Positions 1 through 64,000 of a stretch of DNA of 64,000 bases are shown here, in pieces. How positions within the stretch are numbered: the stretch's first letter is position 1; every line of letters starts with the position of its first letter. Source of the DNA: Mycolicibacterium tokaiense (GTDB taxonomy: Bacteria > Actinomycetota > Actinomycetes > Mycobacteriales > Mycobacteriaceae); the NCBI RefSeq assembly GCF_010725885.1, contig NZ_AP022600.1, positions 2,790,001 through 2,854,000 of the forward strand, in the 5' to 3' direction. A model generated the notes under the pieces. That model saw only the letters and a list, made by a program, of their open reading frames with translations, was not told where the DNA came from and did not search any database. A program made the translations under genes and the position numbers.

Positions 1-109
1 GATCGGTCAGGACCGCCGGACGCGGTGTCGCGGCATCGGGACAGCGGCGCGCCATCTGCTGCACGCACAGGTTGGACCCGTACGCGAAATAGAGGTGACG
101 GACCGACAC
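1..109 (-). CDS. gamma-glutamylcyclotransferase-like protein, N-terminal fragment
   Basis: Reading leftward from a GTG at 109 gives about 36 residues beginning VSVRHLYFAYGSNL and continuing through QMARRCPDA. The FAYGSNL motif followed by a QM..RCP segment is the hallmark N-terminus of the gamma-glutamylcyclotransferase/AIG2-like superfamily, where YGSN forms the substrate-binding loop. The frame is open to the window edge, so most of the protein, including the expected catalytic Glu, lies outside. The GTG directly follows the mntH TGA stop (110-112), so the two genes are probably co-transcribed, with this one second. Substrate is unknown: such proteins cleave gamma-glutamyl amines or glutathione, or are uncharacterised. 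Family call is fairly secure; function is not. Confidence 0.7.
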   Translation of the reverse strand, partial: MSVRHLYFAYGSNLCVQQMARRCPDAATPRPAVLTD

Positions 110-1345
110 TCAGCCCGTCACGGTCAGATAGATGAGCACCACATTCAGCACACTAATCAACGCCGCGACCGCCCACCCGAGTGCGGTGGTGACCCGGTGG
201 TTGGCGTCGTCCCCCATCAACCGGCGGTCGCTGGTCAGGCGAACCAGCGGAATCAGGGCGAAGGGGATGCCGAACGACAGCACCACCTGGGAGAGCACCA
301 GGGCGCGACTGGGGTCGAAGCCGATGCCCAGGATCACCAGTGCGGGGATCAGTGTGACCAGCCGTCGCACCAGGATGGGAACGGAGATCTTGAGCAGCCC
401 GTCCATGATCATCGCGCCGGCGTATGCGCCCACCGAGGTGGAGGCCAGCCCTGAGGCCAGCAGGCCGATGGCGAACAGCAGCGCGATGGTGGGCCCCAGG
501 GTGTCCTGGACCGCGGCGTGGGCGCCTTCGATGGAGTCGGTGTCGTCGCGCCCCTGCAGAGTGGTGGCGGCCACCAGCAGCATCGCCAGGTTCACCGCGC
601 CGGCCACCAGCATGGCCAGTGCCACATCCCATTTGGTCACCTGCAACAGCCGCCGTCGCGGTGCGCCCGCCGCCGGATGTCCGTGCCGGTCGCGGGCCAG
701 CCCGGAGTGCAGGTAGACCGCGTGCGGCATGACCGTCGCGCCCAGCATGGCGGTGGCCAGCAGCACGCTCTCGGCACCGTCGAACCTGGGGATCAATCCG
801 GCGGCCACGTCGTCGACGGACGGGGGTGCCACCACCAGGCTGGTCAGGAAGCCGATCGCGATGACCAGCAGCAGTCCGGTGATGACCCGCTCGAACACCT
901 TCTGCCCGCGGCGGTCCTGTACCAGCAGCAGCACCAGTGACACCGCTCCGGTGATGATGCCGCCGACCAGCAGCGGCAGGTCGAACAAGAGGTACAGCGC
1001 GATGGCCCCGCCCACCACTTCGGCAAGATCGGTTGCCATGGCCACCAATTCGGCCTGCAGCCAGTAGGCGATCCGGGTGCGCCTGCGGGTGTGGTCGGCG
1101 ACGGCCTCCGGCAGTGAGCGCCCCGTGACCAGGCCCAGTTTGGCGGACAGGAACTGCACCAGCCCGGCCATCACGTTGGCCAGCACGATCACCCACACCA
1201 GCAGGAATCCGAACTGCGCGCCGGCGCTGACGTTGGCGGCGACGTTGCCTGGGTCGACGTAGGCGATGGCGGCGACGAACGCCGGCCCCAGCAGAACGAA
1301 TCCGGACCGCAGAGGCGCTCGGGTGACCTGGCTCAACTGCCCCAC
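110..1345 (-). CDS. mntH: Nramp-family divalent metal (Mn2+) transporter MntH
   Basis: Inner-membrane proton-coupled Mn2+/Fe2+ importer of 411 residues, a typical Nramp length. The signature AYVDPGN lies in the first membrane helix (about residues 28-34) and the metal-binding MPHAVYLHS motif near residue 206 in helix 6; both carry the conserved metal ligands (Asp, Asn, Met). About eleven hydrophobic segments are visible. The GTG at 1345 begins MGQLSQVTRAPL and leaves a normal short cytoplasmic N-terminus. A DtxR/MntR-like palindrome lies about 30 bp upstream, fitting repression by Mn-loaded MntR. The downstream gamma-glutamylcyclotransferase-like gene starts directly after the stop. Specificity for Mn over Fe follows from bacterial MntH proteins in general, not from the sequence alone. 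Confidence 0.93.
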   Translation of the reverse strand: MGQLSQVTRAPLRSGFVLLGPAFVAAIAYVDPGNVAANVSAGAQFGFLLVWVIVLANVMAGLVQFLSAKLGLVTGRSLPEAVADHTRRRTRIAYWLQAELVAMATDLAEVVGGAIALYLLFDLPLLVGGIITGAVSLVLLLVQDRRGQKVFERVITGLLLVIAIGFLTSLVVAPPSVDDVAAGLIPRFDGAESVLLATAMLGATVMPHAVYLHSGLARDRHGHPAAGAPRRRLLQVTKWDVALAMLVAGAVNLAMLLVAATTLQGRDDTDSIEGAHAAVQDTLGPTIALLFAIGLLASGLASTSVGAYAGAMIMDGLLKISVPILVRRLVTLIPALVILGIGFDPSRALVLSQVVLSFGIPFALIPLVRLTSDRRLMGDDANHRVTTALGWAVAALISVLNVVLIYLTVTG

Positions 1346-1373
1346 TCTCTATCCGTGGAAACGAATCAGAAAG

Positions 1374-1387
1374 TTAGGGTAGCCGAA
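1374..1387. promoter_or_regulatory. DtxR/MntR-like operator upstream of mntH
   Basis: The sequence TTAGGGTAGCCGAA is an imperfect palindrome (TTxGGxTAxCCxAA). On the mntH strand it reads TTCGGCTACCCTAA, differing at two positions from the half-element TTAGGCTAACCTAA of DtxR/IdeR-type boxes. It sits 29-42 bp upstream of the mntH GTG, where a metal-responsive repressor would block transcription. MntR (DtxR family) is known to control mntH in mycobacteria. Which regulator binds here is inferred. Confidence 0.5.
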
Positions 1388-1395
1388 AAATGTGT

Positions 1396-1638
1396 TCAGC
1401 CGAACCCGAAGACGAAACCGGGGCCGTCCCAGCCCCAGCCCCATCCCCAACCCCAGCCGTAGTTCATCGGTGGTGGGGTGGTGGTGATCTGCGCGCTGCC
1501 CCGGGTCTCGCACTGCGTGGTCTGCGGAGAGACGTTCACGCAGTTCGGCAAGGCCGCGGCGGTGGGCGAAAAAAGAACCGCCGCCGACAGCGCCAGGGCT
1601 GTCAGCGGCGGTGCGAAGAGTTGTGTTGTGGTGCACAT
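1396..1638 (-). CDS. small secreted protein with Gly-Trp repeat C-terminus
   Basis: An 80-residue protein with a clear Sec signal peptide (hydrophobic ALALSAAVLFSP, cleavage probably after TAAA near residue 29). The mature part has two Cys about 11 residues apart (PNCVNVSPQTTQCETRG), then GSAQITTTPPP and an alternating GWGWGWGWGW tract ending in an aromatic, Gly-rich tail. It is the last of three tandem genes with the same plan: signal peptide, Cys pair, G.xQI[TV][TS] and an aromatic tail. The Cys pair could form a disulfide outside the cytoplasm. I do not recognise a named family and infer no function beyond export. The ATG at 1638 starts right at a basic-free, short n-region; an overlapping start at 1636 is in another frame. 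Confidence 0.65.
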   Translation of the reverse strand: MCTTTQLFAPPLTALALSAAVLFSPTAAALPNCVNVSPQTTQCETRGSAQITTTPPPMNYGWGWGWGWGWDGPGFVFGFG

Positions 1639-1680
1639 GGTCGCTCCGATCGATGGAGCGATTTTACGCCTGAGCAGGGC

Positions 1681-1959
1681 TCAAGGGAATGTCACGACGT
1701 AGTTCGGGTAGTCCCAGTAGCGGTAGGTGAAGCCCGGCCAGGTGGGCTGGCCCAATTCGGCCGGACCGGTGACGATCTGAGTGCTGCCGCCGGTGGTGCA
1801 CACCGTGGTCTGCGGGGTGGCCGGCTGGGAGCCGACGGCGCCGCACTGCGGCTGGGCCGCCGCCACCGGCGCAAGCAGCAGAGCCACCGGCGCAGAGAGC
1901 ACCGCCGCCGACAGCGCGAGGACTGCCAGCGGCGGAGCGAAAGGCGTCGAGACGCGCAT
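1681..1959 (-). CDS. small secreted protein, paralogue of its two neighbours
   Basis: A 92-residue exported protein starting at ATG 1959 (MRVSTPFAPP). A long hydrophobic stretch ends AAAQP around residue 36, the likely signal-peptidase site. The mature part has a Cys pair (PQCGAVG and TTVCTTGG), then STQIVTGPAELG and an aromatic tail rich in Trp, Tyr and Pro (PTWPGFTYRYWDYPNY). The open frame extends upstream to 2073, but that part overlaps the next gene and the ATG at 1959 directly precedes the signal peptide. It lies 11 bp after the stop of the upstream paralogue, so the three are probably one transcript. Function unknown. Confidence 0.65.
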   Translation of the reverse strand: MRVSTPFAPPLAVLALSAAVLSAPVALLLAPVAAAQPQCGAVGSQPATPQTTVCTTGGSTQIVTGPAELGQPTWPGFTYRYWDYPNYVVTFP

Positions 1960-1970
1960 GGGGCCGGGGT

Positions 1971-2216
1971 CTAGAGGACCCACATGCCTCCACCCCACGG
2001 CCACATGCCCCACTGGGTCTCGCCGAGCTGACCGGGCGAGCTGGTGATCTGGGCATTGCCCGGGCTCTGGCACACCGTGCTGGTACCGGAGACGATGTTG
2101 CCGGCTTGCGTGCAGTCGGTGCGCGGGGGCTCAGCCGACGCCAGCGGCGCGGCCATGATGGCCCCGGCAGCACCAGCGGCTGCGAGCAGTGCGGCGACGG
2201 TCAGACGAGACTTCAT
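1971..2216 (-). CDS. small secreted protein, first of three tandem paralogues
   Basis: An 81-residue protein with a textbook signal peptide: MKSRLTV, an Ala-rich core, and the cleavage motif ASA-EPP near residue 28. The mature chain is only about 53 residues, with two Cys (TDCTQAGN and STVCQSPG), GNAQITSSPGQLG, and a Trp/Gly/Met tail (QWGMWPWGGGMWVL). It heads a three-gene tandem on this strand. The shared QI[TV][TS]xP segment between the Cys pair and the tail shows the three arose by duplication, although the tails have diverged. No named family is recognised; role outside the cell unknown. Confidence 0.68.
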   Translation of the reverse strand: MKSRLTVAALLAAAGAAGAIMAAPLASAEPPRTDCTQAGNIVSGTSTVCQSPGNAQITSSPGQLGETQWGMWPWGGGMWVL

Positions 2217-2302
2217 CCCTGGGTCCTTGTCCTCGAAGGCATCAATGATGTCCAGAGCCTACAGCGCTTTGCCAGCAAGTACCGGGATGTCGGCAATCGG
2301 GC

Positions 2303-3094
2303 TCACAGGTCCGGGATGGGCAGGTCCAAGTTGGGAAACGTCAGTCCGCCGTCCACCTCGAGGGTCTTACCGGTGAGGTAGCTCGCGGCAGGCGAAGCCA
2401 GATACACGGCCGCCGCCGCGATGTCGTCGGGATCGCCGAGGCGGCGCATCGGCGTGGCCCGCTCCATGGGGGTCCGTAGCTCGTCGTTGGACGCCACCAC
2501 CTCGAGCGCGGAGGTCAGGATGGAGCCCGGCGCGATGGCGTTGACGCGCACCCGCGGGGCCAGGTCCAACGCGGAGAGCCGGGTGTAATGAGCCAGCGCC
2601 GCCTTCGCCGTACCATAAGCGGCAAACCCGCGCCCGGCCAGACGTCCCATCGTCGACGTGATGTTGATGACGCTGCCGCCGCCGCTGTGCTCCAACATCA
2701 ACGGCACCGCAGCGGAAGTCAGCGCGTGCGCCGTCATCACGTTGAACGTGAATGCATTCTTGAAGGCCTGGGTCGGGGTGTCCAGCAAAGCGCCTGGCAT
2801 GGTGCCGCCGACGTTGTTGACCACGATGTCGAGTTTGCCGAACGTCTCGGCCGCGACGCGCGCCAGGCCCGCGGTGGTGTCCGGGTCGGCGAGGTCGCCC
2901 ACCACGATGCGCGCGTGGCGGCCCGTCTCACGGACGGCGGCCGCGACGGTCTCCAGTTCGGATTGGGTGCGCGACGCGATCACCACATCGGCACCTGCCT
3001 GCGCGAATGCCACGGCGATCGCCGCACCGAGGCCGCGCCCCGCTCCGGTCACCACCGCCACCCGGTCGTCCAAGCGGAATTTGTCGAGGATCAT
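2303..3094 (-). CDS. short-chain dehydrogenase/reductase
   Basis: NAD(P)-dependent oxidoreductase of 263 residues, a classical SDR length. The cofactor motif TGAGRGLG lies near residue 17, NNVGG (variant of NNAG) near 95, and the catalytic Ser-Tyr-Lys in ITSTMGR and YGTAK. The frame is open far upstream to 3478 but overlaps the divergent PKS gene; ATG 3094 ([17 protein letters not shown]) puts the Rossmann fold at the expected place. A KstR-consensus site lies 57-70 bp upstream, so it probably belongs to the sterol-catabolic regulon. That suggests a role in steroid side-chain or ring oxidation or in CoA-ester metabolism. The exact substrate cannot be read from the sequence. Confidence 0.85.
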
Positions 3095-3150
3095 CGCGGC
3101 AGACCGTAACAAGATCAACCCGCCTTGCGCAGGGCATTGCCGAAGCTTTC

Positions 3151-3164
3151 TAGAACTTGTTCCA
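3151..3164. promoter_or_regulatory. KstR-type operator
   Basis: TAGAACTTGTTCCA matches the published KstR consensus TnnAACnnGTTnnA at every fixed position. It lies 57 bp upstream of the SDR start (3094, minus strand) and about 97 bp upstream of the PKS start (3261, plus strand). KstR is the TetR-family repressor of cholesterol catabolism in mycobacteria. A second perfect match occurs in this window at 61163-61176. Binding is inferred from the motif only. Confidence 0.6.
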
Positions 3165-3260
3165 ATTGCCGATCCTGGCGATCTATCCTGAGGATCTGTC
3201 CAGGTGAGAGAGGCAAAACGTAGCCCCCAACCGCGAACCGAGGAGCCATAATCTGACGAG

Positions 3261-4319
3261 ATGACCGACGCCCCAGCACTCTGCGCGGCCCCCGCAATCG
3301 CGGCAGCCGCAGTGGAATTCCCGCCGCACCGATACGCCCAGAAGGACGTGATCGGGGCGCTGGCCGACTTCGCCGGCCCGGAGTTCCACCGCTTCGCGAC
3401 CGCCGCCGGTGTGGAGTACCGGAACCTTGCGCTGCCGCCGGAGCGGTACCCCACGCTGAACGGCTTCTCGGAGGCCAACGCCGCCTACCTCGAGGTGGCG
3501 CTGGACCTAGGGGAGCGGGCGCTGACGTCGGCCCTGGACAAGGCAGGACTGCAGGCCTCCGACGTCGATGTCATCTTCTCCACCACCGTCACCGGCCTGG
3601 CGGTGCCGACCGTGGAGGCGCGTCTGGCCGGTCGCATGGGACTGCGTGCGGACGTCAAACGGGTGCCGCTGTTCGGGCTGGGCTGTGTGGCCGGCGCCGC
3701 CGGAGTGGCCCGGATGCACGACTACCTCCGGGCCTACCCGGATCAGGTGGCGGTTCTATTGGCCGTCGAGCTGTGCTCACTGACAGTGCAACGGGACGAC
3801 ATGTCGGTGGCGAACCTGGTGGCCTCCAGCCTGTTCGGCGACGGCGCCGCAGCCGTCGTGGCCACCGGGGCCCACCGCACCCGCACCGGACCGCAGGTGC
3901 TGGCCAGCCGCAGCCGGCTCTATCCGGACACCGAGGCTGTGATGGGCTGGGACATCGGCTCACAGGGCTTCAAGATCGTGTTGTCCGCCGAGGTGCCCGA
4001 CATCGCCGAGAAGTACCTGGGCGAGGATGTCGCGCTGTTCCTGTCCGAATTCGGGCTCACCCCGGCCGACATCTCCACCTGGGTGTCGCACCCCGGCGGG
4101 CCGAAGGTGATCGACGCGATCCAGGACGTCCTGGATCTGCCTGCCGATGCGTTGGACCACACCCGGAGGTCGTTGCGCGAGAACGGGAACCTGTCCTCGG
4201 CGTCGGTGCTCGACGTGCTGCGGGCCAACCTCGCCGAGCCGCCCGCCGCGGGCAGCTACGGCCTGATGATCGCCATGGGCCCGGGGTTCTGCTCCGAGCT
4301 CGTGCTGCTGAGGTGGTGA
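3261..4319 (+). CDS. type III polyketide synthase (alkylresorcinol/alkylpyrone synthase-like)
   Basis: Condenses a long-chain acyl-CoA starter with malonyl-CoA units to make alkylresorcinol or alkylpyrone products. The 352 residues carry the type III PKS triad: Cys in [13 protein letters not shown] (about residue 140), His in SHPGGPKV (about 278) and Asn in ENGNLSS (about 312). The C-terminal [11 protein letters not shown] motif is also typical. The chain contains the internal FGDGAAA loop. The next two genes, a methyltransferase and a flavoprotein, follow at 4 bp and by overlap, the same order as Streptomyces srsABC and the mycobacterial polyketide-quinone operon. The product is therefore probably a methylated, hydroxylated alkyl(hydro)quinone in the membrane. 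Enzyme class is certain; product inferred from context. Confidence 0.9.
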
Positions 4320-4323
4320 CGGC

Positions 4324-4839
4324 GTGTATTACCTGCTGATCCTGGTGGTCGCCCTCGAGCGACTGGCCGAACTGGTGGTCTCGAAGCGAAACGCCTCGTG
4401 GGCATTCGCCAATGGCGGCAAAGAATTCGGCCGCGGGCACTACCCGGTGATGGTGGCCATCCACACCGCCCTGCTGGTCGGGTGCGTGGTCGAGGTGTGG
4501 GCGCTGGACCGGCCCTTCATCCCATGGCTGGGCTGGACCATGTTCGTGGTCGCGGTGTTGAGCCAGGTGCTGCGCTGGTGGTGCATCACCACCCTGGGTA
4601 AACGGTGGAACACCCTGGTGATCGTCATTCCCGATGCGCCGCTGGTGAAGACGGGCCCGTACAAGTACACCTGGCTGCACCACCCCAACTATCTCGTTGT
4701 GGTGATCGAGGGCATCGCGTTGCCGATGATCCACACCGCGTGGATCACCGCGATCTGCTTCACGCTGGCCAACGCCTGGTTGCTCAGTGTGCGGCTGCGG
4801 GTGGAGAATGAAGCCTTGGGTTACACCGTGAAGTCATGA
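4324..4839 (+). CDS. isoprenylcysteine carboxyl methyltransferase-family membrane methyltransferase
   Basis: A 171-residue membrane protein with four to five hydrophobic helices and the ICMT/phospholipid-methyltransferase C-terminal pattern GPYKYTWLHHPNYLVV, which binds S-adenosylmethionine. It starts at GTG 4324, four bases after the PKS stop, and its TGA overlaps the next ATG (ATGA at 4836-4839), so translation is coupled. In the homologous srs-type cluster the equivalent enzyme O-methylates the alkylresorcinol ring. Here it likely methylates the lipid polyketide at the membrane. It is very unlikely to act on isoprenylated proteins, which bacteria lack. Confidence 0.85.
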   Translation: MYYLLILVVALERLAELVVSKRNASWAFANGGKEFGRGHYPVMVAIHTALLVGCVVEVWALDRPFIPWLGWTMFVVAVLSQVLRWWCITTLGKRWNTLVIVIPDAPLVKTGPYKYTWLHHPNYLVVVIEGIALPMIHTAWITAICFTLANAWLLSVRLRVENEALGYTVKS

Positions 4840-5852
4840 GTGGCTTCGACACCGACGTTCTGGTGGTGGGTGGCGGTCCTGGTGGACTGGCCACCGCCCT
4901 GCATGCCCGCGCCCGCGGGTTGTCGGTGATCGTGGCCGAGCCGCGGGATTCCCCGATCGACAAGGCATGTGGCGAAGGGTTGATGCCCGGGGGGTTGGCC
5001 GAACTGGCCGCCCTGGGAGTGGACCCGGCCGGTATGCCGTTTCGCGGCATCGCCTATTCCGACGGCAAGCGCCGCGCCCAGGCGCTGTTCCGCGACGGGA
5101 TGGGACGCGGAGTGCGTCGCACCACGCTGCACGCCGCCCTGGCCGCGCGGGCCAAAGAACAGGACACCGAGTGGGTGTCGGCGAAGGTGACCTCGGTCAG
5201 CCAGGACGCCGACGGTGTGACCGCAGGCGGGATCCGGGCCCGCTACCTGGTGGGCGCCGACGGGCTGCACTCCGCGGTGCGCCGCTCGGTGGGCATCGAT
5301 GCAGCGGTCGGCAGTCCGCGACGGGTGGGGCTGCGCAGGCACTTTCACGTCCCGGTCTGGTCGGAGTTCGTCGAGGTGCACTGGTCACCGTTCGGCGAGG
5401 CCTATGTGACGCCGGTGGAGCCGGACCTGGTGGGCGTGGCGATCCTGAGCACCCACCGTGCCGACCTCAGCCGCTTTCCGTGGCTGCAGGAGCGGTTGCG
5501 CGGCGTCGAGTCCACCAGGGAGCGCGGTTGCGGACCGCTGCGGCAGGTGGTTTCGCGGCGGGTGGCCGGGCGGGTGCTGCTGGTAGGTGACGCCGCGGGC
5601 TACGAGGACGCGCTCACCGGCGAAGGCATGAGCCTGGCGGTCAAGCAGGCCGCGGCGGCTGTTGCGGCCATCGCCGCCGAGCGGCCGGCGGATTACGAGA
5701 AGGACTGGCAGCGCATCACCCGCCGCTACCGACTGCTCACGCGCGGGCTGGTGCTGGCCACCGCCACCCGGTTCGGCAAGAACGCGATCGTGCCCGCCGC
5801 CGCGTCCCTGCCGCCGGTGTTCCGGTTGGCGGTCAACACACTGGGGCACTAG
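4836..5852 (+). CDS. FAD-dependent oxidoreductase (geranylgeranyl reductase/PHBH-type monooxygenase)
   Basis: A 338-residue flavoprotein with N-terminal ADP-binding fingerprint VVGGGPGG (residues 10-17), the DKACGEGLMP segment seen in geranylgeranyl-reductase-like enzymes, and the second FAD motif LLVGDAAGYEDALTGEG near residue 247. It is the third gene of the type III PKS operon, overlapping the methyltransferase by 4 bp. In the analogous SrsC and polyketide-quinone pathways the flavoprotein hydroxylates the resorcinol ring so that it can become a quinone. That is the best assignment here, inferred from order and family. Its 3' end overlaps the convergent CoA-transferase gene by 4 bp. Confidence 0.85.
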   Translation: MSGFDTDVLVVGGGPGGLATALHARARGLSVIVAEPRDSPIDKACGEGLMPGGLAELAALGVDPAGMPFRGIAYSDGKRRAQALFRDGMGRGVRRTTLHAALAARAKEQDTEWVSAKVTSVSQDADGVTAGGIRARYLVGADGLHSAVRRSVGIDAAVGSPRRVGLRRHFHVPVWSEFVEVHWSPFGEAYVTPVEPDLVGVAILSTHRADLSRFPWLQERLRGVESTRERGCGPLRQVVSRRVAGRVLLVGDAAGYEDALTGEGMSLAVKQAAAAVAAIAAERPADYEKDWQRITRRYRLLTRGLVLATATRFGKNAIVPAAASLPPVFRLAVNTLGH

Positions 5853-6964
5853 TCGCTGGACTGCCCCAACCGCGGTGGGGGACAACGGTAGGTCGGCGGT
5901 GTCGCCGACAGCGTGATGGGGTTCGCCACCTGCGGTGTGGGGCTGCCGGGGATCGTCACCGTCGGCTTCAGTCCCAGCGCGTCGGCGAAGGCGAAGGCTT
6001 CGGCCATGTCGTTGATGGGTCCGGCCGGGACGCCGAGCCCGGTCAACACTATGTACCAGTGGTCGGCGCCGCGGGTACGCAGCACAGCTACCAGCTTGTC
6101 GCACAATGCCTCTCGATTTGCGACACGCAGGGCGTTGGTGCGGAAGCGGGGGTCGTCGGCCAGGTCGTCGAGTTCGAGGGCGCGACACAGCAGTGCGAAC
6201 TGTTTGTCGTTGCCCACTGCCAGGGCAATCGGCCGGTCAGCGGTGTCGAACGTCTGATACGGGGTGATGCTGGGATGGCGGTTGCCCATGATGGCAGGTA
6301 CCGCGCCGGCACCCAGAAATCCGGAGGCCTGGTTGACCATCGACGAGAGCAGCGTCGAGAGCAGAGTGGTCTCCACGCGCTGGCCTTCCCCGGTGCGGTT
6401 TCGATGGGACAGGGCAGCCAGGATGCCGACGGTGGCGTGCAGCCCGGCAAGCACGTCGACAACGGCAACCCCGACCTTGGTGGGCTGCCCGGCCTCGGGG
6501 CCGGTGACACTCATCAACCCGCCGACGGCCTGGATCAACAGGTCATAGCCGGGCAGTGCGGCGCCGCCGCCGTGGCCGAACCCGGTGATGGAGCAGTAGA
6601 TCAGGCCGGGGCGAAGCTCGCAGAGGGTGTCATAGCCCAGGCCCAGTTTCTCCATGGTGCCGGGGCGGAAGTTCTCGACCACGACGTCGGCGGTGGCCAC
6701 CAGCTCGCGGGCGCGGGCCACGTCGCCGGCATCGGTCAGGTCGAGCACCAGGGACCGCTTGTTGCGGTTGACGGCGTTGAAGTAGGTGGCTACCCCGTCG
6801 GTGTCATAGGGCGGTCCCCACTCGCGGGTGTCGTCGCCGAGCCCGGGGCGTTCGATCTTGATGACGTCGGCGCCGAGGTCGCCGAGCATCATGGTGGCGT
6901 AGGGACCGGCCAGGACGCGGCTGAAGTCGAGGACCACCAGGCCGTCGAGAGCGGCGGCGCTCAT
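5849..6964 (-). CDS. family III (CaiB/BaiF) CoA-transferase, probably glutarate-type
   Basis: Transfers CoA between acyl-CoA and a free acid by way of an aspartyl-CoA thioester. The 371 residues begin LDGLVVLDFSRVLAGPYATM, followed by GADVIKIERP and NRNKRSL; the catalytic Asp lies in GYDLLIQAVGG (about residue 167), all typical of the family. It overlaps the upstream aldehyde dehydrogenase by 4 bp and belongs to a three-gene operon with a glutaryl-CoA-dehydrogenase-like enzyme. Glutarate, activated from succinyl-CoA, is therefore the most coherent substrate, as for human SUGCT. Some other dicarboxylic acid remains possible. At about 371 residues it is slightly shorter than the usual 390-400. 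Confidence 0.85.
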   Translation of the reverse strand: MSAAALDGLVVLDFSRVLAGPYATMMLGDLGADVIKIERPGLGDDTREWGPPYDTDGVATYFNAVNRNKRSLVLDLTDAGDVARARELVATADVVVENFRPGTMEKLGLGYDTLCELRPGLIYCSITGFGHGGGAALPGYDLLIQAVGGLMSVTGPEAGQPTKVGVAVVDVLAGLHATVGILAALSHRNRTGEGQRVETTLLSTLLSSMVNQASGFLGAGAVPAIMGNRHPSITPYQTFDTADRPIALAVGNDKQFALLCRALELDDLADDPRFRTNALRVANREALCDKLVAVLRTRGADHWYIVLTGLGVPAGPINDMAEAFAFADALGLKPTVTIPGSPTPQVANPITLSATPPTYRCPPPRLGQSSD

Positions 6965-8433
6965 ACGCTCGGCGCTCCGCCGCGCAGGTACACGGTGGTG
7001 GTGTGGGTGAAGAACTCCCGCGCCGCCGAGCCCTGCTCCTTGGGTCCCAGCCCGCTCTTCTTCGCCCCGCCGAACGGCACATGCGGGTCGGCCCCGGCCG
7101 ACTCGGAATTGATGTGCAGCACACCGACATCGAGATGTTCCACGGCTTCCAGCGCACGGGTCAGGTCCTGGGTGAACACCGCTGCCGAGAGCCCGAATTC
7201 GCTGTCGTTGGCCAGCGTGAACGCCTCGTCGGCGTCGGCGGCGCGGCGCACCGCCAGCACGGGCCCGAACAGCTCGTCGGTCCAGAGATCGGCCTCGGTG
7301 CCGGGCAGCTCCAGCACGGTGGGTGCGATGAAGTACCCGTCAGCCAGCGGTCCCTCGGTGTAACGGGCCCCGCCGGTCAGCACGGACGCACCCTGGATGG
7401 TGGCGGTCTCGATGCCGCAGGTGATTGTCGTGTGCGCGGACTCGCTGACCACCGGGCCCATCTCGGTGCTGCCCTCGGTGGGGTCGCCCACCCGCAGTGT
7501 GGCGGCCCGCTCGGTCAACTGCTGCAGGAACCGGTCAGCGATACCGTCGGTGAGGATCAATCGTGATGTGGCGGTGCACTTCTGGCCGCTGGACCGGAAT
7601 GCCCCGAGCATCACCTGCTCGACCGCGAGGTCGAGGTCGGCGTCGTCGAGGACGACGGCGGCGTTCTTGCCGCCCATCTCGCATTGTGCCGGGACCCCGC
7701 GCGTAGCGGCGGCGGCCGCGATCCGCCGACCGATGCCGGTCGAGCCGGTGAACGTCACCGCGTCCACCCCGGCGTGGCCGACGATCCCGTCGCCGAGTCC
7801 TGATCCGCCGATGAGCAGGTTGAGCACCCCGGGCGGTAACCCGGCCTCGTGCAGCGCCGAGGCCAGATGCATGGCCAGCAGCGGCACGGTGGATGCCGGT
7901 TTCCACACCACCGCATTGCCGTAGATCAACGCAGGCGCGATCTTCCAGGCCGGGATGGCGATGGGGAAGTTGAACGGGGTGATGACAGCAACTACGCCGA
8001 CGGGTTTGCGGGTGACCAAAATCTGTTCCCCGGCACGCGGCGAGGAGTAGATGTCGCCGGCATGCCGGTCGCCTTCGTTGCCGTAGTACCGCAGGATCTG
8101 CGCGGCGCGGCGGACTTCCCCGACACCTTCGGCCAGCGTCTTGCCCTCCTCGGCGGCCAGATCACGACCCCAGGCCTCGGCGTTCCGGTCGACGATGGTG
8201 GCGGCTTGCAACAGCACCGTGCCGCGCTGGTGGATCGGGGTGCGCGCCCAGGTTCGCTGAGCGGCTGCGGCGGCCGCGACAGCAGTGTCGAGATCGGCGT
8301 CGGTGGCGCAAGCCCCGGCGGCCAGCACAGTGGTGGGCCGGGCGGGATTGAGGCTGCGCACCTCGGTGCCGCTGCCGGTGATCCATTCTCCGGCGACAAG
8401 GTGCTGCAGCGCAGCGTGGGTGGTGGCGGTCAT
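6961..8433 (-). CDS. NAD(P)-dependent aldehyde dehydrogenase
   Basis: A full-length (490 residue) ALDH. It has ITPFNFPIAIPAWKIAPAL, the coenzyme motif FTGSTGIG near residue 230, the general base Glu in CEMGGKN, and the catalytic Cys in SSGQKCTATSR near 287. The C-terminal PFGGAKKSGLG motif is also present. The middle gene of an operon with a glutaryl-CoA-dehydrogenase-like enzyme and a CoA-transferase, it probably oxidises glutarate semialdehyde to glutarate. It also resembles alpha-ketoglutarate-semialdehyde dehydrogenases, so that substrate cannot be excluded. The stop overlaps the CoA-transferase start by 4 bp, indicating coupled translation. Confidence 0.88.
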   Translation of the reverse strand: MTATTHAALQHLVAGEWITGSGTEVRSLNPARPTTVLAAGACATDADLDTAVAAAAAAQRTWARTPIHQRGTVLLQAATIVDRNAEAWGRDLAAEEGKTLAEGVGEVRRAAQILRYYGNEGDRHAGDIYSSPRAGEQILVTRKPVGVVAVITPFNFPIAIPAWKIAPALIYGNAVVWKPASTVPLLAMHLASALHEAGLPPGVLNLLIGGSGLGDGIVGHAGVDAVTFTGSTGIGRRIAAAAATRGVPAQCEMGGKNAAVVLDDADLDLAVEQVMLGAFRSSGQKCTATSRLILTDGIADRFLQQLTERAATLRVGDPTEGSTEMGPVVSESAHTTITCGIETATIQGASVLTGGARYTEGPLADGYFIAPTVLELPGTEADLWTDELFGPVLAVRRAADADEAFTLANDSEFGLSAAVFTQDLTRALEAVEHLDVGVLHINSESAGADPHVPFGGAKKSGLGPKEQGSAAREFFTHTTTVYLRGGAPSV

Positions 8434-8448
8434 CAGGTCCTCAGGCGG

Positions 8449-9642
8449 TCAGCGGAACGCGGCGTGGCCGGTGAGGGCCTTGCCGATGGACAGCATGTGC
8501 ATCTCGGAGGTGCCTTCATAGGTGAGCACCGACTCGAGGTTGTTGGCGTGGCGCAGGGGCGAGTACTCCAAGGTGATACCGCTGCCGCCCAGCAGGGTGC
8601 GGCATTCCCGGGCGATGGCCAGGGCTTCGCGGACGTTGTTGAGCTTGCCCAGGGAGACCTGCTCGGGGCGGATGGCGCCGGCGTCTTTGATGCGGCCCAG
8701 ATGCAGCGCCAACAGCACGCCCTTGCCCAGTTCGAGGGTCATGTTGGCCAGCTTCTCTTGCGTCAGTTGGAAACTGGACAGTGGCCGTTCGAACACCTCC
8801 CGGGACTGGGTGTAGGCCAGGGTGGTCTCCAGGCTGTCGCGAGCGGCGCCGAGCGCACCGAAGACGATGCCGAAGCGTGCCTCGTTCAAGCATGACAGCG
8901 GGGCACCCAGACCTCGGGCGTGCGGCAGTTCAGCAGATGCCGGCAGTCGCACGTTGTCCAGGACCAGTTCGGAGGTCACCGAGGCGCGCAGGGAGAGCTT
9001 CTTGTGGATCGGATTGGCGGTGAAGCCGGGGGTGTCGGTGGGCACGAGGAAGCCGCGCACACCGTCGTCGGTGTGGGCCCACACGGTCGCCACGTCGGCG
9101 AGGTTGCCGTTGGTGATCCACATCTTGGTGCCCGACAGGATCCAGTCTGAGCCGTCGCGGCGGGCGCGGGTGCGCATGCCGGCGGGGTTGGAGCCGAAGT
9201 CGGGCTCGGTGAGGCCGAAGCAGCCGATCGCCTCGCCGGCCGCCAGCCGGGGCAGCCACTCGTTCTTCTGCTCCTCGGAGCCGTAGCGGTGGATGGAGAA
9301 CATCGACAGCGAGCCCTGCACGGAGACAAAGCTGCGGAAGCCGCTGTCGCCGGCTTCGAGTTCCAGACAAGCCAATCCGTAGGACACGGCGCTGGTACCG
9401 GCGCAGCCGTACCCGTCCAGGTGCATGCCGAGAACCCCGAGGTCGCCGAACTCCTTGGCCAGTTCCCTGGGCAGCGTGGCGGATTCGAACCAGTCACCGA
9501 CGTGGGGTTTGAGCCGGGTGTCGACGAACTTGCGCACGGTGGCGGCAATGTCGCGTTCGTCGTCGTCGAGCAGGCGGTTGATGTCGAACAGCTCCAGCGG
9601 CGCGGTGGTGGTTGCGTCTCGCCGGGCAGTGGCGGCAGTCAT
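8449..9642 (-). CDS. acyl-CoA dehydrogenase, glutaryl-CoA dehydrogenase-like
   Basis: A 397-residue FAD enzyme with the ACAD signatures GCFGLTEPDFGSNPAGM and KMWITNG, and the catalytic Glu in TYEGTSEMHML near residue 376. The segment DSGFRSFVSVQGSL matches the RS.MSVQSSL region characteristic of glutaryl-CoA dehydrogenases, which oxidise and decarboxylate glutaryl-CoA to crotonyl-CoA. The frame extends to 9777, but ATG 9642 has a good AAAGGAG ribosome site seven bases upstream. It is first in the operon with the ALDH and CoA-transferase, together a plausible route from glutarate semialdehyde to crotonyl-CoA. A TTAGAA/TTCTAA palindrome lies 35 bp upstream. Confidence 0.85.
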   Translation of the reverse strand: MTAATARRDATTTAPLELFDINRLLDDDERDIAATVRKFVDTRLKPHVGDWFESATLPRELAKEFGDLGVLGMHLDGYGCAGTSAVSYGLACLELEAGDSGFRSFVSVQGSLSMFSIHRYGSEEQKNEWLPRLAAGEAIGCFGLTEPDFGSNPAGMRTRARRDGSDWILSGTKMWITNGNLADVATVWAHTDDGVRGFLVPTDTPGFTANPIHKKLSLRASVTSELVLDNVRLPASAELPHARGLGAPLSCLNEARFGIVFGALGAARDSLETTLAYTQSREVFERPLSSFQLTQEKLANMTLELGKGVLLALHLGRIKDAGAIRPEQVSLGKLNNVREALAIARECRTLLGGSGITLEYSPLRHANNLESVLTYEGTSEMHMLSIGKALTGHAAFR

Positions 9643-9676
9643 GGCGGGCTCCTTTGGCGTGTCAGCAACCAGGATC

Positions 9677-9689
9677 TTAGAAATTCTAA
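9677..9689. promoter_or_regulatory. inverted repeat, candidate operator of the glutarate-type operon
   Basis: TTAGAAATTCTAA consists of 6-bp perfect arms around a single base, embedded in an AT-rich patch (GATCTTAGAAATTCTAAAA) that stands out in this GC-rich DNA. On the minus strand a TTGACT hexamer lies just upstream and the dehydrogenase start 35 bp downstream, so it could overlap the promoter. The GntR gene at 15079 is a candidate ligand, now displaced by the 9.7-14.95 kb segment. No match to a known consensus is claimed. Confidence 0.45.
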
Positions 9690-10046
9690 AATTAGTCAAG
9701 ACGAAAGCCGAGGTCGTTGAGGGAGGCTCAGCAGGGTGTGTCCAGATCAACTGTGCAGCAGTGGATCTGGACTGCACACTCCTACTCGAAAGTGAGGTGT
9801 TCGCCTGGGACCGTCACGGCGATCGGCGGCATGTCGAGCACCCCGGGATTGTCGAGGCGTCGCGCGGCAAAGAGGACGATTGCGCGAAAGCCGGACACCG
9901 CCAGCCCCATAAGCGCGCCGTAGTGACCACATCATTGTGCGCGGGTCTATGCGGGCGAGAAACTCGAACACAATGTGAGATCGCGGATTGGCGGGTTCGG
10001 GCTTGATGTCGTCTCGGCGTTCCGTAGCCCGCAACGCCCACCGACG
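9690..10046. other. gene-poor stretch with possible coding remnant
   Basis: No convincing intact gene is present. On the minus strand a frame from ATG 9910 to TAG 9782 encodes 42 residues (MGLAVSGFRAIVLFAAR and onward to a VPGEHLTFE end) that read like the C-terminal end of a real protein, preceded by an in-frame stop. It may be a decayed gene tail at the edge of an acquired segment; I cannot assign a family. Base composition is lower in GC than the operon to the left. No terminal repeats or transposase motifs were seen. Confidence 0.35.
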
Positions 10047-10994
10047 CTAAATCTCAGTGATGACGCGGATACGATCGGCGTTGCATCGGGCGCCGAGTTC
10101 CGTGGAGCCGATCCACTCGTGCCCGTGGGGCGACCCAGGGTGAACGTGGAGTTCGGTGTCCACGCCCGCCTGCATCAGGCTCTTGGCGTAGCGGATGCTT
10201 TCGTCACGAAAAATGTCGAGGGTGCCGACTTCGATGTAGGCGGGTGCCAGTCCGTGGTGGTCGGTCAACCTCGCAGGTGCGGCCACCGGGGACACTCGAT
10301 CGGTACCCACGGCGTCGCCGAGGAGCGCGTGCCAGCCGGTGTAGTTCATGTCGTATGTCCATGTTGCCAACGGTGCGATGTGCGGATCTGGAGTCGTATT
10401 CCGGTCATCCAGCATGGGATAGATCAGGATTTGCGCGGCAAGCTCGACGCCCGCATCGCGCGCGAGAATGGCGGCCCCTGCACCTACCCCGCCTCCGCCC
10501 GAGTCGCCCATGATCGCAATACGGTGCAAATCAACACCTAGCGATTCGGCGTGCTCACGTAACCATTTCAACGCTGCCAGAACGTCGCGCGCGGGAATTT
10601 CGCCGGGGTGCTCGGGGGCGAGACGGTATTCAACCGCAAGGAAGGGGACTCCGGTCCACTGCACGTACTGCCGCACCACGGGGTCGTAATTCTCCAGTGA
10701 TCCGCAGATCATGCCTCCGCCGTGCACGTAGACCAGTGCCGAACCAGGCGAGCTACCCGCCTTGGTGTACCACCGAAGTTCCAGACTGGCGTCGTCTCTC
10801 GTGAGAACGCTGTGCCGTTCATAGGTGACGTCCGGTGCAGGCGCTGCGTTCGCGAAATCCACTTCGATCGCCATATTGGTCAGGTTGCGAAGCGTGCGCC
10901 AGTCTCCGCGGGCGGGCGGCGCGGGTAGGTCGGCGGGTGGATCCACTTGACTCGCCAGTGCGGCGGTGATGTCGGGATGAAGTTTCATACTCAT
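10047..10994 (-). CDS. alpha/beta hydrolase, hormone-sensitive-lipase (esterase) family
   Basis: A 315-residue carboxylesterase-type enzyme. The oxyanion-hole motif VYVHGGGM is at about residue 90, the nucleophile elbow GDSGGGG at about 165, and the remaining triad members are likely Asp in GTLDIF and His in SPHGHEW. Together these define the HSL/acetyl-hydrolase group. ATG 10994 (MSMKLHPDITAAL) is preceded by GGAG at suitable spacing; the frame continues upstream only into the next gene. It is the last gene of a minus-strand catabolic set (LLM remnant, SDR, MOSC, reductase, hydrolase). It probably hydrolyses an ester or lactone intermediate of that unknown pathway. Lower GC than the flanking core suggests acquisition. 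Confidence 0.82.
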   Translation of the reverse strand: MSMKLHPDITAALASQVDPPADLPAPPARGDWRTLRNLTNMAIEVDFANAAPAPDVTYERHSVLTRDDASLELRWYTKAGSSPGSALVYVHGGGMICGSLENYDPVVRQYVQWTGVPFLAVEYRLAPEHPGEIPARDVLAALKWLREHAESLGVDLHRIAIMGDSGGGGVGAGAAILARDAGVELAAQILIYPMLDDRNTTPDPHIAPLATWTYDMNYTGWHALLGDAVGTDRVSPVAAPARLTDHHGLAPAYIEVGTLDIFRDESIRYAKSLMQAGVDTELHVHPGSPHGHEWIGSTELGARCNADRIRVITEI

Positions 10995-11058
10995 GGGAGC
11001 TCCGTCTCGATCGGTCGGGGGAGGTGAAAAGCGTTCTGGCAATCCAATCGGTCGGAGC

Positions 11059-12072
11059 TCAGGTGAGCTGCTCTGTTGAGGGAAACCCGGTGTTGTTGTC
11101 GGCGTAGGGTGCGATCGTGATCGTAGAATGACCTCTCGAGACACACGATGTCAGCTGCGTCTCGCGTTGCGCGTCGTCGAGAATCACGTCGCGGTGGTCG
11201 GCATCTCCGGAAACGATTCTTACCCGGCACGTTCCGCAGGTTCCGGCGCGACACGATACTGGCACGGAGATTCCGGCAGTAGTCAAGGCGTCGTGCAGGC
11301 TGCTATCGGCCGGAACATGTATCACTTGCCCGGTGGGCTCCCAGACGGCGGTGAACGGCGAGGCGTCTCCGCCGAGCGGATCCACACCAGCGAAGTCTTC
11401 GAAATGAACTCGGGAGGCGCGCCAGTGGGCGGTCAGCGACCGAACGGCCTCGATCACCGTGGGCGACGCGCAGCAGTAGACGCGGCCGGCTGAGGGCTCT
11501 TTCAAAACCGACCACAGGTCGAACCGTTCACCGGCGTGTTCGTCCGTGGCATGGACAAACACGTGGGCCATCCCATCGGCGGCGGCGAGCAGCTCCTGCA
11601 TGTACGGCGCCTCCGAGCGGCTGCGAACCAGGTACACCAAAGTGACAGATGCGTCGCCACGAGCCTGAATCGCGTAAAACATCGATCGCATTGCAGTGAT
11701 GCCGATACCGCCGGCGATGAGCAGATACTGCGATGCGGGGCGAAGCGGAAAAGCGTCGACCGGTGGGGAGATCTGCATGAACATACCCACCTCCGTCGAG
11801 GTGTGCATGCTCACCGAACCGCCGCGGCTCGCGGGGGCGAGCGCCACCGCGATCACGAAGTTGCCACCACGTGCCTGCGGCCCGCCGATCAACGAGTAGC
11901 TGCGACGCTCCCCGGAGGGAGTGAGGACTGTGATGTGCGCGCCCGGGGCGGCGGGGGGGTGGACGCGTCCCGCCTCGGAATGGAAGCTGAACTCGTAAAC
12001 ACCTTCGGCGACGAGACGTTTCGCCATCAACCGAGCCGTGATGAAGGTGCCAGGATTCGTCGTCGCTGTCAT
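11059..12072 (-). CDS. phthalate-dioxygenase-reductase-type oxidoreductase (flavin/NAD domain plus 2Fe-2S ferredoxin)
   Basis: A 337-residue electron-transfer protein. It has an N-terminal flavin-binding barrel (RSYSLIG at about residue 54), a nucleotide-binding domain (LLIAGGIGITAM), and a C-terminal plant-type ferredoxin with Cys ligands in CRAGTCGTC and a fourth in LTSCVSRG. The domain order flavin-NAD-Fe2S is that of PDR/vanillate-demethylase reductases, which feed electrons to Rieske oxygenases. No oxygenase component is adjacent; its immediate upstream partner is a MOSC protein, whose stop overlaps this start in a TGATG. The same pairing occurs as a single fused polypeptide at 26387-28108. 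The pair may therefore be an autonomous molybdo-type reductase. Confidence 0.85.
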   Translation of the reverse strand: MTATTNPGTFITARLMAKRLVAEGVYEFSFHSEAGRVHPPAAPGAHITVLTPSGERRSYSLIGGPQARGGNFVIAVALAPASRGGSVSMHTSTEVGMFMQISPPVDAFPLRPASQYLLIAGGIGITAMRSMFYAIQARGDASVTLVYLVRSRSEAPYMQELLAAADGMAHVFVHATDEHAGERFDLWSVLKEPSAGRVYCCASPTVIEAVRSLTAHWRASRVHFEDFAGVDPLGGDASPFTAVWEPTGQVIHVPADSSLHDALTTAGISVPVSCRAGTCGTCRVRIVSGDADHRDVILDDAQRETQLTSCVSRGHSTITIAPYADNNTGFPSTEQLT

Positions 12073-12899
12073 CAATTGACATCGAGGCCGAGCGCCGCTG
12101 TCGGCTCGCACCTCAGTTCCATTCCAGACGTCAGAGAGCCAGCGGTCACAACGTTTGCGTAGATACCCATCTCGGTATGGCCGTAATGCTGTTTGAGGAG
12201 TCTCGGTATCGGGATGTCACGGATTGCGTTGTCGGGGTTGACCTCTGTGGCTGCGCATCTGGTCGACGACTGAATGCACTCGAACTCGACTTCGCCGATC
12301 GTGAATCGGCGGCCCACCCAGTTGCGCTCCACCCAAGGCTCATGGAGTTCGACATACATATTCGCCCGGAATCGTCGCGGATCGACGCGCCGGCCGCTCT
12401 GTGCTTCGAGGTCGCGGACCGATGCGAGATTCACCAGGTGGCACGCCCACATGTTGCGGGTGTCTTCCAGCCCCGGCCAGCCGTAATTGTATTGCGGTGC
12501 AGCGCGAACGAGCACTGGCCGGTCAGCTGGCTCGACGTCGAGCACATTGGCGAAGACAGCGATGGCATCCTCGACTCCTGAATCGCTGTCGAGGTGACAT
12601 TCGAGAATCGAGTGCCCTTGCACTTTGACCACGAAATGTTCGGTTACCGGGTCGAATTCGGTGACGACACCGGCCAGTCGCGCATGGGTATCCAGGGCAT
12701 ACAGCTCGAAGAAGGACTCCAGCGTGAGCGGGGAATCGACCACGCTGCCGTAACTTCCATTTCGCCGTGCCAGGGCGATCAACCGGTCGAACGGGAAACC
12801 ACGCTCGGTGACCTGGATCCGTTGTACACGTTGGCCGGTGAGCCCCTTAATCGGATAGATGAACAAGTCGATCAGAGAGTTCACGTTTCCCCGAGTCAT
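12072..12899 (-). CDS. MOSC domain-containing protein
   Basis: A 275-residue protein with an N-terminal MOSC_N beta-barrel (LFIYPIKGLTGQRVQRIQV) and a C-terminal MOSC domain. The MOSC domain contains the key Cys in STRCAATEVNPDN near residue 228, the position that coordinates molybdenum in mARC/YcbX-type enzymes. These proteins bind molybdenum cofactor and reduce N-hydroxylated or sulfoxide compounds when supplied with electrons. The downstream gene, translationally coupled through TGATG, encodes a 2Fe-2S flavin reductase, the obvious electron donor. Substrate unknown. ATG 12899 is the first start in a clean frame; it follows 153 bp of intergenic DNA. Confidence 0.85.
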   Translation of the reverse strand: MTRGNVNSLIDLFIYPIKGLTGQRVQRIQVTERGFPFDRLIALARRNGSYGSVVDSPLTLESFFELYALDTHARLAGVVTEFDPVTEHFVVKVQGHSILECHLDSDSGVEDAIAVFANVLDVEPADRPVLVRAAPQYNYGWPGLEDTRNMWACHLVNLASVRDLEAQSGRRVDPRRFRANMYVELHEPWVERNWVGRRFTIGEVEFECIQSSTRCAATEVNPDNAIRDIPIPRLLKQHYGHTEMGIYANVVTAGSLTSGMELRCEPTAALGLDVN

Positions 12900-13052
12900 A
12901 TCTCGCTACTCGCTCCGCCTGTGCGGATCACAGTCCACCCTTCCGTAAAACCCGATTGACAACTGTGTGGCACCGAGTCAGCGCCGCCCGGTGAATGTGA
13001 GAATGATTCCGGACAGTGGTGATCGCAGATCGCGCTGACCCGTGCTCTCCGG

Positions 13053-13805
13053 TCACATCGCGGTGTAGCCACCATCTGCCATGACCGCCGAACCTGTCAT
13101 ACTCCTGGAGTCGTCCGAAGCGAGAAAGCAGGCGACCCGTGCAATGTCCTCGGGCAATCCGATTCCCAAAGGCTGGAATTTACTGACTTCCGTCAGCATC
13201 TGGTCCCGATCGCCGAACTGGGCAATCGTGCCCGCGACCATGGGTGTGTCCACAAAGCCAGGACAGATCGCATTGGCGCGGATGGCGTCCCTTGCGTGCT
13301 CAACTGCGATCGCCTTCGTCAACATCAGAACGCCGCCTTTGCTTGCGCTGTAAGCGGTTTCACCCGGGGAGGCGACCATGGAGTTGGCGGACGCCAGATT
13401 GATGATCGAACCCCCACCGGCGCGCTGCATCGCCGGAACGGCAGCTTTGCACGCGAAATACACACCGCTCAGGTTGATGTCGACTGTCCTTCGCCAGCGT
13501 TCCTCGGTGAGTTCGAGGAAAGGCACGTTGTCGTAGACGCCCGCGCAGTTGCAGATGGTCGTGAGCAGGCCGAACTCCTGCTCGGCTCGTCGAACCGCAG
13601 CGGAGAGATCGTCTGCGGTCCGCACGTCACCCGGGTGGATCAAGACGCGGTCGCCGAGCTCATCAGCGAGTCGGCGGAGATCGTCCTCGTTGAGGTCGAA
13701 TGCGACGACCGCGGCGTCCTCCGCGGCGAACCGCCTCGCGACTTCGCGACCGATCCCAGAGGCGGCACCCGTGACGACCGCGACCTTGCCGTCCAACCTG
13801 CCCAC
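13053..13805 (-). CDS. short-chain dehydrogenase/reductase
   Basis: A 250-residue classical SDR: TGAASGIG at residues 12-19, Asp-rich cofactor loop VAFDLNEDD favouring NAD(H), CNCAGVYDN in the NNAG position, catalytic Ser in INLASAN, and Tyr-Lys in YSASKGG. The C-terminal GSAVMADGGYTAM is also typical. It oxidises an alcohol or reduces a ketone in the catabolic pathway encoded by this minus-strand set. It lies 13 bp downstream of the truncated luciferase-like monooxygenase, so the original promoter was probably in front of that gene and may have been lost. Substrate unknown. Confidence 0.87.
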   Translation of the reverse strand: MGRLDGKVAVVTGAASGIGREVARRFAAEDAAVVAFDLNEDDLRRLADELGDRVLIHPGDVRTADDLSAAVRRAEQEFGLLTTICNCAGVYDNVPFLELTEERWRRTVDINLSGVYFACKAAVPAMQRAGGGSIINLASANSMVASPGETAYSASKGGVLMLTKAIAVEHARDAIRANAICPGFVDTPMVAGTIAQFGDRDQMLTEVSKFQPLGIGLPEDIARVACFLASDDSRSMTGSAVMADGGYTAM

Positions 13806-13818
13806 GTTCTGTCCCCCG

Positions 13819-14343
13819 CTACTTCTGCGCGCCGACCGAACCGGTCAGCGCGCTGAGCCTCGGCGCCACCTCGGTTCCCATGAGCTCCACGGAACGCCGC
13901 CACGCACCGCCATCATTCTGGTCGCCGACCGGGATAGTGAGCATTGTCCCGAATCCGCCGGTCGTCTCATGGAGCTGCGCCACTTTCTCGGCCACAGTCT
14001 CCGGCGAACCGACCAACCATCGCTCCCGGGCCATGAAGTCGAGGATCTCCTCCTTTGACCAGGCCTCGTCGATGCCGATCATGCCGAGCGCACCCCACTG
14101 GCGGGAGACCTCCACTTCATAATTCAGCCAGACGTCGGCCAGGGGACTGTCGACCGCGTAGGCGAGGGCCTCTTTGTCCGTCTCCGCGACGAAGACGTGG
14201 GCCGCGATGCGCCAGTCGCCACGGTCTGCCGGGTGTCCGCCCTTCGCTGCGCCTTCGGCGAAGGCGTCCCAGTGACCAGCCAGGTACTCGGCGTTGTAGC
14301 AGAGGCTGAGGGGGAAAGCCCCGATCTCTCCGGCGGTCCGCAG
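13819..14343 (-). pseudogene. LLM-class flavin-dependent monooxygenase, 5'-truncated
   Basis: The frame encodes about 174 C-terminal residues of a luciferase-like monooxygenase: LRTAGEIGAFPLSLCYNAEY, HVFVAETDKEA, WLVGSPETVAEKV and a C-terminal MGTEVAPRLSAL. Such enzymes are usually about 350-400 residues, so the N-terminal half with the flavin barrel start is missing. Coding similarity ends abruptly at about 14344, where an aldehyde dehydrogenase fragment on the other strand begins. A GTG at 14115 could start a 98-residue remnant, but it would lack most of the barrel. The gene is best read as inactivated by a deletion that also removed the promoter of the downstream SDR-to-hydrolase set. Confidence 0.75.
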
Positions 14344-14344
14344 C

Positions 14345-14950
14345 GTCGACGCCCGCCTCTACAACGCCGGCCAGTCGTGCAACGCTCCCAAGCGATTCAT
14401 CGTCATCGACGAACTCTATGAGCCGTTCGTCGAGAAGTTGGCTGCGGCGCTCACAGCGGTCAAGGCCGGCGATCCGACGTCGTTCGACACGGCGATGGGG
14501 CCGCTGTCCTCGGCAGCCGCGACCGAGCGCCTTGACCGTCAGGTGAAGCGGGCGGTGGCCCAGGGAGCCACTCTTGTCATGGGTGGTGAGCGCGACGGGA
14601 ACTTCTTTTCCCCCACGCTGCTCACCGGCATCACCCCGGACAACGATACGTACTACGAGGAGCTGTTCGGACCCGTCGCTGTGGTCTATCGCGTGTCCTC
14701 GGAGGATGAGGCAGTGGAGCTCGCCAACGACACCCCGTACGGTCTGGGCTCATTCGTGATGACGGACGATCAGGCTCAGGCGCTACGCGTCGCCGACAGA
14801 ATCGACGCCGGGATGGTGTACATCAACGTGGTGGGTGCCGATGCGGTCGAACTGCCCTTCGGCGGCGTCAAGCGATCGGGATTCGGCCGCGAACTCGGTC
14901 GTTACGGTGCCGATGAGTTCGTGAACAAGAAGCTGTTCCGAATCGGTTAG
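14345..14950 (+). pseudogene. aldehyde dehydrogenase, 5'-truncated
   Basis: About 201 C-terminal residues of an ALDH: VDARLYNAGQSCNAPKR contains the catalytic Cys, followed by DTAMGPLSS, YYEELFGPVAVVY, NDTPYGLGS and PFGGVKRSGFG. A complete enzyme is about 450-490 residues; the coenzyme-binding half, with the GSTxxG and general-base Glu motifs, is absent. The fragment abuts the head of the truncated LLM gene on the opposite strand, so one deletion in the shared 5' region of a divergent pair explains both losses. The frame lacks a start before ATG 14438, which lies after the active-site Cys. Any product would be inactive. Confidence 0.78.
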
Positions 14951-14984
14951 CCGCCGATTCTCAAGCCACGTAAGCGTAAGAGCC

Positions 14985-15017
14985 GGCGGGGATTCAGTTC
15001 CGACCTGAATCCCCGCC
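14985..15017. terminator. strong hairpin terminator
   Basis: GGCGGGGATTCAG and CTGAATCCCCGCC form a perfect 13-bp stem with a 7-base loop (TTCCGAC). There is no T-run, which is common for mycobacterial terminators. It lies 35 bp past the end of the ALDH remnant and before the GntR promoter, insulating that gene from the acquired segment. Confidence 0.8.
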
Positions 15018-15078
15018 TGTCGTGTGTGTGAGCGTCCGGACTCTGCGGGGTGGCTCGCGGCGGTATAGTTCGCACACC

Positions 15079-15747
15079 ATGACCGCGCAATCGCCCGCCC
15101 CACGACGGCGGGAGACCGCTCAGCAGGTCGTGCTGGATCACGTGCGGCAACTCATCTCCACCGGCACGCTCAAACCCGATGACCGGATTCGGCAGGAGCA
15201 GTTGGCCGAGGAGCTTTCGACCAGCGTGGTTCCCGTCCGTGAAGCCCTGAAGATCCTCGAAGCCGAAGGAATGGTGCAGTATGTCCCGCACCGGGGGTAC
15301 AGCGTCACCCGGCTCAGCCTTGCTGAGCTGACGGAGACCTACCTGGTGCGCCGGTTGCTCGAGGATGAGGTGGTGCGCCTGGGGGCGCCCAAGCTGACCG
15401 CCGGTGACTTCGCGGCGTTGGAACAGGCCATGGAGGTCATGGAGTCAGCCGGTGCTGCCGGCGACCTCGGAACCATGATCGAGGCCAACAAGAGTTTCCA
15501 CTTCCTGATCTTCGCCGCGGCGCAGATGCCGTTGATGGCCAACTACATTCGAATGTTGTGGCAGTCAACCGACGCCTACCGCGCCTTCTACTACGCCGAG
15601 GGCGCGGCCCGCGACCGGGTGCACGCCGAGCACCGCAGTATTGTCGACGCTCTGCGGGCCGGCGACGTCGAGCGTGCTATCACCGAACTGCATCAGCACC
15701 GCGAGCACGCCGTGAGGGCACTGTCGGCCCGGTTGGGCGGGCAGTAG
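15079..15747 (+). CDS. GntR-family transcriptional regulator (FCD/FadR subfamily)
   Basis: A 222-residue DNA-binding regulator with an N-terminal winged helix (IRQEQLAEELSTSVVPVREALKIL, residues about 33-56) and a C-terminal all-helical FCD effector domain containing conserved Asp and His residues (FHFLIFAAA, HRSIVDAL). Such proteins respond to organic acids or acyl-CoAs. ATG 15079 is chosen because a TATAGT -10 element ends about nine bases upstream, giving a near-leaderless message; the frame extends to 15022 without support. The nearest metabolic target on core DNA is the glutarate-type operon ending at 9642, now separated by the acquired segment. That regulatory link is inferred. Confidence 0.85.
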   Translation: MTAQSPAPRRRETAQQVVLDHVRQLISTGTLKPDDRIRQEQLAEELSTSVVPVREALKILEAEGMVQYVPHRGYSVTRLSLAELTETYLVRRLLEDEVVRLGAPKLTAGDFAALEQAMEVMESAGAAGDLGTMIEANKSFHFLIFAAAQMPLMANYIRMLWQSTDAYRAFYYAEGAARDRVHAEHRSIVDALRAGDVERAITELHQHREHAVRALSARLGGQ

Positions 15748-15752
15748 CGCGG

Positions 15753-16853
15753 TCAGTCGATGCCGTCGTCACCGAACCAGCGCTGGAAGATGACGTCGTA
15801 GGTACCGTCCTCGCGCATGCCCAGCAGGGTCTGGTCCACCGGCTTGCGCAGCTCACTGCCCAACGGCAGGACCAGGCCGTAGTCCTCCTCCTGGAAGATG
15901 GGGCCGGCCATCACCGCGACGCCTGCGCCCTGGTGGGCGACGTAGTGGTGCAGCACGGGAGCGTCGAACACCACGGCGTCGAGCTGCTTCTCCCGTAATG
16001 CGCGGTAGCAGTCCTCGATGCTGGGCATCTCGGTGGCGGCGATGCCCATCCGGCGCAGGTACGCCGAGGACGTCGTGTTCGAGACCGTGGCCACCGTCTT
16101 GTCGTACAGGTCGGCGGGACCGCGGATCGCCGATTCCAGCTTGGCCACCGTCAAGGCCGCGGTCAGGTTGGCGGTGTAGAACGCGACGAAGATGACGCTC
16201 ACCAGGGCCCACAGCGTGGCGATCAACCGGGCAGCGCCGTGCCGGGGGGAGGCGTCAACACGGGCGGCGAGCATCCCGAGGCCCCACCCGAACGCCTGGA
16301 AGATACCGGGGAAATAGGTCCTGGCCATGGTCGAGTCGGCGTGCCGGCGTTCAACGAGCCAGAGGATGTGCGCGGGCAGCAGCGTGATCACCAGCGCAGC
16401 AAGCAGATACAACAACATCAGCTTGGAGAACAGCAGCTCGAGGAACCCGGTGAGTCCGGGGCTGGACACCTCGGTGCTGCGTGCGGGGACGATGATCTGC
16501 AAGCCGGCGTCGAGAATGGGCTGGGAGAAATCGAAGTCCTGCTCGCGGGCCGCGGTGATCGACACCCCGCTGGCTCCGACATCGGCCCGGCCGGCGGCCA
16601 CGGTCTCCAGCATGGCTGGAACATTCTCGACAACAACAAGATTCGTGGTCCAGGCCTGCCGCTGCGCGATCTCGTTCCACAGGTCGACCGTGAAGCCGGT
16701 CCACTGATCGCCGTTGCTCACCACAAACGGGCTCACCACATTCACCGCCACGGTGACCGTCCTCGGGGCGGCGCCGGCGGGACCCGCGGGAATCCCCGCG
16801 CACAACACCAGCAGTGCCACGACGCCCAGCAGGGCCCGCAGTCGCGGTGTCAC
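15753..16853 (-). CDS. prokaryotic ionotropic glutamate receptor-like channel/ligand-binding protein
   Basis: A 366-residue exported membrane protein. In order it has a signal peptide (residues 1-30), the first half of a periplasmic substrate-binding domain (TVTVAVNVVSPFVV, GFTVDLWNEIA), helix M1 (about 150-175), and a re-entrant loop (FPGIFQAFGWGLGM). Helix M2 follows, carrying FYTANLTAALTV, then the second half of the binding domain. The YTANL.A.LTV motif matches the SYTANLAAFLT motif of animal glutamate receptors. The K+ filter TVGYG of GluR0 is not preserved, so ion selectivity is uncertain. The GTG at 16853 follows the ku TGA by one base. It probably gates ions in response to an amino acid, or acts as a bare sensor. 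Confidence 0.8.
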   Translation of the reverse strand: MTPRLRALLGVVALLVLCAGIPAGPAGAAPRTVTVAVNVVSPFVVSNGDQWTGFTVDLWNEIAQRQAWTTNLVVVENVPAMLETVAAGRADVGASGVSITAAREQDFDFSQPILDAGLQIIVPARSTEVSSPGLTGFLELLFSKLMLLYLLAALVITLLPAHILWLVERRHADSTMARTYFPGIFQAFGWGLGMLAARVDASPRHGAARLIATLWALVSVIFVAFYTANLTAALTVAKLESAIRGPADLYDKTVATVSNTTSSAYLRRMGIAATEMPSIEDCYRALREKQLDAVVFDAPVLHHYVAHQGAGVAVMAGPIFQEEDYGLVLPLGSELRKPVDQTLLGMREDGTYDVIFQRWFGDDGID

Positions 16854-16854
16854 C

Positions 16855-17811
16855 TCAGCTGGACTTCTTGGCGGCTGACTTTCTGGCCGGAGTCTTCTTG
16901 GCGGCGGCTTTTTTGGCCGGGGCTTTTTTGGCCGCTGCCTTCTTCGCCGGGGCCTTCTTGGCGGGCGCCTTCTTCGGCTCGTCGTCGTCGCCGCCGTCGT
17001 CATCGGCGGAGGATTCGCCGCGGCGCTTCTTCACGCTGGCTTCCAGCTTGGCCAGCAGGTCGGACACATCCTCGGTCTCGTCGAGGTCCTCGGGCTGCTG
17101 CTCCTCGACGGTGAAGGCCTCGCCGCCCTCGAGCTTGGCCTCGACGAGCTCCCGCAACTGTTCCTGGTAATCGTCATGGAACTGGTCGGGGTTGAAGTCG
17201 TCGGCCATCGAATCGACCACCTGGCCGGCCATCTTGAGCTCGGCGGGTTTGATGTCGACCTTCTGGTCCAGCACCGGGAAGTCCGGGTCGCGGATCTCGT
17301 CGGGCCACAACAGGGTGTGGATGGTCATCACGTCGCGCTTGTTGATGTCCATCACCCGCAGCGCTGCCAGCCTGGTCTTGTTACGCAGGGCGAAGTGCAC
17401 GATCGCCAGCCGATCGGTGTCCATCAACGTCTTGGCCAGCAGCACGTAGGACTTCGACGATTTCGAGTCCGGCTCCAGGAAGTAGCTCTTGTCGTACATG
17501 ATCGGATCGATCTGGCTGGCCGGGACGAACTCCAGCACCTCGATCTCGCGGCTGCGCTCCTCCGGGAGCGTGGCGATGTCCTCGTCGGTGATCACCACAC
17601 TCTGGCCGTCGTCGGACTCGAAGGCCTTCGCGATGTCGCGGTACTCGACCACCTCACCGCAGACCTCGCACACACGCTTGTAGCGGATGCGCCCGTTGTC
17701 CTTGGCGTGCACCTGGTGGAATTTGATGTCGTGGTCCTCGGTGGCGCTGTACACCTTGACCGGCACATTCACCAGGCCGAACGCAATCGAACCCTTCCAG
17801 ATGGACCGCAT
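16855..17811 (-). CDS. ku: non-homologous end-joining protein Ku
   Basis: Homodimeric ring protein that binds DNA double-strand ends and recruits LigD. The 318 residues begin MRSIWKGSIAFGLVNVPVKVY, the classic bacterial Ku N-terminus. The core barrel includes CEVCGEVV and the region KSYFLEPDSK. The last 40 or so residues are Lys/Ala repeats (PAKKAPAKKAAAKK-type), the basic tail described for mycobacterial Ku as aiding DNA binding. ATG 17811 is used; the open frame continues upstream into the kinase gene in a different frame. The downstream glutamate-receptor-like gene starts one base after the stop. ligD lies 10 kb away beyond the polyol locus on the opposite strand. Confidence 0.95.
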   Translation of the reverse strand: MRSIWKGSIAFGLVNVPVKVYSATEDHDIKFHQVHAKDNGRIRYKRVCEVCGEVVEYRDIAKAFESDDGQSVVITDEDIATLPEERSREIEVLEFVPASQIDPIMYDKSYFLEPDSKSSKSYVLLAKTLMDTDRLAIVHFALRNKTRLAALRVMDINKRDVMTIHTLLWPDEIRDPDFPVLDQKVDIKPAELKMAGQVVDSMADDFNPDQFHDDYQEQLRELVEAKLEGGEAFTVEEQQPEDLDETEDVSDLLAKLEASVKKRRGESSADDDGGDDDEPKKAPAKKAPAKKAAAKKAPAKKAAAKKTPARKSAAKKSS

Positions 17812-17849
17812 GGAGCCCAGTATGGCCCAGGAAAGCCGCGAGCAAACGT

Positions 17850-18779
17850 CTAAACGCGTGAGCCCGCGGCGTCCAAGGCGGCCCGATCGGGCAGTTGGGC
17901 GCCGGCCTTGGCGACCGTGAGCGCCGAATTGAGCGTGGCGGCGCTCAGCACCGAGTGCATCTGGTCGGTGGTGATCGCCTGCAGCGCGTGCCGGTTCTCT
18001 GCTCCCAGCAGGCCCAGTGACCACAGGGCGTCGAGCAAGCCCGTCATGAACGAGTCGCCCGCGCCCACCGTGTCCACCACCTGTACCCGCCGCGCCGGCA
18101 CCGAGACCGCACCCGCCTGCGACACCGCCAGCGCACCGTCGCCCCCGCGGGTCACGGCCACCAGCGACGGGCCTGCCGACAGCCAGCGTCGCGCCACCTC
18201 TTCGGGTTCGACGCCAGGCTCCAGCCACCGCAGGTCCTCGTCGCTGGCCTTCACCACGTCACTCTTGGCGACCAGTCGTTCGATGCGCTCGCGCGCCAGG
18301 TTGTCGTCGGTGATCAGGTCGGTGCGCACGTTGGGGTCGAAGCTGACCGTCGCCGAGACCCGGTAGGTGTCCAACAGTGCGGCCACCGCGCGGCAGCCCG
18401 GTTCCAGCACCGTGGCGATGGAGCCGGTGTGCACCACCGTCGGCGGGCTCACCTCCGGGGTGCCCGAGAGCTGCCAGGTCAGGTCGAAGGTGTAGGTGGC
18501 CGCGCCGGAGGCATCGAGACTGGCGTGTGCCACCGGTGTCTTCTCGGCGCTGACACTGCCGGCCACCAGGTTCACGCCCGAGGACGTGACGTGATCGGCG
18601 ATGCGCCGGCCGTGTTCGTCGTCGCCGATGTGGGTGAGGAAATCGACCCCGCGCTGAAGCCGGCCCAGGCCGACGGCCACATTCAGCGGACTGCCGCCGA
18701 CGTGTTCACCGACGGTCGCACCGTCGCGCTCCACCACATCGATGAGGGCCTCACCGATGACCAGAGCTCTACTCGTCAC
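17850..18779 (-). CDS. PfkB-family carbohydrate kinase (fructokinase-like)
   Basis: A 309-residue ribokinase-family sugar kinase. It has GGSPLNVAVGLGRL (N-terminal PfkB motif, about residue 28) and the C-terminal signature DTVGAGDSFMTGLL (about residue 233) with the catalytic Asp. It lies directly downstream of a mannitol-dehydrogenase-type gene. The GTG start at 18779 overlaps that gene's stop by 11 bp (GTGACGAGTAG), so translation is coupled. The dehydrogenase yields fructose or another ketose, which this enzyme would phosphorylate. Fructokinase is the most likely activity; xylulokinase-like use on arabitol is possible but xylulokinases belong to another fold. Confidence 0.88.
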   Translation of the reverse strand: MTSRALVIGEALIDVVERDGATVGEHVGGSPLNVAVGLGRLQRGVDFLTHIGDDEHGRRIADHVTSSGVNLVAGSVSAEKTPVAHASLDASGAATYTFDLTWQLSGTPEVSPPTVVHTGSIATVLEPGCRAVAALLDTYRVSATVSFDPNVRTDLITDDNLARERIERLVAKSDVVKASDEDLRWLEPGVEPEEVARRWLSAGPSLVAVTRGGDGALAVSQAGAVSVPARRVQVVDTVGAGDSFMTGLLDALWSLGLLGAENRHALQAITTDQMHSVLSAATLNSALTVAKAGAQLPDRAALDAAGSRV

Positions 18780-20178
18780 GCAGCGACTCCAGCGTCGCCT
18801 TCGCCCCGTCACGGTGCAGCGAGTCCAGCGCCCAGGTGTAGGCCTCCACGAATCGGGGCTGCTGGGCGAGATCGCCGAAGAGCGCGGTGTTCTCGATGAA
18901 CGCCAGCGGGTTGTCCTTCTGCGACCTGGCCAGCGGGATCAGCTGGTCTTTGAGCTGATCGACGACCTCGATGGGTTCCCCCTGCTCGTCGACGCCTTCG
19001 GCGTAGCGCGCCCAGCTGGCCACGATGGCCGCCGAGAGCCGAACGTCGCCGTCGTTGTCCAGGTTCTTGCGGATAACGGGCACAAGCCATTTCGGAATGC
19101 GATCGGAGGAATCGGCGCACAGCCGGGCCACGGTGTCGCGCACACCGGGATTGGCGAACCGTTCGATGGCGGTGCGTTTGAAGTCGGGAAGGTCGATTCC
19201 CGGCACCGGCAGCAGCGTCGGGGTCGCCTCGGAATCCCAGTAGCGGATCAGGAAGTCGGCGATCAGCGGGTCCGAACACGCGTCGGCCACCAGCCGGTAG
19301 CCCATCAGATGCGCGAAGTAACAGAGCCCCTGGTGGCCGGCGTTGAGCAGGCGCAGTTTCATCAGCTCATACGGCGTCACGTCGTCGACGGTCAACACAC
19401 CCACATCCTCGTAGGGCGGGCGGCCGTCGACGAAGTGATCCTCCAGCGCCCAGGAGGTGAACGGTTCGGCCACCACCGGCCACCGGTCCTCCACGCCGTC
19501 CTGCTCGGCCAGCGTCTCGATGACATCCGGGGTGGTGACAGGGGTGATGCGGTCGACCATGGAGTTCGGGAATGTGGTGTGCTCGGCCATCCACTTCGAC
19601 AGGCCGGGGTGGTGCTTGTCGGCGAAGTCGGTGAACGCCTGCTGCGCGACGTGGCCGTTGCCCTCGATGTTGTCGCACGAGACGATGGTGAACGACGGGA
19701 CGCCGCGGTCGCGCCGGCGTTCCAGGGCTGCGGTGACCAGACCGAACACCGAACTCTCGTCGGCATCGCCGATGTTGTAGCCGCCCTCGGTGATGGTCAG
19801 CTCCACGATGCGGGTGCTGGGCGCAGCCAGCAGCTCGATGACGGCGTCGGGATCGTCGGGTGCGAACTTGTAGTCGACGATCGAACCGATGACGCGGACG
19901 TCGCGGGTGCCATCCGGGTTGACCAGGATCAGGGTGTAGAGCCCGTCCTGGGCCGTCAGCGCGTCGCGCATCTTGGCGTCGTGCGGCAACACCCCGACAC
20001 CGCAGATGCCCCACTCCTGCGCCTTGCCCTGTTCCAGCAGCTTGTCGATGTAGTAGGCCTGATGTGCCCGGTGGAAGCCACCGACACCGAAATGCACTAT
20101 GCCGACGCTGATCTGGCTGCGGTCGTAAGTCGGCGTGGCGACGGTGAGCTGGGACAGGGTCTCGTTGTTCAGTTTCAT
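18769..20178 (-). CDS. mannitol 2-dehydrogenase family polyol dehydrogenase
   Basis: Oxidises a polyol at C2 to a ketose with NAD+ (mannitol to fructose, or sorbitol/arabitol). The 469 residues are normal for polyol-specific long-chain dehydrogenases. The N-terminal Rossmann region reads VGIVHFGVGGFHRAHQA, and the catalytic signature KLRLLNAGH (K-x5-N-x2-H) lies at about residue 290. ATG 20178 (MKLNNETLSQ) lies 10 bases after a strong GGAGG; a GTG six bases earlier is an alternative. It is first in the operon with the PfkB kinase and divergent from the regulator and ABC transporter genes, forming one complete polyol pathway. Confidence 0.92.
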   Translation of the reverse strand: MKLNNETLSQLTVATPTYDRSQISVGIVHFGVGGFHRAHQAYYIDKLLEQGKAQEWGICGVGVLPHDAKMRDALTAQDGLYTLILVNPDGTRDVRVIGSIVDYKFAPDDPDAVIELLAAPSTRIVELTITEGGYNIGDADESSVFGLVTAALERRRDRGVPSFTIVSCDNIEGNGHVAQQAFTDFADKHHPGLSKWMAEHTTFPNSMVDRITPVTTPDVIETLAEQDGVEDRWPVVAEPFTSWALEDHFVDGRPPYEDVGVLTVDDVTPYELMKLRLLNAGHQGLCYFAHLMGYRLVADACSDPLIADFLIRYWDSEATPTLLPVPGIDLPDFKRTAIERFANPGVRDTVARLCADSSDRIPKWLVPVIRKNLDNDGDVRLSAAIVASWARYAEGVDEQGEPIEVVDQLKDQLIPLARSQKDNPLAFIENTALFGDLAQQPRFVEAYTWALDSLHRDGAKATLESLRDE

Positions 20179-20262
20179 GAGCACATCACCTCCGCGACGT
20201 TACCGCTGCCGACAAGATCGGAGAACAGTGTTGTGTGCGTCACATTCCCTATGTTAGCGTAG

Positions 20263-20296
20263 TGAGCAAGTGCACGCACCCATGAGCAAATGCTCA
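20263..20296. promoter_or_regulatory. tandem operator in the divergent polyol promoter region
   Basis: Two related palindromes lie 20 bp apart start to start, i.e. on the same helix face. TGAGCAAGTGCACG (20263-20276) is degenerate, and TGAGCAAATGCTCA (20283-20296) has perfect 6-bp arms. They sit between the dehydrogenase (minus) and the SorC-type regulator (plus), the natural place for autoregulation and control of both arms. Binding by the adjacent regulator is inferred. Confidence 0.65.
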
Positions 20297-20320
20297 CGGG
20301 TGTAGGAAGGGTGGGGATCC

Positions 20321-21337
20321 GTGACGGTGGCCAACCGCAGAGCGTCCGGCGCTCGGGTAGCCGTGCCTGCGGACCCGAAACCGGAGGACCTGCGACTGGC
20401 GCTGCGGGCGGCCACCATGTACTACCTGGACGGGCTGACGCAGGCCGAGATCGCGCAGCGGCTGGGCGTCTCCCGCCCCACGGCCGGTCGGCTGGTGGCC
20501 CGCGCCAAGACCCGTGGCCTGGTGCGCATCGACATCGTGGTGCCCAGCGATCTGCGTGACGACCTGCACGCCGAAGAGGAGCGTGCGCTCGAGGAGCGCT
20601 TCGGTCTGGTCGAGGCCGTGGTCGCCGGCCACGGAGTCGACCTCGGCTCGCCCGGCCGCCCGGAGACCTTTGCCAGCGTGGGACGCGCAGCGGCTGCCCT
20701 CCTGACGCGGCGACTCGCGCCGGAGGACACTCTCGGATTCACCTGGGGACCGGAGAATGTCGCGATGGCACAGGCGCTGCCCACCGGGGTGGCCAGCTGC
20801 CGGGCGGTGGTCCAGCTGGACGGATCGATGAGCACCGCGGTGTATCAGACGGGTACCGAATACATCCTGAGCCGCTGCGCCGAGGTGCTGCACGCCGACA
20901 CCTACCGGCTGCCCGCGCCCCTGTACGCCGACCCGGCGACCGTCGACTCGATCCGCAACGACTCGGGGATGTCGCGCACGCTGGAAGCCGGCCGCTGCGC
21001 CCGGGTGATGATCTTCGGCATCGGTGCGGTGTCCACGTCGACCACCCTGTTCGAAGGCAACTTCCTGGACACCGGAATGCTGGACGAACTGGAATCCCTC
21101 GGCGCGGTCGGCGAGATCGGCGGGCGGTTCTTCGATGCCGACGGCCAGGCGATCGACAGTGAACTGCAGCGCCGCGCGGTATCGGTGCCGCTGGAGGACA
21201 TCAAGGCGTGCCCGGCCACCATCCTGGTGTCCAGTGGCGCCACCAAATATCAAGCCACCCTGGGTGCCCTTCGGGGCGGACTGGCCCGATTCCTGGTTTG
21301 TGACATCGACTGCGCCCGTTGGCTTCTGGAGCAGTGA
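20321..21337 (+). CDS. SorC/DeoR-type sugar-responsive transcriptional regulator
   Basis: A 338-residue regulator with an N-terminal helix-turn-helix (MYYLDGLTQAEIAQRLGVSRPTAGRL split over residues 33-58) and the large C-terminal sugar-phosphate-binding domain of the SorC family (GFTWGPENVAMAQAL, SGATKYQATLGAL, with the conserved final Gly-Gly-L). It starts at GTG 20321 after a purine-rich leader. Its stop overlaps the start of the binding-protein gene, so it is co-transcribed with the transporter. The tandem TGAGCA/TGCTCA sites just upstream are its likely operators; the inducer is probably the phosphorylated ketose or the polyol. Confidence 0.88.
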   Translation: MTVANRRASGARVAVPADPKPEDLRLALRAATMYYLDGLTQAEIAQRLGVSRPTAGRLVARAKTRGLVRIDIVVPSDLRDDLHAEEERALEERFGLVEAVVAGHGVDLGSPGRPETFASVGRAAAALLTRRLAPEDTLGFTWGPENVAMAQALPTGVASCRAVVQLDGSMSTAVYQTGTEYILSRCAEVLHADTYRLPAPLYADPATVDSIRNDSGMSRTLEAGRCARVMIFGIGAVSTSTTLFEGNFLDTGMLDELESLGAVGEIGGRFFDADGQAIDSELQRRAVSVPLEDIKACPATILVSSGATKYQATLGALRGGLARFLVCDIDCARWLLEQ

Positions 21338-22728
21338 ACAAAGAGATGAGGTTCAAGGTGAAAGCACAACGACGAGCGCTGCACCGGCTGGCGGCATGCA
21401 TTTCCGCGGTGGCCTTGACGTTCGTGGCAGGCTGCTCTGGTGCGGGCAGCCTGGGCGCCTCCGACAACGAGGTGACCATCGCCTTGGTGTCGAACTCGCA
21501 GATGACCGACGCCCAGGAGCTGTCGTCACGCTTCGAGGCCGAGAACCCGGGCACCAAGCTGAAGTTCATCACCCTCTCGGAGAACCAGGCCCGCGCCAAG
21601 ATCACCATGTCGACAGCCATGGGCGGCAGCGAATTCGATGTGGTGATGATCAGCAACTTCGAGACCCCGCAGTGGGCCAGGGACGGCTGGCTGCTCAATC
21701 TCTCCGACTACGCCCGCGAGACTCCGGGATACGACGAGGGCGACTTCATCTCCTCGCTGCGCGACTCGCTGTCCTACGAAGGCAACATGTACGCCGTCCC
21801 GTTCTACGGGGAGTCGTCGTTCCTGATGTACCGCAAGGACCTGTTCGAGCAGGCCGGTATCCAGGTCAACCAGAGTGCCGACTACCAGCCGACCTGGCAG
21901 GAGGTCCGCGAGTGGGCCCGCCAGCTCAAGACCGATGACCGGGCCGGGATCTGCCTGCGCGGCAAGCCGGGCTGGGGCGAGGTGCTGGCTCCGCTGGACA
22001 CCGTCATCAACACCTTCGGCGGACGCTGGTTCGACGAGAACTGGAACGCACAGCTCAACAGCCCGGAGGTCAAGGAGGCGGTCAACTTCTACGTGGACAC
22101 CCTGCGCGAATCCGGTGAACTGGGCGCCGCCTCCACCGGCTTCCAGGAGTGCGCCAACCTGTTCGGCCAGGGGCAGACGGCCATGTGGTACGACGCCACC
22201 TCCGCGGTGTCGGTGCTCGAAGACCCCAACTCCTACCCCGAACTACAGGGCAAGATCGGCTACCTGCCCGCACCCATCGTCGAGAAGCCCAACTCGGGCT
22301 GGCTCTACACCTGGGCCCTGGGCATTCCCAAAGCGGCCAAGAACCCCGACGGTGCCTGGAAGTTCATCTCCTGGATGACCAGCAAGGACTACATGAAGCT
22401 GGTGGGCGAGGAGCTGGGTTGGGCCCGGGTGCCACCCGGCAGCCGCACCTCCACCTACACCGAACTGCCGGAGTACGAGGCCATCTCGCAGTCCTACGGG
22501 CCGCTGACCCTGCGCTCCATCGAGGGTGCGACCCCGAACCAGCCCACCGTTGATCCGGTGCCCTACACCGGGGTTCAGTTCGTCGGCATCCCGGAGTTCC
22601 AGGACCTCGGTACCCGGGTCAGCCAGCAGATCAGTGCCGCCATCGCCGGACAGAAGTCCGTCGACGACGCACTGGAGCAAGCCCAGGTGTACGCCGAAGT
22701 GGTCGGCAAGACCTACCAGGAGAACTGA
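21334..22728 (+). CDS. ABC transporter polyol/sugar-binding lipoprotein
   Basis: A 464-residue extracellular solute-binding protein (family 1, MalE/SmoE-like). A lipoprotein signal peptide ends in the lipobox FVAGC at about residue 34, so it is anchored to the membrane. The mature part shows the family features AMGGSEFDVVMISNFETPQWA, YAVPFYGESSFLMYRKDLFEQAG and GWLYTWALGIPKAAKNP. GTG 21334 overlaps the regulator stop (GTGA); ATG 21346 is an alternative with little change. With the two permeases and ATPase that follow without gaps it forms a polyol importer of the mannitol/sorbitol type, delivering substrate to the divergent dehydrogenase and kinase. Confidence 0.9.
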   Translation: MNKEMRFKVKAQRRALHRLAACISAVALTFVAGCSGAGSLGASDNEVTIALVSNSQMTDAQELSSRFEAENPGTKLKFITLSENQARAKITMSTAMGGSEFDVVMISNFETPQWARDGWLLNLSDYARETPGYDEGDFISSLRDSLSYEGNMYAVPFYGESSFLMYRKDLFEQAGIQVNQSADYQPTWQEVREWARQLKTDDRAGICLRGKPGWGEVLAPLDTVINTFGGRWFDENWNAQLNSPEVKEAVNFYVDTLRESGELGAASTGFQECANLFGQGQTAMWYDATSAVSVLEDPNSYPELQGKIGYLPAPIVEKPNSGWLYTWALGIPKAAKNPDGAWKFISWMTSKDYMKLVGEELGWARVPPGSRTSTYTELPEYEAISQSYGPLTLRSIEGATPNQPTVDPVPYTGVQFVGIPEFQDLGTRVSQQISAAIAGQKSVDDALEQAQVYAEVVGKTYQEN

Positions 22729-23693
22729 TGACCGTCACCGCTGACACCGCCGCCGGCAGCGACCAGGCCGAGCGGGTACGAAAGATCAGAGAGAACCAGG
22801 ACTTCGGCGTCTCGAAGGCCGAAGGCTGGCGCCGGCGCGGGCCGCTGCTACCCGCGCTGATCTTCATGATCGTGGTCACCCAGATCCCGTTCCTGTTCAC
22901 GCTCTACTACTCCACCCTGTCCTGGAACCTGGTGCGGCCCGGGTCGCGGGAGTTCGTCGGGCTGAACAACTACATCGCCGTGGTGCAGGACAGCCAGTTC
23001 TGGTCGGTGGCCGGCAACACCGTCATCCTGATCGTCGTGGTGGTGCTGGTCTCGGCGTTCTTCGGCCTGCTGCTGGCCCTGCTGCTGGACCGGGCGTTCC
23101 TCGGGCGCGGCATCGTGCGAACGCTGCTCATCACCCCGTTCCTGGTGACACCGGTTGCGGCGGCGCTGATCTGGAAGACCACCATCCTGGATCCCACCAA
23201 CGGCATCCTCAACTGGGTGCTGTCGCTGGTGGGAGTGGGCCCGGTGGACTGGATTGGCCAGTTCCCGCTCACCATGGTGATGGTGGAACTGATCTGGCAG
23301 TGGACACCGTTCATGATGCTGCTGATCCTGGCCGGCCTGCAGTCCATGCCGCGCGACATCCTCGAGGCCAGCGGGGTCGACGGGGCCACCGCATTCCAGT
23401 CGTTCCGTGAACTGACCCTGCCGCACCTGCGGCGGTTCATCGAACTGGGTGTGGTGCTGGGCGCCATCTACCTGATCAACACCTTCGACGCCATCTACAT
23501 GATGACCCAGGGCGGACCGGGTATCGCGAGTGCCAACCTGCCGTTCTACATCTACCAGCGCGCGTTCCTGGGCTTCGATATGGGCCAGGCGGCGGCCATG
23601 GGTGTGGTGGTGGTGATCTTCACGATCGTCATCGCGAACTTCGCGTTGCGACTGATTTTCAAATCGTTCTCCGGCAAGGAAGAGGCGGCGTAG
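22728..23693 (+). CDS. ABC transporter permease (MalF type)
   Basis: A 321-residue inner-membrane subunit with six hydrophobic helices. The cytoplasmic EAA loop that contacts the ATPase is EASGVDGATAFQSFRELTLP near residue 210. The long N-terminal tail before the first helix (residues 1-40) is common in actinobacterial MalF-like permeases. ATG 22728 shares its first base with the last base of the binding-protein stop, showing tight operon packing. It pairs with the next permease to form the channel for the polyol. Confidence 0.92.
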   Translation: MTVTADTAAGSDQAERVRKIRENQDFGVSKAEGWRRRGPLLPALIFMIVVTQIPFLFTLYYSTLSWNLVRPGSREFVGLNNYIAVVQDSQFWSVAGNTVILIVVVVLVSAFFGLLLALLLDRAFLGRGIVRTLLITPFLVTPVAAALIWKTTILDPTNGILNWVLSLVGVGPVDWIGQFPLTMVMVELIWQWTPFMMLLILAGLQSMPRDILEASGVDGATAFQSFRELTLPHLRRFIELGVVLGAIYLINTFDAIYMMTQGGPGIASANLPFYIYQRAFLGFDMGQAAAMGVVVVIFTIVIANFALRLIFKSFSGKEEAA

Positions 23694-23696
23694 GAC

Positions 23697-24566
23697 ATGA
23701 CTGCCACGATCGAACAAGACACGGCGGCATCACAGCCCACCGTCGCTCCGAAGAAGAAGAGCCGTAAGCTCAGTCCATGGGGCGTGGTCGCCTGGCTGGT
23801 GGGCCTGGGCTTCTTCTTCCCGGTGTTCTGGATGGTGCTGACGTCCTTCAAACAGGAAGGCGACGCGGCCACCAGCCCGCCGAAGCTCTTCTTCACCCCA
23901 ACGCTGGATCAGTACGGTGCGGTGTTCAGCCAGGGCATCGGCCCGGCCATGCTGAATTCGCTGTTCGCCACCGGTCTTTCGACCATCCTGGTGTTGCTGC
24001 TGGGCACCCCCGCGGCTTTCGCCTTGTCCCTGCGGCCGGTGCGCAAGACCCAGGACGCGCTGTTCTTCTTCATGAGCACCAAGATGTTGCCCATCGTGGC
24101 GGTGATCCTGCCGCTGTACGTGATCGTCTCCAATGTCGGTCTCCTGGACAACATCTGGGCCCTGGTGATCCTGTACACGGCGATGAACCTGCCCATCGCG
24201 GTGTGGATGATGCGGTCCTTCTTCCTGGAGGTGCCCGCAGAACTGCTCGAGGCTGCGAGCCTCGACGGCGCGAGCCTGTGGCGCTCGGTGCGGGAGGTGA
24301 TCCTGCCGCTGGTGTCACCCGGTATCGCGGCGACCGCGCTGATCTGCGTGATCTTCGCCTGGAACGAATTCTTCTTCGCGGTCAACCTGACCGCGGTGAA
24401 TGCCTCGACCATGCCCGTGTACCTCGTCGGCTTCATCGCCGGTGAGGGCCAGTACTGGGCCGTGCTGTCCGCGGCCGCCACCATGTCCGCCCTGCCCGTG
24501 ATCCTCTGCGGGTGGTTTGCCCAGAACAAACTCGTCCGCGGCCTGTCCTTCGGCGCCATCAAATAG
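23697..24566 (+). CDS. ABC transporter permease (MalG type)
   Basis: A 289-residue second membrane subunit of the polyol importer. It has six predicted helices and the EAA loop EAASLDGASLWRSVREVILP at about residue 182. The N-terminus is short and Lys-rich (PKKKSRK) ahead of helix 1. The gene starts three bases after the MalF-type permease stop. Its C-terminus ends GLSFGAIK, the characteristic end of MalG-like permeases (usually LT.GAVKG). Confidence 0.92.
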   Translation: MTATIEQDTAASQPTVAPKKKSRKLSPWGVVAWLVGLGFFFPVFWMVLTSFKQEGDAATSPPKLFFTPTLDQYGAVFSQGIGPAMLNSLFATGLSTILVLLLGTPAAFALSLRPVRKTQDALFFFMSTKMLPIVAVILPLYVIVSNVGLLDNIWALVILYTAMNLPIAVWMMRSFFLEVPAELLEAASLDGASLWRSVREVILPLVSPGIAATALICVIFAWNEFFFAVNLTAVNASTMPVYLVGFIAGEGQYWAVLSAAATMSALPVILCGWFAQNKLVRGLSFGAIK

Positions 24567-24574
24567 GAGAAACC

Positions 24575-25654
24575 ATGGCATCCATTGCTTACAAGAACGC
24601 CACCTGCATCTACGAGGGCTCCGACAAGCTGGCGGTCGACTCGCTGAACCTCGACATCAACGACGGCGAGTTCGTGGTGCTGGTCGGGCCCTCGGGCTCG
24701 GGCAAGAGCACCGCGCTGCGCATGCTGGCCGGCCTCGAGGAGATCGACGAGGGCACCATCGAGATCGGCGGCAAGAACATGGTGGGCGTGCCGTCGAAGG
24801 ACCGCGACATCGCGATGGTGTTCCAGAACTATGCGCTGTACCCCAACAAGACCGTCGCCGAGAACATGGGCTTCGCGCTGAAGCTGCGTGGGGTCTCGGC
24901 CGACGAGCGCCGCCGCAAGGTGGAGGAAGCGGCGAAACTGCTGGATCTCAGCGAGTTCCTGGACCGCAAGCCCGCCAAGCTGTCCGGCGGTCAGCGCCAG
25001 CGCGTGGCCATGGGCCGCGCCATCGTGCGTGAGCCGCAGGTGTTCTGCATGGACGAGCCGCTGTCCAACCTCGACGCCAAGCTGCGGGTGCAGACCCGTA
25101 CCCAGATCGCCGCCCTGCAGCGGCGCCTGGGGACCACCACCGTCTACGTCACCCACGACCAGGTGGAAGCCATGACGATGGGGGACCGGGTGGCGGTGCT
25201 GCGCAACGGAACCCTGCAACAGTTCGCCTCGCCGTCGGATCTCTACGACAACCCCGCCAACGCGTTCGTCGCGGGATTCATCGGCTCGCCCGCGATGAAC
25301 CTGCTGACCCTGCCCATCGTGTCCGACGGGGTGCGCATCGGGGAGAACTCGACGCTGCAGCTCGAACGCGACCAGTTGAGCAGGCTGCACGACGCCGGCC
25401 TGTCCGAGGTCACCGTCGGCGTTCGGCCCGAGCAGTTGGAACTCTCGGACTCCGGCACCATCGAGGTGGTGGTGGACCTGGTGGAGGACCTCGGCAGCGA
25501 GGCCTATCTGTACACGCACGCCGGCCCGGACGTGCAGCTGGTGGCCCGGTCGCTGCCACGTACCCCGGCCCGGCTGGCCGAGACCGTGAAACTGCGCAAG
25601 ACGAGCGACGGCGTGGTGCATCTGTTCCATCCCGAGAGTGGGGAACGCCTCTAG
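24575..25654 (+). CDS. ABC transporter ATPase (UgpC/MsmK-type)
   Basis: A 359-residue ATP-binding subunit. It has Walker A GPSGSGKST (about residue 38), Q-loop VFQNYALYP, signature LSGGQRQRVAMGRAI (about 134), Walker B VFCMDEPLSNLDA and the H-loop VTHDQVEAM. The C-terminal TOBE/OB regulatory domain (residues about 240-359) is that of the carbohydrate CUT1 ATPases, often shared among several importers. ATG 24575 has AGGAG upstream and follows the MalG-type gene by 8 bp. It completes the polyol importer. Confidence 0.94.
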   Translation: MASIAYKNATCIYEGSDKLAVDSLNLDINDGEFVVLVGPSGSGKSTALRMLAGLEEIDEGTIEIGGKNMVGVPSKDRDIAMVFQNYALYPNKTVAENMGFALKLRGVSADERRRKVEEAAKLLDLSEFLDRKPAKLSGGQRQRVAMGRAIVREPQVFCMDEPLSNLDAKLRVQTRTQIAALQRRLGTTTVYVTHDQVEAMTMGDRVAVLRNGTLQQFASPSDLYDNPANAFVAGFIGSPAMNLLTLPIVSDGVRIGENSTLQLERDQLSRLHDAGLSEVTVGVRPEQLELSDSGTIEVVVDLVEDLGSEAYLYTHAGPDVQLVARSLPRTPARLAETVKLRKTSDGVVHLFHPESGERL

Positions 25655-25733
25655 GGCGCCATTCGGCGGACTGGCCTGCCGGAGGTGGCCGGACCTGACA
25701 GGATCGGCGGGGAACCAAGAGAAGGGGTCCTCG

Positions 25734-26387
25734 ATGCAGTATCACCCGTCGACCACCGCCGTGCTGGTCATCGATCCGCAGAACGACGTGCTGAGCCCGG
25801 CCGGTCGCAACTGGGAGGTGCTGTCGGCCAGCATCACCGAGAACAACACGGTGGGCAACCTCGTTGCGCTGCTGGGTGCCGCCCGCGCCGGCGGCTACCC
25901 GCTGGTGGTCTCGCCGCACTACTTCTACCCGGTCGATCACGCGTGGGAGTTCAACGGTCCCCTGGAAACCGATGAACTGAACAGTGACACCTTTGCGCGC
26001 CAGGGTCCGCTGACGCTCGCCGGATTCGCCGGATCCGGGGCGGACTGGCTCGACGAACTCCGGGAGTTCATCGAGGACCCGGCCACCGTGGTCGCCAGCC
26101 CGCACAAGGTGTGGGGCCCGCAGACCAACGACGTGGTGCTGCAACTGCGCAAGCGCCGCATCACCACGGTGATCCTGTGCGGCATGCTGGCCAACATCTG
26201 CGTCGAGTCGCATCTGCGTGATCTCCTGGAGCAGGGCTTCGAGGTGACCGTGGTCCGTGATGCCACCGCCGGCCCGCGCCACCCGGTCCGAGGCGACGGG
26301 TACCAGGCCGCGCTGGTCAATTTTGCGTTCCTGGCCCACGCCGTGGTGTCCACGGACGAGGTCACCGCGAGCATGAAGAGCCGGTGA
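25734..26387 (+). CDS. isochorismatase-like cysteine hydrolase
   Basis: A 217-residue member of the isochorismatase/nicotinamidase fold with all three catalytic residues visible: Asp in LVIDPQNDVL (about 15), Lys in SPHKVWG (about 122) and Cys in MLANICVESH (about 155). The family hydrolyses amides or vinyl ethers (nicotinamide, ureidoacrylate, N-carbamoyl compounds). ATG 25734 follows an AGAAGGGG ribosome site; the upstream frame overlaps the ABC ATPase and is ignored. Its stop overlaps the next gene's start (TGATG), linking it to the MOSC-reductase fusion. The isochorismate reaction itself is unlikely without siderophore genes nearby. Substrate unknown. Confidence 0.85.
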   Translation: MQYHPSTTAVLVIDPQNDVLSPAGRNWEVLSASITENNTVGNLVALLGAARAGGYPLVVSPHYFYPVDHAWEFNGPLETDELNSDTFARQGPLTLAGFAGSGADWLDELREFIEDPATVVASPHKVWGPQTNDVVLQLRKRRITTVILCGMLANICVESHLRDLLEQGFEVTVVRDATAGPRHPVRGDGYQAALVNFAFLAHAVVSTDEVTASMKSR

Positions 26388-28108
26388 TGGCCACCCTGGT
26401 CTCGGTCAACGTCGGCCTGCCCGCCGACGTCGACTGGAACGGCCGGACCGTCCACACCGCGGTGTACAAGACCCCGGTGGTCGGGCCACAGATGGTGCGC
26501 CGGCTCAACATCGACGGGGACGGCCAGGGCGATCTGGGCGGCCACGGGGGCGAACAGCGGGCGGTACTGGTCTACCAGCTGCAGTCCTATGAGTACTGGG
26601 CGCGCGTGTTGGGGCGAGATGACCTGCAGCCCGGGCACTTCGGAGAGAACTTCACCGTCGACGGGCTGCCGGATCACGAGGTCTGCATCGGCGACCGGTA
26701 CCGGGTGGGCGAGGTGGTCCTGGAGGTGACGCAGCCGCGGGTCACCTGCTACCGGGTGGGACTGCGCCTGGGGGAACCGCAGATGCCGGCCCTGCTGGTC
26801 TCGCACCGGCGCCCCGGGTTCTACTGCAGGGTCATCGAGGAAGGCTCGGTTCAGGCCGGCGACGAGATCACCAGGATCGTCACCGGACCCGAGCAGATCT
26901 CCGTCGCCGACATCGACGCGCTGCTGTATCTGCCCGGGCATCCGCGCGATGACCTGGCGCGGGCACTGCGCATCCCGGCGTTGAGCCCGGGGTGGCAGGA
27001 ATCGCTGCGCGCGCTGGCCGCGGCCGGTGACGGCAGCGGCAACGTCGGCCTGAATTCGGCTGCAGCCGCAACACCTCCGGCCTGGCCCGGCTTCCTGGCG
27101 CTGCCGGTGACCACACTGCACCGCGAGAGCCGAGATGTCCTGTCGGTGACCCTGCGTTCGCCCGGGGGCGTACCACCGTGGTTGCCCGGTCAGTCCGTCA
27201 CGGTGAGGTTGCGCCCCGACGACACCACGACGATCGTGCGGAGCTACTCGCTGTCGAACCTGCCGGGCTCGGATGGCCTGCGGATCAGCGTCAAACGGGA
27301 ACCGCACGGCCGCGCGGGTGACTACCTGCACAGCCGGGTGCAGGTGGGCGACACCCTCGACGTGGCCGCACCGCGTGGGGTGTTCGTACTCGGTGATGCG
27401 GACAGCCCGATCGTGTTGTTGTCCGCGGGAATCGGCGTGACACCGGTGCTGGCGATGCTGCATGCCCTGGCGGATCAGGGTTCCACGCGCGAGATCTGGT
27501 GGGTGCACGGCGCACGCAACCGGGCCGAGCACAGCTTCGCCGAGGAAGCGCAGTGCCTGCTGAACCGCCTGCCGCACAGCCACCGCCACGTGGCCTACAG
27601 CGATCCCGGCGCAGGCGACTCGGACTTCGACGCCACCGGCAGGCTCTCGGCGCAGATCCTCACCGAACTCGGGGTGCCGACTTCCGCGGACATTTATCTG
27701 TGTGGTCCCGACCGGTTCATGGCGGAGATGACGGCCGGGCTGGGCCCCGCGCATCTGCATGCGGAGACCTTCGGCGCGGGACCGGCCATCACCCCGGGAC
27801 TGGCTGCGTCGGCCCCGGTCGCGCCGCACGCTCCCTCAGGGCCGGCCGGAGCCGGTCCCGGGGTGTCGTTCGCCCGCAGCTCGCTGACCGTGCCCTGGGA
27901 TGACCGTTTCGACAGCCTGCTCGAATTCGCCGAGGCCTGCGACGTGCCCACCCGGTGGTCGTGTCGCAGCGGCGTCTGCCACACCTGCGAGACGGTGCTG
28001 CTGGCCGGGCAGGTCCGCCACGATCCGGAACCGCTGGAGCCGCCGGCGCCCGGCAATGTGCTGCCCTGCTGCGCTCGTCCGACCGCCGACGTGGTGATCG
28101 ATTTGTAG
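26387..28108 (+). CDS. MOSC - 3-alpha - flavin/NAD reductase - 2Fe-2S ferredoxin fusion protein
   Basis: A 573-residue multidomain redox enzyme. Residues 1-160 are a YiiM-type MOSC domain (GDLGGHGGEQRAVLVY, CYRVGLRLG). About 165-205 is the helical 3-alpha domain (DIDALLYLPGHPRDDLARAL). About 235-350 is the flavin-binding barrel (RSYSLSNLPG), followed by an NAD domain (LLSAGIGVTPVLAML). The C-terminus is a plant-type ferredoxin (CRSGVCHTC, with a later Cys in NVLPCCARP). One chain thus holds molybdenum-cofactor, flavin and iron-sulfur centres, as in N-hydroxylated-base or sulfoxide reductases. ATG 26387 overlaps the isochorismatase stop; GTG 26384 is an alternative. The two-gene equivalent is at 11059-12899. 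Confidence 0.88.
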   Translation: MATLVSVNVGLPADVDWNGRTVHTAVYKTPVVGPQMVRRLNIDGDGQGDLGGHGGEQRAVLVYQLQSYEYWARVLGRDDLQPGHFGENFTVDGLPDHEVCIGDRYRVGEVVLEVTQPRVTCYRVGLRLGEPQMPALLVSHRRPGFYCRVIEEGSVQAGDEITRIVTGPEQISVADIDALLYLPGHPRDDLARALRIPALSPGWQESLRALAAAGDGSGNVGLNSAAAATPPAWPGFLALPVTTLHRESRDVLSVTLRSPGGVPPWLPGQSVTVRLRPDDTTTIVRSYSLSNLPGSDGLRISVKREPHGRAGDYLHSRVQVGDTLDVAAPRGVFVLGDADSPIVLLSAGIGVTPVLAMLHALADQGSTREIWWVHGARNRAEHSFAEEAQCLLNRLPHSHRHVAYSDPGAGDSDFDATGRLSAQILTELGVPTSADIYLCGPDRFMAEMTAGLGPAHLHAETFGAGPAITPGLAASAPVAPHAPSGPAGAGPGVSFARSSLTVPWDDRFDSLLEFAEACDVPTRWSCRSGVCHTCETVLLAGQVRHDPEPLEPPAPGNVLPCCARPTADVVIDL

Positions 28109-28132
28109 TGGGGCCGGGTATACCGTGCAGTC

Positions 28133-30400
28133 ATGGAGCGCCTGGGACGGGTCCGGCTGACCAACGCCGACAAGGTGCTCTATCCGGAGACCGGAACCAC
28201 CAAGGGTGAGGTCTTCGACTACTACGTGGCGATCGCCGAGGTGATGGTGCCGCACACCGCGGGCCGGGCCACCACCCGCAAACGCTGGCCCAACGGGGTC
28301 GCGGAGCCGGCGTTCTTCGAGAAGCAGTTGGCCTCCTCGGCGCCGGACTGGTTGACGCGGGCCTCGGTGAAGCACGGCTCGGGGACCATCACCTACCCGA
28401 TCATCGACAGTCAGGAGTCACTCGCCTGGATCGCGCAGCAGGCGTCGTTGGAAGTGCATGTGCCGCAATGGCGTTTTGATTCAGGGATCATCGGCCCGGC
28501 CACCCGGCTGGTGTTCGACCTGGACCCCGGCGACGACGTGCCGATGAGCCAGCTCTGTGAGGTCGCCCGCGCGGTACGTGACCTGATGGACGACGTGGGC
28601 CTGACGGTGTACCCGTTGACCAGTGGCAGCAAGGGACTGCACCTCTATGCTCGCTTCGACGAGCCGGTGAGCTCCCGCGGCGCCGTCGTGCTCGCCAAAC
28701 GTGTTGCGCAGCAATTGGAGCAGGCCATGCCGAAGAAGGTGACCTCGACGATGACCAAGAGCCTGCGCACCGGCAAGGTGTTCGTGGACTGGAGCCAGAA
28801 CAGTGCGTCGAAGACCACCATCGCCCCCTATTCGCTGCGGGGCCGCGAGCGACCGACGGTCGCCGCGCCGCGCACCTGGGAGGAATTGGACGCCCCGGAT
28901 GCGCTGGAGCACCTGACCTATGCCGAGGTGCTGGCGAGGGTGGCGCGCGACGGGGACCTGCTGGCGGCACTGGATCCCGACGCGCCGGTGTCCGACAAGT
29001 TGAGCACCTACCGCAGCATGCGTGACGCGGGCAAGACGCCGGAACCGGTGCCCTCGTCCAGACCTGCTCTGGGCCACGACAATACATTCGTCATCCAGGA
29101 ACACCATGCGCGCCGTCTGCACTACGACTTCCGGTTGGAACGCGGCGGCGTGCTGGTCTCCTGGGCCGTGCCCAAGAATCTCCCCGACACGCCGTCGGTG
29201 AACCACCTGGCCGTGCACACCGAGGATCACCCGCTCGAGTACGCCACCTTCGAAGGGGAGATCCCCAAGGGCGAGTACGGCGGTGGGAAGGTGATCGTCT
29301 GGGACTCCGGGAGCTACGAGGCGGAGAAGTTCCGCGATCCCGGGGTGGACGGCGAGTCAGTGGACGGCAAGAAGGGCGAGGTGATCGTCACCCTGCACGG
29401 CACCCGGATCACCGGCCGCTACGCACTGATCCAGACCGGGGGCAAGAACTGGATCGCGCACCGGATGAAGGAGCAGGACCAGCCCGGGGTCGGCGATTTT
29501 GCACCCATGCTCGCCACCCACGGTTCAGTGGAGCGGCTGAAGTCCGGCCCCTGGGCGTTCGAGGGCAAGTGGGACGGTTATCGAATGCTGGTGGAGGTTG
29601 ACCACGGTGACCTGAGACTGCGTTCGCGCAGCGGCCGCGACGTCACCGCGGAGTTTCCGCAACTACGTTCGCTGGCAGCCGATCTGGCTGATCACCACGT
29701 GGTTCTCGACGGCGAGGTGGTGGCTCTGGACTCCAACGGGGTGCCCAGCTTCGGGGAGATGCAGAACCGCGCCCGCTCCACCCGGGTCGAATTCTGGGCC
29801 TTCGATCTGTTGGTGCTGGACGGCCGATCCCTGGTGCGCGCCAAGTACTCCGACCGCCGCCGGTTGCTGGAGGCCTTTGCCGACGGAACCGATCTCATTG
29901 TCCCCGAACAGATTCCCGGCGATGGTCCGCAGGCCTTGGAGTACGCGCGCGAGCAGCGGTGGGAGGGGGTGGTGGCCAAGAAGCGTGACTCCACCTATCA
30001 GCCGGGGCGGCGCTCTGCGTCGTGGATCAAGGACAAGCTGTGGAACACCCAGGAGGTGGTGATCGGCGGCTGGCGCCAAGGCGAAGGCGGGCGCTCCAGC
30101 GGCATCGGCGCCCTGCTGATGGGCGTTCCGGGCGACGGCGGCCTGGAGTTCGTCGGGCGGGTGGGCACCGGTTTCACCGACAAGGAGCTGGCCAAGCTGA
30201 AGACGTTGCTGACCCCCGTCGACGAATCACCCTTCAATGCAACCCTTGTCGGCCCTGATGCCCGCGGGGTCACGTATGTGGAACCGGTGCACGTGGGCGA
30301 GGTGCGTTACAGCGAGCGGACTTCCGACGGCCGTCTGCGGCAGCCGAGTTGGCGGGGCCTGCGGCCGGACAAGTCGCCGGACGAGGTGGTGTGGGAGTAA
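28133..30400 (+). CDS. ligD: multifunctional DNA repair ligase LigD (POL-PE-LIG)
   Basis: ATP-dependent NHEJ ligase of 755 residues with the mycobacterial domain order. The N-terminal primase-polymerase domain (about 1-300) has catalytic aspartates in VFDLDPGDD. A central 3'-phosphoesterase (about 325-455) has FVIQEHHARRLHYDFRLE. The C-terminal ligase (about 475-755) has the adenylated Lys in EGKWDGYR, plus DGEVVALD and the GVVAKK motif. All three activities look intact. It works with Ku, encoded on the other strand at 16855-17811. The start at ATG 28133 lies 24 bp after the MOSC fusion; the stop is one base from the convergent epimerase gene, leaving no room for a separate terminator. Confidence 0.96.
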   Translation: MERLGRVRLTNADKVLYPETGTTKGEVFDYYVAIAEVMVPHTAGRATTRKRWPNGVAEPAFFEKQLASSAPDWLTRASVKHGSGTITYPIIDSQESLAWIAQQASLEVHVPQWRFDSGIIGPATRLVFDLDPGDDVPMSQLCEVARAVRDLMDDVGLTVYPLTSGSKGLHLYARFDEPVSSRGAVVLAKRVAQQLEQAMPKKVTSTMTKSLRTGKVFVDWSQNSASKTTIAPYSLRGRERPTVAAPRTWEELDAPDALEHLTYAEVLARVARDGDLLAALDPDAPVSDKLSTYRSMRDAGKTPEPVPSSRPALGHDNTFVIQEHHARRLHYDFRLERGGVLVSWAVPKNLPDTPSVNHLAVHTEDHPLEYATFEGEIPKGEYGGGKVIVWDSGSYEAEKFRDPGVDGESVDGKKGEVIVTLHGTRITGRYALIQTGGKNWIAHRMKEQDQPGVGDFAPMLATHGSVERLKSGPWAFEGKWDGYRMLVEVDHGDLRLRSRSGRDVTAEFPQLRSLAADLADHHVVLDGEVVALDSNGVPSFGEMQNRARSTRVEFWAFDLLVLDGRSLVRAKYSDRRRLLEAFADGTDLIVPEQIPGDGPQALEYAREQRWEGVVAKKRDSTYQPGRRSASWIKDKLWNTQEVVIGGWRQGEGGRSSGIGALLMGVPGDGGLEFVGRVGTGFTDKELAKLKTLLTPVDESPFNATLVGPDARGVTYVEPVHVGEVRYSERTSDGRLRQPSWRGLRPDKSPDEVVWE

Positions 30401-30401
30401 T

Positions 30402-31406
30402 TCAGCGGGCGAGGGACTCGGCCATCTCCGCGAGTCCGTCAGCCAGGGTGACGGACGGGATGTAACCGAGTTCGCTTCGTGCAGCGGTGATGTCGTAGCT
30501 GCGGTCACGGCCCATGAAGGTGGTGATCCAGTTTGTCAGCATCGGTGGTTCGGGCCGGCGCAACAGGCGTGCCCCTGCGTCGAGCATCGCAGCGAGGGGG
30601 GCCGCCACGGCAAGCGGCACACTGCGCGCGGCGCTCACGTCGACACCTCGGGTGGCCAGCAACGGGCTGAAGAAGTCGCGGGCCGACATCGGCGTGCCGT
30701 CGGTGACATAGTACGCGTGGCCGGCACGGCCGCGGCTGAGCGCAAGGCGGATGGCCTCGGTGAGGTTGTCGACATGAACGAAATCGACTGTGTGCCGGCC
30801 ATCGTCGATCCAGCTGAACCGGCCGGTGTCCACGGTGGCGACGAAGTCGTCCAGGGTGGACATGCCCGCGCCCCAGATGAACGGCGGACGCAGGGCCACT
30901 GTCGTCATCGTCGGTGTGCCGGCGCCGAGCAGGGAGCGCTCGGTGTCGAGCTTGACGCGGCTGTAGGCAATGTTGGGCCGGCCCTCATCGGTGCGCTCGT
31001 CGACGACCGGCGCACGTTGGGTACCGCTGGCCACGCTGGCGGCGCTGATCAGGACGAACCGTGTGACCCCGGAGGCCGCGGCGACCCGGTGTAGGGCGAC
31101 GCTGGGCTCGAGGTTGGCCCGCCGGAAGAAAGCATCGGGACCCCAGAACGCCATGTGGGCGGCACCGTGCACGACGGCCTCGACCCCGTTCAACTCCGCG
31201 GTCCACCGTGGCGCGCGGTCGCTGCCGATCAGATCCGACAGGTCGCCGAGCACCGGCACCGCTCCCTCCCGACCGACCAGGTCGGCGGCGCTGTCCGTGC
31301 GGGCGAGCGCGTGCACCTGGTGCCCCGTGCCCACCAGCCGCCGGAGCAGATGTCGCCCGACGAATCCACTGCCACCCGTGACGAAGATCCTCATCGGTGT
31401 CCCCAT
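30402..31406 (-). CDS. NAD-dependent epimerase/dehydratase (extended SDR, 3-beta-HSD-like)
   Basis: A 334-residue extended SDR with N-terminal RIFVTGGSGFVGRHL (Rossmann GxxGxxG), Asp-Leu loop VLGDLSD, catalytic Ser in LISAASV and YSRVK as Tyr-x3-Lys. The later segment RPPFIWGAGMS and VDFVHVDNL resemble 3-beta-hydroxysteroid dehydrogenase/isomerase or dihydroflavonol-reductase-like proteins. The substrate may thus be a lipid or sterol-like alcohol. Starts at 31406 and 31394 are both possible. It is divergent from a MarR gene across a 60-bp region with two overlapping palindromes, suggesting repression by that MarR protein. Confidence 0.8.
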   Translation of the reverse strand: MGTPMRIFVTGGSGFVGRHLLRRLVGTGHQVHALARTDSAADLVGREGAVPVLGDLSDLIGSDRAPRWTAELNGVEAVVHGAAHMAFWGPDAFFRRANLEPSVALHRVAAASGVTRFVLISAASVASGTQRAPVVDERTDEGRPNIAYSRVKLDTERSLLGAGTPTMTTVALRPPFIWGAGMSTLDDFVATVDTGRFSWIDDGRHTVDFVHVDNLTEAIRLALSRGRAGHAYYVTDGTPMSARDFFSPLLATRGVDVSAARSVPLAVAAPLAAMLDAGARLLRRPEPPMLTNWITTFMGRDRSYDITAARSELGYIPSVTLADGLAEMAESLAR

Positions 31407-31416
31407 TCATTCTGTA

Positions 31417-31436
31417 TCAAATCATTTGACGTCAAA
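31417..31436. promoter_or_regulatory. overlapping palindromes, candidate MarR operator
   Basis: TCAAATCATTTGA (31417-31429, 6-bp arms, one-base centre) overlaps the perfect palindrome TTTGACGTCAAA (31425-31436). Both lie in the short AT-rich gap between the divergent epimerase and MarR genes. MarR proteins commonly bind 12-20 bp palindromes with TTGAC-like halves at their own promoters. Two overlapping sites suggest cooperative autorepression. Confidence 0.6.
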
Positions 31437-31466
31437 CTATATGGGTGCTGATAGTCTTTCGTCAAC

Positions 31467-31937
31467 GTGAAAAACACAATGGGTGGGCTGGGTGCATCAG
31501 GTGCATCGGCGCAGCGCGCCGGGCGGCTGGCCGATGCCTTCGGGCGTGCCGGCAAGTCGGTGGTGCGAGCCTTCGACGACCGCCTGGGGGAGCACGGCGT
31601 CTCGACTCCGAGATCCAAACTGCTCGCAGAGGTGGCCCGGATGCAACCGGTGCGGCTCGCGGATCTGGCCCGTGAGGTGGGAATCAGCCAAGGCACTGCG
31701 TCGACACTGGTGGAGGCGCTGGTGCGGGACGGCCTGCTCGCCCGCGGTGTCGACGACAAGGATCGCCGCGCGATCCGCCTGACGACCACGCCGGAGGGGG
31801 AGGCGCAGGCGCGCAATTGGCTCCGCGACTACCTCGTCGCAGCGGGGGAGATCTTCAGCTGCCTGACGTCTGAGGAGCAGCGCGAGCTGACCCGGCTGCT
31901 CGACCGGATCGGCGAGTCTGTGGACCCTCCGGCGTAG
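31467..31937 (+). CDS. MarR-family transcriptional regulator
   Basis: A 156-residue winged-helix regulator. The recognition region is RLADLAREVGISQGTASTLVEALVRDGL-like over residues 60-90, followed by the wing motif DDKDRRAIRLTTTPEG, the signature of MarR proteins. It starts at GTG 31467 or ATG 31479. The Ala/Gly-rich N-terminus is low in structure. It probably represses itself and the divergent epimerase gene through the palindromes at 31417-31436, with an unknown small ligand releasing it. Confidence 0.86.
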   Translation: MKNTMGGLGASGASAQRAGRLADAFGRAGKSVVRAFDDRLGEHGVSTPRSKLLAEVARMQPVRLADLAREVGISQGTASTLVEALVRDGLLARGVDDKDRRAIRLTTTPEGEAQARNWLRDYLVAAGEIFSCLTSEEQRELTRLLDRIGESVDPPA

Positions 31938-31952
31938 TCGAGTCCCTACGTG

Positions 31953-32672
31953 TCAACCGATCTCGATGTCCGTCAGCTCGATGGACACCACGAGTTGGTC
32001 CAGGACGGCATGTCCGGAAACGTCGCGCACGTAGATCATCCGGTTCGCGGGAACGCCGATGCCGTCGACGCAGCGGAAGTCCGAGACATAGTGTGCCGCC
32101 GGTGATCCACCGGCGATGTCGACCTGATAGTCCCGGCGCCGGATCAAACCCTGTTGGTCGACATAGAGCACCTGCGACGGGCTGTGGGTGGCGATGTGGG
32201 GCGGGTAGTCCACGTGCAGCCGCCGCCACGTCTGGCCCTCCTCGACCCAGGGCGCGCCTTCGGTCAGCGTGATACCGGGCAGTGTCAGGTGCAGCGGTTC
32301 GGTGAGGTAAGTCCACATGGCATAACCGGTGAAGTACGCCAATTGCAGAGTGTTCCAGGGTGTGTGCAGGTCGTGGCCGGCGAACGAGTCACGGGGGTGG
32401 TCGAGTTCGTCCACCGTGGCGCCGCCCGTGGTCGTGACGGCGACCCGCTGGGGCGTGTAGGCACTGGCGCGGTCGGCGGCGGTGAACGGATGCAGTGAGG
32501 TGCGCTGTTCCTGGACCCACACCGTGACATCGCCGTCCTCGACGACACCGTTGACCTGCTTGAGGTCCCAGATCGCGCCACCGAACCGCTTGTGTGCCCG
32601 GATGGTGTTCACGTCGTTCCACCGAGCCGTCCCGCCGTAGGCGTCCAGAACCTCGTCGATCAGTCTGCTCAT
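31953..32672 (-). CDS. conserved protein of unknown function
   Basis: A 239-residue soluble-looking protein with no signal peptide or membrane helix. The chain is rich in beta-strand-like segments (RTSLHPFTAAD, RLHVDYPPHIATHSPSQVLYVD, AHYVSDFRCVDGIGVPANRMIYVRD). The N-terminal LIDEVLDAYGGTARWNDVNTI is typical of a family of actinobacterial and proteobacterial hypotheticals that I cannot name. The late half, with its repeated edge strands, resembles lipoprotein-carrier (LolA-like) barrels only loosely. It lies 15 bp from the convergent MarR gene. No function is inferred. Confidence 0.7.
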   Translation of the reverse strand: MSRLIDEVLDAYGGTARWNDVNTIRAHKRFGGAIWDLKQVNGVVEDGDVTVWVQEQRTSLHPFTAADRASAYTPQRVAVTTTGGATVDELDHPRDSFAGHDLHTPWNTLQLAYFTGYAMWTYLTEPLHLTLPGITLTEGAPWVEEGQTWRRLHVDYPPHIATHSPSQVLYVDQQGLIRRRDYQVDIAGGSPAAHYVSDFRCVDGIGVPANRMIYVRDVSGHAVLDQLVVSIELTDIEIG

Positions 32673-32726
32673 GGTCGCCAGGATCGCGCGGCTGTCACGT
32701 CGCCCGGTATAGGTCGGTTGACTGCT

Positions 32727-33170
32727 TCAGCGTGGGCGCGGCACCAACACCACGTCGGCGGGGTCGACGACGGTACCGTCGCGGCGGCGCAGCACGGCGC
32801 TCACCGTTCTGCTGGTGGCAGTCTCGACGAAACGTAATCCGCTGTCGGTGGCCGACGGCAGATGCCGCCGCCCCCATTGCCCCAACGCAACCAGCACCGT
32901 GCCGGCGTCGTGGCCGGCTGCGGTCAGCTGGTACCTGTGGCGGCGCCGGTCGCCGGGTTCCTGATAGTCGACGACCTCGAGGACGCCGGCGGCGACCAGT
33001 GCAGACAGTCGGCTGCTGAGAATGTCGGGAGCGATCCCGAGTTCAGCGCGGAAGTCGGAGAACCGGGACCGCCCCTGCATGGCCTCGCGCAGAATCAGCA
33101 TCGACCAGCGTTCCCCGAGCACGGCCATGGCGCGGGCGATCGGGCAGTCGTCGTTCACGTTCTGTGGCAT
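32727..33170 (-). CDS. HxlR-family transcriptional regulator
   Basis: A 147-residue winged-helix protein with the HxlR landmark DDCPIARAMAVLGERWSMLILREA at the N-terminus split around residues 8-31. The Cys near residue 9 is the redox-sensing position in YodB/HypR-like members. It continues FSDFRAELGIAPDILSSRL (recognition helix) and a basic wing GDRRRHRYQLT. ATG 33170 is used; the long frame upstream overlaps the LuxR gene. It is divergent from the large LuxR gene across a 56-bp gap with an 8-bp inverted repeat, its probable operator. The C-terminal 40 residues are an extra short domain. Confidence 0.85.
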   Translation of the reverse strand: MPQNVNDDCPIARAMAVLGERWSMLILREAMQGRSRFSDFRAELGIAPDILSSRLSALVAAGVLEVVDYQEPGDRRRHRYQLTAAGHDAGTVLVALGQWGRRHLPSATDSGLRFVETATSRTVSAVLRRRDGTVVDPADVVLVPRPR

Positions 33171-33184
33171 GTGGCTCCCGCTCT

Positions 33185-33209
33185 GCTGAGTAGGAATATC
33201 ATACTCAGC
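33185..33209. promoter_or_regulatory. inverted repeat between HxlR and LuxR genes
   Basis: GCTGAGTA and TACTCAGC form perfect 8-bp arms around GGAATATCA. The site lies 14 bp from the HxlR start and 17 bp from the LuxR start, and must overlap both promoters. HxlR-family dimers bind repeats of this size, so autoregulation plus control of the LuxR-type gene is likely. Confidence 0.6.
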
Positions 33210-33226
33210 GGTGCTACGGTTGGGCC

Positions 33227-35980
33227 ATGACCCGGGGACGCGGGCCTGCGGTGCCGTTGCTCGGCCGCAACCACGAATTCGCCACGCTGACGTCGGTGCT
33301 GGCGAACACCAGCCAGGCGGGAAGCGCTCTGGTCGTGGAGGGTGAAGCCGGGATCGGCAAGACGACCATGCTTGCGGCAGTCGGACAGTGGGCCGACAGG
33401 TCGGGTTTTCGCGTGCTGTCGTGTGCCGGGGTCCAGTCCCAGACCAGGGTGGGCTTCGCTGCCGTCCACGAACTGGTGCATCCGCTGCTGCACCACGCGG
33501 ACGAACTACCCACTCATCAGCGGGCAGCGCTGTACGCAGCCTTCGGCATGTCCCAGGATGGCCCGCCGGATCCACTGACCATCGGGGTGGCCATCCTCGG
33601 GCTGGTCGAGGAAGCCGCGGCGCGACAGCCATTGCTGTTGATCGTCGACGACGCCCAGTGGCTGGACGGGTCGTCCCTGCACGTGTTGACTTTTTTCGGC
33701 CGCCGACTGACGAATGCGCCGGTGATGCTGCTGTGCGCCGCCCGCCCGGGCTACGACGGCCGGCCGGGGCGGCTGGCATCACTGCCCCGCCTCTTCCTGG
33801 GCCCGGTCGATGACAGCACGGCCCGCACGCTGCTGGCGGACGCGGTGAGCGCCACCGGTGAACGTGCTCTCGGCGAGGGAACCCGGCGTCGTATTCTTGC
33901 CGCCGCTGCCGGCAATCCGCTTGCAATCCAGGAACTCGCCAAGGCGATTGCCGCGGCGGGTGAGCAGAACGTGCTCACCTCCTCGGCGCCCCTGCCGACC
34001 ACGCGCCGTATCGAGCAGATCTTTCTCGAACAGCTGGAATTGCTGCCCGAGACCAGTCGTCGGTTGCTGGCCCTCATCTCAGCCGCCGACGATGCCGGCG
34101 CCGGCGAAATCCTCGACGCTGCCGGGCGACTGGGCCTGTCCGAGGATGCCCTGGATCCACTGGAACGCTGCGGGCTCATCGCCGTGGACAACGGCCTGGT
34201 GAGGGTCAGGCATCCGCTGATCCGGTCCGTGGCCTACCGCGCCGCGCCGTTGTCGCAACGCCGGGCCTTCCACCGCTGCCTGGCCGAGGCGGCGACGGAT
34301 CCCGTGCGAGCGGCCTGGCAGCGCGGTGCGGCGGCCTACGGTCCGGATGAGGCGCTGGCCGCCGAACTGGAGGCGGTGGCAGCCCTGGCCCGGGACCGCG
34401 GTGCGAATGGTGAAGCGGCGGCGGCCTTTCGGCGGGCAGCGGAACTCTCGCCGGCACCGCAGGACCGGGTTCGCCGGTTGGCGGCTGCGATCATGCCGGC
34501 CTACCGGGCCGGTTCGACCGCCGAAGCCGTCGACCTCCTGACTGCTGCCGAGCCGCTCGCGGACGACCCCGTGGACCTCTTCGAACTGAGTTTTGCGCGC
34601 TTCACGCTGAGCATCAGCGCCGGCATCCCCGCACCGCCGCTGCCGGCTCTGCTGGCGCTGGCGGACCGGTTGGGTGGGGCGGGCGCGCAGTGCCAGCAGA
34701 TCCGCCTGCTCGCGGCCGCCGCGGCGCAGTGCCGCATGCACGGTATGAGCGCCGACGACCGGCACGCGGTGGCCCAGAGCCTGCACGCGCTGGAGCCGCT
34801 CGGCGACGCCCGGGTGGACATCGCCTTGGCCACGGTGGAAGACGCCAAGTACGCCAGGGATTTCCGAACCCGAGCTGACGAGCTGCGTGCGCAGATCGAC
34901 GGCGACCTCACGGCGTTGATGTCGATGGGGCTGGCAGCGGAGTCGGTCTCCGATCTCGCGGTGGCGCAGAACTGCTGGGACGCTGCCATCCGGGTCGCCC
35001 ACGGGGCCGGTGCACCGGCCCTCGAGTGCGAGGCGCTCCGTGGTGCGGCGCGGGCCCAGATCATCGCCGGTCATCTCCAGGAAGCAGCCATCAGTGCCCA
35101 GGCTGCGCGGCGCATCGCCACCGATGTCGGCCTCGGTGTGAGCGCCGGCGCCGCGGCGGCCCTGCTGTGCCGGATACACGCCTGGAAAGGTGAGTGGTCC
35201 TGCGCGGCAGACGCTCTGGCGGTAGCGCGCGAGCACCTACCGACGGACACCACACTGATGTGGCGCGACGAACTGGCCTGGGCCGGCGGCCTGTTGGAGC
35301 TGGCTCGACGCAACCAACGGGAGGCATTCGGCGAGCTCGCGCAGATGACGCGCGACCGCGGGGCTCGCCGGTGGGCGCTCGCCGACCTCGCCGAAGGCGC
35401 CGCGGCCAGTGGTGATACCGCGGCGGTGGCGCAGGTGGTCGATGACATTGCCGCACAGGCAGGAACATTGGGCTCGCCACACGTCGCCATGCTGGTGCAC
35501 CGCAGCCGCGCTCTGCTGGCCACCGACGGTCACGAAGTCGAGCACCACTTCCTGTCCGCGCTGGCAACCGACGTGGCCGAGCAAGCGCCGCTGGAGTATG
35601 CCCGCACCCAACTCTGCTACGGAGAATGGCTGCGGCGCCGCCGCCGCATCGTCGATGCCCGCGCTCAGCTCTCCCCGGCGCTGCGGACATTCGAGGTCCA
35701 CGATGCACACCCCTTCGCCGAGCGCACCCGTGCCGAGCTGCGCGCGGCCGGCGTCCAACTGCCGGGCCAGGTCGCCGGCGACGATCCGGGTATCGAGCTG
35801 ACACCGCAGGAACTGCAGATCGCCCGGCTGGCCGCGACCGGTCTCAGCAACCGGCAGATCGCCGACCGCATCTATGTGTCGCACCGCACCGTGGCGGCCC
35901 ACCTGTACAAGGTCTTCCCCAAGCTCGGCATCACCAGCCGAAACCAACTCCGCGACGCGCTCGGCGAGGTCCTGCCCTAG
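33227..35980 (+). CDS. large LuxR-family (LAL/STAND ATPase) regulator
   Basis: A 917-residue signal-transduction regulator. The N-terminal ATPase has Walker A GEAGIGKTT (about residue 44) and Walker B LLLIVDDAQWLD (about 141). A long helical TPR-like middle (about 350-840) is Ala-rich. The C-terminal LuxR helix-turn-helix is LTPQELQIARLAATGLSNRQ onward through VSHRTVAAHLYKVF (about 860-910). Such LAL proteins, MalT-like, bind an inducer and ATP and then activate nearby genes. The alcohol dehydrogenase at 36029 is the immediate neighbour and likely target. It is close in size and design to the regulator at 37942-40692, which points the other way. Confidence 0.9.
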   Translation: MTRGRGPAVPLLGRNHEFATLTSVLANTSQAGSALVVEGEAGIGKTTMLAAVGQWADRSGFRVLSCAGVQSQTRVGFAAVHELVHPLLHHADELPTHQRAALYAAFGMSQDGPPDPLTIGVAILGLVEEAAARQPLLLIVDDAQWLDGSSLHVLTFFGRRLTNAPVMLLCAARPGYDGRPGRLASLPRLFLGPVDDSTARTLLADAVSATGERALGEGTRRRILAAAAGNPLAIQELAKAIAAAGEQNVLTSSAPLPTTRRIEQIFLEQLELLPETSRRLLALISAADDAGAGEILDAAGRLGLSEDALDPLERCGLIAVDNGLVRVRHPLIRSVAYRAAPLSQRRAFHRCLAEAATDPVRAAWQRGAAAYGPDEALAAELEAVAALARDRGANGEAAAAFRRAAELSPAPQDRVRRLAAAIMPAYRAGSTAEAVDLLTAAEPLADDPVDLFELSFARFTLSISAGIPAPPLPALLALADRLGGAGAQCQQIRLLAAAAAQCRMHGMSADDRHAVAQSLHALEPLGDARVDIALATVEDAKYARDFRTRADELRAQIDGDLTALMSMGLAAESVSDLAVAQNCWDAAIRVAHGAGAPALECEALRGAARAQIIAGHLQEAAISAQAARRIATDVGLGVSAGAAAALLCRIHAWKGEWSCAADALAVAREHLPTDTTLMWRDELAWAGGLLELARRNQREAFGELAQMTRDRGARRWALADLAEGAAASGDTAAVAQVVDDIAAQAGTLGSPHVAMLVHRSRALLATDGHEVEHHFLSALATDVAEQAPLEYARTQLCYGEWLRRRRRIVDARAQLSPALRTFEVHDAHPFAERTRAELRAAGVQLPGQVAGDDPGIELTPQELQIARLAATGLSNRQIADRIYVSHRTVAAHLYKVFPKLGITSRNQLRDALGEVLP

Positions 35981-36028
35981 GTCAACATGCGGATACCGGA
36001 CTGCCCGCCCATGCGCTGTCCTGGTGAT

Positions 36029-37045
36029 GTGAGTACATATCGGGCCTATCAGGTCACCGGGCAGCGACACTTCGAGATGGTCGAACGGGAGTTGCGCGAC
36101 CCCGCGCCGGGACAGGTGCGCATCCGCACGGCGTCGTGCGGGGTATGCCACAGCGACGTCCTGGCCGTGGAGGGGCAGCGCGAAGATCCTCTGCAGCCCG
36201 TGGTGCCCGGCCACGAGGTGGTCGGGACGATCGACGCGGTGGGACCGGGTGTGGACGAGCGCTGGAGTGTCGGCGACCGGGTGGGGCTGGGTTTCCTCGG
36301 CGGTCACTGCGGGCAGTGCGAATTCTGCCGCTACGGCGACTTCGTCAACTGCACCGACCAGCCGCTACCGGGAACCACGATCGACGGCGGGTACGCCGAG
36401 ATGGTCTACGCGCGGCCGTCAGGTCTGGTGCGGGTCCCCGATGGTTTCGACGCGCTGACTGCGGCGCCGCTGTTGTGCGCCGGGGTGACAGTGTTCAACG
36501 CCTTGCGCGCCGCGCAGGCGCCGCCCAACACCCTGGTGGCCGTGCAGGGCATCGGTGGACTGGGCCATCTGGGTGTCCACTACGCGAAGGCACTGGGGTA
36601 CCGGGTCGCCGCCGTGGCCCGGGGCACCGAGAAGGCCCCGCTGGCACGAGCTCTGGGTGCCGATCACTACATCGACAGTTCTGCCGAGGACACGGCGCAG
36701 GCGTTGCGCGACCTCGGTGGGGCCACCGCAATCGTCGCCACGGCGGCCAACGGAGCATCGATGGCAGGGCTGGTGGCCGGGTTGCGCCCACGCGGGCGAT
36801 TGGTGGTGGTGGGCGCCTCACCCGAACCGATTCCGGTACAGAGCTCCGACCTGATCTTCGGCGGCCGCAGCATCCTGGGCAGCTTGACCGGATCGGCGAT
36901 CGAGAACGAAGACAATCTGGGGTTTGCTCTCACGCACCAGATCGCTCCGATGATCGAACCGATGCCGTTCGTCGAGGCGCCCGCGGCCTATGAGCGCATG
37001 ATGTCAGGCCGCGCGCGCTTCCGGGTGGTCTTGGACTTCCACTAG
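36029..37045 (+). CDS. zinc-dependent alcohol dehydrogenase (MDR family)
   Basis: A 338-residue medium-chain alcohol dehydrogenase. Catalytic zinc ligands are in CGVCHSD (about 34) and PGHEVVG (His about 56). The structural zinc site is the four-Cys motif GGHCGQCEFCRYGDFVNC, and the coenzyme-binding loop is GIGGLGHLGVHYA (about 172). GTG 36029 (VSTYRAYQV) places the fold at its usual start; earlier ATGs at 35987 and 36011 would add a Pro/Cys-rich tail without support. It follows the LuxR gene by about 50 bp and ends 6 bp from the convergent hydrolase gene. It probably oxidises a primary alcohol with NAD+; substrate unknown. Confidence 0.88.
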   Translation: MSTYRAYQVTGQRHFEMVERELRDPAPGQVRIRTASCGVCHSDVLAVEGQREDPLQPVVPGHEVVGTIDAVGPGVDERWSVGDRVGLGFLGGHCGQCEFCRYGDFVNCTDQPLPGTTIDGGYAEMVYARPSGLVRVPDGFDALTAAPLLCAGVTVFNALRAAQAPPNTLVAVQGIGGLGHLGVHYAKALGYRVAAVARGTEKAPLARALGADHYIDSSAEDTAQALRDLGGATAIVATAANGASMAGLVAGLRPRGRLVVVGASPEPIPVQSSDLIFGGRSILGSLTGSAIENEDNLGFALTHQIAPMIEPMPFVEAPAAYERMMSGRARFRVVLDFH

Positions 37046-37051
37046 AAGGCC

Positions 37052-37924
37052 TCACGACAGGAAGTGCAGCACCTCCCCGGCGAAATCGTCGATGTGCTGG
37101 AACAGGAAACCGTGGCCGGCGTCGCTGTAGAGAACCGCCTTGGCGTCGGCCAGCCGACCGGCCATCGCATAGGTGGCGTAGGAGTCGATCATGCGATCGT
37201 GCGCCCCGTTGGCCACCAGCACGGGAATGCTGATCTCGCTCAGGCGATCCCACACGCTCGATCCTGTGGAGGCGATGACGGCCAGTTGTGCCTGCATCGT
37301 CTCCAGCGACACGGGCGTGTGCTCGTCGGTGAGGACACGCGGGTCCAGCCTGCGCAACGACTGCACTCCGAGGGCATGGCCCACACCGTCGTCCGGGAAG
37401 AAGAGGTAGAGAAAGTCACCGTCGTCGTTGACCGGCTTGGTGGCGACCTGCCAGACCCGCGGGTCCGGTGCAGGCATACCGGGAACACCGCCGCCGGGGG
37501 AACTTCCGGCGACCACCAGCCGACGCACCAGGTCCGGACGCGCAAGGGTGGCGGCCTGCACCACGATCCCGCCCAGCGACCACCCCAAGAGGTCGATCTC
37601 CGTGAGCCCCAGCGCATCGACGAACTCGATGAGTCCACCGGCCAGCGCCTCCATCGTGGTGGGTGCGGTGCCGCTGCTTTTGCTGTGACCGATGTTGTCG
37701 AAGATGATCACATCGCGCTCGCCGGCCAGCTCGTCCAGGAACGCCGGATCCCAGTGGTCCATCGTTCCACGGAAACGCAGGGCGAGCACCAGCGGTACCC
37801 CTGCGGGCGCACCGAAGCGACGGTAGGCGAATCGGGCATTCGTCGATTCGACGAACTGGGTCGGGGCGTGTGCTGACAGAGATGGCATACCCCACTGTGG
37901 GGCGACGTCGGATGGTGAGTCCAT
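37052..37924 (-). CDS. alpha/beta-fold hydrolase
   Basis: A 290-residue alpha/beta hydrolase with the nucleophile elbow GWSLGGI (Ser at about 129), acid in ANGAHDRM (about 232) and His in DAGHGFLFQH (about 265). The oxyanion region LRFRGTMDHWDP replaces the usual HG motif. The pattern matches epoxide-hydrolase/haloperoxidase-like or lactone hydrolases. ATG 37924 begins MDSPSDVAPQW; ATG 37888 would shorten it by 12 residues. It follows the LuxR regulator gene by 17 bp, so both are likely on one transcript. Substrate not predictable. Confidence 0.82.
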   Translation of the reverse strand: MDSPSDVAPQWGMPSLSAHAPTQFVESTNARFAYRRFGAPAGVPLVLALRFRGTMDHWDPAFLDELAGERDVIIFDNIGHSKSSGTAPTTMEALAGGLIEFVDALGLTEIDLLGWSLGGIVVQAATLARPDLVRRLVVAGSSPGGGVPGMPAPDPRVWQVATKPVNDDGDFLYLFFPDDGVGHALGVQSLRRLDPRVLTDEHTPVSLETMQAQLAVIASTGSSVWDRLSEISIPVLVANGAHDRMIDSYATYAMAGRLADAKAVLYSDAGHGFLFQHIDDFAGEVLHFLS

Positions 37925-37941
37925 ACGTAGGTTGACTGCAC

Positions 37942-40692
37942 TCAGTCGCGCCGGCGCAACTCGCGCCGCGAGGACACCCCGAGTTTGGTGAAAATGTTGC
38001 TCAGGTGCCATTCCACCGTGCGTGGGCTGATGAACAGGTGGCCGGCGATCTCGGAATTGGTGTAGCCGTCGCCGGCCAAGCGGGCGATGTACTCCTCCTG
38101 CTTGGTCAGCGCCGGCGCGGAGCTCGCGCCGCGCCTGCGCGGCGAGGTGTCGCCCGCCGCGTGGAGCTCGCGACGGGCCCGCTCGGCCAGGCCGTCCGAA
38201 CCCATGGCCACGAACATCCCATGGGCGGTGCGTAACTCGTCGCGTGCGTCGCCCCGCCGATTGGCCCGGCGCAACCACTCCCCGAAGATCAGGTGGGTGC
38301 GCGCGGTCAGGACTGTCAAGGGCGAACGGTGCAACGCTGCCAGGGCGCTGCGGTACTCGACCTCGGCCGCGGCGGTCTCGGCGATCAGTGCCCTGGCCCG
38401 CGCTGCATAGCCGAGTGCCGTTGGCGTCGGCGTGGTTTCGGCCCACAGGGCCAGCTGCTGCGCGGCCGCAGCGGCCCCGTCTGCGTCACCGGACCGCGCC
38501 GCCGCCTCCACCATCTCGTTGAGCAGGTGACCGTGCATTCCCACGTCCTCGTACTCCAGCGCTTCGGTGCAGGCTGCGTGCGCCTCGTCGTAGCGGCCCA
38601 ATCCGTTGCCGAGCACTGCCATGGAGAACAGCACGACGGTGATCTCGCTGCCCTCGCCACGTTCGGTCGCGTCGCGGATGGTGGCATCGGCGAGTGTCCG
38701 GGCGAGGTCGTGCTGTCCCCGGCAGGCGGCGAGATAGGTCTGGATGGAACGGTGCGGCGGTGCGCCGGTGGCCGCCGAGATGGCCTCCGACCGGTCCAGC
38801 AGGTCGGCGGCCCGGACGAAATCGCCTGCGGTGACGCACTGACCCGCGGTGGTGGTCAAGGCCGCCGGCAGCACCGTCAATTCCCCTGCTGCACGCAGGA
38901 GTTCGAGCTGGCGCTCGTTGACGGCATTGTAGGTGTCCTGATCGAACAGATCCAGCAGCACGCGCAGGGTGACGTCGTGGAAGCGGGGGTCGGCAGCACC
39001 GGCCTTGTCGTCGTCGAGGTAGCGCGCGATGGCGCGCTGCAACACCGGCGCCGCGGCAGTCCGGCCCTGGGTGAGTCGCAGGGCCAAGCCGTCGAGAAAG
39101 AGGTCGGCGGCGGTGACCGGCCCGGGTGGTGCGGGGGCTTGGCGGGCGGCCGCCGCGATCGCCGTCGCCGAGGACTGCTCGTCGGCGAACAGGCGCCCGA
39201 CGATCGCCGCTGCCACCAGTGCATCGAGGTAGGCCGTCCGCGCCAGCGCGGCATCGAGGTCGTGTAACCGGCGTGCCGCCGCCAGCAGCAGGGGTGGGGC
39301 GTCGCGGCCGCGGTGGGCGGCGAAGGCGATCTTCGCGCGCAGCACGTCCCCCTTGGCCTCGAGTAGCTGGTCGCCGGACCCGGTGGCCACCGTCAACAGC
39401 TGCGACGCGGCATCGTGGTCTCCGGCATCCACTTTGGCGGTGGCGGCCTGCAGGGCCCTCGTCGCCCGGAGCAGCGGGTCCGGGGTCAATTCCACGGCAT
39501 AGGTCAGGAATGCGGCCGCCGCGGCGGCGCCACCTCTCCGCCGCGCGCGCCCGGCGGACTCCACCAGCTGAACCGCGGCCGACTCCTGGGGTGCAGCCAC
39601 CGAGTGGGCCCGGTGCCAGGCGCGGTGCTCGTCAGCGCCCGGTCCCGCGACCACGTCGGCGAGGGCGCGGTGCGCCTGCCGGCGTGCCACGGCACTGGCG
39701 TGGTGGTAGACGGCTGAACGAACCAGCGGGTGGCGGAAGCGGATTCGAGGTTCGACGCTGATCAGACCCGCGCGTTCGGCGGCGACGGAGGCATCGGGGT
39801 CGATGCCCAGTTGTGTCGCCGCGGCCCAGAGCCACGCCGGGTTGCCGGTGGGCTCGGTGGCCGCCAGGAGCAGCAAGGTCTGCGTCGCCGGGGGTAGGTC
39901 GCGCAGACGGTGACCGTACTGCTGTTCGATGCGCGCGGCCACCGGTTTGGCCGCGGTGACACCGTACCCGCCCGCTAGGCGCGCGGGTGCCAGAGCACGG
40001 CGAAACTCGAGTATTGCCAGAGGGTTTCCCTCCGCCTCGGCCAGGATGTTCTCGCGCACATCCCGGTCCAGCCGTCCGGGCAGCACCGCGGTGAGCAGCG
40101 CGTCGGCATCGCGGTGGGGCAGGCTGTCGAGCCTCAGCTCAGGCAGCCCGTCCAGTTCCCGATCGGCATTCGGGGTGCGGGCAGCAAACAACATCACCAC
40201 CGGATCTGCCTGCAACCTCCTGGCGGCGAAGGTCAGCGCCTGCAGGGACGCGCGGTCGATCCATTGGGCGTCGTCGACGACGCAGACGGTGGGCCGCTGC
40301 GCACCGGCTTCGCCGAGCAGTGTCAGCCCGGCCAGGCTCACCAGCAGGCGATCCGGTGGGGGGCCCTCGCGCAGGCCCAGTGCCACCCGCAATGCATTCT
40401 TCTGCGGGTCCGGCAGCTGGTCGATGTGCCCGAGGATGGGGCCGCAGAGCTGCTGCATCCCCGCGTAGGTGAGCTCGAGTTCGGATTCCGCGCCGCCGAT
40501 CCGGATAAAGCGGAACTCACCGTCGACGGCGGTGAGGACGCTGGTGAGCAGCGCGGTTTTGCCGATCCCCGCCTCACCACGGATGACCACCACGCCGCTG
40601 TGGCCGGTGCCGGCTCGGCCGCACAGCTCGATCAGCTTCTGCTGTTCGGCCTGTCGGCCGATGAGCGTGATGTCGCCCGCTGTCGAGCCCAT
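37942..40692 (-). CDS. large LuxR-family (LAL/STAND ATPase) regulator
   Basis: A 916-residue regulator with the same plan as the one at 33227. Walker A is GEAGIGKTALL (about residue 37), Walker B VCVVDDAQWIDRAS (about 130), with a long Ala-rich helical repeat region and a C-terminal LuxR domain (LTKQEEYIARLAGDGYTNSE and ISPRTVEWHLSNIFTKLGV, about 850-910). ATG 40692 (MGSTAGDITLIGRQ) sets the start; the frame open to 40905 lacks features. It is divergent from the benzoylformate-decarboxylase operon (40874-44757) across 181 bp, its probable target, and co-transcribed with the hydrolase gene. Inducer unknown, possibly an aromatic acid. Confidence 0.9.
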   Translation of the reverse strand: MGSTAGDITLIGRQAEQQKLIELCGRAGTGHSGVVVIRGEAGIGKTALLTSVLTAVDGEFRFIRIGGAESELELTYAGMQQLCGPILGHIDQLPDPQKNALRVALGLREGPPPDRLLVSLAGLTLLGEAGAQRPTVCVVDDAQWIDRASLQALTFAARRLQADPVVMLFAARTPNADRELDGLPELRLDSLPHRDADALLTAVLPGRLDRDVRENILAEAEGNPLAILEFRRALAPARLAGGYGVTAAKPVAARIEQQYGHRLRDLPPATQTLLLLAATEPTGNPAWLWAAATQLGIDPDASVAAERAGLISVEPRIRFRHPLVRSAVYHHASAVARRQAHRALADVVAGPGADEHRAWHRAHSVAAPQESAAVQLVESAGRARRRGGAAAAAAFLTYAVELTPDPLLRATRALQAATAKVDAGDHDAASQLLTVATGSGDQLLEAKGDVLRAKIAFAAHRGRDAPPLLLAAARRLHDLDAALARTAYLDALVAAAIVGRLFADEQSSATAIAAAARQAPAPPGPVTAADLFLDGLALRLTQGRTAAAPVLQRAIARYLDDDKAGAADPRFHDVTLRVLLDLFDQDTYNAVNERQLELLRAAGELTVLPAALTTTAGQCVTAGDFVRAADLLDRSEAISAATGAPPHRSIQTYLAACRGQHDLARTLADATIRDATERGEGSEITVVLFSMAVLGNGLGRYDEAHAACTEALEYEDVGMHGHLLNEMVEAAARSGDADGAAAAAQQLALWAETTPTPTALGYAARARALIAETAAAEVEYRSALAALHRSPLTVLTARTHLIFGEWLRRANRRGDARDELRTAHGMFVAMGSDGLAERARRELHAAGDTSPRRRGASSAPALTKQEEYIARLAGDGYTNSEIAGHLFISPRTVEWHLSNIFTKLGVSSRRELRRRD

Positions 40693-40873
40693 GGCGGTGA
40701 TCTTGGCACGCGCGCCCGCCCCCGGTCGACCGAACTTGTGGGACAGACCTGCTGCGACGGGGCCACCCGGGATTCGGCAACCCCGTGGTTTTCCCGGGGT
40801 CGAAGCGACCGTCAGGCGGTGTGTGATCGCTGCGTCGAGTTCTGATGTGTGACCGAGGAAGGACTTTCCCGCG

Positions 40874-42490
40874 ATGAGCACTGCCACAACCGTCCACGAG
40901 GTCACCTACGACCTGCTCCGCGCCCTCGGGCTGACCACCGTATTCGGTAACCCGGGGTCCACCGAACAGACCTTCTTACAGGACTTTCCGGACGACTTCA
41001 CCTACGTCCTGGGTTTGCAGGAGGCGTCCGTGCTGGCCATGGCCGACGGCTACGCGCAGTCCACCGGCCGTCCCGCTCTGGTGAACCTGCACACCGCGGC
41101 CGGCACCGGCAACGCGATGGGCAGCCTGGTGGCCGCCTACCGGGCGAACACGCCGCTGATCGTCACCGCCGGCCAGCAGACCCGGGAAATGTCGCTGTAC
41201 GACCCGTATCTGAACAACCCGGACGCCGCGCTGATGCCGCAACCGTGGGTGAAGTGGGCCTATGAGCCGGTGCGGGCCGAGGACGTCCCCGCGGCGTTCA
41301 TGCGCGCGTACGCGGTGGCAACCCAACCGCCGGCCGGACCGGTGTTCCTGTCGATACCACTCGACGACTGGAACAAGCCGGCACTCGGCCCCGCCGTGGT
41401 GCGCTCGGTCAGCACGAGGGTGCAGCCCGACGCAGAGCGACTGCGCGCATTCGCGGCCCGGATCAGCCAGGCGGAGCGCCCGCTTCTGGTGCTGGGACCC
41501 GAGGTGGACCGCGCCGGCGCCTGGGACGCCGGCATAACTTTCGCCGAGAAGCTGCGGGCATCGGTGCGTGGCAGCGGGCTCTCGGACAGGTGCTCGTTCC
41601 CCGAAGACCATCCGTTGTACGGCGGCCCGCTGCCGTTGACCATCGCCGGTGTCAGCGACGCGTTGTCCGGCTTCGACCTGGTGATCGTCATCGGTGCCCA
41701 GGTATTTCGCTACTACCCCTTCGTGGCGGGGGAGTACCTGCCGGCGGGCACCGAGGTGCTGCACATCACGGGGGATCCCCACCTGGCCGCCACCGCGCCG
41801 GTGGGCGACAGTCTGCTCGGTGACATGGGCACCGTGCTCGAGCAGCTGGCCGATCTCGTCGAGGTGCCGAATGACCGGCTGTCCCCGGCCGGGCTGCGCC
41901 GCGATCTCGACCCCGACCTGCCCGCGGCCACGGCGCCGCTGGCACCCGGTGACGTCTACGCGGCGCTGAGCACGGTCAAACCCGACGATGCCGCGGTGGT
42001 CATGGAATCCACCTCCACCCTGGCCGATCTCATCACCTGGTGGCCCACGCGACGCCCGGGCAGCTTCTTCGCCACCGGCAGCGGCGGCATCGGATGGGGA
42101 GTTCCCGCCGCCGTCGGCATCGCCCTCGGTGACCGCGCGCGGGGGGTGAAGCGCACCATCGTCGCCTCGATCGGCGACGGGTCGTTCCAGTACTCGATCC
42201 AGGCGATCTGGACTGCCGCGCAGCACAAGCTGCCGATCGTGTTCGTGGTGCAGCGCAACGGTGAATACGCGGTCCTGAAATCGTTTGCGCTGCTGGAGAA
42301 AACACCGGCCGTACCCGGTATGGACCTACCCGGACTCGACATCGCCTCGCTGGCAACGGGTTACGGGTGCCGCACCGCGACGGCGGGCAGTACCGACGAC
42401 CTGGTTCGTGAATTCAAGGCGGCGCTGGCCGCCGAGGGACCCACCGTGCTGGTGGTACCCACCCAACCCCGACTTCCATTCCTGGGCTGA
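40874..42490 (+). CDS. mdlC: benzoylformate decarboxylase-like ThDP enzyme
   Basis: Thiamin-diphosphate 2-oxoacid decarboxylase of 538 residues. The segment FGNPGSTEQTFL, NLHTAAGTGNAMGSL and the run LIVTAGQQTREM closely follow Pseudomonas benzoylformate decarboxylase, including its active-site Ser26 and His70. The ThDP Glu is in LQEASVLAMADGYA and the diphosphate motif starts GDGSFQYSIQ (about 434). The second catalytic His of the Pseudomonas enzyme (FRYHQY) is replaced by Tyr (FRYYPF), so activity or substrate range may differ. It heads an operon with a tautomerase-fold protein and a GlcD-like oxidase, consistent with mandelate- or phenylglyoxylate-type acid degradation. The GGAAGGA ribosome site is strong. 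Confidence 0.85.
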   Translation: MSTATTVHEVTYDLLRALGLTTVFGNPGSTEQTFLQDFPDDFTYVLGLQEASVLAMADGYAQSTGRPALVNLHTAAGTGNAMGSLVAAYRANTPLIVTAGQQTREMSLYDPYLNNPDAALMPQPWVKWAYEPVRAEDVPAAFMRAYAVATQPPAGPVFLSIPLDDWNKPALGPAVVRSVSTRVQPDAERLRAFAARISQAERPLLVLGPEVDRAGAWDAGITFAEKLRASVRGSGLSDRCSFPEDHPLYGGPLPLTIAGVSDALSGFDLVIVIGAQVFRYYPFVAGEYLPAGTEVLHITGDPHLAATAPVGDSLLGDMGTVLEQLADLVEVPNDRLSPAGLRRDLDPDLPAATAPLAPGDVYAALSTVKPDDAAVVMESTSTLADLITWWPTRRPGSFFATGSGGIGWGVPAAVGIALGDRARGVKRTIVASIGDGSFQYSIQAIWTAAQHKLPIVFVVQRNGEYAVLKSFALLEKTPAVPGMDLPGLDIASLATGYGCRTATAGSTDDLVREFKAALAAEGPTVLVVPTQPRLPFLG

Positions 42491-42494
42491 CATC

Positions 42495-42902
42495 ATGCCG
42501 GTTTACACGTGCATCACCGTGCAGGGCGCCTTGTCGCCTGAGACCAAAGCAGACCTGGCCGCCGAGATGACCCGGGTCCATTCGATGATCAACCACGTGC
42601 CCGGCACGTACGTCAACGTCGTCTTCCACGAACTGCCCGACGACGACGTCTACACCGACGGCCGCCCCGCACAACCACTGTTGATCAACGGCTGGGTGCG
42701 CACCGGCCACCCGGAGGCGCAGAGCAGTCAACTGGTGGCCGAGATCGCGGCCGCCGCGACGCGGGTCACCGGCATCCCCGCCAGGCGGGTTCTGGTGGTG
42801 ATCCAGAACAGCCCAGCTCATTTCGCCATCGAAGGTGGCCGGGTGTTGCCGGCGCCAGGGGAAGAGGAAGCCTGGTTCCGGGCCCAGAAGGAGGTGGACT
42901 GA
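42495..42902 (+). CDS. tautomerase-superfamily protein (cis-CaaD-like)
   Basis: A 135-residue protein starting Met-Pro, so processing exposes the catalytic N-terminal proline of the 4-oxalocrotonate tautomerase superfamily. Its length, a His at position 28 of the mature chain, and the C-terminal GGRVLPAPGEEEAWF match the cis-3-chloroacrylic acid dehalogenase group rather than 60-residue 4-OT enzymes. Of the two active-site arginines only the first is clearly present (WVRTGH), and the tyrosine that activates water appears replaced by Ile. A dehalogenase role is therefore doubtful; tautomerisation or hydration of an enol acid from the pathway is more likely. It starts four bases after the decarboxylase stop. 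Confidence 0.8.
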   Translation: MPVYTCITVQGALSPETKADLAAEMTRVHSMINHVPGTYVNVVFHELPDDDVYTDGRPAQPLLINGWVRTGHPEAQSSQLVAEIAAAATRVTGIPARRVLVVIQNSPAHFAIEGGRVLPAPGEEEAWFRAQKEVD

Positions 42903-42903
42903 C

Positions 42904-44757
42904 GTGGCATCGATCCTGCCGCAGGTCCGGGGGTTCGCCGAGGCGGTGGCCCCCCACGCCGAGGTGTGTACCGATTCGGCGCTGCTGGCCGAACGCGGCC
43001 GCGACTACTGGGGAGTCGGCGGCGTGGCCAGTGCGCTGGTGCGCCCGCGCAGCTGCCAGACCATCGCCCCGATCGTGGCCCTGGCCGCGGCGCACGGCGT
43101 GGCGATCGTGCCGCGCGGCGGTGCGTCGAACTGCTCGGGCGGAATGCTGCCCGCGCCCGGACAGGTGCTGCTCGACCTGTCCGGCCTGAACCGGATCCTG
43201 GACATCGACGCTCAACGGCGCTGCGCGCGGGTGGAACCCGGAGTCATCAACGCCGATCTACAGACCGCGACCGCCCCCTACGGGCTGTGTTTCTCACCCG
43301 ATCCGGTCTCGGCACCGTTGTCGACGGTGGCCGGCAACATCATCGAAAATGCCGGCGGACCACATGCCCTGAAATACGGTGTCACGTACAACCATGTGCT
43401 CAGCGTCGAGGTGGTCCTGCCCGACGGGTCGGTGCGCACGTTCGCCGCCGACGACGAGGGCCCCGATCTGCTCGGGCTGTTCATCGGTTCGGAGGGCACG
43501 CTCGGCATCATCACCGAAGCCACGGTCGCTCTGCGCCCGGTCGCGGCCGTCACACACAGTCTGATGGGCGCCTTCGCCACAGCGCGCGCCGCCGCAGACA
43601 CCATCGCCGCCATCATCGCCACCGGGGTGGTCCCCGCGGCGCTGGAATGGCTGGACCGGGCCGGGATCGCCGGGCTGGAACAGTTCTACGACACCGGATA
43701 TCCGCTCGACGCCGACTCCATCGTCCTCATCGACGTCGACGGTACCGCGGCCGAGGTACGTCGGGACCAGGCGGTCGTGGAACGAGTGCTGCGGCAGCGG
43801 GCGACCGAGGTGCGGATCGCGGAGACGGCCGACGACCGTGCGGCCCTGTGGTTCGGGCGGCTGAACGCACCCAACTCCGTGGTGCAGAGCGGAAAGGGCT
43901 TCTTCATCGGGGATGTCACCGTGCCGCGCGACCGGATACCCGAGATGCAGGAGGCCATCCAGGCCACCGCCGAACGTCACCGCGACGGTCTGCTGTTCAT
44001 CGCAGTCTGCGGACATGCCGGTGACGGCGACCTGCACCCCACCACATTTTTCGACAAGGACAACCCGCTTGCGCCCGGGGCATTGGTGGCAGCCAACAAC
44101 GAGATCATCGATGCCGCATTGAGACTGGGTGGAACGATCACCGGTGAACACGGTGTCGGCACCGAGAAGATCGAGTTCATGAGCAAGCGGTTCACCCCGG
44201 TGGAGATTGCCGCGCAACGCGCGGTCAAAGCGGCCTTCGATCCGGCCGGGCTGCTCAACCCCGGGGTGATGCTCCCCGTGCGCGCCGCCGGTGAACCGGA
44301 CACCCCGGTCTTCGGTGCGGCCGTGTATGACGCACTCACCGGCCGGTTGCCCCACAACACCAGCGCCGCGTTGACCACCGGCGGGAACACCGACATCAGC
44401 GTCAACCTCGGCAATCTGAGCCTGGTCGTGGGCGCTGAAGCCACCGTCGCGTCGGTCGGTTCGTTCCTGCGTGAGCACGGCGCCAGCTGCGCCGCGATTC
44501 CGCCGACCGGAGGTGAACGCACTGTCGGAGCGCTGGTGGCCACCGCTGCCGGTGCTGAACGCGACGCCATCAGACACGCGTTGCTGGGGATTGACGTCGC
44601 GATCATCGACGGCGGCCGCCCTGCCCGGTTCGGCGCCGAGACCAGAAAGGATGTGGCCGGATATGACGTCAAACGGCTCTTCGTCGGTGCGCACGGTGCC
44701 TACGGCGCATTGGTGGCCCTGATCTTCACGATCACCGTGCAGGTTGCAGACATTTGA
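42904..44757 (+). CDS. FAD-linked 2-hydroxyacid dehydrogenase, GlcD with partial GlcE fusion
   Basis: A 617-residue flavoprotein. Residues 1-455 are a complete FAD_binding_4/GlcD-type oxidase: PRGGASNCSG and GGPHALKYGVTYNHVL for FAD, and HAGDGDLHP plus GTITGEHGVGTEK for the active site. Residues about 495-617 repeat only part of a GlcE-like FAD domain (LVVGAEATVASVGSFL, KDVAGYDVKRLFVGAHGAYG), an unusual covalent GlcD-GlcE arrangement with the rest of GlcE lacking. Such enzymes oxidise D-2-hydroxyacids (glycolate, D-lactate, mandelate). In this operon, mandelate-like acid to 2-oxo acid for the decarboxylase is a coherent role. GTG 42904 is just after the tautomerase stop. Confidence 0.82.
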   Translation: MASILPQVRGFAEAVAPHAEVCTDSALLAERGRDYWGVGGVASALVRPRSCQTIAPIVALAAAHGVAIVPRGGASNCSGGMLPAPGQVLLDLSGLNRILDIDAQRRCARVEPGVINADLQTATAPYGLCFSPDPVSAPLSTVAGNIIENAGGPHALKYGVTYNHVLSVEVVLPDGSVRTFAADDEGPDLLGLFIGSEGTLGIITEATVALRPVAAVTHSLMGAFATARAAADTIAAIIATGVVPAALEWLDRAGIAGLEQFYDTGYPLDADSIVLIDVDGTAAEVRRDQAVVERVLRQRATEVRIAETADDRAALWFGRLNAPNSVVQSGKGFFIGDVTVPRDRIPEMQEAIQATAERHRDGLLFIAVCGHAGDGDLHPTTFFDKDNPLAPGALVAANNEIIDAALRLGGTITGEHGVGTEKIEFMSKRFTPVEIAAQRAVKAAFDPAGLLNPGVMLPVRAAGEPDTPVFGAAVYDALTGRLPHNTSAALTTGGNTDISVNLGNLSLVVGAEATVASVGSFLREHGASCAAIPPTGGERTVGALVATAAGAERDAIRHALLGIDVAIIDGGRPARFGAETRKDVAGYDVKRLFVGAHGAYGALVALIFTITVQVADI

Positions 44758-44806
44758 ATTCATCCCCGGTGGCGCAGGTTCCGGCACGTGACAGGGGGCC
44801 AAAGCC

Positions 44807-44836
44807 TTGACGCGAGACGGACCGACTCGTTAACGT
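44807..44836 (+). promoter_or_regulatory. promoter with palindromic operator (left copy of a shared 24-bp box)
   Basis: TTGACG (44807-44812) and TAACGT (44831-44836) fit mycobacterial -35 and TANNNT -10 elements with 18 bp between. The spacer is the palindrome CGAGACGGACCGACTCG (44813-44829), symmetric at 14 of its 17 positions. The 24 bases from 44807 to 44830 recur exactly, inverted, at 49773-49796 before the DUF5996-type gene. A TetR gene adjoins that copy. This site lies 89 bp before the small lipoprotein gene. Confidence 0.72.
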
Positions 44837-44924
44837 AGGCGTCTATAACGTCGCTGCGGACTCGCTGTGGACGTACTAGGTTCTTGTTCTGTCTGATCTG
44901 CCTCGCCGAAGGAGCATCCACACC

Positions 44925-45215
44925 ATGTCGAAGACCGATCTCGCGCGGCCCTTCAACCGTCGCCTCTCTGTTGCGATCGGTGGTGGCGCCATTCTCGCGA
45001 TGATCGGCTTCACCGCGGCGTGCAGCAGTGAGAGCGAGGCTCCCGAAGAGTCCACCACCACGACCACCACGACGACGACCACCACGACGTCTGCGGAGCC
45101 GACGGTGAGCCCCACCGAGAACATGCCCAACCCCAATGTCTCGGGTGTCTTCACGCCGCCGGTCGTGGCGCCGCAGCCGACCCTCGATACAGACCGTGAC
45201 GATTACGGCAACTAG
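44925..45215 (+). CDS. small Thr-rich secreted protein, probable lipoprotein
   Basis: A 96-residue protein: basic n-region MSKTDLARPFNRRLS, hydrophobic core GGGAILAMIGF, and Cys33 in FTAACSSES, a weak but plausible lipobox. It is followed by acidic residues, a run of twelve Thr, and a Pro/Asn-rich C-terminus (NMPNPNVSGVFTPPVV). The Thr run is encoded only by ACC and ACG codons, a repeat prone to length change. Thr-rich stalks in exported mycobacterial proteins are often O-mannosylated. The gene is first downstream of the boxed promoter and 61 bp before the sedolisin gene, likely the same transcript. No function can be assigned. Confidence 0.75.
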   Translation: MSKTDLARPFNRRLSVAIGGGAILAMIGFTAACSSESEAPEESTTTTTTTTTTTTSAEPTVSPTENMPNPNVSGVFTPPVVAPQPTLDTDRDDYGN

Positions 45216-45276
45216 GCCGCGTCTCGCGGGGCCGGCCGGCTCCACGGAAGTATCGAAGCGGCGCCATCTCTGAGCC

Positions 45277-46887
45277 GTGAAGAATCGTCTGGTTCCCGTG
45301 TCGGTGCTGGCGATGTTGGTGGTGATCGCAACGTTGTCCGGTGGTGCGGGTCGGTTTCACGACACCGCCCCCGGCGGCGTCCGCCTCATCGAGGGCCCGT
45401 ACGCGTCGCTGCTCGGTGCGTCCACTGACCTGGGGCCGGCGCGTGAGCACAGCATCGAGCTCACCGCGGGCCTCACCGGCCGCGTCGAGCCGACAGGGCT
45501 GATCGACTGGGCGCAAGACCGTGCCCTGTCGGTGCGGTGGCGCCCTGGCGACGACTGGGCGGTGCTCGAAGGGGCTCCCGACGCCGTGGCAGCGGCGTTC
45601 GACGTGGCCGTGCACGACTACCGCGGCAAGCAGGGCCAACTGTTCTACGCGTCCCCGCACCAGCCCGCGGTGCCCGAGCACCTGCGCGACGAGGTGTTCG
45701 GGCTGGGCCGGATCCTCAGCTACACACCGCATCACGTGTCGGTGCCCGAGCACTTCCCGCTCGATGTGCCCGACCGGGGCCTCGGGCCGGACACCTTGCT
45801 GCGGGCCTACAACGCCGACGAACTCGCCCGCAACGGCGCCACCGGCAAGGGCGTCACCATCGTGATCTTCGGCTTCGACGGATTCCGTCAGTCCGATCTG
45901 GATATGTTCACCACGATGTTCGGCCTGCCCCCGCTGGTCCCCGAGGTGGTGGGCGGCATGCCCGATGAGATCCGCAGCGAAACATCGATGGATCTGCAAC
46001 TGGCCCATGCGATTGCCCCCGATGCCCGCAAGGTCGTGGTGAATGCGCTGCCCACCGTCGAGGGCGGTGGCGGATACCGCAAGATCGGCGAGATGCTCGA
46101 AGACACCGATCGACGTTTCCCCGGTGCGGTGTGGAGTCTGTCCATCGGATGGGGCTGTGACAAGCTGCTCACCGCGGCCGATCTGGCGCCGGTGCGCTCG
46201 GCGCTGCGCGCGGCGCAGGCCAACGGCACCACCGCCTACAGCGCCACCGGCGACCTGGCCGGCATGGAATGCCGTGGCGGCCGGGACTGGTCGTCCGCGC
46301 CGGCGGAGCAGGATGTGGGTCTCGGCTCGGTGGCGTCGGTCCCCGAGATGACCAGCGTCGGGGGCACCACACTGTCCACCGCCGCAGACGGCCAATGGGT
46401 CTCGGAGCAGACCTGGTTCGACGTGCCGCTGTCGCAGGGCACCAGCGGCGGCACCTCGGCGCTGTTCGACCTGCCCCCCTGGCAGCGCACTGCCGCCGAG
46501 GCCGTCCCGTCGGAGCGCCGCACCGGGAAGCGCATGACCCCCGACATCGCGGCGGTGGCCGACCCGTTCACCGGCGTGCGGATCGTGCTCGACGGTCAGG
46601 TGCTCGCCGGCGGCGGGACCTCGCAGTCCGCACCGATCTGGGCGGGACTGACCGCGGTGATGAACCAGTACCTGCTGGACAACAACGGCAGCCTGATCGG
46701 CGACATCAATCCGCTGCTGTACCGCATCGCCGAGGGGGCACCGCGACCTGCGTTTCGCGACGTCACCCTGGGCGGCAATGCTGTCGACGACGCCGGGCCG
46801 GGCTATGACCTGGTGACCGGGCTCGGCACCCCGGACATCGACAACCTGGTACGCAACATCGCCATCGCCCAGCAGGTGCAGGGCTGA
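45277..46887 (+). CDS. S53 family (sedolisin/kumamolisin-like) serine-carboxyl peptidase
   Basis: A 536-residue exported protease. A signal peptide or anchor lies at residues 1-24. The pro-domain (about 30-165) has the pro-kumamolisin fold pattern (GLTGRVEPTGLIDWAQ), followed by the catalytic domain. The Glu/Asp pair is ETSMDLQLAHAIAP (about 231-235), the oxyanion Asp is in YSATGDLAG, the nucleophile Ser in GGTSQSAPIWAG (about 450), and the Ca2+ site near the end is RDVTLGGN and GPGYDLVTGLGTPD. Sedolisins act at acid pH after removing the pro-domain. GTG 45277 starts the frame. Its stop overlaps the zinc-ribbon membrane gene, which suggests joint action at the cell surface. Confidence 0.9.
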   Translation: MKNRLVPVSVLAMLVVIATLSGGAGRFHDTAPGGVRLIEGPYASLLGASTDLGPAREHSIELTAGLTGRVEPTGLIDWAQDRALSVRWRPGDDWAVLEGAPDAVAAAFDVAVHDYRGKQGQLFYASPHQPAVPEHLRDEVFGLGRILSYTPHHVSVPEHFPLDVPDRGLGPDTLLRAYNADELARNGATGKGVTIVIFGFDGFRQSDLDMFTTMFGLPPLVPEVVGGMPDEIRSETSMDLQLAHAIAPDARKVVVNALPTVEGGGGYRKIGEMLEDTDRRFPGAVWSLSIGWGCDKLLTAADLAPVRSALRAAQANGTTAYSATGDLAGMECRGGRDWSSAPAEQDVGLGSVASVPEMTSVGGTTLSTAADGQWVSEQTWFDVPLSQGTSGGTSALFDLPPWQRTAAEAVPSERRTGKRMTPDIAAVADPFTGVRIVLDGQVLAGGGTSQSAPIWAGLTAVMNQYLLDNNGSLIGDINPLLYRIAEGAPRPAFRDVTLGGNAVDDAGPGYDLVTGLGTPDIDNLVRNIAIAQQVQG

Positions 46888-48824
46888 TGACTGCACCCAG
46901 CGCGCCGGGCATGATGGAATGTCAGGTCTGCGAAATGGACGTGCCCGCAGGCGAATACTGCGGGCAGTGTGGTGTGCCGCTGGACGAGCACCGCCGCGGC
47001 GACGGCCCACACTGGCTGCGGGCGCGCGCCTTCAGCGCCGCCTCCGGACAACGGTTGTTGACGCCGTCGCTGACCAGCTCGCTGTTTCCGCACCTGACAC
47101 CGCGGGCCCGCATCGTGTTCCTGATGGGACTGGGGATGCTGGTGGCGGCGTTGGTGATCGTCACGGTGCTGCGCATGCCGGCCGGGTTGATCGCGGTGGC
47201 CTCCTTCGGCCTGCCGTTGTTGTTCGGCCTCTACCTCCGCGAATCCGGTGTCTCCCGCGACATCCCGCGCAGCACGCTGCTGGTGACGACCGGGCTGGGC
47301 ATCATCCTGGGCGTGGGGTGGGCCGTGCTCACCGGCGCCGTGGTGGCCCGCGCCTACGGCGTACCGCTGGGGGCCGGCATTGCCGGTGCGCGGATCCTGC
47401 GCGACGGCCTCGGCGTGCCGGTGGGCAGCATGCTCCTGATGTTGGTCCCTGCGCTGGTGGCGCGGTTCTCCTGGCGGGGCGGCGACCGGGAGGCGCTGGA
47501 CGGCTACGCCATCGGTGCGCTGGGAGCTCTGACCTTCACGGCGGCGGCCACCCTGACCCGGCTGGCGCCGCAGTTCACCAGCGGCCTGATCAACCGCGCC
47601 CGGCCGCTGGACGGGCTGCTGGTCGAAGCCGGTATCCGCGGGATCGCCATGCCGTTGACCGCCGCCGCGGTGGGCGGTCTGATCGGTACCGCGCTCTGGT
47701 TCACCCGCCCACCGAGCAAGCAGGGCACCCATCGCGGGTTCCTGCGGGGCGTGTTGGTGGCGATCGCGGTGGTGGTCATCGTGATCTATGCGTCACTGGG
47801 TGTGGTCGACGTCGCCCGGTTGCCCCAGTTGTGGCTGTTGGTAGTCCATCTCATGCTGAGCGCGCTGGCGTTGTTCGCGTTGCGGGTGGGCTTGCACCTG
47901 GCCCTGTTGCACGAGGCGCAGGACACCACCAGCAGTGACGATCCGATTCTGTGCGTCGAGTGCAACCACGTGGTGCCGGATGCGCCATTCTGCGCGAACT
48001 GCGGCGCGGCCATGCGGGCCTGCTCGCGGGGGTCCCGCCGGACCCGGCGGGAAGAGCGTCCGATCCAGGTGGTCGAGGATTCTGCCGCGGCCGCCGGAGA
48101 CATCAAGGTCGGACTGCTGCCCGGGTATTCGATCCATCCGGGCGCCTTCGAGGCGGCGCGACCTGCGTCGGCGCAGTTCCACACCGTGGCGCTGGCCGTC
48201 GGAGTCGCGATCGTCGTGGTGGCCGGCGGACTGGTCGGGCTCTCGGGCCTGATCTCCCGGCCCGCCCCGAAGTACGTCTGCCCGCCCGAGTGCGGCAGTC
48301 CGCCGCTGTCGCGCGCGGTGGAGGTCAATCCCCGGTTCACCGCCGCGGACGGCGCGTTCTCCGTGTCGTATCCGGCCCCCGGCGCGGCGTATGCGGTCTC
48401 CCAGCGTGACGATGGGGTGACCGCCGTCCTGCAGGCCGGTGATGGCGGCACCATGCAGTTGGTGAGCCGCCCTGCTGCGGGCCGCGACGCCCGGCAGGTG
48501 GCGTTCGATCTGCTGAACGAGACCTACCCGGACACCAAGACCGCCTACGAGATTCCCAACACCATGGTCGGGTATCAACCCGGGTACGGCTTGGCGGCCG
48601 ACGTCTGGCCGCAGGGTGCGATGAGCAATTCCACCCGGATGCGCATCATCGTGATGGTCGCGGTGAAGAACGACCTGGCGCTGATCGCCGGCGCGGTGGG
48701 GCCCTACCGCGCCTTCGGTCCGGACTTCGGGTCCGGCAAGCCGTCGGCTGCGGGCCTGCAACTGGCCCTGGACATGGGCAAGTACGTCAACAGTTTCACC
48801 TGGCGCGGCGATCCGCCCCGTTAG
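46887..48824 (+). CDS. zinc-ribbon polytopic membrane protein with external C-terminal domain
   Basis: A 645-residue protein I cannot place in a named family. A four-Cys zinc ribbon (C12, C15, C25, C28) is followed by about eight membrane helices between residues 75 and 335. A second zinc ribbon (CVECNHVVPDAPFCANCG) lies near 355-372, a further helix near 430-452, and then a roughly 190-residue domain, probably outside the cell, starting with YVCPPECG. The arrangement suggests a membrane-embedded scaffold or sensor with cytoplasmic metal-binding modules. It shares a base with the sedolisin stop (TGATG), so the two are translationally coupled. Its end overlaps the convergent DUF5996-type gene by 4 bp. 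It might regulate or be cut by the protease; that is inference. Confidence 0.8.
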   Translation: MTAPSAPGMMECQVCEMDVPAGEYCGQCGVPLDEHRRGDGPHWLRARAFSAASGQRLLTPSLTSSLFPHLTPRARIVFLMGLGMLVAALVIVTVLRMPAGLIAVASFGLPLLFGLYLRESGVSRDIPRSTLLVTTGLGIILGVGWAVLTGAVVARAYGVPLGAGIAGARILRDGLGVPVGSMLLMLVPALVARFSWRGGDREALDGYAIGALGALTFTAAATLTRLAPQFTSGLINRARPLDGLLVEAGIRGIAMPLTAAAVGGLIGTALWFTRPPSKQGTHRGFLRGVLVAIAVVVIVIYASLGVVDVARLPQLWLLVVHLMLSALALFALRVGLHLALLHEAQDTTSSDDPILCVECNHVVPDAPFCANCGAAMRACSRGSRRTRREERPIQVVEDSAAAAGDIKVGLLPGYSIHPGAFEAARPASAQFHTVALAVGVAIVVVAGGLVGLSGLISRPAPKYVCPPECGSPPLSRAVEVNPRFTAADGAFSVSYPAPGAAYAVSQRDDGVTAVLQAGDGGTMQLVSRPAAGRDARQVAFDLLNETYPDTKTAYEIPNTMVGYQPGYGLAADVWPQGAMSNSTRMRIIVMVAVKNDLALIAGAVGPYRAFGPDFGSGKPSAAGLQLALDMGKYVNSFTWRGDPPR

Positions 48825-49759
48825 GGCAACAGGTGTTCGTCCCAGCGGTGCGGATCGAGCTCGAGCGCAGCGCGGTCCCACCCACCCAGTTCGGCGGCCG
48901 CATCGTAGGTGTACTGCAGAAAGTCCAGCACGCACTGATCCGGATCTGCTGCGGCGCGGGCGGTTTCGTACGGGAGCAGGTACTGCCGTAGCTCGGGGTG
49001 GTAGAACACGCCTTCGGGAAGGCCGGGGAATTCGGCGAAGCCCTCCGGTTCGGGATAGGCGTAGGAGTAGAACGCGCCCTCCTCGCCCCCACCGGGCCAG
49101 AATCCGCAGCTGCTCAGCTCGTGGGAGTAGGCCTCGACCATCACCCAGTCGGCGCAGTTGGGCGTGCCGCCGGGATGCTCCGGTGCGGGGCGGCCCGAGA
49201 ACCGGCTGCAGGCCATGTCGAAGGAACCCCAGAAGAAGTGGACGGGGCTGACCTTGCCGGCGAACCGGGACCGGAACGCTGTGATCACCCGGTCGGCCTG
49301 GATGAGCTGCTGCCAGAACGTGCGGGCGGCTGCGGGGTCGTAGCCGATGTGGTGGTCCTCGGCGAAGGGAATGGCGGGGTCGACTTCGTTGGGCCGCTTG
49401 GTGATCTGCGCCGCGATACCCACGCGGTCGAGCATGGCCACGGTGTCGTCGTGGAACTGCGCCACCGTCCGGTTGCCGAGTTCCAGTCGGCCGGAGCTGC
49501 CGTCGTTCACCCGCACGGCCAGCACGTGGTCGACGAAGTCGAACTCCAGGTCGAACACCCGGGTGTCCACCGGGATGGCCGAGGTGGTCAACCCCCGCGA
49601 GGAGACGTAGAGCGGAGCCTGCCACCAGTGATTGACCAGCGGCGCGTGGGCCAACCTGATCTTGCCGACGATCTGGGACCACATGTGGAGCGTGCGGCGG
49701 GTGTCCGCCCAGTCGTCGACGCGCAGAGCCGGCCATCCAGAAGGCGGGGAAGAGGTCAT
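48821..49759 (-). CDS. DUF5996 family protein
   Basis: A 312-residue cytoplasmic protein with the DUF5996 landmarks: WSQIVGKIRLAHAPLVNHWWQ near residue 28, YVSSRGLTTSAIP, then SPVHFFWGSFDMACSRFSGRPAP and the Trp/His-rich AYSHELSSCGFWPG. Aromatic, His and Asp conservation suggests an enzyme, but no activity is known for the family. ATG 49759 lies eight bases after the -10 TACCGT of a promoter, so the message is probably leaderless. That promoter shares 24 identical bases with the one before the lipoprotein gene. It is divergent from a TetR gene, its likely repressor. Confidence 0.85.
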   Translation of the reverse strand: MTSSPPSGWPALRVDDWADTRRTLHMWSQIVGKIRLAHAPLVNHWWQAPLYVSSRGLTTSAIPVDTRVFDLEFDFVDHVLAVRVNDGSSGRLELGNRTVAQFHDDTVAMLDRVGIAAQITKRPNEVDPAIPFAEDHHIGYDPAAARTFWQQLIQADRVITAFRSRFAGKVSPVHFFWGSFDMACSRFSGRPAPEHPGGTPNCADWVMVEAYSHELSSCGFWPGGGEEGAFYSYAYPEPEGFAEFPGLPEGVFYHPELRQYLLPYETARAAADPDQCVLDFLQYTYDAAAELGGWDRAALELDPHRWDEHLLP

Positions 49760-49767
49760 ACCCGGGA

Positions 49768-49796
49768 ACGGTACGAGTCGGTCCGTCTCGCGTCAA
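49768..49796 (-). promoter_or_regulatory. promoter with palindromic operator (right copy of the shared 24-bp box)
   Basis: On the minus strand TTGACG (49796-49791) and TACCGT (49773-49768) are 17 bp apart, an excellent mycobacterial housekeeping promoter. The whole spacer is the palindrome CGAGACGGACCGACTCG. Positions 49773-49796 are the exact inverse of 44807-44830. The DUF5996-type ATG is eight bases past the -10. The TetR gene starts 41 bp away on the plus strand, so the palindrome is its probable operator. Confidence 0.78.
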
Positions 49797-49836
49797 TGGC
49801 CCGGGTACGCCCGGGTTCGTCGGCTAGTGTTTTCAG

Positions 49837-50415
49837 ATGCCTGCCAACGCTCCGGACCCGGGGCGGCGCAACGAACAATCGCGTCGTGCCATCCTCGACG
49901 CGTGTATCTCGCTGGTCGGCGAGGCCGGTTATGAGAACGTCTCCATCGAGGCCATCGCACGGCGGGCGTGCGTGGGCAAGCAGACCATCTACCGCTGGTG
50001 GCCGTCCAAGGGCGCGGTGATCCTCGAGGCTGCGATGCAGAGCCTGGATCCGGTGGTCACGTTTCCGGACACCGGCAACATCATCGCCGATCTGCGCACT
50101 CAGATGTGCAAGATCCTGGAGGTGATCACCACCACCGGCTACGGCGCTGCCTACCAGGGGCTGATCGCCGCGTGTCAGTCCGACCCCGACCTGATGCGTG
50201 CCGTCTTCGACCAGATCATCAAACCCAGCATCACGCAGTTCGGGGAACGGGCAGCGCTGGCGCAGGCCCGCGGTGAGATCCGGGCCGACGCCGACGTGGA
50301 GACCCTGCGCGACGTGCTCTACGGGTTCATCGAATACCGGCTGATCCACGGTATGCCCCTGGAGCTCCGCCACATCGACGCGAGCCTGGCCATCGCGTTC
50401 CACGGCGTGTGCTGA
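49837..50415 (+). CDS. TetR-family transcriptional regulator
   Basis: A 192-residue repressor. The N-terminal helix-turn-helix (AILDACISLVGEAGYENVSI and IARRACVGKQTIYRWWPSK, residues 18-60) is canonical for TetR. The helical C-terminal domain binds an unknown ligand (TetR_C-like, with LRTQMCKILEV and FGERAALAQARGEIR). A TAGTGT -10 element ends six bases before ATG 49837, suggesting a leaderless message. Its nearest palindrome is the CGAGACGGACCGACTCG spacer of the DUF5996 promoter, present again at 44813. It is thus a candidate local master regulator of both convergent operons. Confidence 0.88.
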   Translation: MPANAPDPGRRNEQSRRAILDACISLVGEAGYENVSIEAIARRACVGKQTIYRWWPSKGAVILEAAMQSLDPVVTFPDTGNIIADLRTQMCKILEVITTTGYGAAYQGLIAACQSDPDLMRAVFDQIIKPSITQFGERAALAQARGEIRADADVETLRDVLYGFIEYRLIHGMPLELRHIDASLAIAFHGVC

Positions 50416-50416
50416 A

Positions 50417-51238
50417 TCACCCGGTGGTCAGCGTGATCCGGTCACCGTCGCGCACCAGCAGGCCGTCGTTCTCGAAGCTGTCCAACCAGCCGGGCATCGG
50501 CCAGCGACCCCAACGGCGCCGGAAGACAGCGGAATTGGCCACGATGTCGCGGAGATGCTCCACCGGCGGGTTCGAGACCGGATGGTGTTGGTGATAGGCG
50601 TGGGCGCCACCCACCCAGAGCAGCGGAACGCCCGCCGCGCGGGCCACTGCCGCGAAATCGGTGTCCTCTGCGCCGTACCCGGTGTACTCCTCACAGAAGC
50701 CACCGATGCGCTGCCAGGCAGACGCGGACACCGCGAAGCTCAAGGACCAGAACAGGTCGTGATCGTCGGCGGCCAGCAACTCGCCCGGCGCGGGCACCGG
50801 CCGCGCCGGATGCGGGTCGGTCAGCTCATCGAGGGTGTCCAGGTCATATCCGTCCGGCGCCGGCGGAAGGTAGGTCACCGGGCCGCACAACAGCGCGTCG
50901 CGCCCGGCGCGGTGGTGGGCGTCGAGGTAATCGGTGATCAGCGACGGCGATGGGATGCAGTCGACATCGAGAAAGATCAGCAGTTCGGCGCCACCATCGA
51001 TGGCCTGGCGCGCGCCGGCATTGCGGGCTCGCGCCAAGGGCAATGCCCCTGTGCCGCAGTCAAGATCGAGAACCTCGCTGCCCCGGCGGGCCAACCTGCC
51101 GATGTCCGGGTCGCCGACAGCCACCAGTACCCGGGTATCCGGCGGCCGGTGCATCCGGGCCAGACCGGCTTCCTGGCGGGCCAGATGGGTGTGCCGACCG
51201 CGCGCCACGGTGATCACTGCACACCGTTGCCCGGTCAT
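50417..51238 (-). CDS. glycosyltransferase family 2-like protein
   Basis: A 273-residue GT-A glycosyltransferase. The DxD metal motif is in LLIFLDVDCIPSP (about residue 92), and the C-terminal galactosyltransferase-like motif GGFCEEYTGYGAEDTDFA (about 186) supplies the acceptor-binding ED. HAYHQHHP near 217 completes the site. It transfers a sugar from a nucleotide donor to an unknown acceptor in the cytoplasm. It is last in a three-gene operon; ATG 51238 overlaps the upstream stop by four bases (ATGA). The longer open frame to 51535 runs through that gene and is ignored. Confidence 0.85.
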   Translation of the reverse strand: MTGQRCAVITVARGRHTHLARQEAGLARMHRPPDTRVLVAVGDPDIGRLARRGSEVLDLDCGTGALPLARARNAGARQAIDGGAELLIFLDVDCIPSPSLITDYLDAHHRAGRDALLCGPVTYLPPAPDGYDLDTLDELTDPHPARPVPAPGELLAADDHDLFWSLSFAVSASAWQRIGGFCEEYTGYGAEDTDFAAVARAAGVPLLWVGGAHAYHQHHPVSNPPVEHLRDIVANSAVFRRRWGRWPMPGWLDSFENDGLLVRDGDRITLTTG

Positions 51239-52212
51239 GCGGCCAGCACCTGCGCCGCCCGTGCGGCGGCTCCGTCGACCCGCGCAGCGCACCAGCGGTC
51301 CGGGTTCAGAGTGCCTGCAGCGGAAGCCAATTCGGGCCACTGTGTCGGTGTGGGCCACGACGGCGCGCAGACCGCCAGCCCGGCCGCGTGCAGTGCGGCA
51401 GCCGAGGTGTGCTGCTCGTCGAAGGGCCGCGGCTGGGGCAGCACGATCGTGGCCGTGGCCGCCGCCGCGGCGTCGGCCAACGCGTTCTGTCCGGCGTGCG
51501 TGACGATGAGGCCGGCGTGGCGCAACGCACTCCACGGGTCATCGGTCCACGACCGGCCGCCCAGCGCCGTCCACCGGTAACCGGGCAGCGCCGCCTGCAG
51601 CTGCGTCACCGCGTCGTCGGGCACCTCGGTGCCGCCGGCGCCGCTGAGCAGAACCGCGTTGTCGCCCTGATGGGTTCCGGACTCCCGGGACAGCCCCTCG
51701 AACCTGCTGATGTACCCGACGAAGTGGGTGCGCCCGGCGTGCTCGGCCAGCCACGTCGGCCGGTACACCTCATCTGACCACGGCGCGATGATCTGGTCGG
51801 CGAGACGGTAGGCCAGTTGATGCGGCGGGTCAGTGCGCTCACCGGGCATGGCCATCACCGTCACCGGCACCCCCGACGTCCGCGCCAGCACGGCGATTTC
51901 GACCGACACGTCCACCACCAGACGCCGCACCCCGGTGTCGGCCAGGGTGCACAGCAGCTCGGCGGAGCGCCGCAGCAGGCCGTCGACATTCAGGGGAGCC
52001 CAGTGCAGACGGCCGTTGGCCGTGGGCTCGCGTGCCGTCATGTCTCCCGGGGGCACGTCCATCGACAGGCGCACCCACCGGTCGCGCGGACGCAGCCCGC
52101 CCGGGGTGGGCAGCGAGGAGAAGAACACCACGTCCTCGTCGAGGTGGGCGGAGATGGCCAGCGCGCGGGTGAGGTGTCCGCGGCCGTGATGGTGGACGTA
52201 GTAGCCGATCAC
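51235..52212 (-). CDS. MurG/UGT-like glycosyltransferase (GT-B fold)
   Basis: A 325-residue GT-B enzyme starting at GTG 52212 with VIGYYVHHHGRGHLTRALAI, the N-terminal HxxGHL motif of GT28-like transferases. The C-terminal donor-binding segment reads LIVTHAGQNALADAAAAAT followed by LPQPRPFDEQ, where the HAGQN element is a variant of the MurG/UGT HxGxNS motif. It lies between a GT4 and a GT2 enzyme with four-base overlaps at both ends, so all three are made together. Possible role: assembly of a short glycan or glycolipid. Substrates unknown. Confidence 0.82.
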   Translation of the reverse strand: MIGYYVHHHGRGHLTRALAISAHLDEDVVFFSSLPTPGGLRPRDRWVRLSMDVPPGDMTAREPTANGRLHWAPLNVDGLLRRSAELLCTLADTGVRRLVVDVSVEIAVLARTSGVPVTVMAMPGERTDPPHQLAYRLADQIIAPWSDEVYRPTWLAEHAGRTHFVGYISRFEGLSRESGTHQGDNAVLLSGAGGTEVPDDAVTQLQAALPGYRWTALGGRSWTDDPWSALRHAGLIVTHAGQNALADAAAAATATIVLPQPRPFDEQHTSAAALHAAGLAVCAPSWPTPTQWPELASAAGTLNPDRWCAARVDGAAARAAQVLAA

Positions 52213-53300
52213 GCCCGCAGCGGTTCGGCCATCGGTGCGGCCGGGTAGGCGCCCAGCTCGAAGAGCAGCTGCTCGTAGTCCGCGATCATCCGCGTCAGCG
52301 AAAAGTCGCGGCGCGCCCGCGCGGCGACGGCCCGGCGGTCGGTGGAGACCACCCAGTCGATGGCCTGGGCCAGCCCGCCGATGTCGTCGCCCTCGGTGGC
52401 CACCAGACGGCCGCCGACGCCGCTGACCACCTCCGGCAACCCTCCGCGCCGGAAACCCACCACCGGTGTGCCGCACATCTGCGACTCCACCGCGACCAGG
52501 CAGAACGGCTCCTGCCACCGCGGGGTCACCAGGGTGGCCGCACTGCTGCCGTAGAGCGCGGCCAACTCGTCGCCGCTCAGCGCCCCCAGGTAGGTCACCG
52601 ACCCGCCGAGCTGGGGAGCGATGACGGCGTCGAACCAGTCCGGGTCACTGATGGGCCCGGCGATGCGCAACTCCATCCCGGCCTCCGCGGCGATGCGGAT
52701 CGCCAGGTCGGTGCCCTTCTCGGGGGTCAGGCGCCCGGCCCAGGCCAGTCCGTCGCCGCCGGGGCCGAGAGGAAACCCGTCGGGGTCCACCCCGTTGTGC
52801 ACCACCCGGCTGGTCACCGTCCCGCTCCACTGGCGGCGCACGGCGTCGCTGACGGCAACGAAGTGCCCACTGCCCCCGGACAGCCAGGCACCCATCTCCA
52901 TCCAGGCCAGCGGAGGGGTGTGCAGGGTGGTCACCATGGGCACCTGCAGCAGCGAGCTCATGGCCAGCGGCAGCTGATGCAGGCTCTCGTTGAGCACGGC
53001 ATCGATGTCACGGCGTCGCAGCAGGTCGAGAAACGCCGAGACGTAGAAGGTCTGGGCGTACAGGAAGTTCGGGTCCGGCAGGTCCGGGTCCGCCGCGGTG
53101 AGGGCCGACAGCGGCGGCAGGTCGGGCATCAGGTGCACCTGGTCGGCCAGCGTCACGTCGGTGCCCTCCCGGGCCCACAACTCCACGTGGTGTCCCCGCC
53201 GGGTCAGCCCGCGGGCCAGGTCTGCAGTGAATCGTTCCTGGCCACCCTGGAAGGGCGCGCCGACGTAGTTGCGCGACGGCCCCAGAATCGCTAGACGCAT
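52209..53300 (-). CDS. glycosyltransferase family 4-like protein
   Basis: A 363-residue GT-B glycosyltransferase. The N-terminal acceptor domain is MRLAILGPSRNYVGAPFQGGQERF. The donor domain begins VVHNGVDPDGFPLGP, then LAWAGRLTPEKGTDLAI and the catalytic EPFCLVAVESQMCGTPVV with the E-x7-E pattern of GT4. It heads a three-gene glycosyltransferase operon (GT4, MurG-like, GT2). Upstream are 210 bp that include an 18-bp perfect palindrome at 53474. Retaining stereochemistry is typical of GT4. The glycan made is unknown; no flippase or polymerase gene is adjacent. Confidence 0.87.
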   Translation of the reverse strand: MRLAILGPSRNYVGAPFQGGQERFTADLARGLTRRGHHVELWAREGTDVTLADQVHLMPDLPPLSALTAADPDLPDPNFLYAQTFYVSAFLDLLRRRDIDAVLNESLHQLPLAMSSLLQVPMVTTLHTPPLAWMEMGAWLSGGSGHFVAVSDAVRRQWSGTVTSRVVHNGVDPDGFPLGPGGDGLAWAGRLTPEKGTDLAIRIAAEAGMELRIAGPISDPDWFDAVIAPQLGGSVTYLGALSGDELAALYGSSAATLVTPRWQEPFCLVAVESQMCGTPVVGFRRGGLPEVVSGVGGRLVATEGDDIGGLAQAIDWVVSTDRRAVAARARRDFSLTRMIADYEQLLFELGAYPAAPMAEPLRA

Positions 53301-53473
53301 GCAGAGCCTCCGGATCCGTTCTCAGAACAGACCACTGCGGATGAAGGCGTATGGGTATTACCGCGCGCAGGAAGCATTGCCAACTTTCCGGAAAGAGGGT
53401 GAGGCGTTGCACCCGCGGGGCTGGCGTGGTGCCGATCCAGTGGGGGGTCTGTACCCGGTGTCGACGCCGTAAA

Positions 53474-53491
53474 ACGTCACGATCGTGACGT
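53474..53491. promoter_or_regulatory. 18-bp perfect palindrome
   Basis: ACGTCACGATCGTGACGT is perfectly symmetric. It lies 20 bp past the RNase HI stop and about 170 bp upstream of the glycosyltransferase operon on the same strand, with the rest of the 53301-53510 gap showing no gene. As a hairpin it would have no loop of normal size, so a protein-binding site is more likely than a terminator. Regulator unknown. Confidence 0.45.
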
Positions 53492-53510
53492 GTTTGTGGC
53501 CGGTGGTGCG

Positions 53511-53969
53511 TCAGATCGAGGCGCTCAAGGCCTGCTGGAGTCCGCGGGTGGCCAGCTGATCGGCCAACTCGTTGTCGCCGACGCCGGAGTGGCCCTTGAC
53601 CCAGAACCATTCCACCTGGTGGCGGCGGCAGGCCTGCTGTAGCCGCTGCCAGAGGTCGACATTCTTGACGGGTTGTCTACCCGCCGTCATCCAGCCGTTG
53701 CGTTCCCAGCCGTGCACCCACTTGGTGATGCCGTTGCGCACGTAGGTGCTGTCTGTGTAAAGGTGCACCACCACGGGTCTGGTCAGCGCTTCCAGCGCCA
53801 TGATGGGCGCGGTCAGTTCCATGCGGTTGTTGCTGGTCTCCCCGGGTTCGCCGCCGCACATCTCCCGGACGTGCCGGCGGTGGCGCAGCACCGCACCCCA
53901 ACCGCCGGGGCCCGGGTTGGGGCGGCAGCCACCGTCGGTGTGGATGATCACGGGGTCGCCGGTGCTCAC
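53511..53969 (-). CDS. rnhA: ribonuclease HI
   Basis: Removes RNA from RNA-DNA hybrids during replication and repair. The 152 residues contain all four active-site acids: Asp in [18 protein letters not shown] (about 12), Glu in [13 protein letters not shown] (about 52), Asp in [11 protein letters not shown] (about 74), and Asp in GVGDNELAD (about 136). The handle helix is present. GTG 53969 ([14 protein letters not shown]) gives the normal length; the frame extends upstream across the divergent DUF1206 gene and is ignored. The nearest downstream gene on this strand is the GT4 gene 210 bp away. Confidence 0.94.
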
Positions 53970-54039
53970 CCGCTGAGGATAGGCGCTGCCGCAGGCGCGG
54001 CCGCGGACCGACATCCCGGGCCGGTCACTACCATCGACG

Positions 54040-54840
54040 ATGATGGTTGACGACTCCGTGGCTGACATCGTGCAGAACAGCGCGTTCGAGCGATTCGCCC
54101 GCTTCGGGTACGTGGTGAGCGGTCTGCTGCACATCGCCATCGGCTACCTGGCGATCCGGGTGGCCCAGGGCGGCCGGGGCGCCGTCGACCAGTCCGGTGC
54201 CTTGGCCGAGGTCGCCGCACACCGCGGCGGGAGCGTGGCCCTGTGGATCGCGGCCTTCGGCTTCCTGGCGATGGCACTGTGGCGGCTGGCCGAAACCGCG
54301 CTGGGTCGCTCCACCGACCCGAAATCGCAGCGCACGCTGCTGGAGATCTCCGACCGGGCCAAGGCCTTCGGCCTCGCGGCCATCTACGCAGCCCTGGCGT
54401 ACTCCACCTTCGGCTTCGCCCGGGGTTCGGGAGAGTCTGCGAGCCAACAGAATTCGACGCTCAGCGCCCGGCTGATGGCCACCGGTACCGGCACCGTGGT
54501 GGTGGTCCTGACCGGTGTCGTCATCGTCGCCGTCGGCGCGTATCACATCTACATGGGCGCCAGCCGGACCTTCCTCGACGACCTGACCAACACCAGCGCG
54601 CTGGTGAGCCACCTGGGCGCGGTCGGGTACGTCACCAAGGGCCTGGCCATCCTCGGCACCGGCGCGGTGATCGTGGTGGCCGCCACCAGGGCCGAACCCT
54701 ACAAGGTCACCGGGCTCGACGGCGCCCTGAAAACGCTTGCCGCGCAACCCTTCGGTCCGACGCTGGTGATCGCCGCGGCGTTGGGCATCATCATCTACGG
54801 TCTCTTCAGCTTCGCGATGGCCCGCTACACCAAGATGTGA
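54040..54840 (+). CDS. DUF1206 membrane protein
   Basis: A 266-residue inner-membrane protein with six hydrophobic helices arranged as three similar two-helix repeats. Each begins with an aromatic-Gly entry such as [40 protein letters not shown] or [19 protein letters not shown]. This is the DUF1206 pattern; the function of the family is unknown. It is divergent from rnhA, and its stop is 2 bp from the convergent acyl-CoA synthetase stop. ATG 54040 or 54043 are both possible. Confidence 0.85.
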
Positions 54841-54841
54841 G

Positions 54842-56713
<1,872 letters not shown>

Positions 56714-56737
56714 TGCAGAACCGTAGCGCGTGGGTCG

Positions 56738-57331
56738 CTACCCGGTGTCGGGGATACGCAGATGCGCGGTCAGCAGGATCTCGTCGAACTGGGCGCGCGT
56801 GGGCAGGGTGTCGCCATAGTCCATGGCGACGACATCAGCCGTCAGCTGCGCGGCCAGATTCCGCAGCCGGGTGTTGGTTTCCTGCGAGCGCCACTTCAGC
56901 AGGTCGAACGCCTGGTCGGCGTCGAGTCGGTAGATCAGCATCAGCATGCCCTTGGCCTGCTCGATGGCCGAGCGATTCTCCGCGATCTCGGCCACCGCAG
57001 CGCTGATGCTCTGCTGGCGGATCGCGTCGGCCGGCGCGACATGCACGTAGACACCCTGGGTGCCCACCACCTTGCCGTCGTCGGAGAGAGGGTGTCCGAC
57101 GACGGCGACATCGTGCACCTCACCGCGCTCGTCGACAATCCGGTCTCGGGCGGTGAACGGTTGCGTGGCGGTGCGCTGCCCGTCCAGTAGTCGGGTCACT
57201 CGTTCGCGGTCCACTGGTTGAGCTTCCGGCGACCAATCCCATCGCTCGTCGTCGGCGAAGAAGCGGAACCACCCCACGTGCATCTGCGGTGGCCCGGCTT
57301 CATCAACCGCGGGGCCATCACCATCCGGCAT
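56738..57331 (-). CDS. PAS - ANTAR domain RNA-binding antitermination regulator
   Basis: A 197-residue two-domain regulator. Residues about 15-100 are a PAS_3-like sensor (GWFRFFADDERWDWSPEA, then QPFTARDRIVDERGEVHDVAVVGHP). Residues about 120-180 are the ANTAR three-helix domain (AIEQAKGMLMLIYRLDADQA, FDLLKWRSQETNTRLRNLA). ANTAR proteins bind paired hexaloop hairpins in leader RNAs and prevent termination. Mycobacterial members often govern lipid-related genes. It faces the enoyl-CoA hydratase gene across 130 bp and precedes prpE by 24 bp, so an effect on acyl-CoA genes is possible but unproven. The stimulus sensed by PAS is unknown. Confidence 0.87.
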   Translation of the reverse strand: MPDGDGPAVDEAGPPQMHVGWFRFFADDERWDWSPEAQPVDRERVTRLLDGQRTATQPFTARDRIVDERGEVHDVAVVGHPLSDDGKVVGTQGVYVHVAPADAIRQQSISAAVAEIAENRSAIEQAKGMLMLIYRLDADQAFDLLKWRSQETNTRLRNLAAQLTADVVAMDYGDTLPTRAQFDEILLTAHLRIPDTG

Positions 57332-57461
57332 CCAGTCGTCCTTCGGAAAAACTCGGGGATAAAGAAGGCGGCTGGATGTTCAACCGGTTGCTAGGAAGAA
57401 AATTAGTAACCCGATCCTGTTCCGGTCAAGCGACGACGCCGGTGTCGCCTAGGGTCGTCGT

Positions 57462-58262
57462 GTGGCGGCTGTGGAACTCGACACCCTCGAACCTGGTATT
57501 GCGCGTGTCACGCTCAATCGTCCCGAGAAGCTCAATGCCATCGATGGCGCGCTGCTGGACGGCGTGGACGCCGCGCTCGACGAGCTGGAGTCCGGCGCGC
57601 ACCGGGTGGCTATCCTGACCGGCGCGGGCCGCGGTTTCTGCGCGGGAGCGGACCTGTCCGGCACCGGTGCGCCGTGGGTCAAACCGGCCAAGGCGCCGTT
57701 CAAGACCAGCTACGACGGTCAGGTACGGCTGGCCGACCAACTGACCCGGCTCTACGAACTCCCCATCCCGGTGATCGCCGCCGTGCACGGGGCGGCGGTG
57801 GGCGGAGGGCTGGCGTACGCGCTGCACTGCGACATCCGCATCGGCTCCGAGGCCGCCCGGTTCGGGTCGGTGTTCATCAAGGCGGGGTTCTCGTCCCTGG
57901 ACATGGGCACCAGTTACCTGCTGCCGAAGATCGTGGGCGCGGGTGTGGCCCGCGAGCTGATGCTGACCGGGCGGATCATCGACGCCGCCGAGGCGCTGCG
58001 CATCCACCTGGTGCACCAGGTGGTACCGGCCGATGAGCTGCTGGAAGCCGCGCTGCGCAAGGCCCGGGAGATCGCCGCCAACAACGCCTACGGGGTGTGG
58101 CAGACCAAAACCGGACTCAACGTCGCCCTGGACGCCTCCAGCCTGCGGCACGCCAAGGAACTGGAGAACCGCACGCAGATCCTCACCGGGTTCACCAACA
58201 ACCCGGCAGAGGCGGCCATGGCGCTGCGGGAGAAGCGCCAGCCCGTGTGGGACGACCTCTGA
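57462..58262 (+). CDS. enoyl-CoA hydratase/isomerase family protein
   Basis: A 266-residue crotonase-fold enzyme. It has NRPEKLNAID (about residue 20), oxyanion-hole GAGRGFCAGADLS (about 54-66) and HGAAVGGGLAYALHCDIRIG (about 110). The usual catalytic Glu pair is poorly conserved (GFSSLDMGTSYLLPKIVG where hydratases have an E-rich P..GL.PG.GG segment), so it may be an isomerase or use a different base. GTG 57462 lies about ten bases after TAGGGT, a plausible -10, giving a near-leaderless start. It ends 10 bp from the convergent XRE regulator. Role: beta-oxidation-like processing of an unknown acyl-CoA. Confidence 0.85.
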   Translation: MAAVELDTLEPGIARVTLNRPEKLNAIDGALLDGVDAALDELESGAHRVAILTGAGRGFCAGADLSGTGAPWVKPAKAPFKTSYDGQVRLADQLTRLYELPIPVIAAVHGAAVGGGLAYALHCDIRIGSEAARFGSVFIKAGFSSLDMGTSYLLPKIVGAGVARELMLTGRIIDAAEALRIHLVHQVVPADELLEAALRKAREIAANNAYGVWQTKTGLNVALDASSLRHAKELENRTQILTGFTNNPAEAAMALREKRQPVWDDL

Positions 58263-58272
58263 GCGGTGGCGC

Positions 58273-59121
58273 TCAGCGCTGCTCCACCTCCTGCTGACCG
58301 ACCACCCGCAGCAGGCGCAGGTCGTCCAGCGCCGTCGAGCCGGCGGGCGGGGTCAGTACCACCAGCGTCTGATTGTGTTCGGTGGCCAGCACCTCACAAT
58401 CCAGCGTGACGGGCCCGATCCGGGTGGTGAACGACTTCTGCTGCATCCGCCGTGCCGCTACCTCATGGCGTTGCCACAACCGCGCGAACTCGGCGCTGTC
58501 GGTCAGCAGGTGGTCGATCAACTCCGCCATGTCGGCGTCGGAGCGCCGGCGCGCCCAGGCGAGGCGGAGGTCGGCGACGGTGATCTGGCTGTGCTCGTCG
58601 TGCAGGTCGACAGGAACGCCGACGCGGGCCTGCGGATCGGTGAACCACTGCCAGGCCAGGCTGGACCGGAAGCTCGTGTCCCCGGACACCAGGTCACCCA
58701 TCAGCAGTCGGGCCAGCTCGTTCTGGGCCAGTACCTGATAGGTGTCCGAGCAGACGAAGGCGGCTCCGTCGCGCATCTGGTCCAACACGAACAGCAACGC
58801 TGGGCGCACGTGGGTGGACGGCCCCGTGCGGTCAGGGGCCGCGTGACCGGCCAGCCGGTGCAGATGGTCGGTCTCGTCGTCGGACAGCCGCAGTGCCCGG
58901 GCCAGGGCCCGCAGCATCTGCGGCGACGGCTGCGTGCTGCGCGCCTGCTCCAGCCGGCCGTAGTAGTCCACCGACATGCCGGTCAGCTGGGCCACCTCCT
59001 CACGGCGCAGCCCGGTGGTGCGGCGGCGTACCCCGTCGGGCAGCCCCACCTCCGCCGGCTGGATGGCCTCCCGGCGGCGGCGCAGGAAATCAGCCAGCGC
59101 GGCACGGTCCATGTCTGCCAT
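58273..59121 (-). CDS. XRE-family regulator with MmyB-like ligand-binding domain
   Basis: A 282-residue regulator. The N-terminal Cro/C1 helix-turn-helix includes RRRTTGLRREEVAQLTGMSV and YYGRLEQARSTQPS (residues 30-70). The C-terminal MmyB-like PAS-fold domain (residues 105-270) contains LAQNELARLLMGD, FTDPQARV and VLTPPAGS. Members are common in actinobacteria and often repress a neighbouring reductase or dehydrogenase gene while binding fatty acids. The divergent aldo/keto reductase at 59215, 93 bp away, is the obvious target. ATG 59121 is clear. Confidence 0.88.
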   Translation of the reverse strand: MADMDRAALADFLRRRREAIQPAEVGLPDGVRRRTTGLRREEVAQLTGMSVDYYGRLEQARSTQPSPQMLRALARALRLSDDETDHLHRLAGHAAPDRTGPSTHVRPALLFVLDQMRDGAAFVCSDTYQVLAQNELARLLMGDLVSGDTSFRSSLAWQWFTDPQARVGVPVDLHDEHSQITVADLRLAWARRRSDADMAELIDHLLTDSAEFARLWQRHEVAARRMQQKSFTTRIGPVTLDCEVLATEHNQTLVVLTPPAGSTALDDLRLLRVVGQQEVEQR

Positions 59122-59214
59122 TGTCGCTGCCCGGGGTCGATTCAGGCAGGGACTCCAGATCCCTGGTTGAACGCGTCCTAGTTACCGGCCGAAAACCGCT
59201 CGACACTCGACGGC

Positions 59215-60201
59215 ATGGAAACCAAACACCTGGGGACACTGACCACCTCGGCGCTGGGGCTGGGCTGCATGGGCATGTCCGGTGCCTACGGCGTCGCCGA
59301 CCGCGCCGAGAGCATCGCCACCGTGCGCGCTGCGCTGGACGCCGGCATCACGTTGCTGGACACCGGCGACTTCTACGGCATGGGGCACAACGAGATGCTG
59401 TTGGCCGAAGCGCTGCAAGGGATTTCGCGGGAGACCTATCAGCTGAGCGTCAAATTCGGCGGGCAGGTGGCGCCGGACGGGACGTTTGTCGGTTTCGACG
59501 GACGTCCGGCAGCGGTGAAGACCTCGCTGTCGTACTCGTTGCAGCGACTCGGTGTCGACCACGTCGACGTCTACCGGCCCGCCCGGCTCGACCCGGCGGT
59601 ACCCATCGAGGACACCATCGGCGCCATCGGAGAACTGGTCGATGCCGGCTACGTCCGGCACATCGGCCTCTCGGAGCTGGGCGCGGAGAACATTCGTCGG
59701 GCCGCATCCGTGCGTCCGATCTCCGACCTGCAGATCGAGTACTCACTGGCGACGCGGGGCGTGGAGGACACGATCCTGCCGGCCTGCCGCGAACTCGGCA
59801 TCGGCCTCACCGCCTACGGCGTGCTGTCCCGCGGCCTGATCGGCGGACACTGGACCAAAGACAGTGGCGGACAGGGCGATTTCCGCGCCGCCTCGCCACG
59901 GTTCGCCACGGAGAACCTGGACCGCAACCTCGCTCTGGTGGAGGCGCTGCGCGTGGTGGCCGAGGACCTGGGTGTCACGGTGGCGCAAGCGGCATTCGCG
60001 TGGGTGGCCAGCCGCGGTGGTGACGTGGTGCCGCTGATCGGCGCCAAGACGCGCGAGCGGCTCTCGGAAGCGCTGGGCGCGGCGGACGTGGTGCTGACCG
60101 ACGCGCAGCTCGCCGACATCGAGAAGGCCGTGCCCGCCGACCAGGTGGCCGGCGCGCGCTACCCGGCGGCGCACATGGCGGCTCTGGATTCCGAGCGTTA
60201 G
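59215..60201 (+). CDS. aldo/keto reductase
   Basis: A 328-residue (alpha/beta)8 NADPH-dependent reductase. Catalytic Asp and Tyr are in LLDTGDFYGMGHNE (about 48-53) and Lys in LSVKFGG (about 80). The fourth member, normally a His in QHR, is replaced by PAR in VYRPARLDP (about 119), a substitution seen in a minor AKR subfamily and affecting substrate polarity. NADPH contacts near the C-terminus (VPLIGAKTRERLSEAL) are intact. The divergent XRE-MmyB gene probably represses it. Substrate is an unknown aldehyde or quinone. Confidence 0.88.
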   Translation: METKHLGTLTTSALGLGCMGMSGAYGVADRAESIATVRAALDAGITLLDTGDFYGMGHNEMLLAEALQGISRETYQLSVKFGGQVAPDGTFVGFDGRPAAVKTSLSYSLQRLGVDHVDVYRPARLDPAVPIEDTIGAIGELVDAGYVRHIGLSELGAENIRRAASVRPISDLQIEYSLATRGVEDTILPACRELGIGLTAYGVLSRGLIGGHWTKDSGGQGDFRAASPRFATENLDRNLALVEALRVVAEDLGVTVAQAAFAWVASRGGDVVPLIGAKTRERLSEALGAADVVLTDAQLADIEKAVPADQVAGARYPAAHMAALDSER

Positions 60202-60205
60202 TCAC

Positions 60206-60266
60206 GTTGACACTGCGTCCAGCGCGAGGTCCACTCGAACGTCGTCGCGCCCAGCGCAGTGTCAAC
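60206..60266. terminator. bidirectional hairpin terminator
   Basis: GTTGACACTGCG (60206-60217) pairs perfectly with CGCAGTGTCAAC (60255-60266), and an inner GCGCGA/TCGCGC stem (60222-60227 with 60245-60250) extends the structure. It lies exactly between the convergent aldo/keto reductase and LLM oxidoreductase genes, so it can serve both. Confidence 0.75.
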
Positions 60267-60269
60267 GAC

Positions 60270-61151
60270 TCAGGGATTGGCCTTGGCGATGACGTTCTCG
60301 GCGAACCACTCCAGGTTGCGGATCTTGGCGTCCAGCGGTTCGGTGTCCTCGCCCTTGATGTAGGGGATGCGGAAACCGACGATGACGTCGGTGACACCCT
60401 TGTCCTCGAGGCGCTTGATGCCGTCGAGGGTGAACCCGTCGATCGAGATGACGTGGATCTCGAACTCCTCGGCCTGCCCGACGCGCTCCTCCTCGTCGCG
60501 GAACTTGGCGAGCTTGGCCAGCAGCGGGTCGAGGTCTTCGGGATCGCCGCCGCCGTGCATCCAGCCGTCGTTGCGCGCGGCGCGGCGCAGGGCGGCGTCG
60601 GCGTGCCCGCCCACCAGAATGGGCACCGGCTTGGTGGGTGCGGGCGTCATCTTCGTCTTCGGGATGTCGTAGAACTCGCCGTGGTATTCGAAGTAGTCAC
60701 CGGAGGTCAGCCCGCGGATGACGTCGATGCACTCGTCCATCCGTTTGCCGCGCCGGGCGAACGGGACACCCATGATGTCGTAGTCCTCGGGCCACGGACT
60801 GGTGCCGACACCGAGGCCCAGGCGGTTGTCGAACAACGCTGCCAGGGAGCCGGCCTGCTTGGCCACCAACGCCGGAGGCCGGATGGGCAGCTTCAACACG
60901 AAGATGTTGAAGTGCAGGTTCGTGGTCACCGCCGACAATGCACCGATCAACGCGAACGACTCGATGAACGGCTTGCCGTCGAGGAACTCGCGGTTGCCGT
61001 CCTCGGTGTAGGGATACTTCGAGTCCGATTCGAACGGGTAGGCGATGCTGTCCGGGATCGTCATCGCGTGGTACCCGGCTGCGTCGGCCGCCTTGGCCAA
61101 CGGGATGTAGTAGCTCGGGTCGGTCATGGCCTCGGCATAGGTGAAACGCAT
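60270..61151 (-). CDS. LLM-class (F420-dependent-type) oxidoreductase
   Basis: A 293-residue TIM-barrel oxidoreductase of the bacterial luciferase-like superfamily. Features include the N-terminal MRFTYAEAMTDP strand, LFDNRLGLGVGTSPWPEDYDIMGV and the cofactor-binding VPILVGGHADAALRRAARN (about 178-196). The ILVGGH..AALRRAAR pattern is common in mycobacterial F420 enzymes. A KstR-consensus site is centred 18 bp upstream of ATG 61151, where it would overlap the promoter, implying induction during sterol breakdown. The reaction, possibly F420-linked oxidation or reduction of a steroid-derived intermediate, is inferred only from that context. Confidence 0.85.
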   Translation of the reverse strand: MRFTYAEAMTDPSYYIPLAKAADAAGYHAMTIPDSIAYPFESDSKYPYTEDGNREFLDGKPFIESFALIGALSAVTTNLHFNIFVLKLPIRPPALVAKQAGSLAALFDNRLGLGVGTSPWPEDYDIMGVPFARRGKRMDECIDVIRGLTSGDYFEYHGEFYDIPKTKMTPAPTKPVPILVGGHADAALRRAARNDGWMHGGGDPEDLDPLLAKLAKFRDEEERVGQAEEFEIHVISIDGFTLDGIKRLEDKGVTDVIVGFRIPYIKGEDTEPLDAKIRNLEWFAENVIAKANP

Positions 61152-61162
61152 ACCCCGCAGAC

Positions 61163-61176
61163 TAGAACACGTTCTA
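61163..61176. promoter_or_regulatory. KstR-type operator
   Basis: TAGAACACGTTCTA matches the KstR consensus TnnAACnnGTTnnA fully and is palindromic apart from the central AC. It starts 12 bp upstream of the LLM oxidoreductase ATG (61151, minus strand) and 17 bp upstream of the first cobF start (61193, plus strand). The LLM gene is the likelier target; an effect on cobF is possible because the gap is only 41 bp. Confidence 0.75.
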
Positions 61177-61192
61177 ACTCACGCACCCGATA

Positions 61193-61939
61193 ATGTTCGG
61201 ACCTGTGCGGACCATCCACGTCATCGGCATCGGATCGGGCGACCCCGAGCACGTCACGGCGCAGGCGGTGACAGCCCTGAATGCCACCGAGGTGTTCTTC
61301 GCGATGGACAAGGGAGCTGCCAAGAGTGACCTGGTGGCGCTGCGGCGGGAGGTCTGCCGCCGGTTCATCCGCACGCCGGATTACCGCTTCGTCGAACTCG
61401 CCGACCCGCCGCGCGCTCGTGACGGGGACTACCTGCAGGCGGTCTCCGAGTGGCACGAGGCCCGCGCCGACGTGTGGGCGCACGCCATCGAGACCGAACT
61501 CGCTGCCGACGGCGTGGGCGCCTTCCTGGCGTGGGGGGACCCGTCGCTGTACGACAGCACGCTGCGCATCCTGGAGCTGGTCGGGACGCGGGTGGAGTTC
61601 CGCTACGACGTCATCCCGGGGATCACCGCGGTGCAGACGCTCACCGCCCGGCACCGCATCCCGCTCAACGACGTCGGCGAGCCGGTGCTGATCACCACCG
61701 GCAGGCAGCTGCGCAGCGCCGGGCTGACCGGCGATGCGGTGGTGATGCTCGATGCCGACTGCTCGTTCACCGAATGCCCACCGGCAACGCGGATCTGGTG
61801 GGGGGCCTACCTCGGCACGCCCGAGGAGCTGCTGGTCTCCGGCACCGTCGGGGAGGTCGGTGCGCAGATCGTCGAGCTGCGTGCGCAGGCCCGGGCTCGG
61901 CACGGCTGGATCATGGACACCTATCTGCTGCGGCCCTGA
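61193..61939 (+). CDS. cobF: precorrin-6A synthase (deacetylating)
   Basis: SAM-dependent C-1 methyltransferase of the aerobic cobalamin pathway, converting precorrin-5 to precorrin-6A with loss of acetate. The 248 residues follow the CobF pattern: IHVIGIGSGDPEHVTAQA near the start, FLAWGDPSLYDSTLRI (about 105-120) and VIPGITAVQTL, the tetrapyrrole-methylase motifs. Length fits CobF. ATG 61193 is the longest start; GTG 61205 (VRTIHVIGIG) fits the family better and lies eight bases past a TAATGT -10, suggesting a leaderless message. No other cobalamin genes are nearby. Its 3' end overlaps the convergent YihY gene by 19 bp. Confidence 0.9.
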   Translation: MFGPVRTIHVIGIGSGDPEHVTAQAVTALNATEVFFAMDKGAAKSDLVALRREVCRRFIRTPDYRFVELADPPRARDGDYLQAVSEWHEARADVWAHAIETELAADGVGAFLAWGDPSLYDSTLRILELVGTRVEFRYDVIPGITAVQTLTARHRIPLNDVGEPVLITTGRQLRSAGLTGDAVVMLDADCSFTECPPATRIWWGAYLGTPEELLVSGTVGEVGAQIVELRAQARARHGWIMDTYLLRP

Positions 61940-62871
61940 TCGACGGGCGGCCCCGAACTCGTCGGCCAGATCTGTTCGATGGTCGCGTTGAGCTCGGCTC
62001 CGAGCAACACCGCCAATGCTGCCAGGTAGAGCCACAGGACCACAGCGATCGGCGCGGCCAGCAGCCGGAACACCTCGTCGTCCGCGTTGAAATCCAGATA
62101 GACCCGCAGTGCCGCGGCGGCCAGCAGGAACACCGCCATGGCGAGAACAGCCCCGGGGACGTCGCGACGCCAGGGCGTCCGCCAGGGCACGCCCAGGTGG
62201 TACAGCGTGGTCAGGACCCCGACCAGGATCACCACCACGGCCGGCCAGAAGAGACGATCCAGTAGTGCCAGGGTGGTCTCTGCCACGGCCTCGGGCGTCA
62301 TCCACCGGATCAACCGGGGGCCGATCACCATCGGCGGCAGCAGCGCGACGGCCCCGAGCAGGCCGGCGGCAGTCACCGTCAGCGCCAGCAACCTACGCCG
62401 CCAGCCTCGCCGGGGTGGAACTCCGTAGGCGATCGTGATGGTCTCCAGATAGCGGTTGATGGCCCGAGATCCGGTCCAGACGGCCACCACGATGCCCACC
62501 GAGACCACACTCCCGTGGGTCTGTTCCAGGACGGCCCGGGCCACCGGTTCGTACGACGCGTAGGTGCGTGCCGACAGCGCCGATTCGGGTGCGTCGAACA
62601 CCAGGCGGCGTAATTGGCGAGAGCCTTCGGGCCCCAGAATCCCGGCGATGAAGCCCAGCGCCCCGATGAGCGCCAACAGCAGCGCCGGTAACGAGATGAC
62701 CGTGAACAGCGCGGCTTCTGCGGCCAGGCCGGGGACACGGTGTTCGCCGGCCCGCCGTGCCGTGCGGACGGCAAGCCGCCACAACTGGGCGACCGGCTGC
62801 GGTGAGCGAGCCAGCAGTCGCCGGCCCCTACGACGCAGGCCCGACTCCACCGCGGCGAGGCGGCGCCTCAA
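61921..62871 (-). CDS. YihY/BrkB family membrane protein
   Basis: A 316-residue polytopic membrane protein with about six helices. Family landmarks are GLAAEAALFTVISLPALLLA (usually GL.AAALAYY), VWTGSRAINRYLETITIAYG and YHLGVPWRTPWRRDVPGAVLA followed by LDFNADDEVFRLLAAPIAVV. The family was once called ribonuclease BN by error; its function is unknown, perhaps transport. The start is TTG 62871, which overlaps the chorismate-mutase stop (TTGA); a GTG 21 bp downstream is an alternative. The two are probably co-transcribed. Confidence 0.83.
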   Translation of the reverse strand: MRRRLAAVESGLRRRGRRLLARSPQPVAQLWRLAVRTARRAGEHRVPGLAAEAALFTVISLPALLLALIGALGFIAGILGPEGSRQLRRLVFDAPESALSARTYASYEPVARAVLEQTHGSVVSVGIVVAVWTGSRAINRYLETITIAYGVPPRRGWRRRLLALTVTAAGLLGAVALLPPMVIGPRLIRWMTPEAVAETTLALLDRLFWPAVVVILVGVLTTLYHLGVPWRTPWRRDVPGAVLAMAVFLLAAAALRVYLDFNADDEVFRLLAAPIAVVLWLYLAALAVLLGAELNATIEQIWPTSSGPPVDQGRSR

Positions 62872-63422
62872 GAGCAGTAGGACTCGGTGGCCGTCGTCAG
62901 GGCTTGGGCGTACATCGGGTCCAGGGCGCGGTCGTGGATCACCGCCTGTTCGGCGCTGCCCAGTGCTTGCCGGCAGGCCGGGCCCAGCAACGTATCCCGG
63001 TGCAGCGAGATCTCATTGACGATGGTCTTGTTGAAAGCATTGATGGCGTCGCGCGATACGGACAGATCCGGCGCAGTCACCGGGGCGACCGCCGGATCCA
63101 GCTTCCACTGCCCGAACCGCGTGTACTGGATGCCTTCGTTGGCGTCGATCTGGTCCTGGAACACCGCCCGCACGTACATCGCGTCGACCTGCTGGGCGGT
63201 GGCATCGGCGGCCACGGTGTCCAGCACCACCGCCACCCGGGGCGGATCGTTGATGGGCCCGCCGTTGACCCACTTGAAGGCGGCTACGTTCTCGGCGGTC
63301 TGCAACCGCTGGGTCACGGTGTCGACCAGGGTGTACAGCGGGCTGGGCTCGGCGGTGGCCACCGGGGCTGCGGCCAGGAGGGCCGCTGCGGCCAGCGGTA
63401 AGGCGATCAGAGAAGTACGCAC
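62868..63422 (-). CDS. secreted chorismate mutase (AroQ-gamma)
   Basis: Converts chorismate to prephenate outside the cytoplasm. The 184 residues start with a Sec signal peptide (MRTSLIALPLAAAALLAAA, cleavage after TAEP region near residue 25). An all-helical AroQ domain follows: LVDTVTQRLQTAENVAAFKW with its Arg, Lys and Asp active-site pattern (RLQTAE, KW, RVAVVLD), YVRAVFQDQIDANEGIQ, and a C-terminal Cys pair (GPACRQ and ESYC) that forms a disulfide in the M. tuberculosis secreted enzyme. Length and features match that *MtCM type. Its purpose in mycobacteria is unclear, as chorismate is cytoplasmic. Co-transcribed with YihY. Confidence 0.92.
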   Translation of the reverse strand: MRTSLIALPLAAAALLAAAPVATAEPSPLYTLVDTVTQRLQTAENVAAFKWVNGGPINDPPRVAVVLDTVAADATAQQVDAMYVRAVFQDQIDANEGIQYTRFGQWKLDPAVAPVTAPDLSVSRDAINAFNKTIVNEISLHRDTLLGPACRQALGSAEQAVIHDRALDPMYAQALTTATESYCS

Positions 63423-63449
63423 ACTGCCATCTTGGTCGATGGCATGGGA

Positions 63450-63818
63450 TCAGGCCGACAAACGGTCCGGGGCGGCGTCTGGGGCAGTGTGCCGGCGTGG
63501 TGCTTCGACCGTGCGCAGGCTCGGGCGGCGATACCGGGCGCGATAACGCTCGACGCGGTCCTGTTCCAGTTGATCGGCCCAGAAGCTGCGCTTGTGGGTG
63601 GCCCCGGCGGCCTCGCTGGCCCTGGCCAGGGCGGCCGCGCCGCGGCGGAAGCTCAGTACCGAGCCGGCCGCGGTGAGTGTCAGCGAGGTTGCGGCCGTGG
63701 CGGCCACCACCTCGCTGGCGAACGCCAGACCTGCCGTCAGCGCCCCGAGGGAGACGAACGCAAGCAGCAACATCAGGTAGCCCAGGTAGCTGATGGTCGA
63801 CGGTCTGAGGCGGGTCAC
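63450..63818 (-). CDS. small membrane protein of unknown function
   Basis: A 122-residue protein with two or three hydrophobic helices (YLGYLMLLLAFVSLGALTAGL and VVAATAATSLTLTAAGSVL) followed by a basic cytoplasmic tail (KRSFWADQLEQDRVERYRARYRRPSLR). It starts at GTG 63818 with AAAGGA spaced four bases upstream; the longer frame to 63992 overlaps the divergent TetR gene. It resembles small actinobacterial membrane proteins encoded beside TetR regulators, which I cannot name more exactly. The palindrome at 63849 between it and the TetR gene suggests repression. Confidence 0.75.
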   Translation of the reverse strand: MTRLRPSTISYLGYLMLLLAFVSLGALTAGLAFASEVVAATAATSLTLTAAGSVLSFRRGAAALARASEAAGATHKRSFWADQLEQDRVERYRARYRRPSLRTVEAPRRHTAPDAAPDRLSA

Positions 63819-63848
63819 GTGAGTCCTTTCTATCAAACGATACGCGTA

Positions 63849-63862
63849 GCGTAGCGCTACGC
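63849..63862. promoter_or_regulatory. perfect palindrome, candidate TetR operator
   Basis: GCGTAGCGCTACGC is a 14-bp perfect palindrome within a run of GTAGCG repeats (further copies near 63846 and 63870). It sits midway between the divergent small membrane protein and TetR genes, the usual place for a TetR operator acting on both. Confidence 0.65.
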
Positions 63863-63918
63863 CCAGTGTAGCGTGATGAGGGTCGAGAACATTCCCGAGC
63901 GACCGTCGGATGGTGCAT

Positions 63919-64000
63919 ATGGACAGCGTCGAAGACCGCATCGCCGAGGCCACGTTGGCGCTGCTGCGCAGCGGCGGACCCCGCGCGGTCACCGTGGAAG
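63919..64000 (+). CDS. TetR-family regulator, N-terminal fragment
   Basis: The last 82 bases encode MDSVEDRIAEATLALLRSGG followed by PRAVTVE before the window ends. The pattern, a helix of AxxLLxxGGPRAVTVE, is the start of a TetR helix-turn-helix domain, whose recognition helix would follow. In-frame ATG 63910 and GTG 63913 are other possible starts. It is divergent from the small membrane protein gene with a palindromic operator between. Confidence 0.75.
   Translation, partial: MDSVEDRIAEATLALLRSGGPRAVTVE

Follow-up and report, generated by a model that had tools for sequence, protein, structure and literature searches.

A candidate TetR operator in two inverted copies around a sedolisin operon and a DUF5996 gene in Mycolicibacterium tokaiense

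What is controlled by two identical 24-base sequences that face each other across a 5-kb gene set in Mycolicibacterium tokaiense, and which protein would read them? In the 64,000-nucleotide stretch of DNA analysed here (the window), TTGACGCGAGACGGACCGACTCGT stands at 44807-44830 on the forward strand and at 49796-49773 on the reverse strand, the match ending at base 25, as a preliminary description of this DNA had reported. Inverted exact 24-mers are expected by chance 1.3e-4 times per 64 kb and 7.7e-7 times per 5 kb, and the other exact inverted pairs of at least 18 bases in the window are one 18-mer (31204/51195) and two local hairpin-type matches. Further elements of that description were also found in place, namely an inward TTGACG -35 followed by a TANNNT -10 (TAACGT or TACCGT) at both copies, and a TetR gene just beyond the right one. 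We consider it highly likely that the arrangement is explained by a local TetR repressor whose operator occupies the space between -35 and -10 in both inward promoters, with co-induction upon release by a ligand.

Boxes and genes of the module

Features of the module are collected in Table 1, the box proper being the 17-base palindrome CGAGnCGGnCCGnCTCG. A search of the whole genome (6.33 Mb) with the originally described pattern gave three exact places, the two boxes and CGAGGCGGTCCGCCTCG at 3221555, which lies within a predicted ORF, has an operator-model E of 0.61 and is taken as chance. When up to one mismatch was allowed, 16 places were obtained for the box pattern and 16 for the reversed control pattern, so that only exact places stand out.

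Table 1. Coordinates of proposed regulatory elements and genes in the window
Feature	Position	Strand	Remarks
Left operator-promoter (proposed): -35 TTGACG, 17-base palindromic box 44813-44829, T	44807..44830	+	Sequence; identical 24-mer in G080; inward-facing, proposed for lipoprotein-sedolisin-membrane protein
Putative left -10 TAACGT	44831..44836	+	18-base spacer (17 in G080); sequence only
Small lipoprotein-like protein, 96 aa	44925..45215	+	Hydrophobic stretch with Cys at its end
Sedolisin (S53-like) protease, 536 aa, GTG start, N-terminal hydrophobic stretch	45277..46887	+	Alignment with kumamolisin-As
Membrane protein, 645 aa, eight hydrophobic stretches (Kyte-Doolittle), two zinc-ribbon-like CxxC...CxxC motifs	46887..48824	+	
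DUF5996 protein (PF19459), 312 aa	48821..49759	-	Convergent with membrane-protein gene
Putative right -10 TACCGT, 17-base spacer	49768..49773	-	Read from the bases only
Right operator-promoter (proposed), TTGACG, box 49774-49790	49773..49796	-	Proposed for DUF5996; within the 77 bases separating DUF5996 from the divergent TetR gene
Putative TetR-promoter -10 TAGTGT	49825..49830	+	TAGTGT likewise before TetR genes of G191, G012, G210, G097
TetR-family regulator, 192 aa, TetR_N and TetR_C_11	49837..50415	+	Proposed binder of both boxes

Matches of the lipoprotein-like protein to LppK and WKL-lipoprotein fall far under the cutoffs. The protease domain of the sedolisin aligns with kumamolisin-As (E 7.6e-28), and the aligned Glu, Asp, oxyanion Asp and Ser are presumably the catalytic positions of a sedolisin S53 domain; its sole Pfam match, to a pro-domain, is under the cutoff (20.8 versus 23.5). 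The protein thus resembles kumamolisin/sedolisin (peptidase S53; PDB 1SIO) in its protease domain, active-site positions included, but shares its operon with a zinc-ribbon-like membrane protein for which a Pfam search matched no family. The membrane-protein start overlaps the sedolisin stop (TGATG), and the membrane-protein and DUF5996 genes meet tail-to-tail with a 4-base overlap. DUF5996 matches PF19459 over its full length (residues 9-300, 436 bits, E 6e-131), its homolog search being confined to the best 120 of 8000 scored, and its predicted fold (mean pLDDT 66.6), for which Foldseek gave no usable match and a best E of 0.23, is too weak to suggest a function. The 8 bases between the putative right -10 and the DUF5996 ATG suggest an mRNA that may be leaderless or nearly so. 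The regulator belongs to the TetR family, with scores above the curated cutoffs for PF00440 (43.9 bits, cutoff 24) and PF16859 (80.6 bits, cutoff 32).

Boxes and regulator in the genus

In the genome G080, whose TetR is 84% identical, the whole module and both boxes are kept; the left 24-mer is identical there though the surrounding intergenic region has mostly diverged, and the right box has one change among its 24 bases. TetR orthologs (E<=1e-50) amount to 16 genes in 14 of 198 genomes of the genus, with TetR and DUF5996 on one stretch in 10 of these 14 (in G028, only a DUF5996 fragment at a contig end). At least one CGGNCCG lies within 170 bp upstream of 13 of the 16 genes, the exceptions being those of G097, G113 and G198; in nine control stretches the same holds for 10 of 50 genes. 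The palindrome, intergenic beside a divergent gene and kept among orthologs, is what a local divergent TetR operator should look like. A strict extended box was found at 15 sites in 12 of 396 genus genomes (one site for the reversed control), and all 12 encode this TetR, five by the E<=1e-50 ortholog search and the others (7/7) by a separate search.

An operator model, R1, was built from ten operator-promoters of our own choice out of 18, in which TTGAC and the core stand in one register. This model gave 17 matches at E<=0.05, distributed over 10 of the 14 TetR-positive genomes (none in G097, G066, G113 and G198), all of them at most 12 kb from a TetR of the wider group. Seven of the 17 lie outside the model rows, though one of the seven, in G076, is identical over 32 bases to the model row G208. 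In 14 hand-picked TetR-negative genomes no match reached E<=0.05 (0/14; best E 0.10).

The sedolisin operon carries the box at 2 of the 30 sedolisin loci compared, and in G191, G210 and G165, where TetR and the sedolisin operon lie at separate places, no box was found on that operon. Hence the sedolisin link appears to be lineage-specific, the operon having been recruited in the branch that includes this genome and G080; by this comparison, which rests on two genomes, it would be a TetR target only there, and DUF5996 looks like the older target. Of the TetR regulon of four genes that had been put forward, TetR control is supported comparatively, but the TetR gene is a possible fifth member and the sedolisin operon would belong to the regulon in this lineage only. 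Likewise, the joint occurrence of the box and the genes in related genomes holds for box with TetR and for the module in G080, but not for sedolisin operons at large.

The wider TetR group and competing explanations

The originally described pattern, with at most two mismatches, lies upstream of 58 out of 80 wider TetR relatives and of 16 out of 708 other genes; for CGAGACGNNNCGTCTCG, a motif derived from those same 80 relatives, the figures are 73 of 80 and 3 of 708. A like motif is found ahead of numerous TetR genes of this kind from Actinobacteria and Myxococcota, and the stretch KQTIYRWW.S.GAV is invariant across 17 aligned TetRs. Among 26 other TetR relatives (33-41% identical), CGAGACGNNNCGTCTCG with at most two mismatches was present in only 7, so that the operator is characteristic of some members rather than of the whole group. 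We lean towards the view that a large TetR clade of Actinobacteria and Myxococcota reads this one nearly fixed operator while its targets turn over, and that the window is a case of such turnover, in which a secreted-protease operon was captured through a second operator copy 5 kb from the repressor, making a convergent co-induced module. The co-occurrence of box and TetR, the conservation in G080, the model matches and the motif before relatives together argue that the box is very probably the spacer-filling operator of a TetR repressor, and the proposal of the preliminary description that the spacer palindrome is a TetR operator is borne out to this extent.

TetR orthologs elsewhere adjoin pirin, zinc-dehydrogenase (quinone-reductase-like), SDR, ECF sigma and Rieske-domain genes. 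An electrophile or quinone response was considered from these neighbours and is not asserted, because such genes lie outside this module.

Ms6564 of Mycobacterium smegmatis (PDB 4JKZ; DNA complex 4JL3) falls in the same wider group and has the stretch KQTIYRWWPS in common with the window TetR, which aligns with 4jkz at E 3.4e-20 (76 bits, residues 10-139) and by this comparison is not a close ortholog. L044 (G020), a close Ms6564 relative, scores 198 bits against 4jkz over 113 residues and is 37.6% identical to the window TetR over 133 residues. Upstream of L044 and of L041 (G021, 87% to L044) lies CGAGACGCTACGTCTCG, upstream of the less close L170 (G028, 72%) CGAGACGGACCGTCTCG and upstream of the likewise less close L153 (G014, 68%) CGAGACGGTCCGTCTCG. 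Ms6564 is reported (PMC4150764) to bind a 31-bp site in the form of a dimer of dimers and to act as a master regulator of genes for DNA damage and repair. For the window TetR, by contrast, R1 gives three sites at E<=0.05 in its own genome, each lying either at the module or at the paralog TetR, a count obtained with promoter-embedded training sites, by which others may be missed. A small local regulon is the usual case for mycobacterial divergent TetR repressors in the survey PMC4482099, where KstR, KstR2 and BkaR likewise have a divergent neighbour within 200 bp and a palindromic motif; the present locus differs from them in that a second identical operator 5 kb off adds a convergent operon.

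The boxes could instead be bound mainly by a paralogous TetR, or by both TetRs, in which case two loci would form one cross-talking regulon. The paralog at 1839200-1839745 is 66% identical to the window TetR, has the same recognition stretch and carries in its promoter region a similar box of its own, TTGACTCGGTGCGGACCGTCTCGTATCGT, a site that was among the ten R1 rows and that the model finds again; however, the left arm of its box differs (CGGTGCGG versus CGAGACGG) and G080 has both module boxes yet one TetR only at E<=1e-50, which makes this reading unlikely. It is also conceivable that the palindrome is an activator site through which the TetR-like protein turns the promoters on, as activating TetR proteins exist, Ms4022 being reported as one (PMC4895335). 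Such a role is very improbable for a site that fills the -35/-10 spacer of TTGACG promoters, since a dimer sitting there would be expected to keep polymerase off.

Two exact copies 5 kb apart might further be taken for a short repeat, mobile or produced by gene conversion, that plays no part in regulation. This was rejected on the three exact genome places, just two copies and one related palindrome inside an ORF, which answer the earlier call for a genome scan and are not a repeat at many unrelated places; both box positions are moreover retained in G080 and a like motif recurs before TetR relatives in Actinobacteria and Myxococcota, leaving the repeat reading with next to no credibility.

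Proposed switch and its meaning

Under the repressor model, one neighbouring TetR very probably controls the secreted-protease gene set and the DUF5996 gene via both boxes, a conclusion in which binding, repression, autoregulation and induction are inferred from sequence comparison. TetR would sit as a dimer or a pair of dimers on the palindrome between -35 and -10 of both inward promoters and block RNA polymerase, until a small ligand in the TetR_C_11 pocket frees it from DNA. On release, DUF5996 on the right and lipoprotein, sedolisin and membrane protein on the left would be induced together, possibly with the repressor too. DUF5996 would have been the earlier target, the sedolisin operon gaining its operator later. 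Since the right box region is common to the TetR gene, this gene may be a fifth, autoregulated member; many of the ortholog TetR genes, however, have a further CGGNCCG operator ahead of their start, a position occupied here by a CCCGGG repeat instead, and autoregulation is less certain for that reason. As to the joint purpose, our guess is a response, at the cell envelope, to stress or to a substrate, with the exported protease and the small lipoprotein outside and DUF5996 inside.

The type of switch, a divergent TetR with a palindromic operator, is familiar, and the literature searched yielded no account of these genes being governed by one. Searches by the operator letters gave nothing relevant by title, short strings matching mostly primers among the matches listed; DUF5996 was not found in any of the papers searched; sedolisin with TetR and mycobacteria gave nothing on this system by title and abstract start, and pirin/quinone/TetR nothing relevant by title. 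The locus offers a candidate operator for a TetR clade in which one structurally studied relative, Ms6564, was found, and would place a DUF5996 protein together with a sedolisin operon under one proposed switch. It also presents a case of probable regulon growth by operator gain together with its outgroup series, in which G191, G210 and G165 are without the left box and G000 and G080 have it. The ligand of this TetR, if found, would point to the role of the target genes.

Proposed promoter pair flanking the module

The inverted 24-base identity noted in the preliminary description is confirmed, since the same bases, TTGACGCGAGACGGACCGACTCGT, occur on opposite strands with an exact match. In both copies, as originally read, the palindrome occupies the interval from TTGACG to a putative -10 of the form TANNNT. 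The number of exact inverted 24-mers expected is 1.3e-4 in 64 kb of the window's composition and 7.7e-7 in 5 kb. Beyond the 24 bases the flanks of the left and right copies differ, and hence the two do not belong to any longer duplicated segment. The genome scan suggested in the same description located its palindrome exactly at only three places in 6,328,149 bases, namely the left copy, the right copy and a related palindrome within a predicted ORF. With up to one mismatch, 16 places were found genome-wide vs also 16 for the reversed control pattern, and thus such weaker matches represent background.

Features of the module and of related loci
Feature	Position	Strand	Size	Remarks
Left copy	44807-44830	+	24 bases	putative -10 TAACGT, spacer 18
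Right copy	49796-49773	-	24 bases	putative -10 TACCGT, spacer 17
Lipoprotein-like gene			96 aa	runs from left copy
Sedolisin gene			536 aa	runs from left copy
Membrane protein gene			645 aa	runs from left copy; two zinc-ribbon-like motifs
DUF5996 gene				runs from right copy
CCCGGG palindromes (two)	49800-49815			CCCGGGTACGCCCGGG; between right box and TetR start
TetR gene	49837-50415	+		divergent from DUF5996; both Pfam domains score above cutoff
LuxR-type AAA-like gene	38002-40905 (low end cut by slice)			about 9 kb from TetR gene
Box match with two mismatches	38169			inside LuxR-type AAA-like gene
Paralog TetR gene (loci L046, L124)	G000:C1:1839200-1839745			window's own genome (G000), outside the window

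The stop codon of the sedolisin gene and the start codon of the membrane-protein gene overlap (TGATG), and the 3' ends of the convergent membrane-protein and DUF5996 genes share 4 bases. Aligned active-site positions are kept in the sedolisin; fold comparison gave no placement for DUF5996. The right box is situated inside the 77 bases separating DUF5996 from the TetR gene, and its putative -10 is separated by 8 bases from the DUF5996 ATG, a spacing suggestive of an mRNA with no leader or almost none. At the position of the CCCGGG palindromes, a second operator occurs in several orthologs.

Operators at TetR genes of the genus and the wider family

Using a cut-off of E<=1e-50, 16 TetR ortholog genes were identified in 14 of 198 genus genomes, and for 13 of them the 170 bp upstream include one or more CGGNCCG motifs, those of genomes G097, G113 and G198 having none in that interval; among control genes, drawn from nine sedolisin stretches, the count was 10 of 50. 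Several orthologs are preceded by tandem pairs of sites, one site again lying between TTGAC and an opposite-strand -10. A sequence-only model was built from ten operator-promoters, hand-chosen from 18 (the 16 TetR upstream regions and two left boxes), whose gapless alignment shows little or no variation in TTGAC and the core. At E<=0.05 it gave 17 matches, spread over 10 of the 14 TetR-positive genomes. Ten are the training sites; of the remaining seven, one (in G076) is identical over its 32 bases to a training row and two (G028 contig 192 and G014 contig 13) lie at TetR genes resembling Ms6564, a TetR-family regulator of Mycobacterium smegmatis. Each of the 17 has a TetR gene of the wider group no more than 12 kb away. 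No match at this threshold was found in 14 TetR-negative genomes hand-picked from the 184 without a TetR match (best E 0.10). In the window's genome the matches are the right box, the box of the paralog TetR and the left box, the next having E 0.61.

The strict pattern TTGACNCGAGACGGNCCG, which is absent from 9 of the 14 TetR-positive genomes of the ortholog search, was sought in 396 genus genomes and has 15 sites, distributed over 12 of them, vs one site for the reversed control. Co-occurrence of box and TetR in related genomes, part of a check proposed in the preliminary description, was borne out, as all 12 encode the TetR: five were already positive by ortholog search and the remaining seven have a TetR at 68-76% identity, that of G326 being a partial copy on a different contig from the site. 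Eight of the 15 sites directly adjoin the TetR gene, G000 and G080 contribute their left boxes, and the site in G326 precedes a DUF5996 fragment by 1.3 kb on a short contig. Around the other four no module gene lies within 1.5 kb; they are about 5 kb (G012, G285, G303) or 7.6 kb (G340) from the TetR of their genome. Extra box copies about 5-12 kb from TetR were observed at L264 (G340), L265 (G303), L171 (G191) and L276 (G285), near genes resembling by eye the ECF sigma factor of TetR neighbourhoods elsewhere, which suggests control of a sigma factor by TetR in these four genomes.

Among the best 80 of at least 557 confirmed TetR relatives in named genomes (34-71% identity, some near-duplicates), which come from Actinobacteria and Myxococcota, the originally proposed palindrome was found with up to two mismatches in 58, vs 16 of 708 other predicted genes of the same loci, when 220 bp upstream plus the first 30 bases were scanned. 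CGAGACGNNNCGTCTCG was present upstream of 73 of these best 80 vs 3 of 708, a figure partly fitted because the motif was derived from the same 80. In 26 further relatives (L020-L045, 33-41% identical) it occurred with up to two mismatches in 7 and was absent in 19; two of the 7, L041 and L044, are closely related to Ms6564, the DNA complex of which has the entry PDB 4JL3 (PMC4150764). Two contigs labelled Solirubrobacter (L184, L185) encode a TetR 71% identical to that of the window. Solirubrobacter is distant from mycobacteria, and either gene transfer or contamination would account for this.

Regulatory scheme and history of the module

TetR would bind within the spacer of both promoters and thereby repress them, and a ligand would release the two jointly. 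Autoregulation of TetR may also occur, and is the weakest of these steps in the window, because the CCCGGG repeat replaces the second operator of many ortholog TetR starts. The paralog TetR, a possible second binder of the boxes, is 66% identical and has its own spacer operator; it is divergent from a LuxR-type AAA regulator and adjoins genes clustering with SnoaL, ECF sigma, cutinase and zinc-dehydrogenase proteins. Sequence comparison supports the originally proposed TetR control of both boxes, given the TetR in every strict-pattern genome and the module with both boxes in G080.

Genome G080 encodes the closest TetR (84% identical) and has the five module genes in the same arrangement, with an identical left 24-mer and one change in the right. 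Most of its left intergenic region outside the 24-mer has diverged, and a different gene lies beyond. Box and five genes thus co-occur in G080, but the box does not accompany sedolisin loci generally: matches to this protease occur in 99 genomes, and of 30 loci examined only those of G000 and G080 have a box within 500 bp upstream, none being found there in G191, G210 and G165, which have TetR elsewhere. DUF5996 matches occur in 63 genomes, and a box lies within 250 bp in 4 of 30 loci examined (G000, G080, G191, G210), each beside a divergent TetR, with the upstream region of one locus (L107) missing from this count at a contig end. TetR and DUF5996 share one fetched stretch in 10 of 14 TetR-positive genomes, G028 having a fragment only. 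Elsewhere, TetR neighbourhoods contain SDR, pirin, ECF sigma, cutinase, zinc-dehydrogenase, LuxR-type and Rieske-domain genes. The LuxR-type AAA-like gene of the window clusters with regulators adjoining TetR in other genomes, and no exact box was found near it.

In the literature searched, with subscription journals mostly outside that search, neither a description of the target set under such an operator nor a mention of DUF5996 was found. The comparisons support a local TetR repressor with palindromic operators, a familiar type. Given the box at 2 of 30 sedolisin loci and the frequent DUF5996-TetR association, DUF5996 seems to be the older partner and the protease operon to have been recruited later, an apparent operator gain observed in two genomes.
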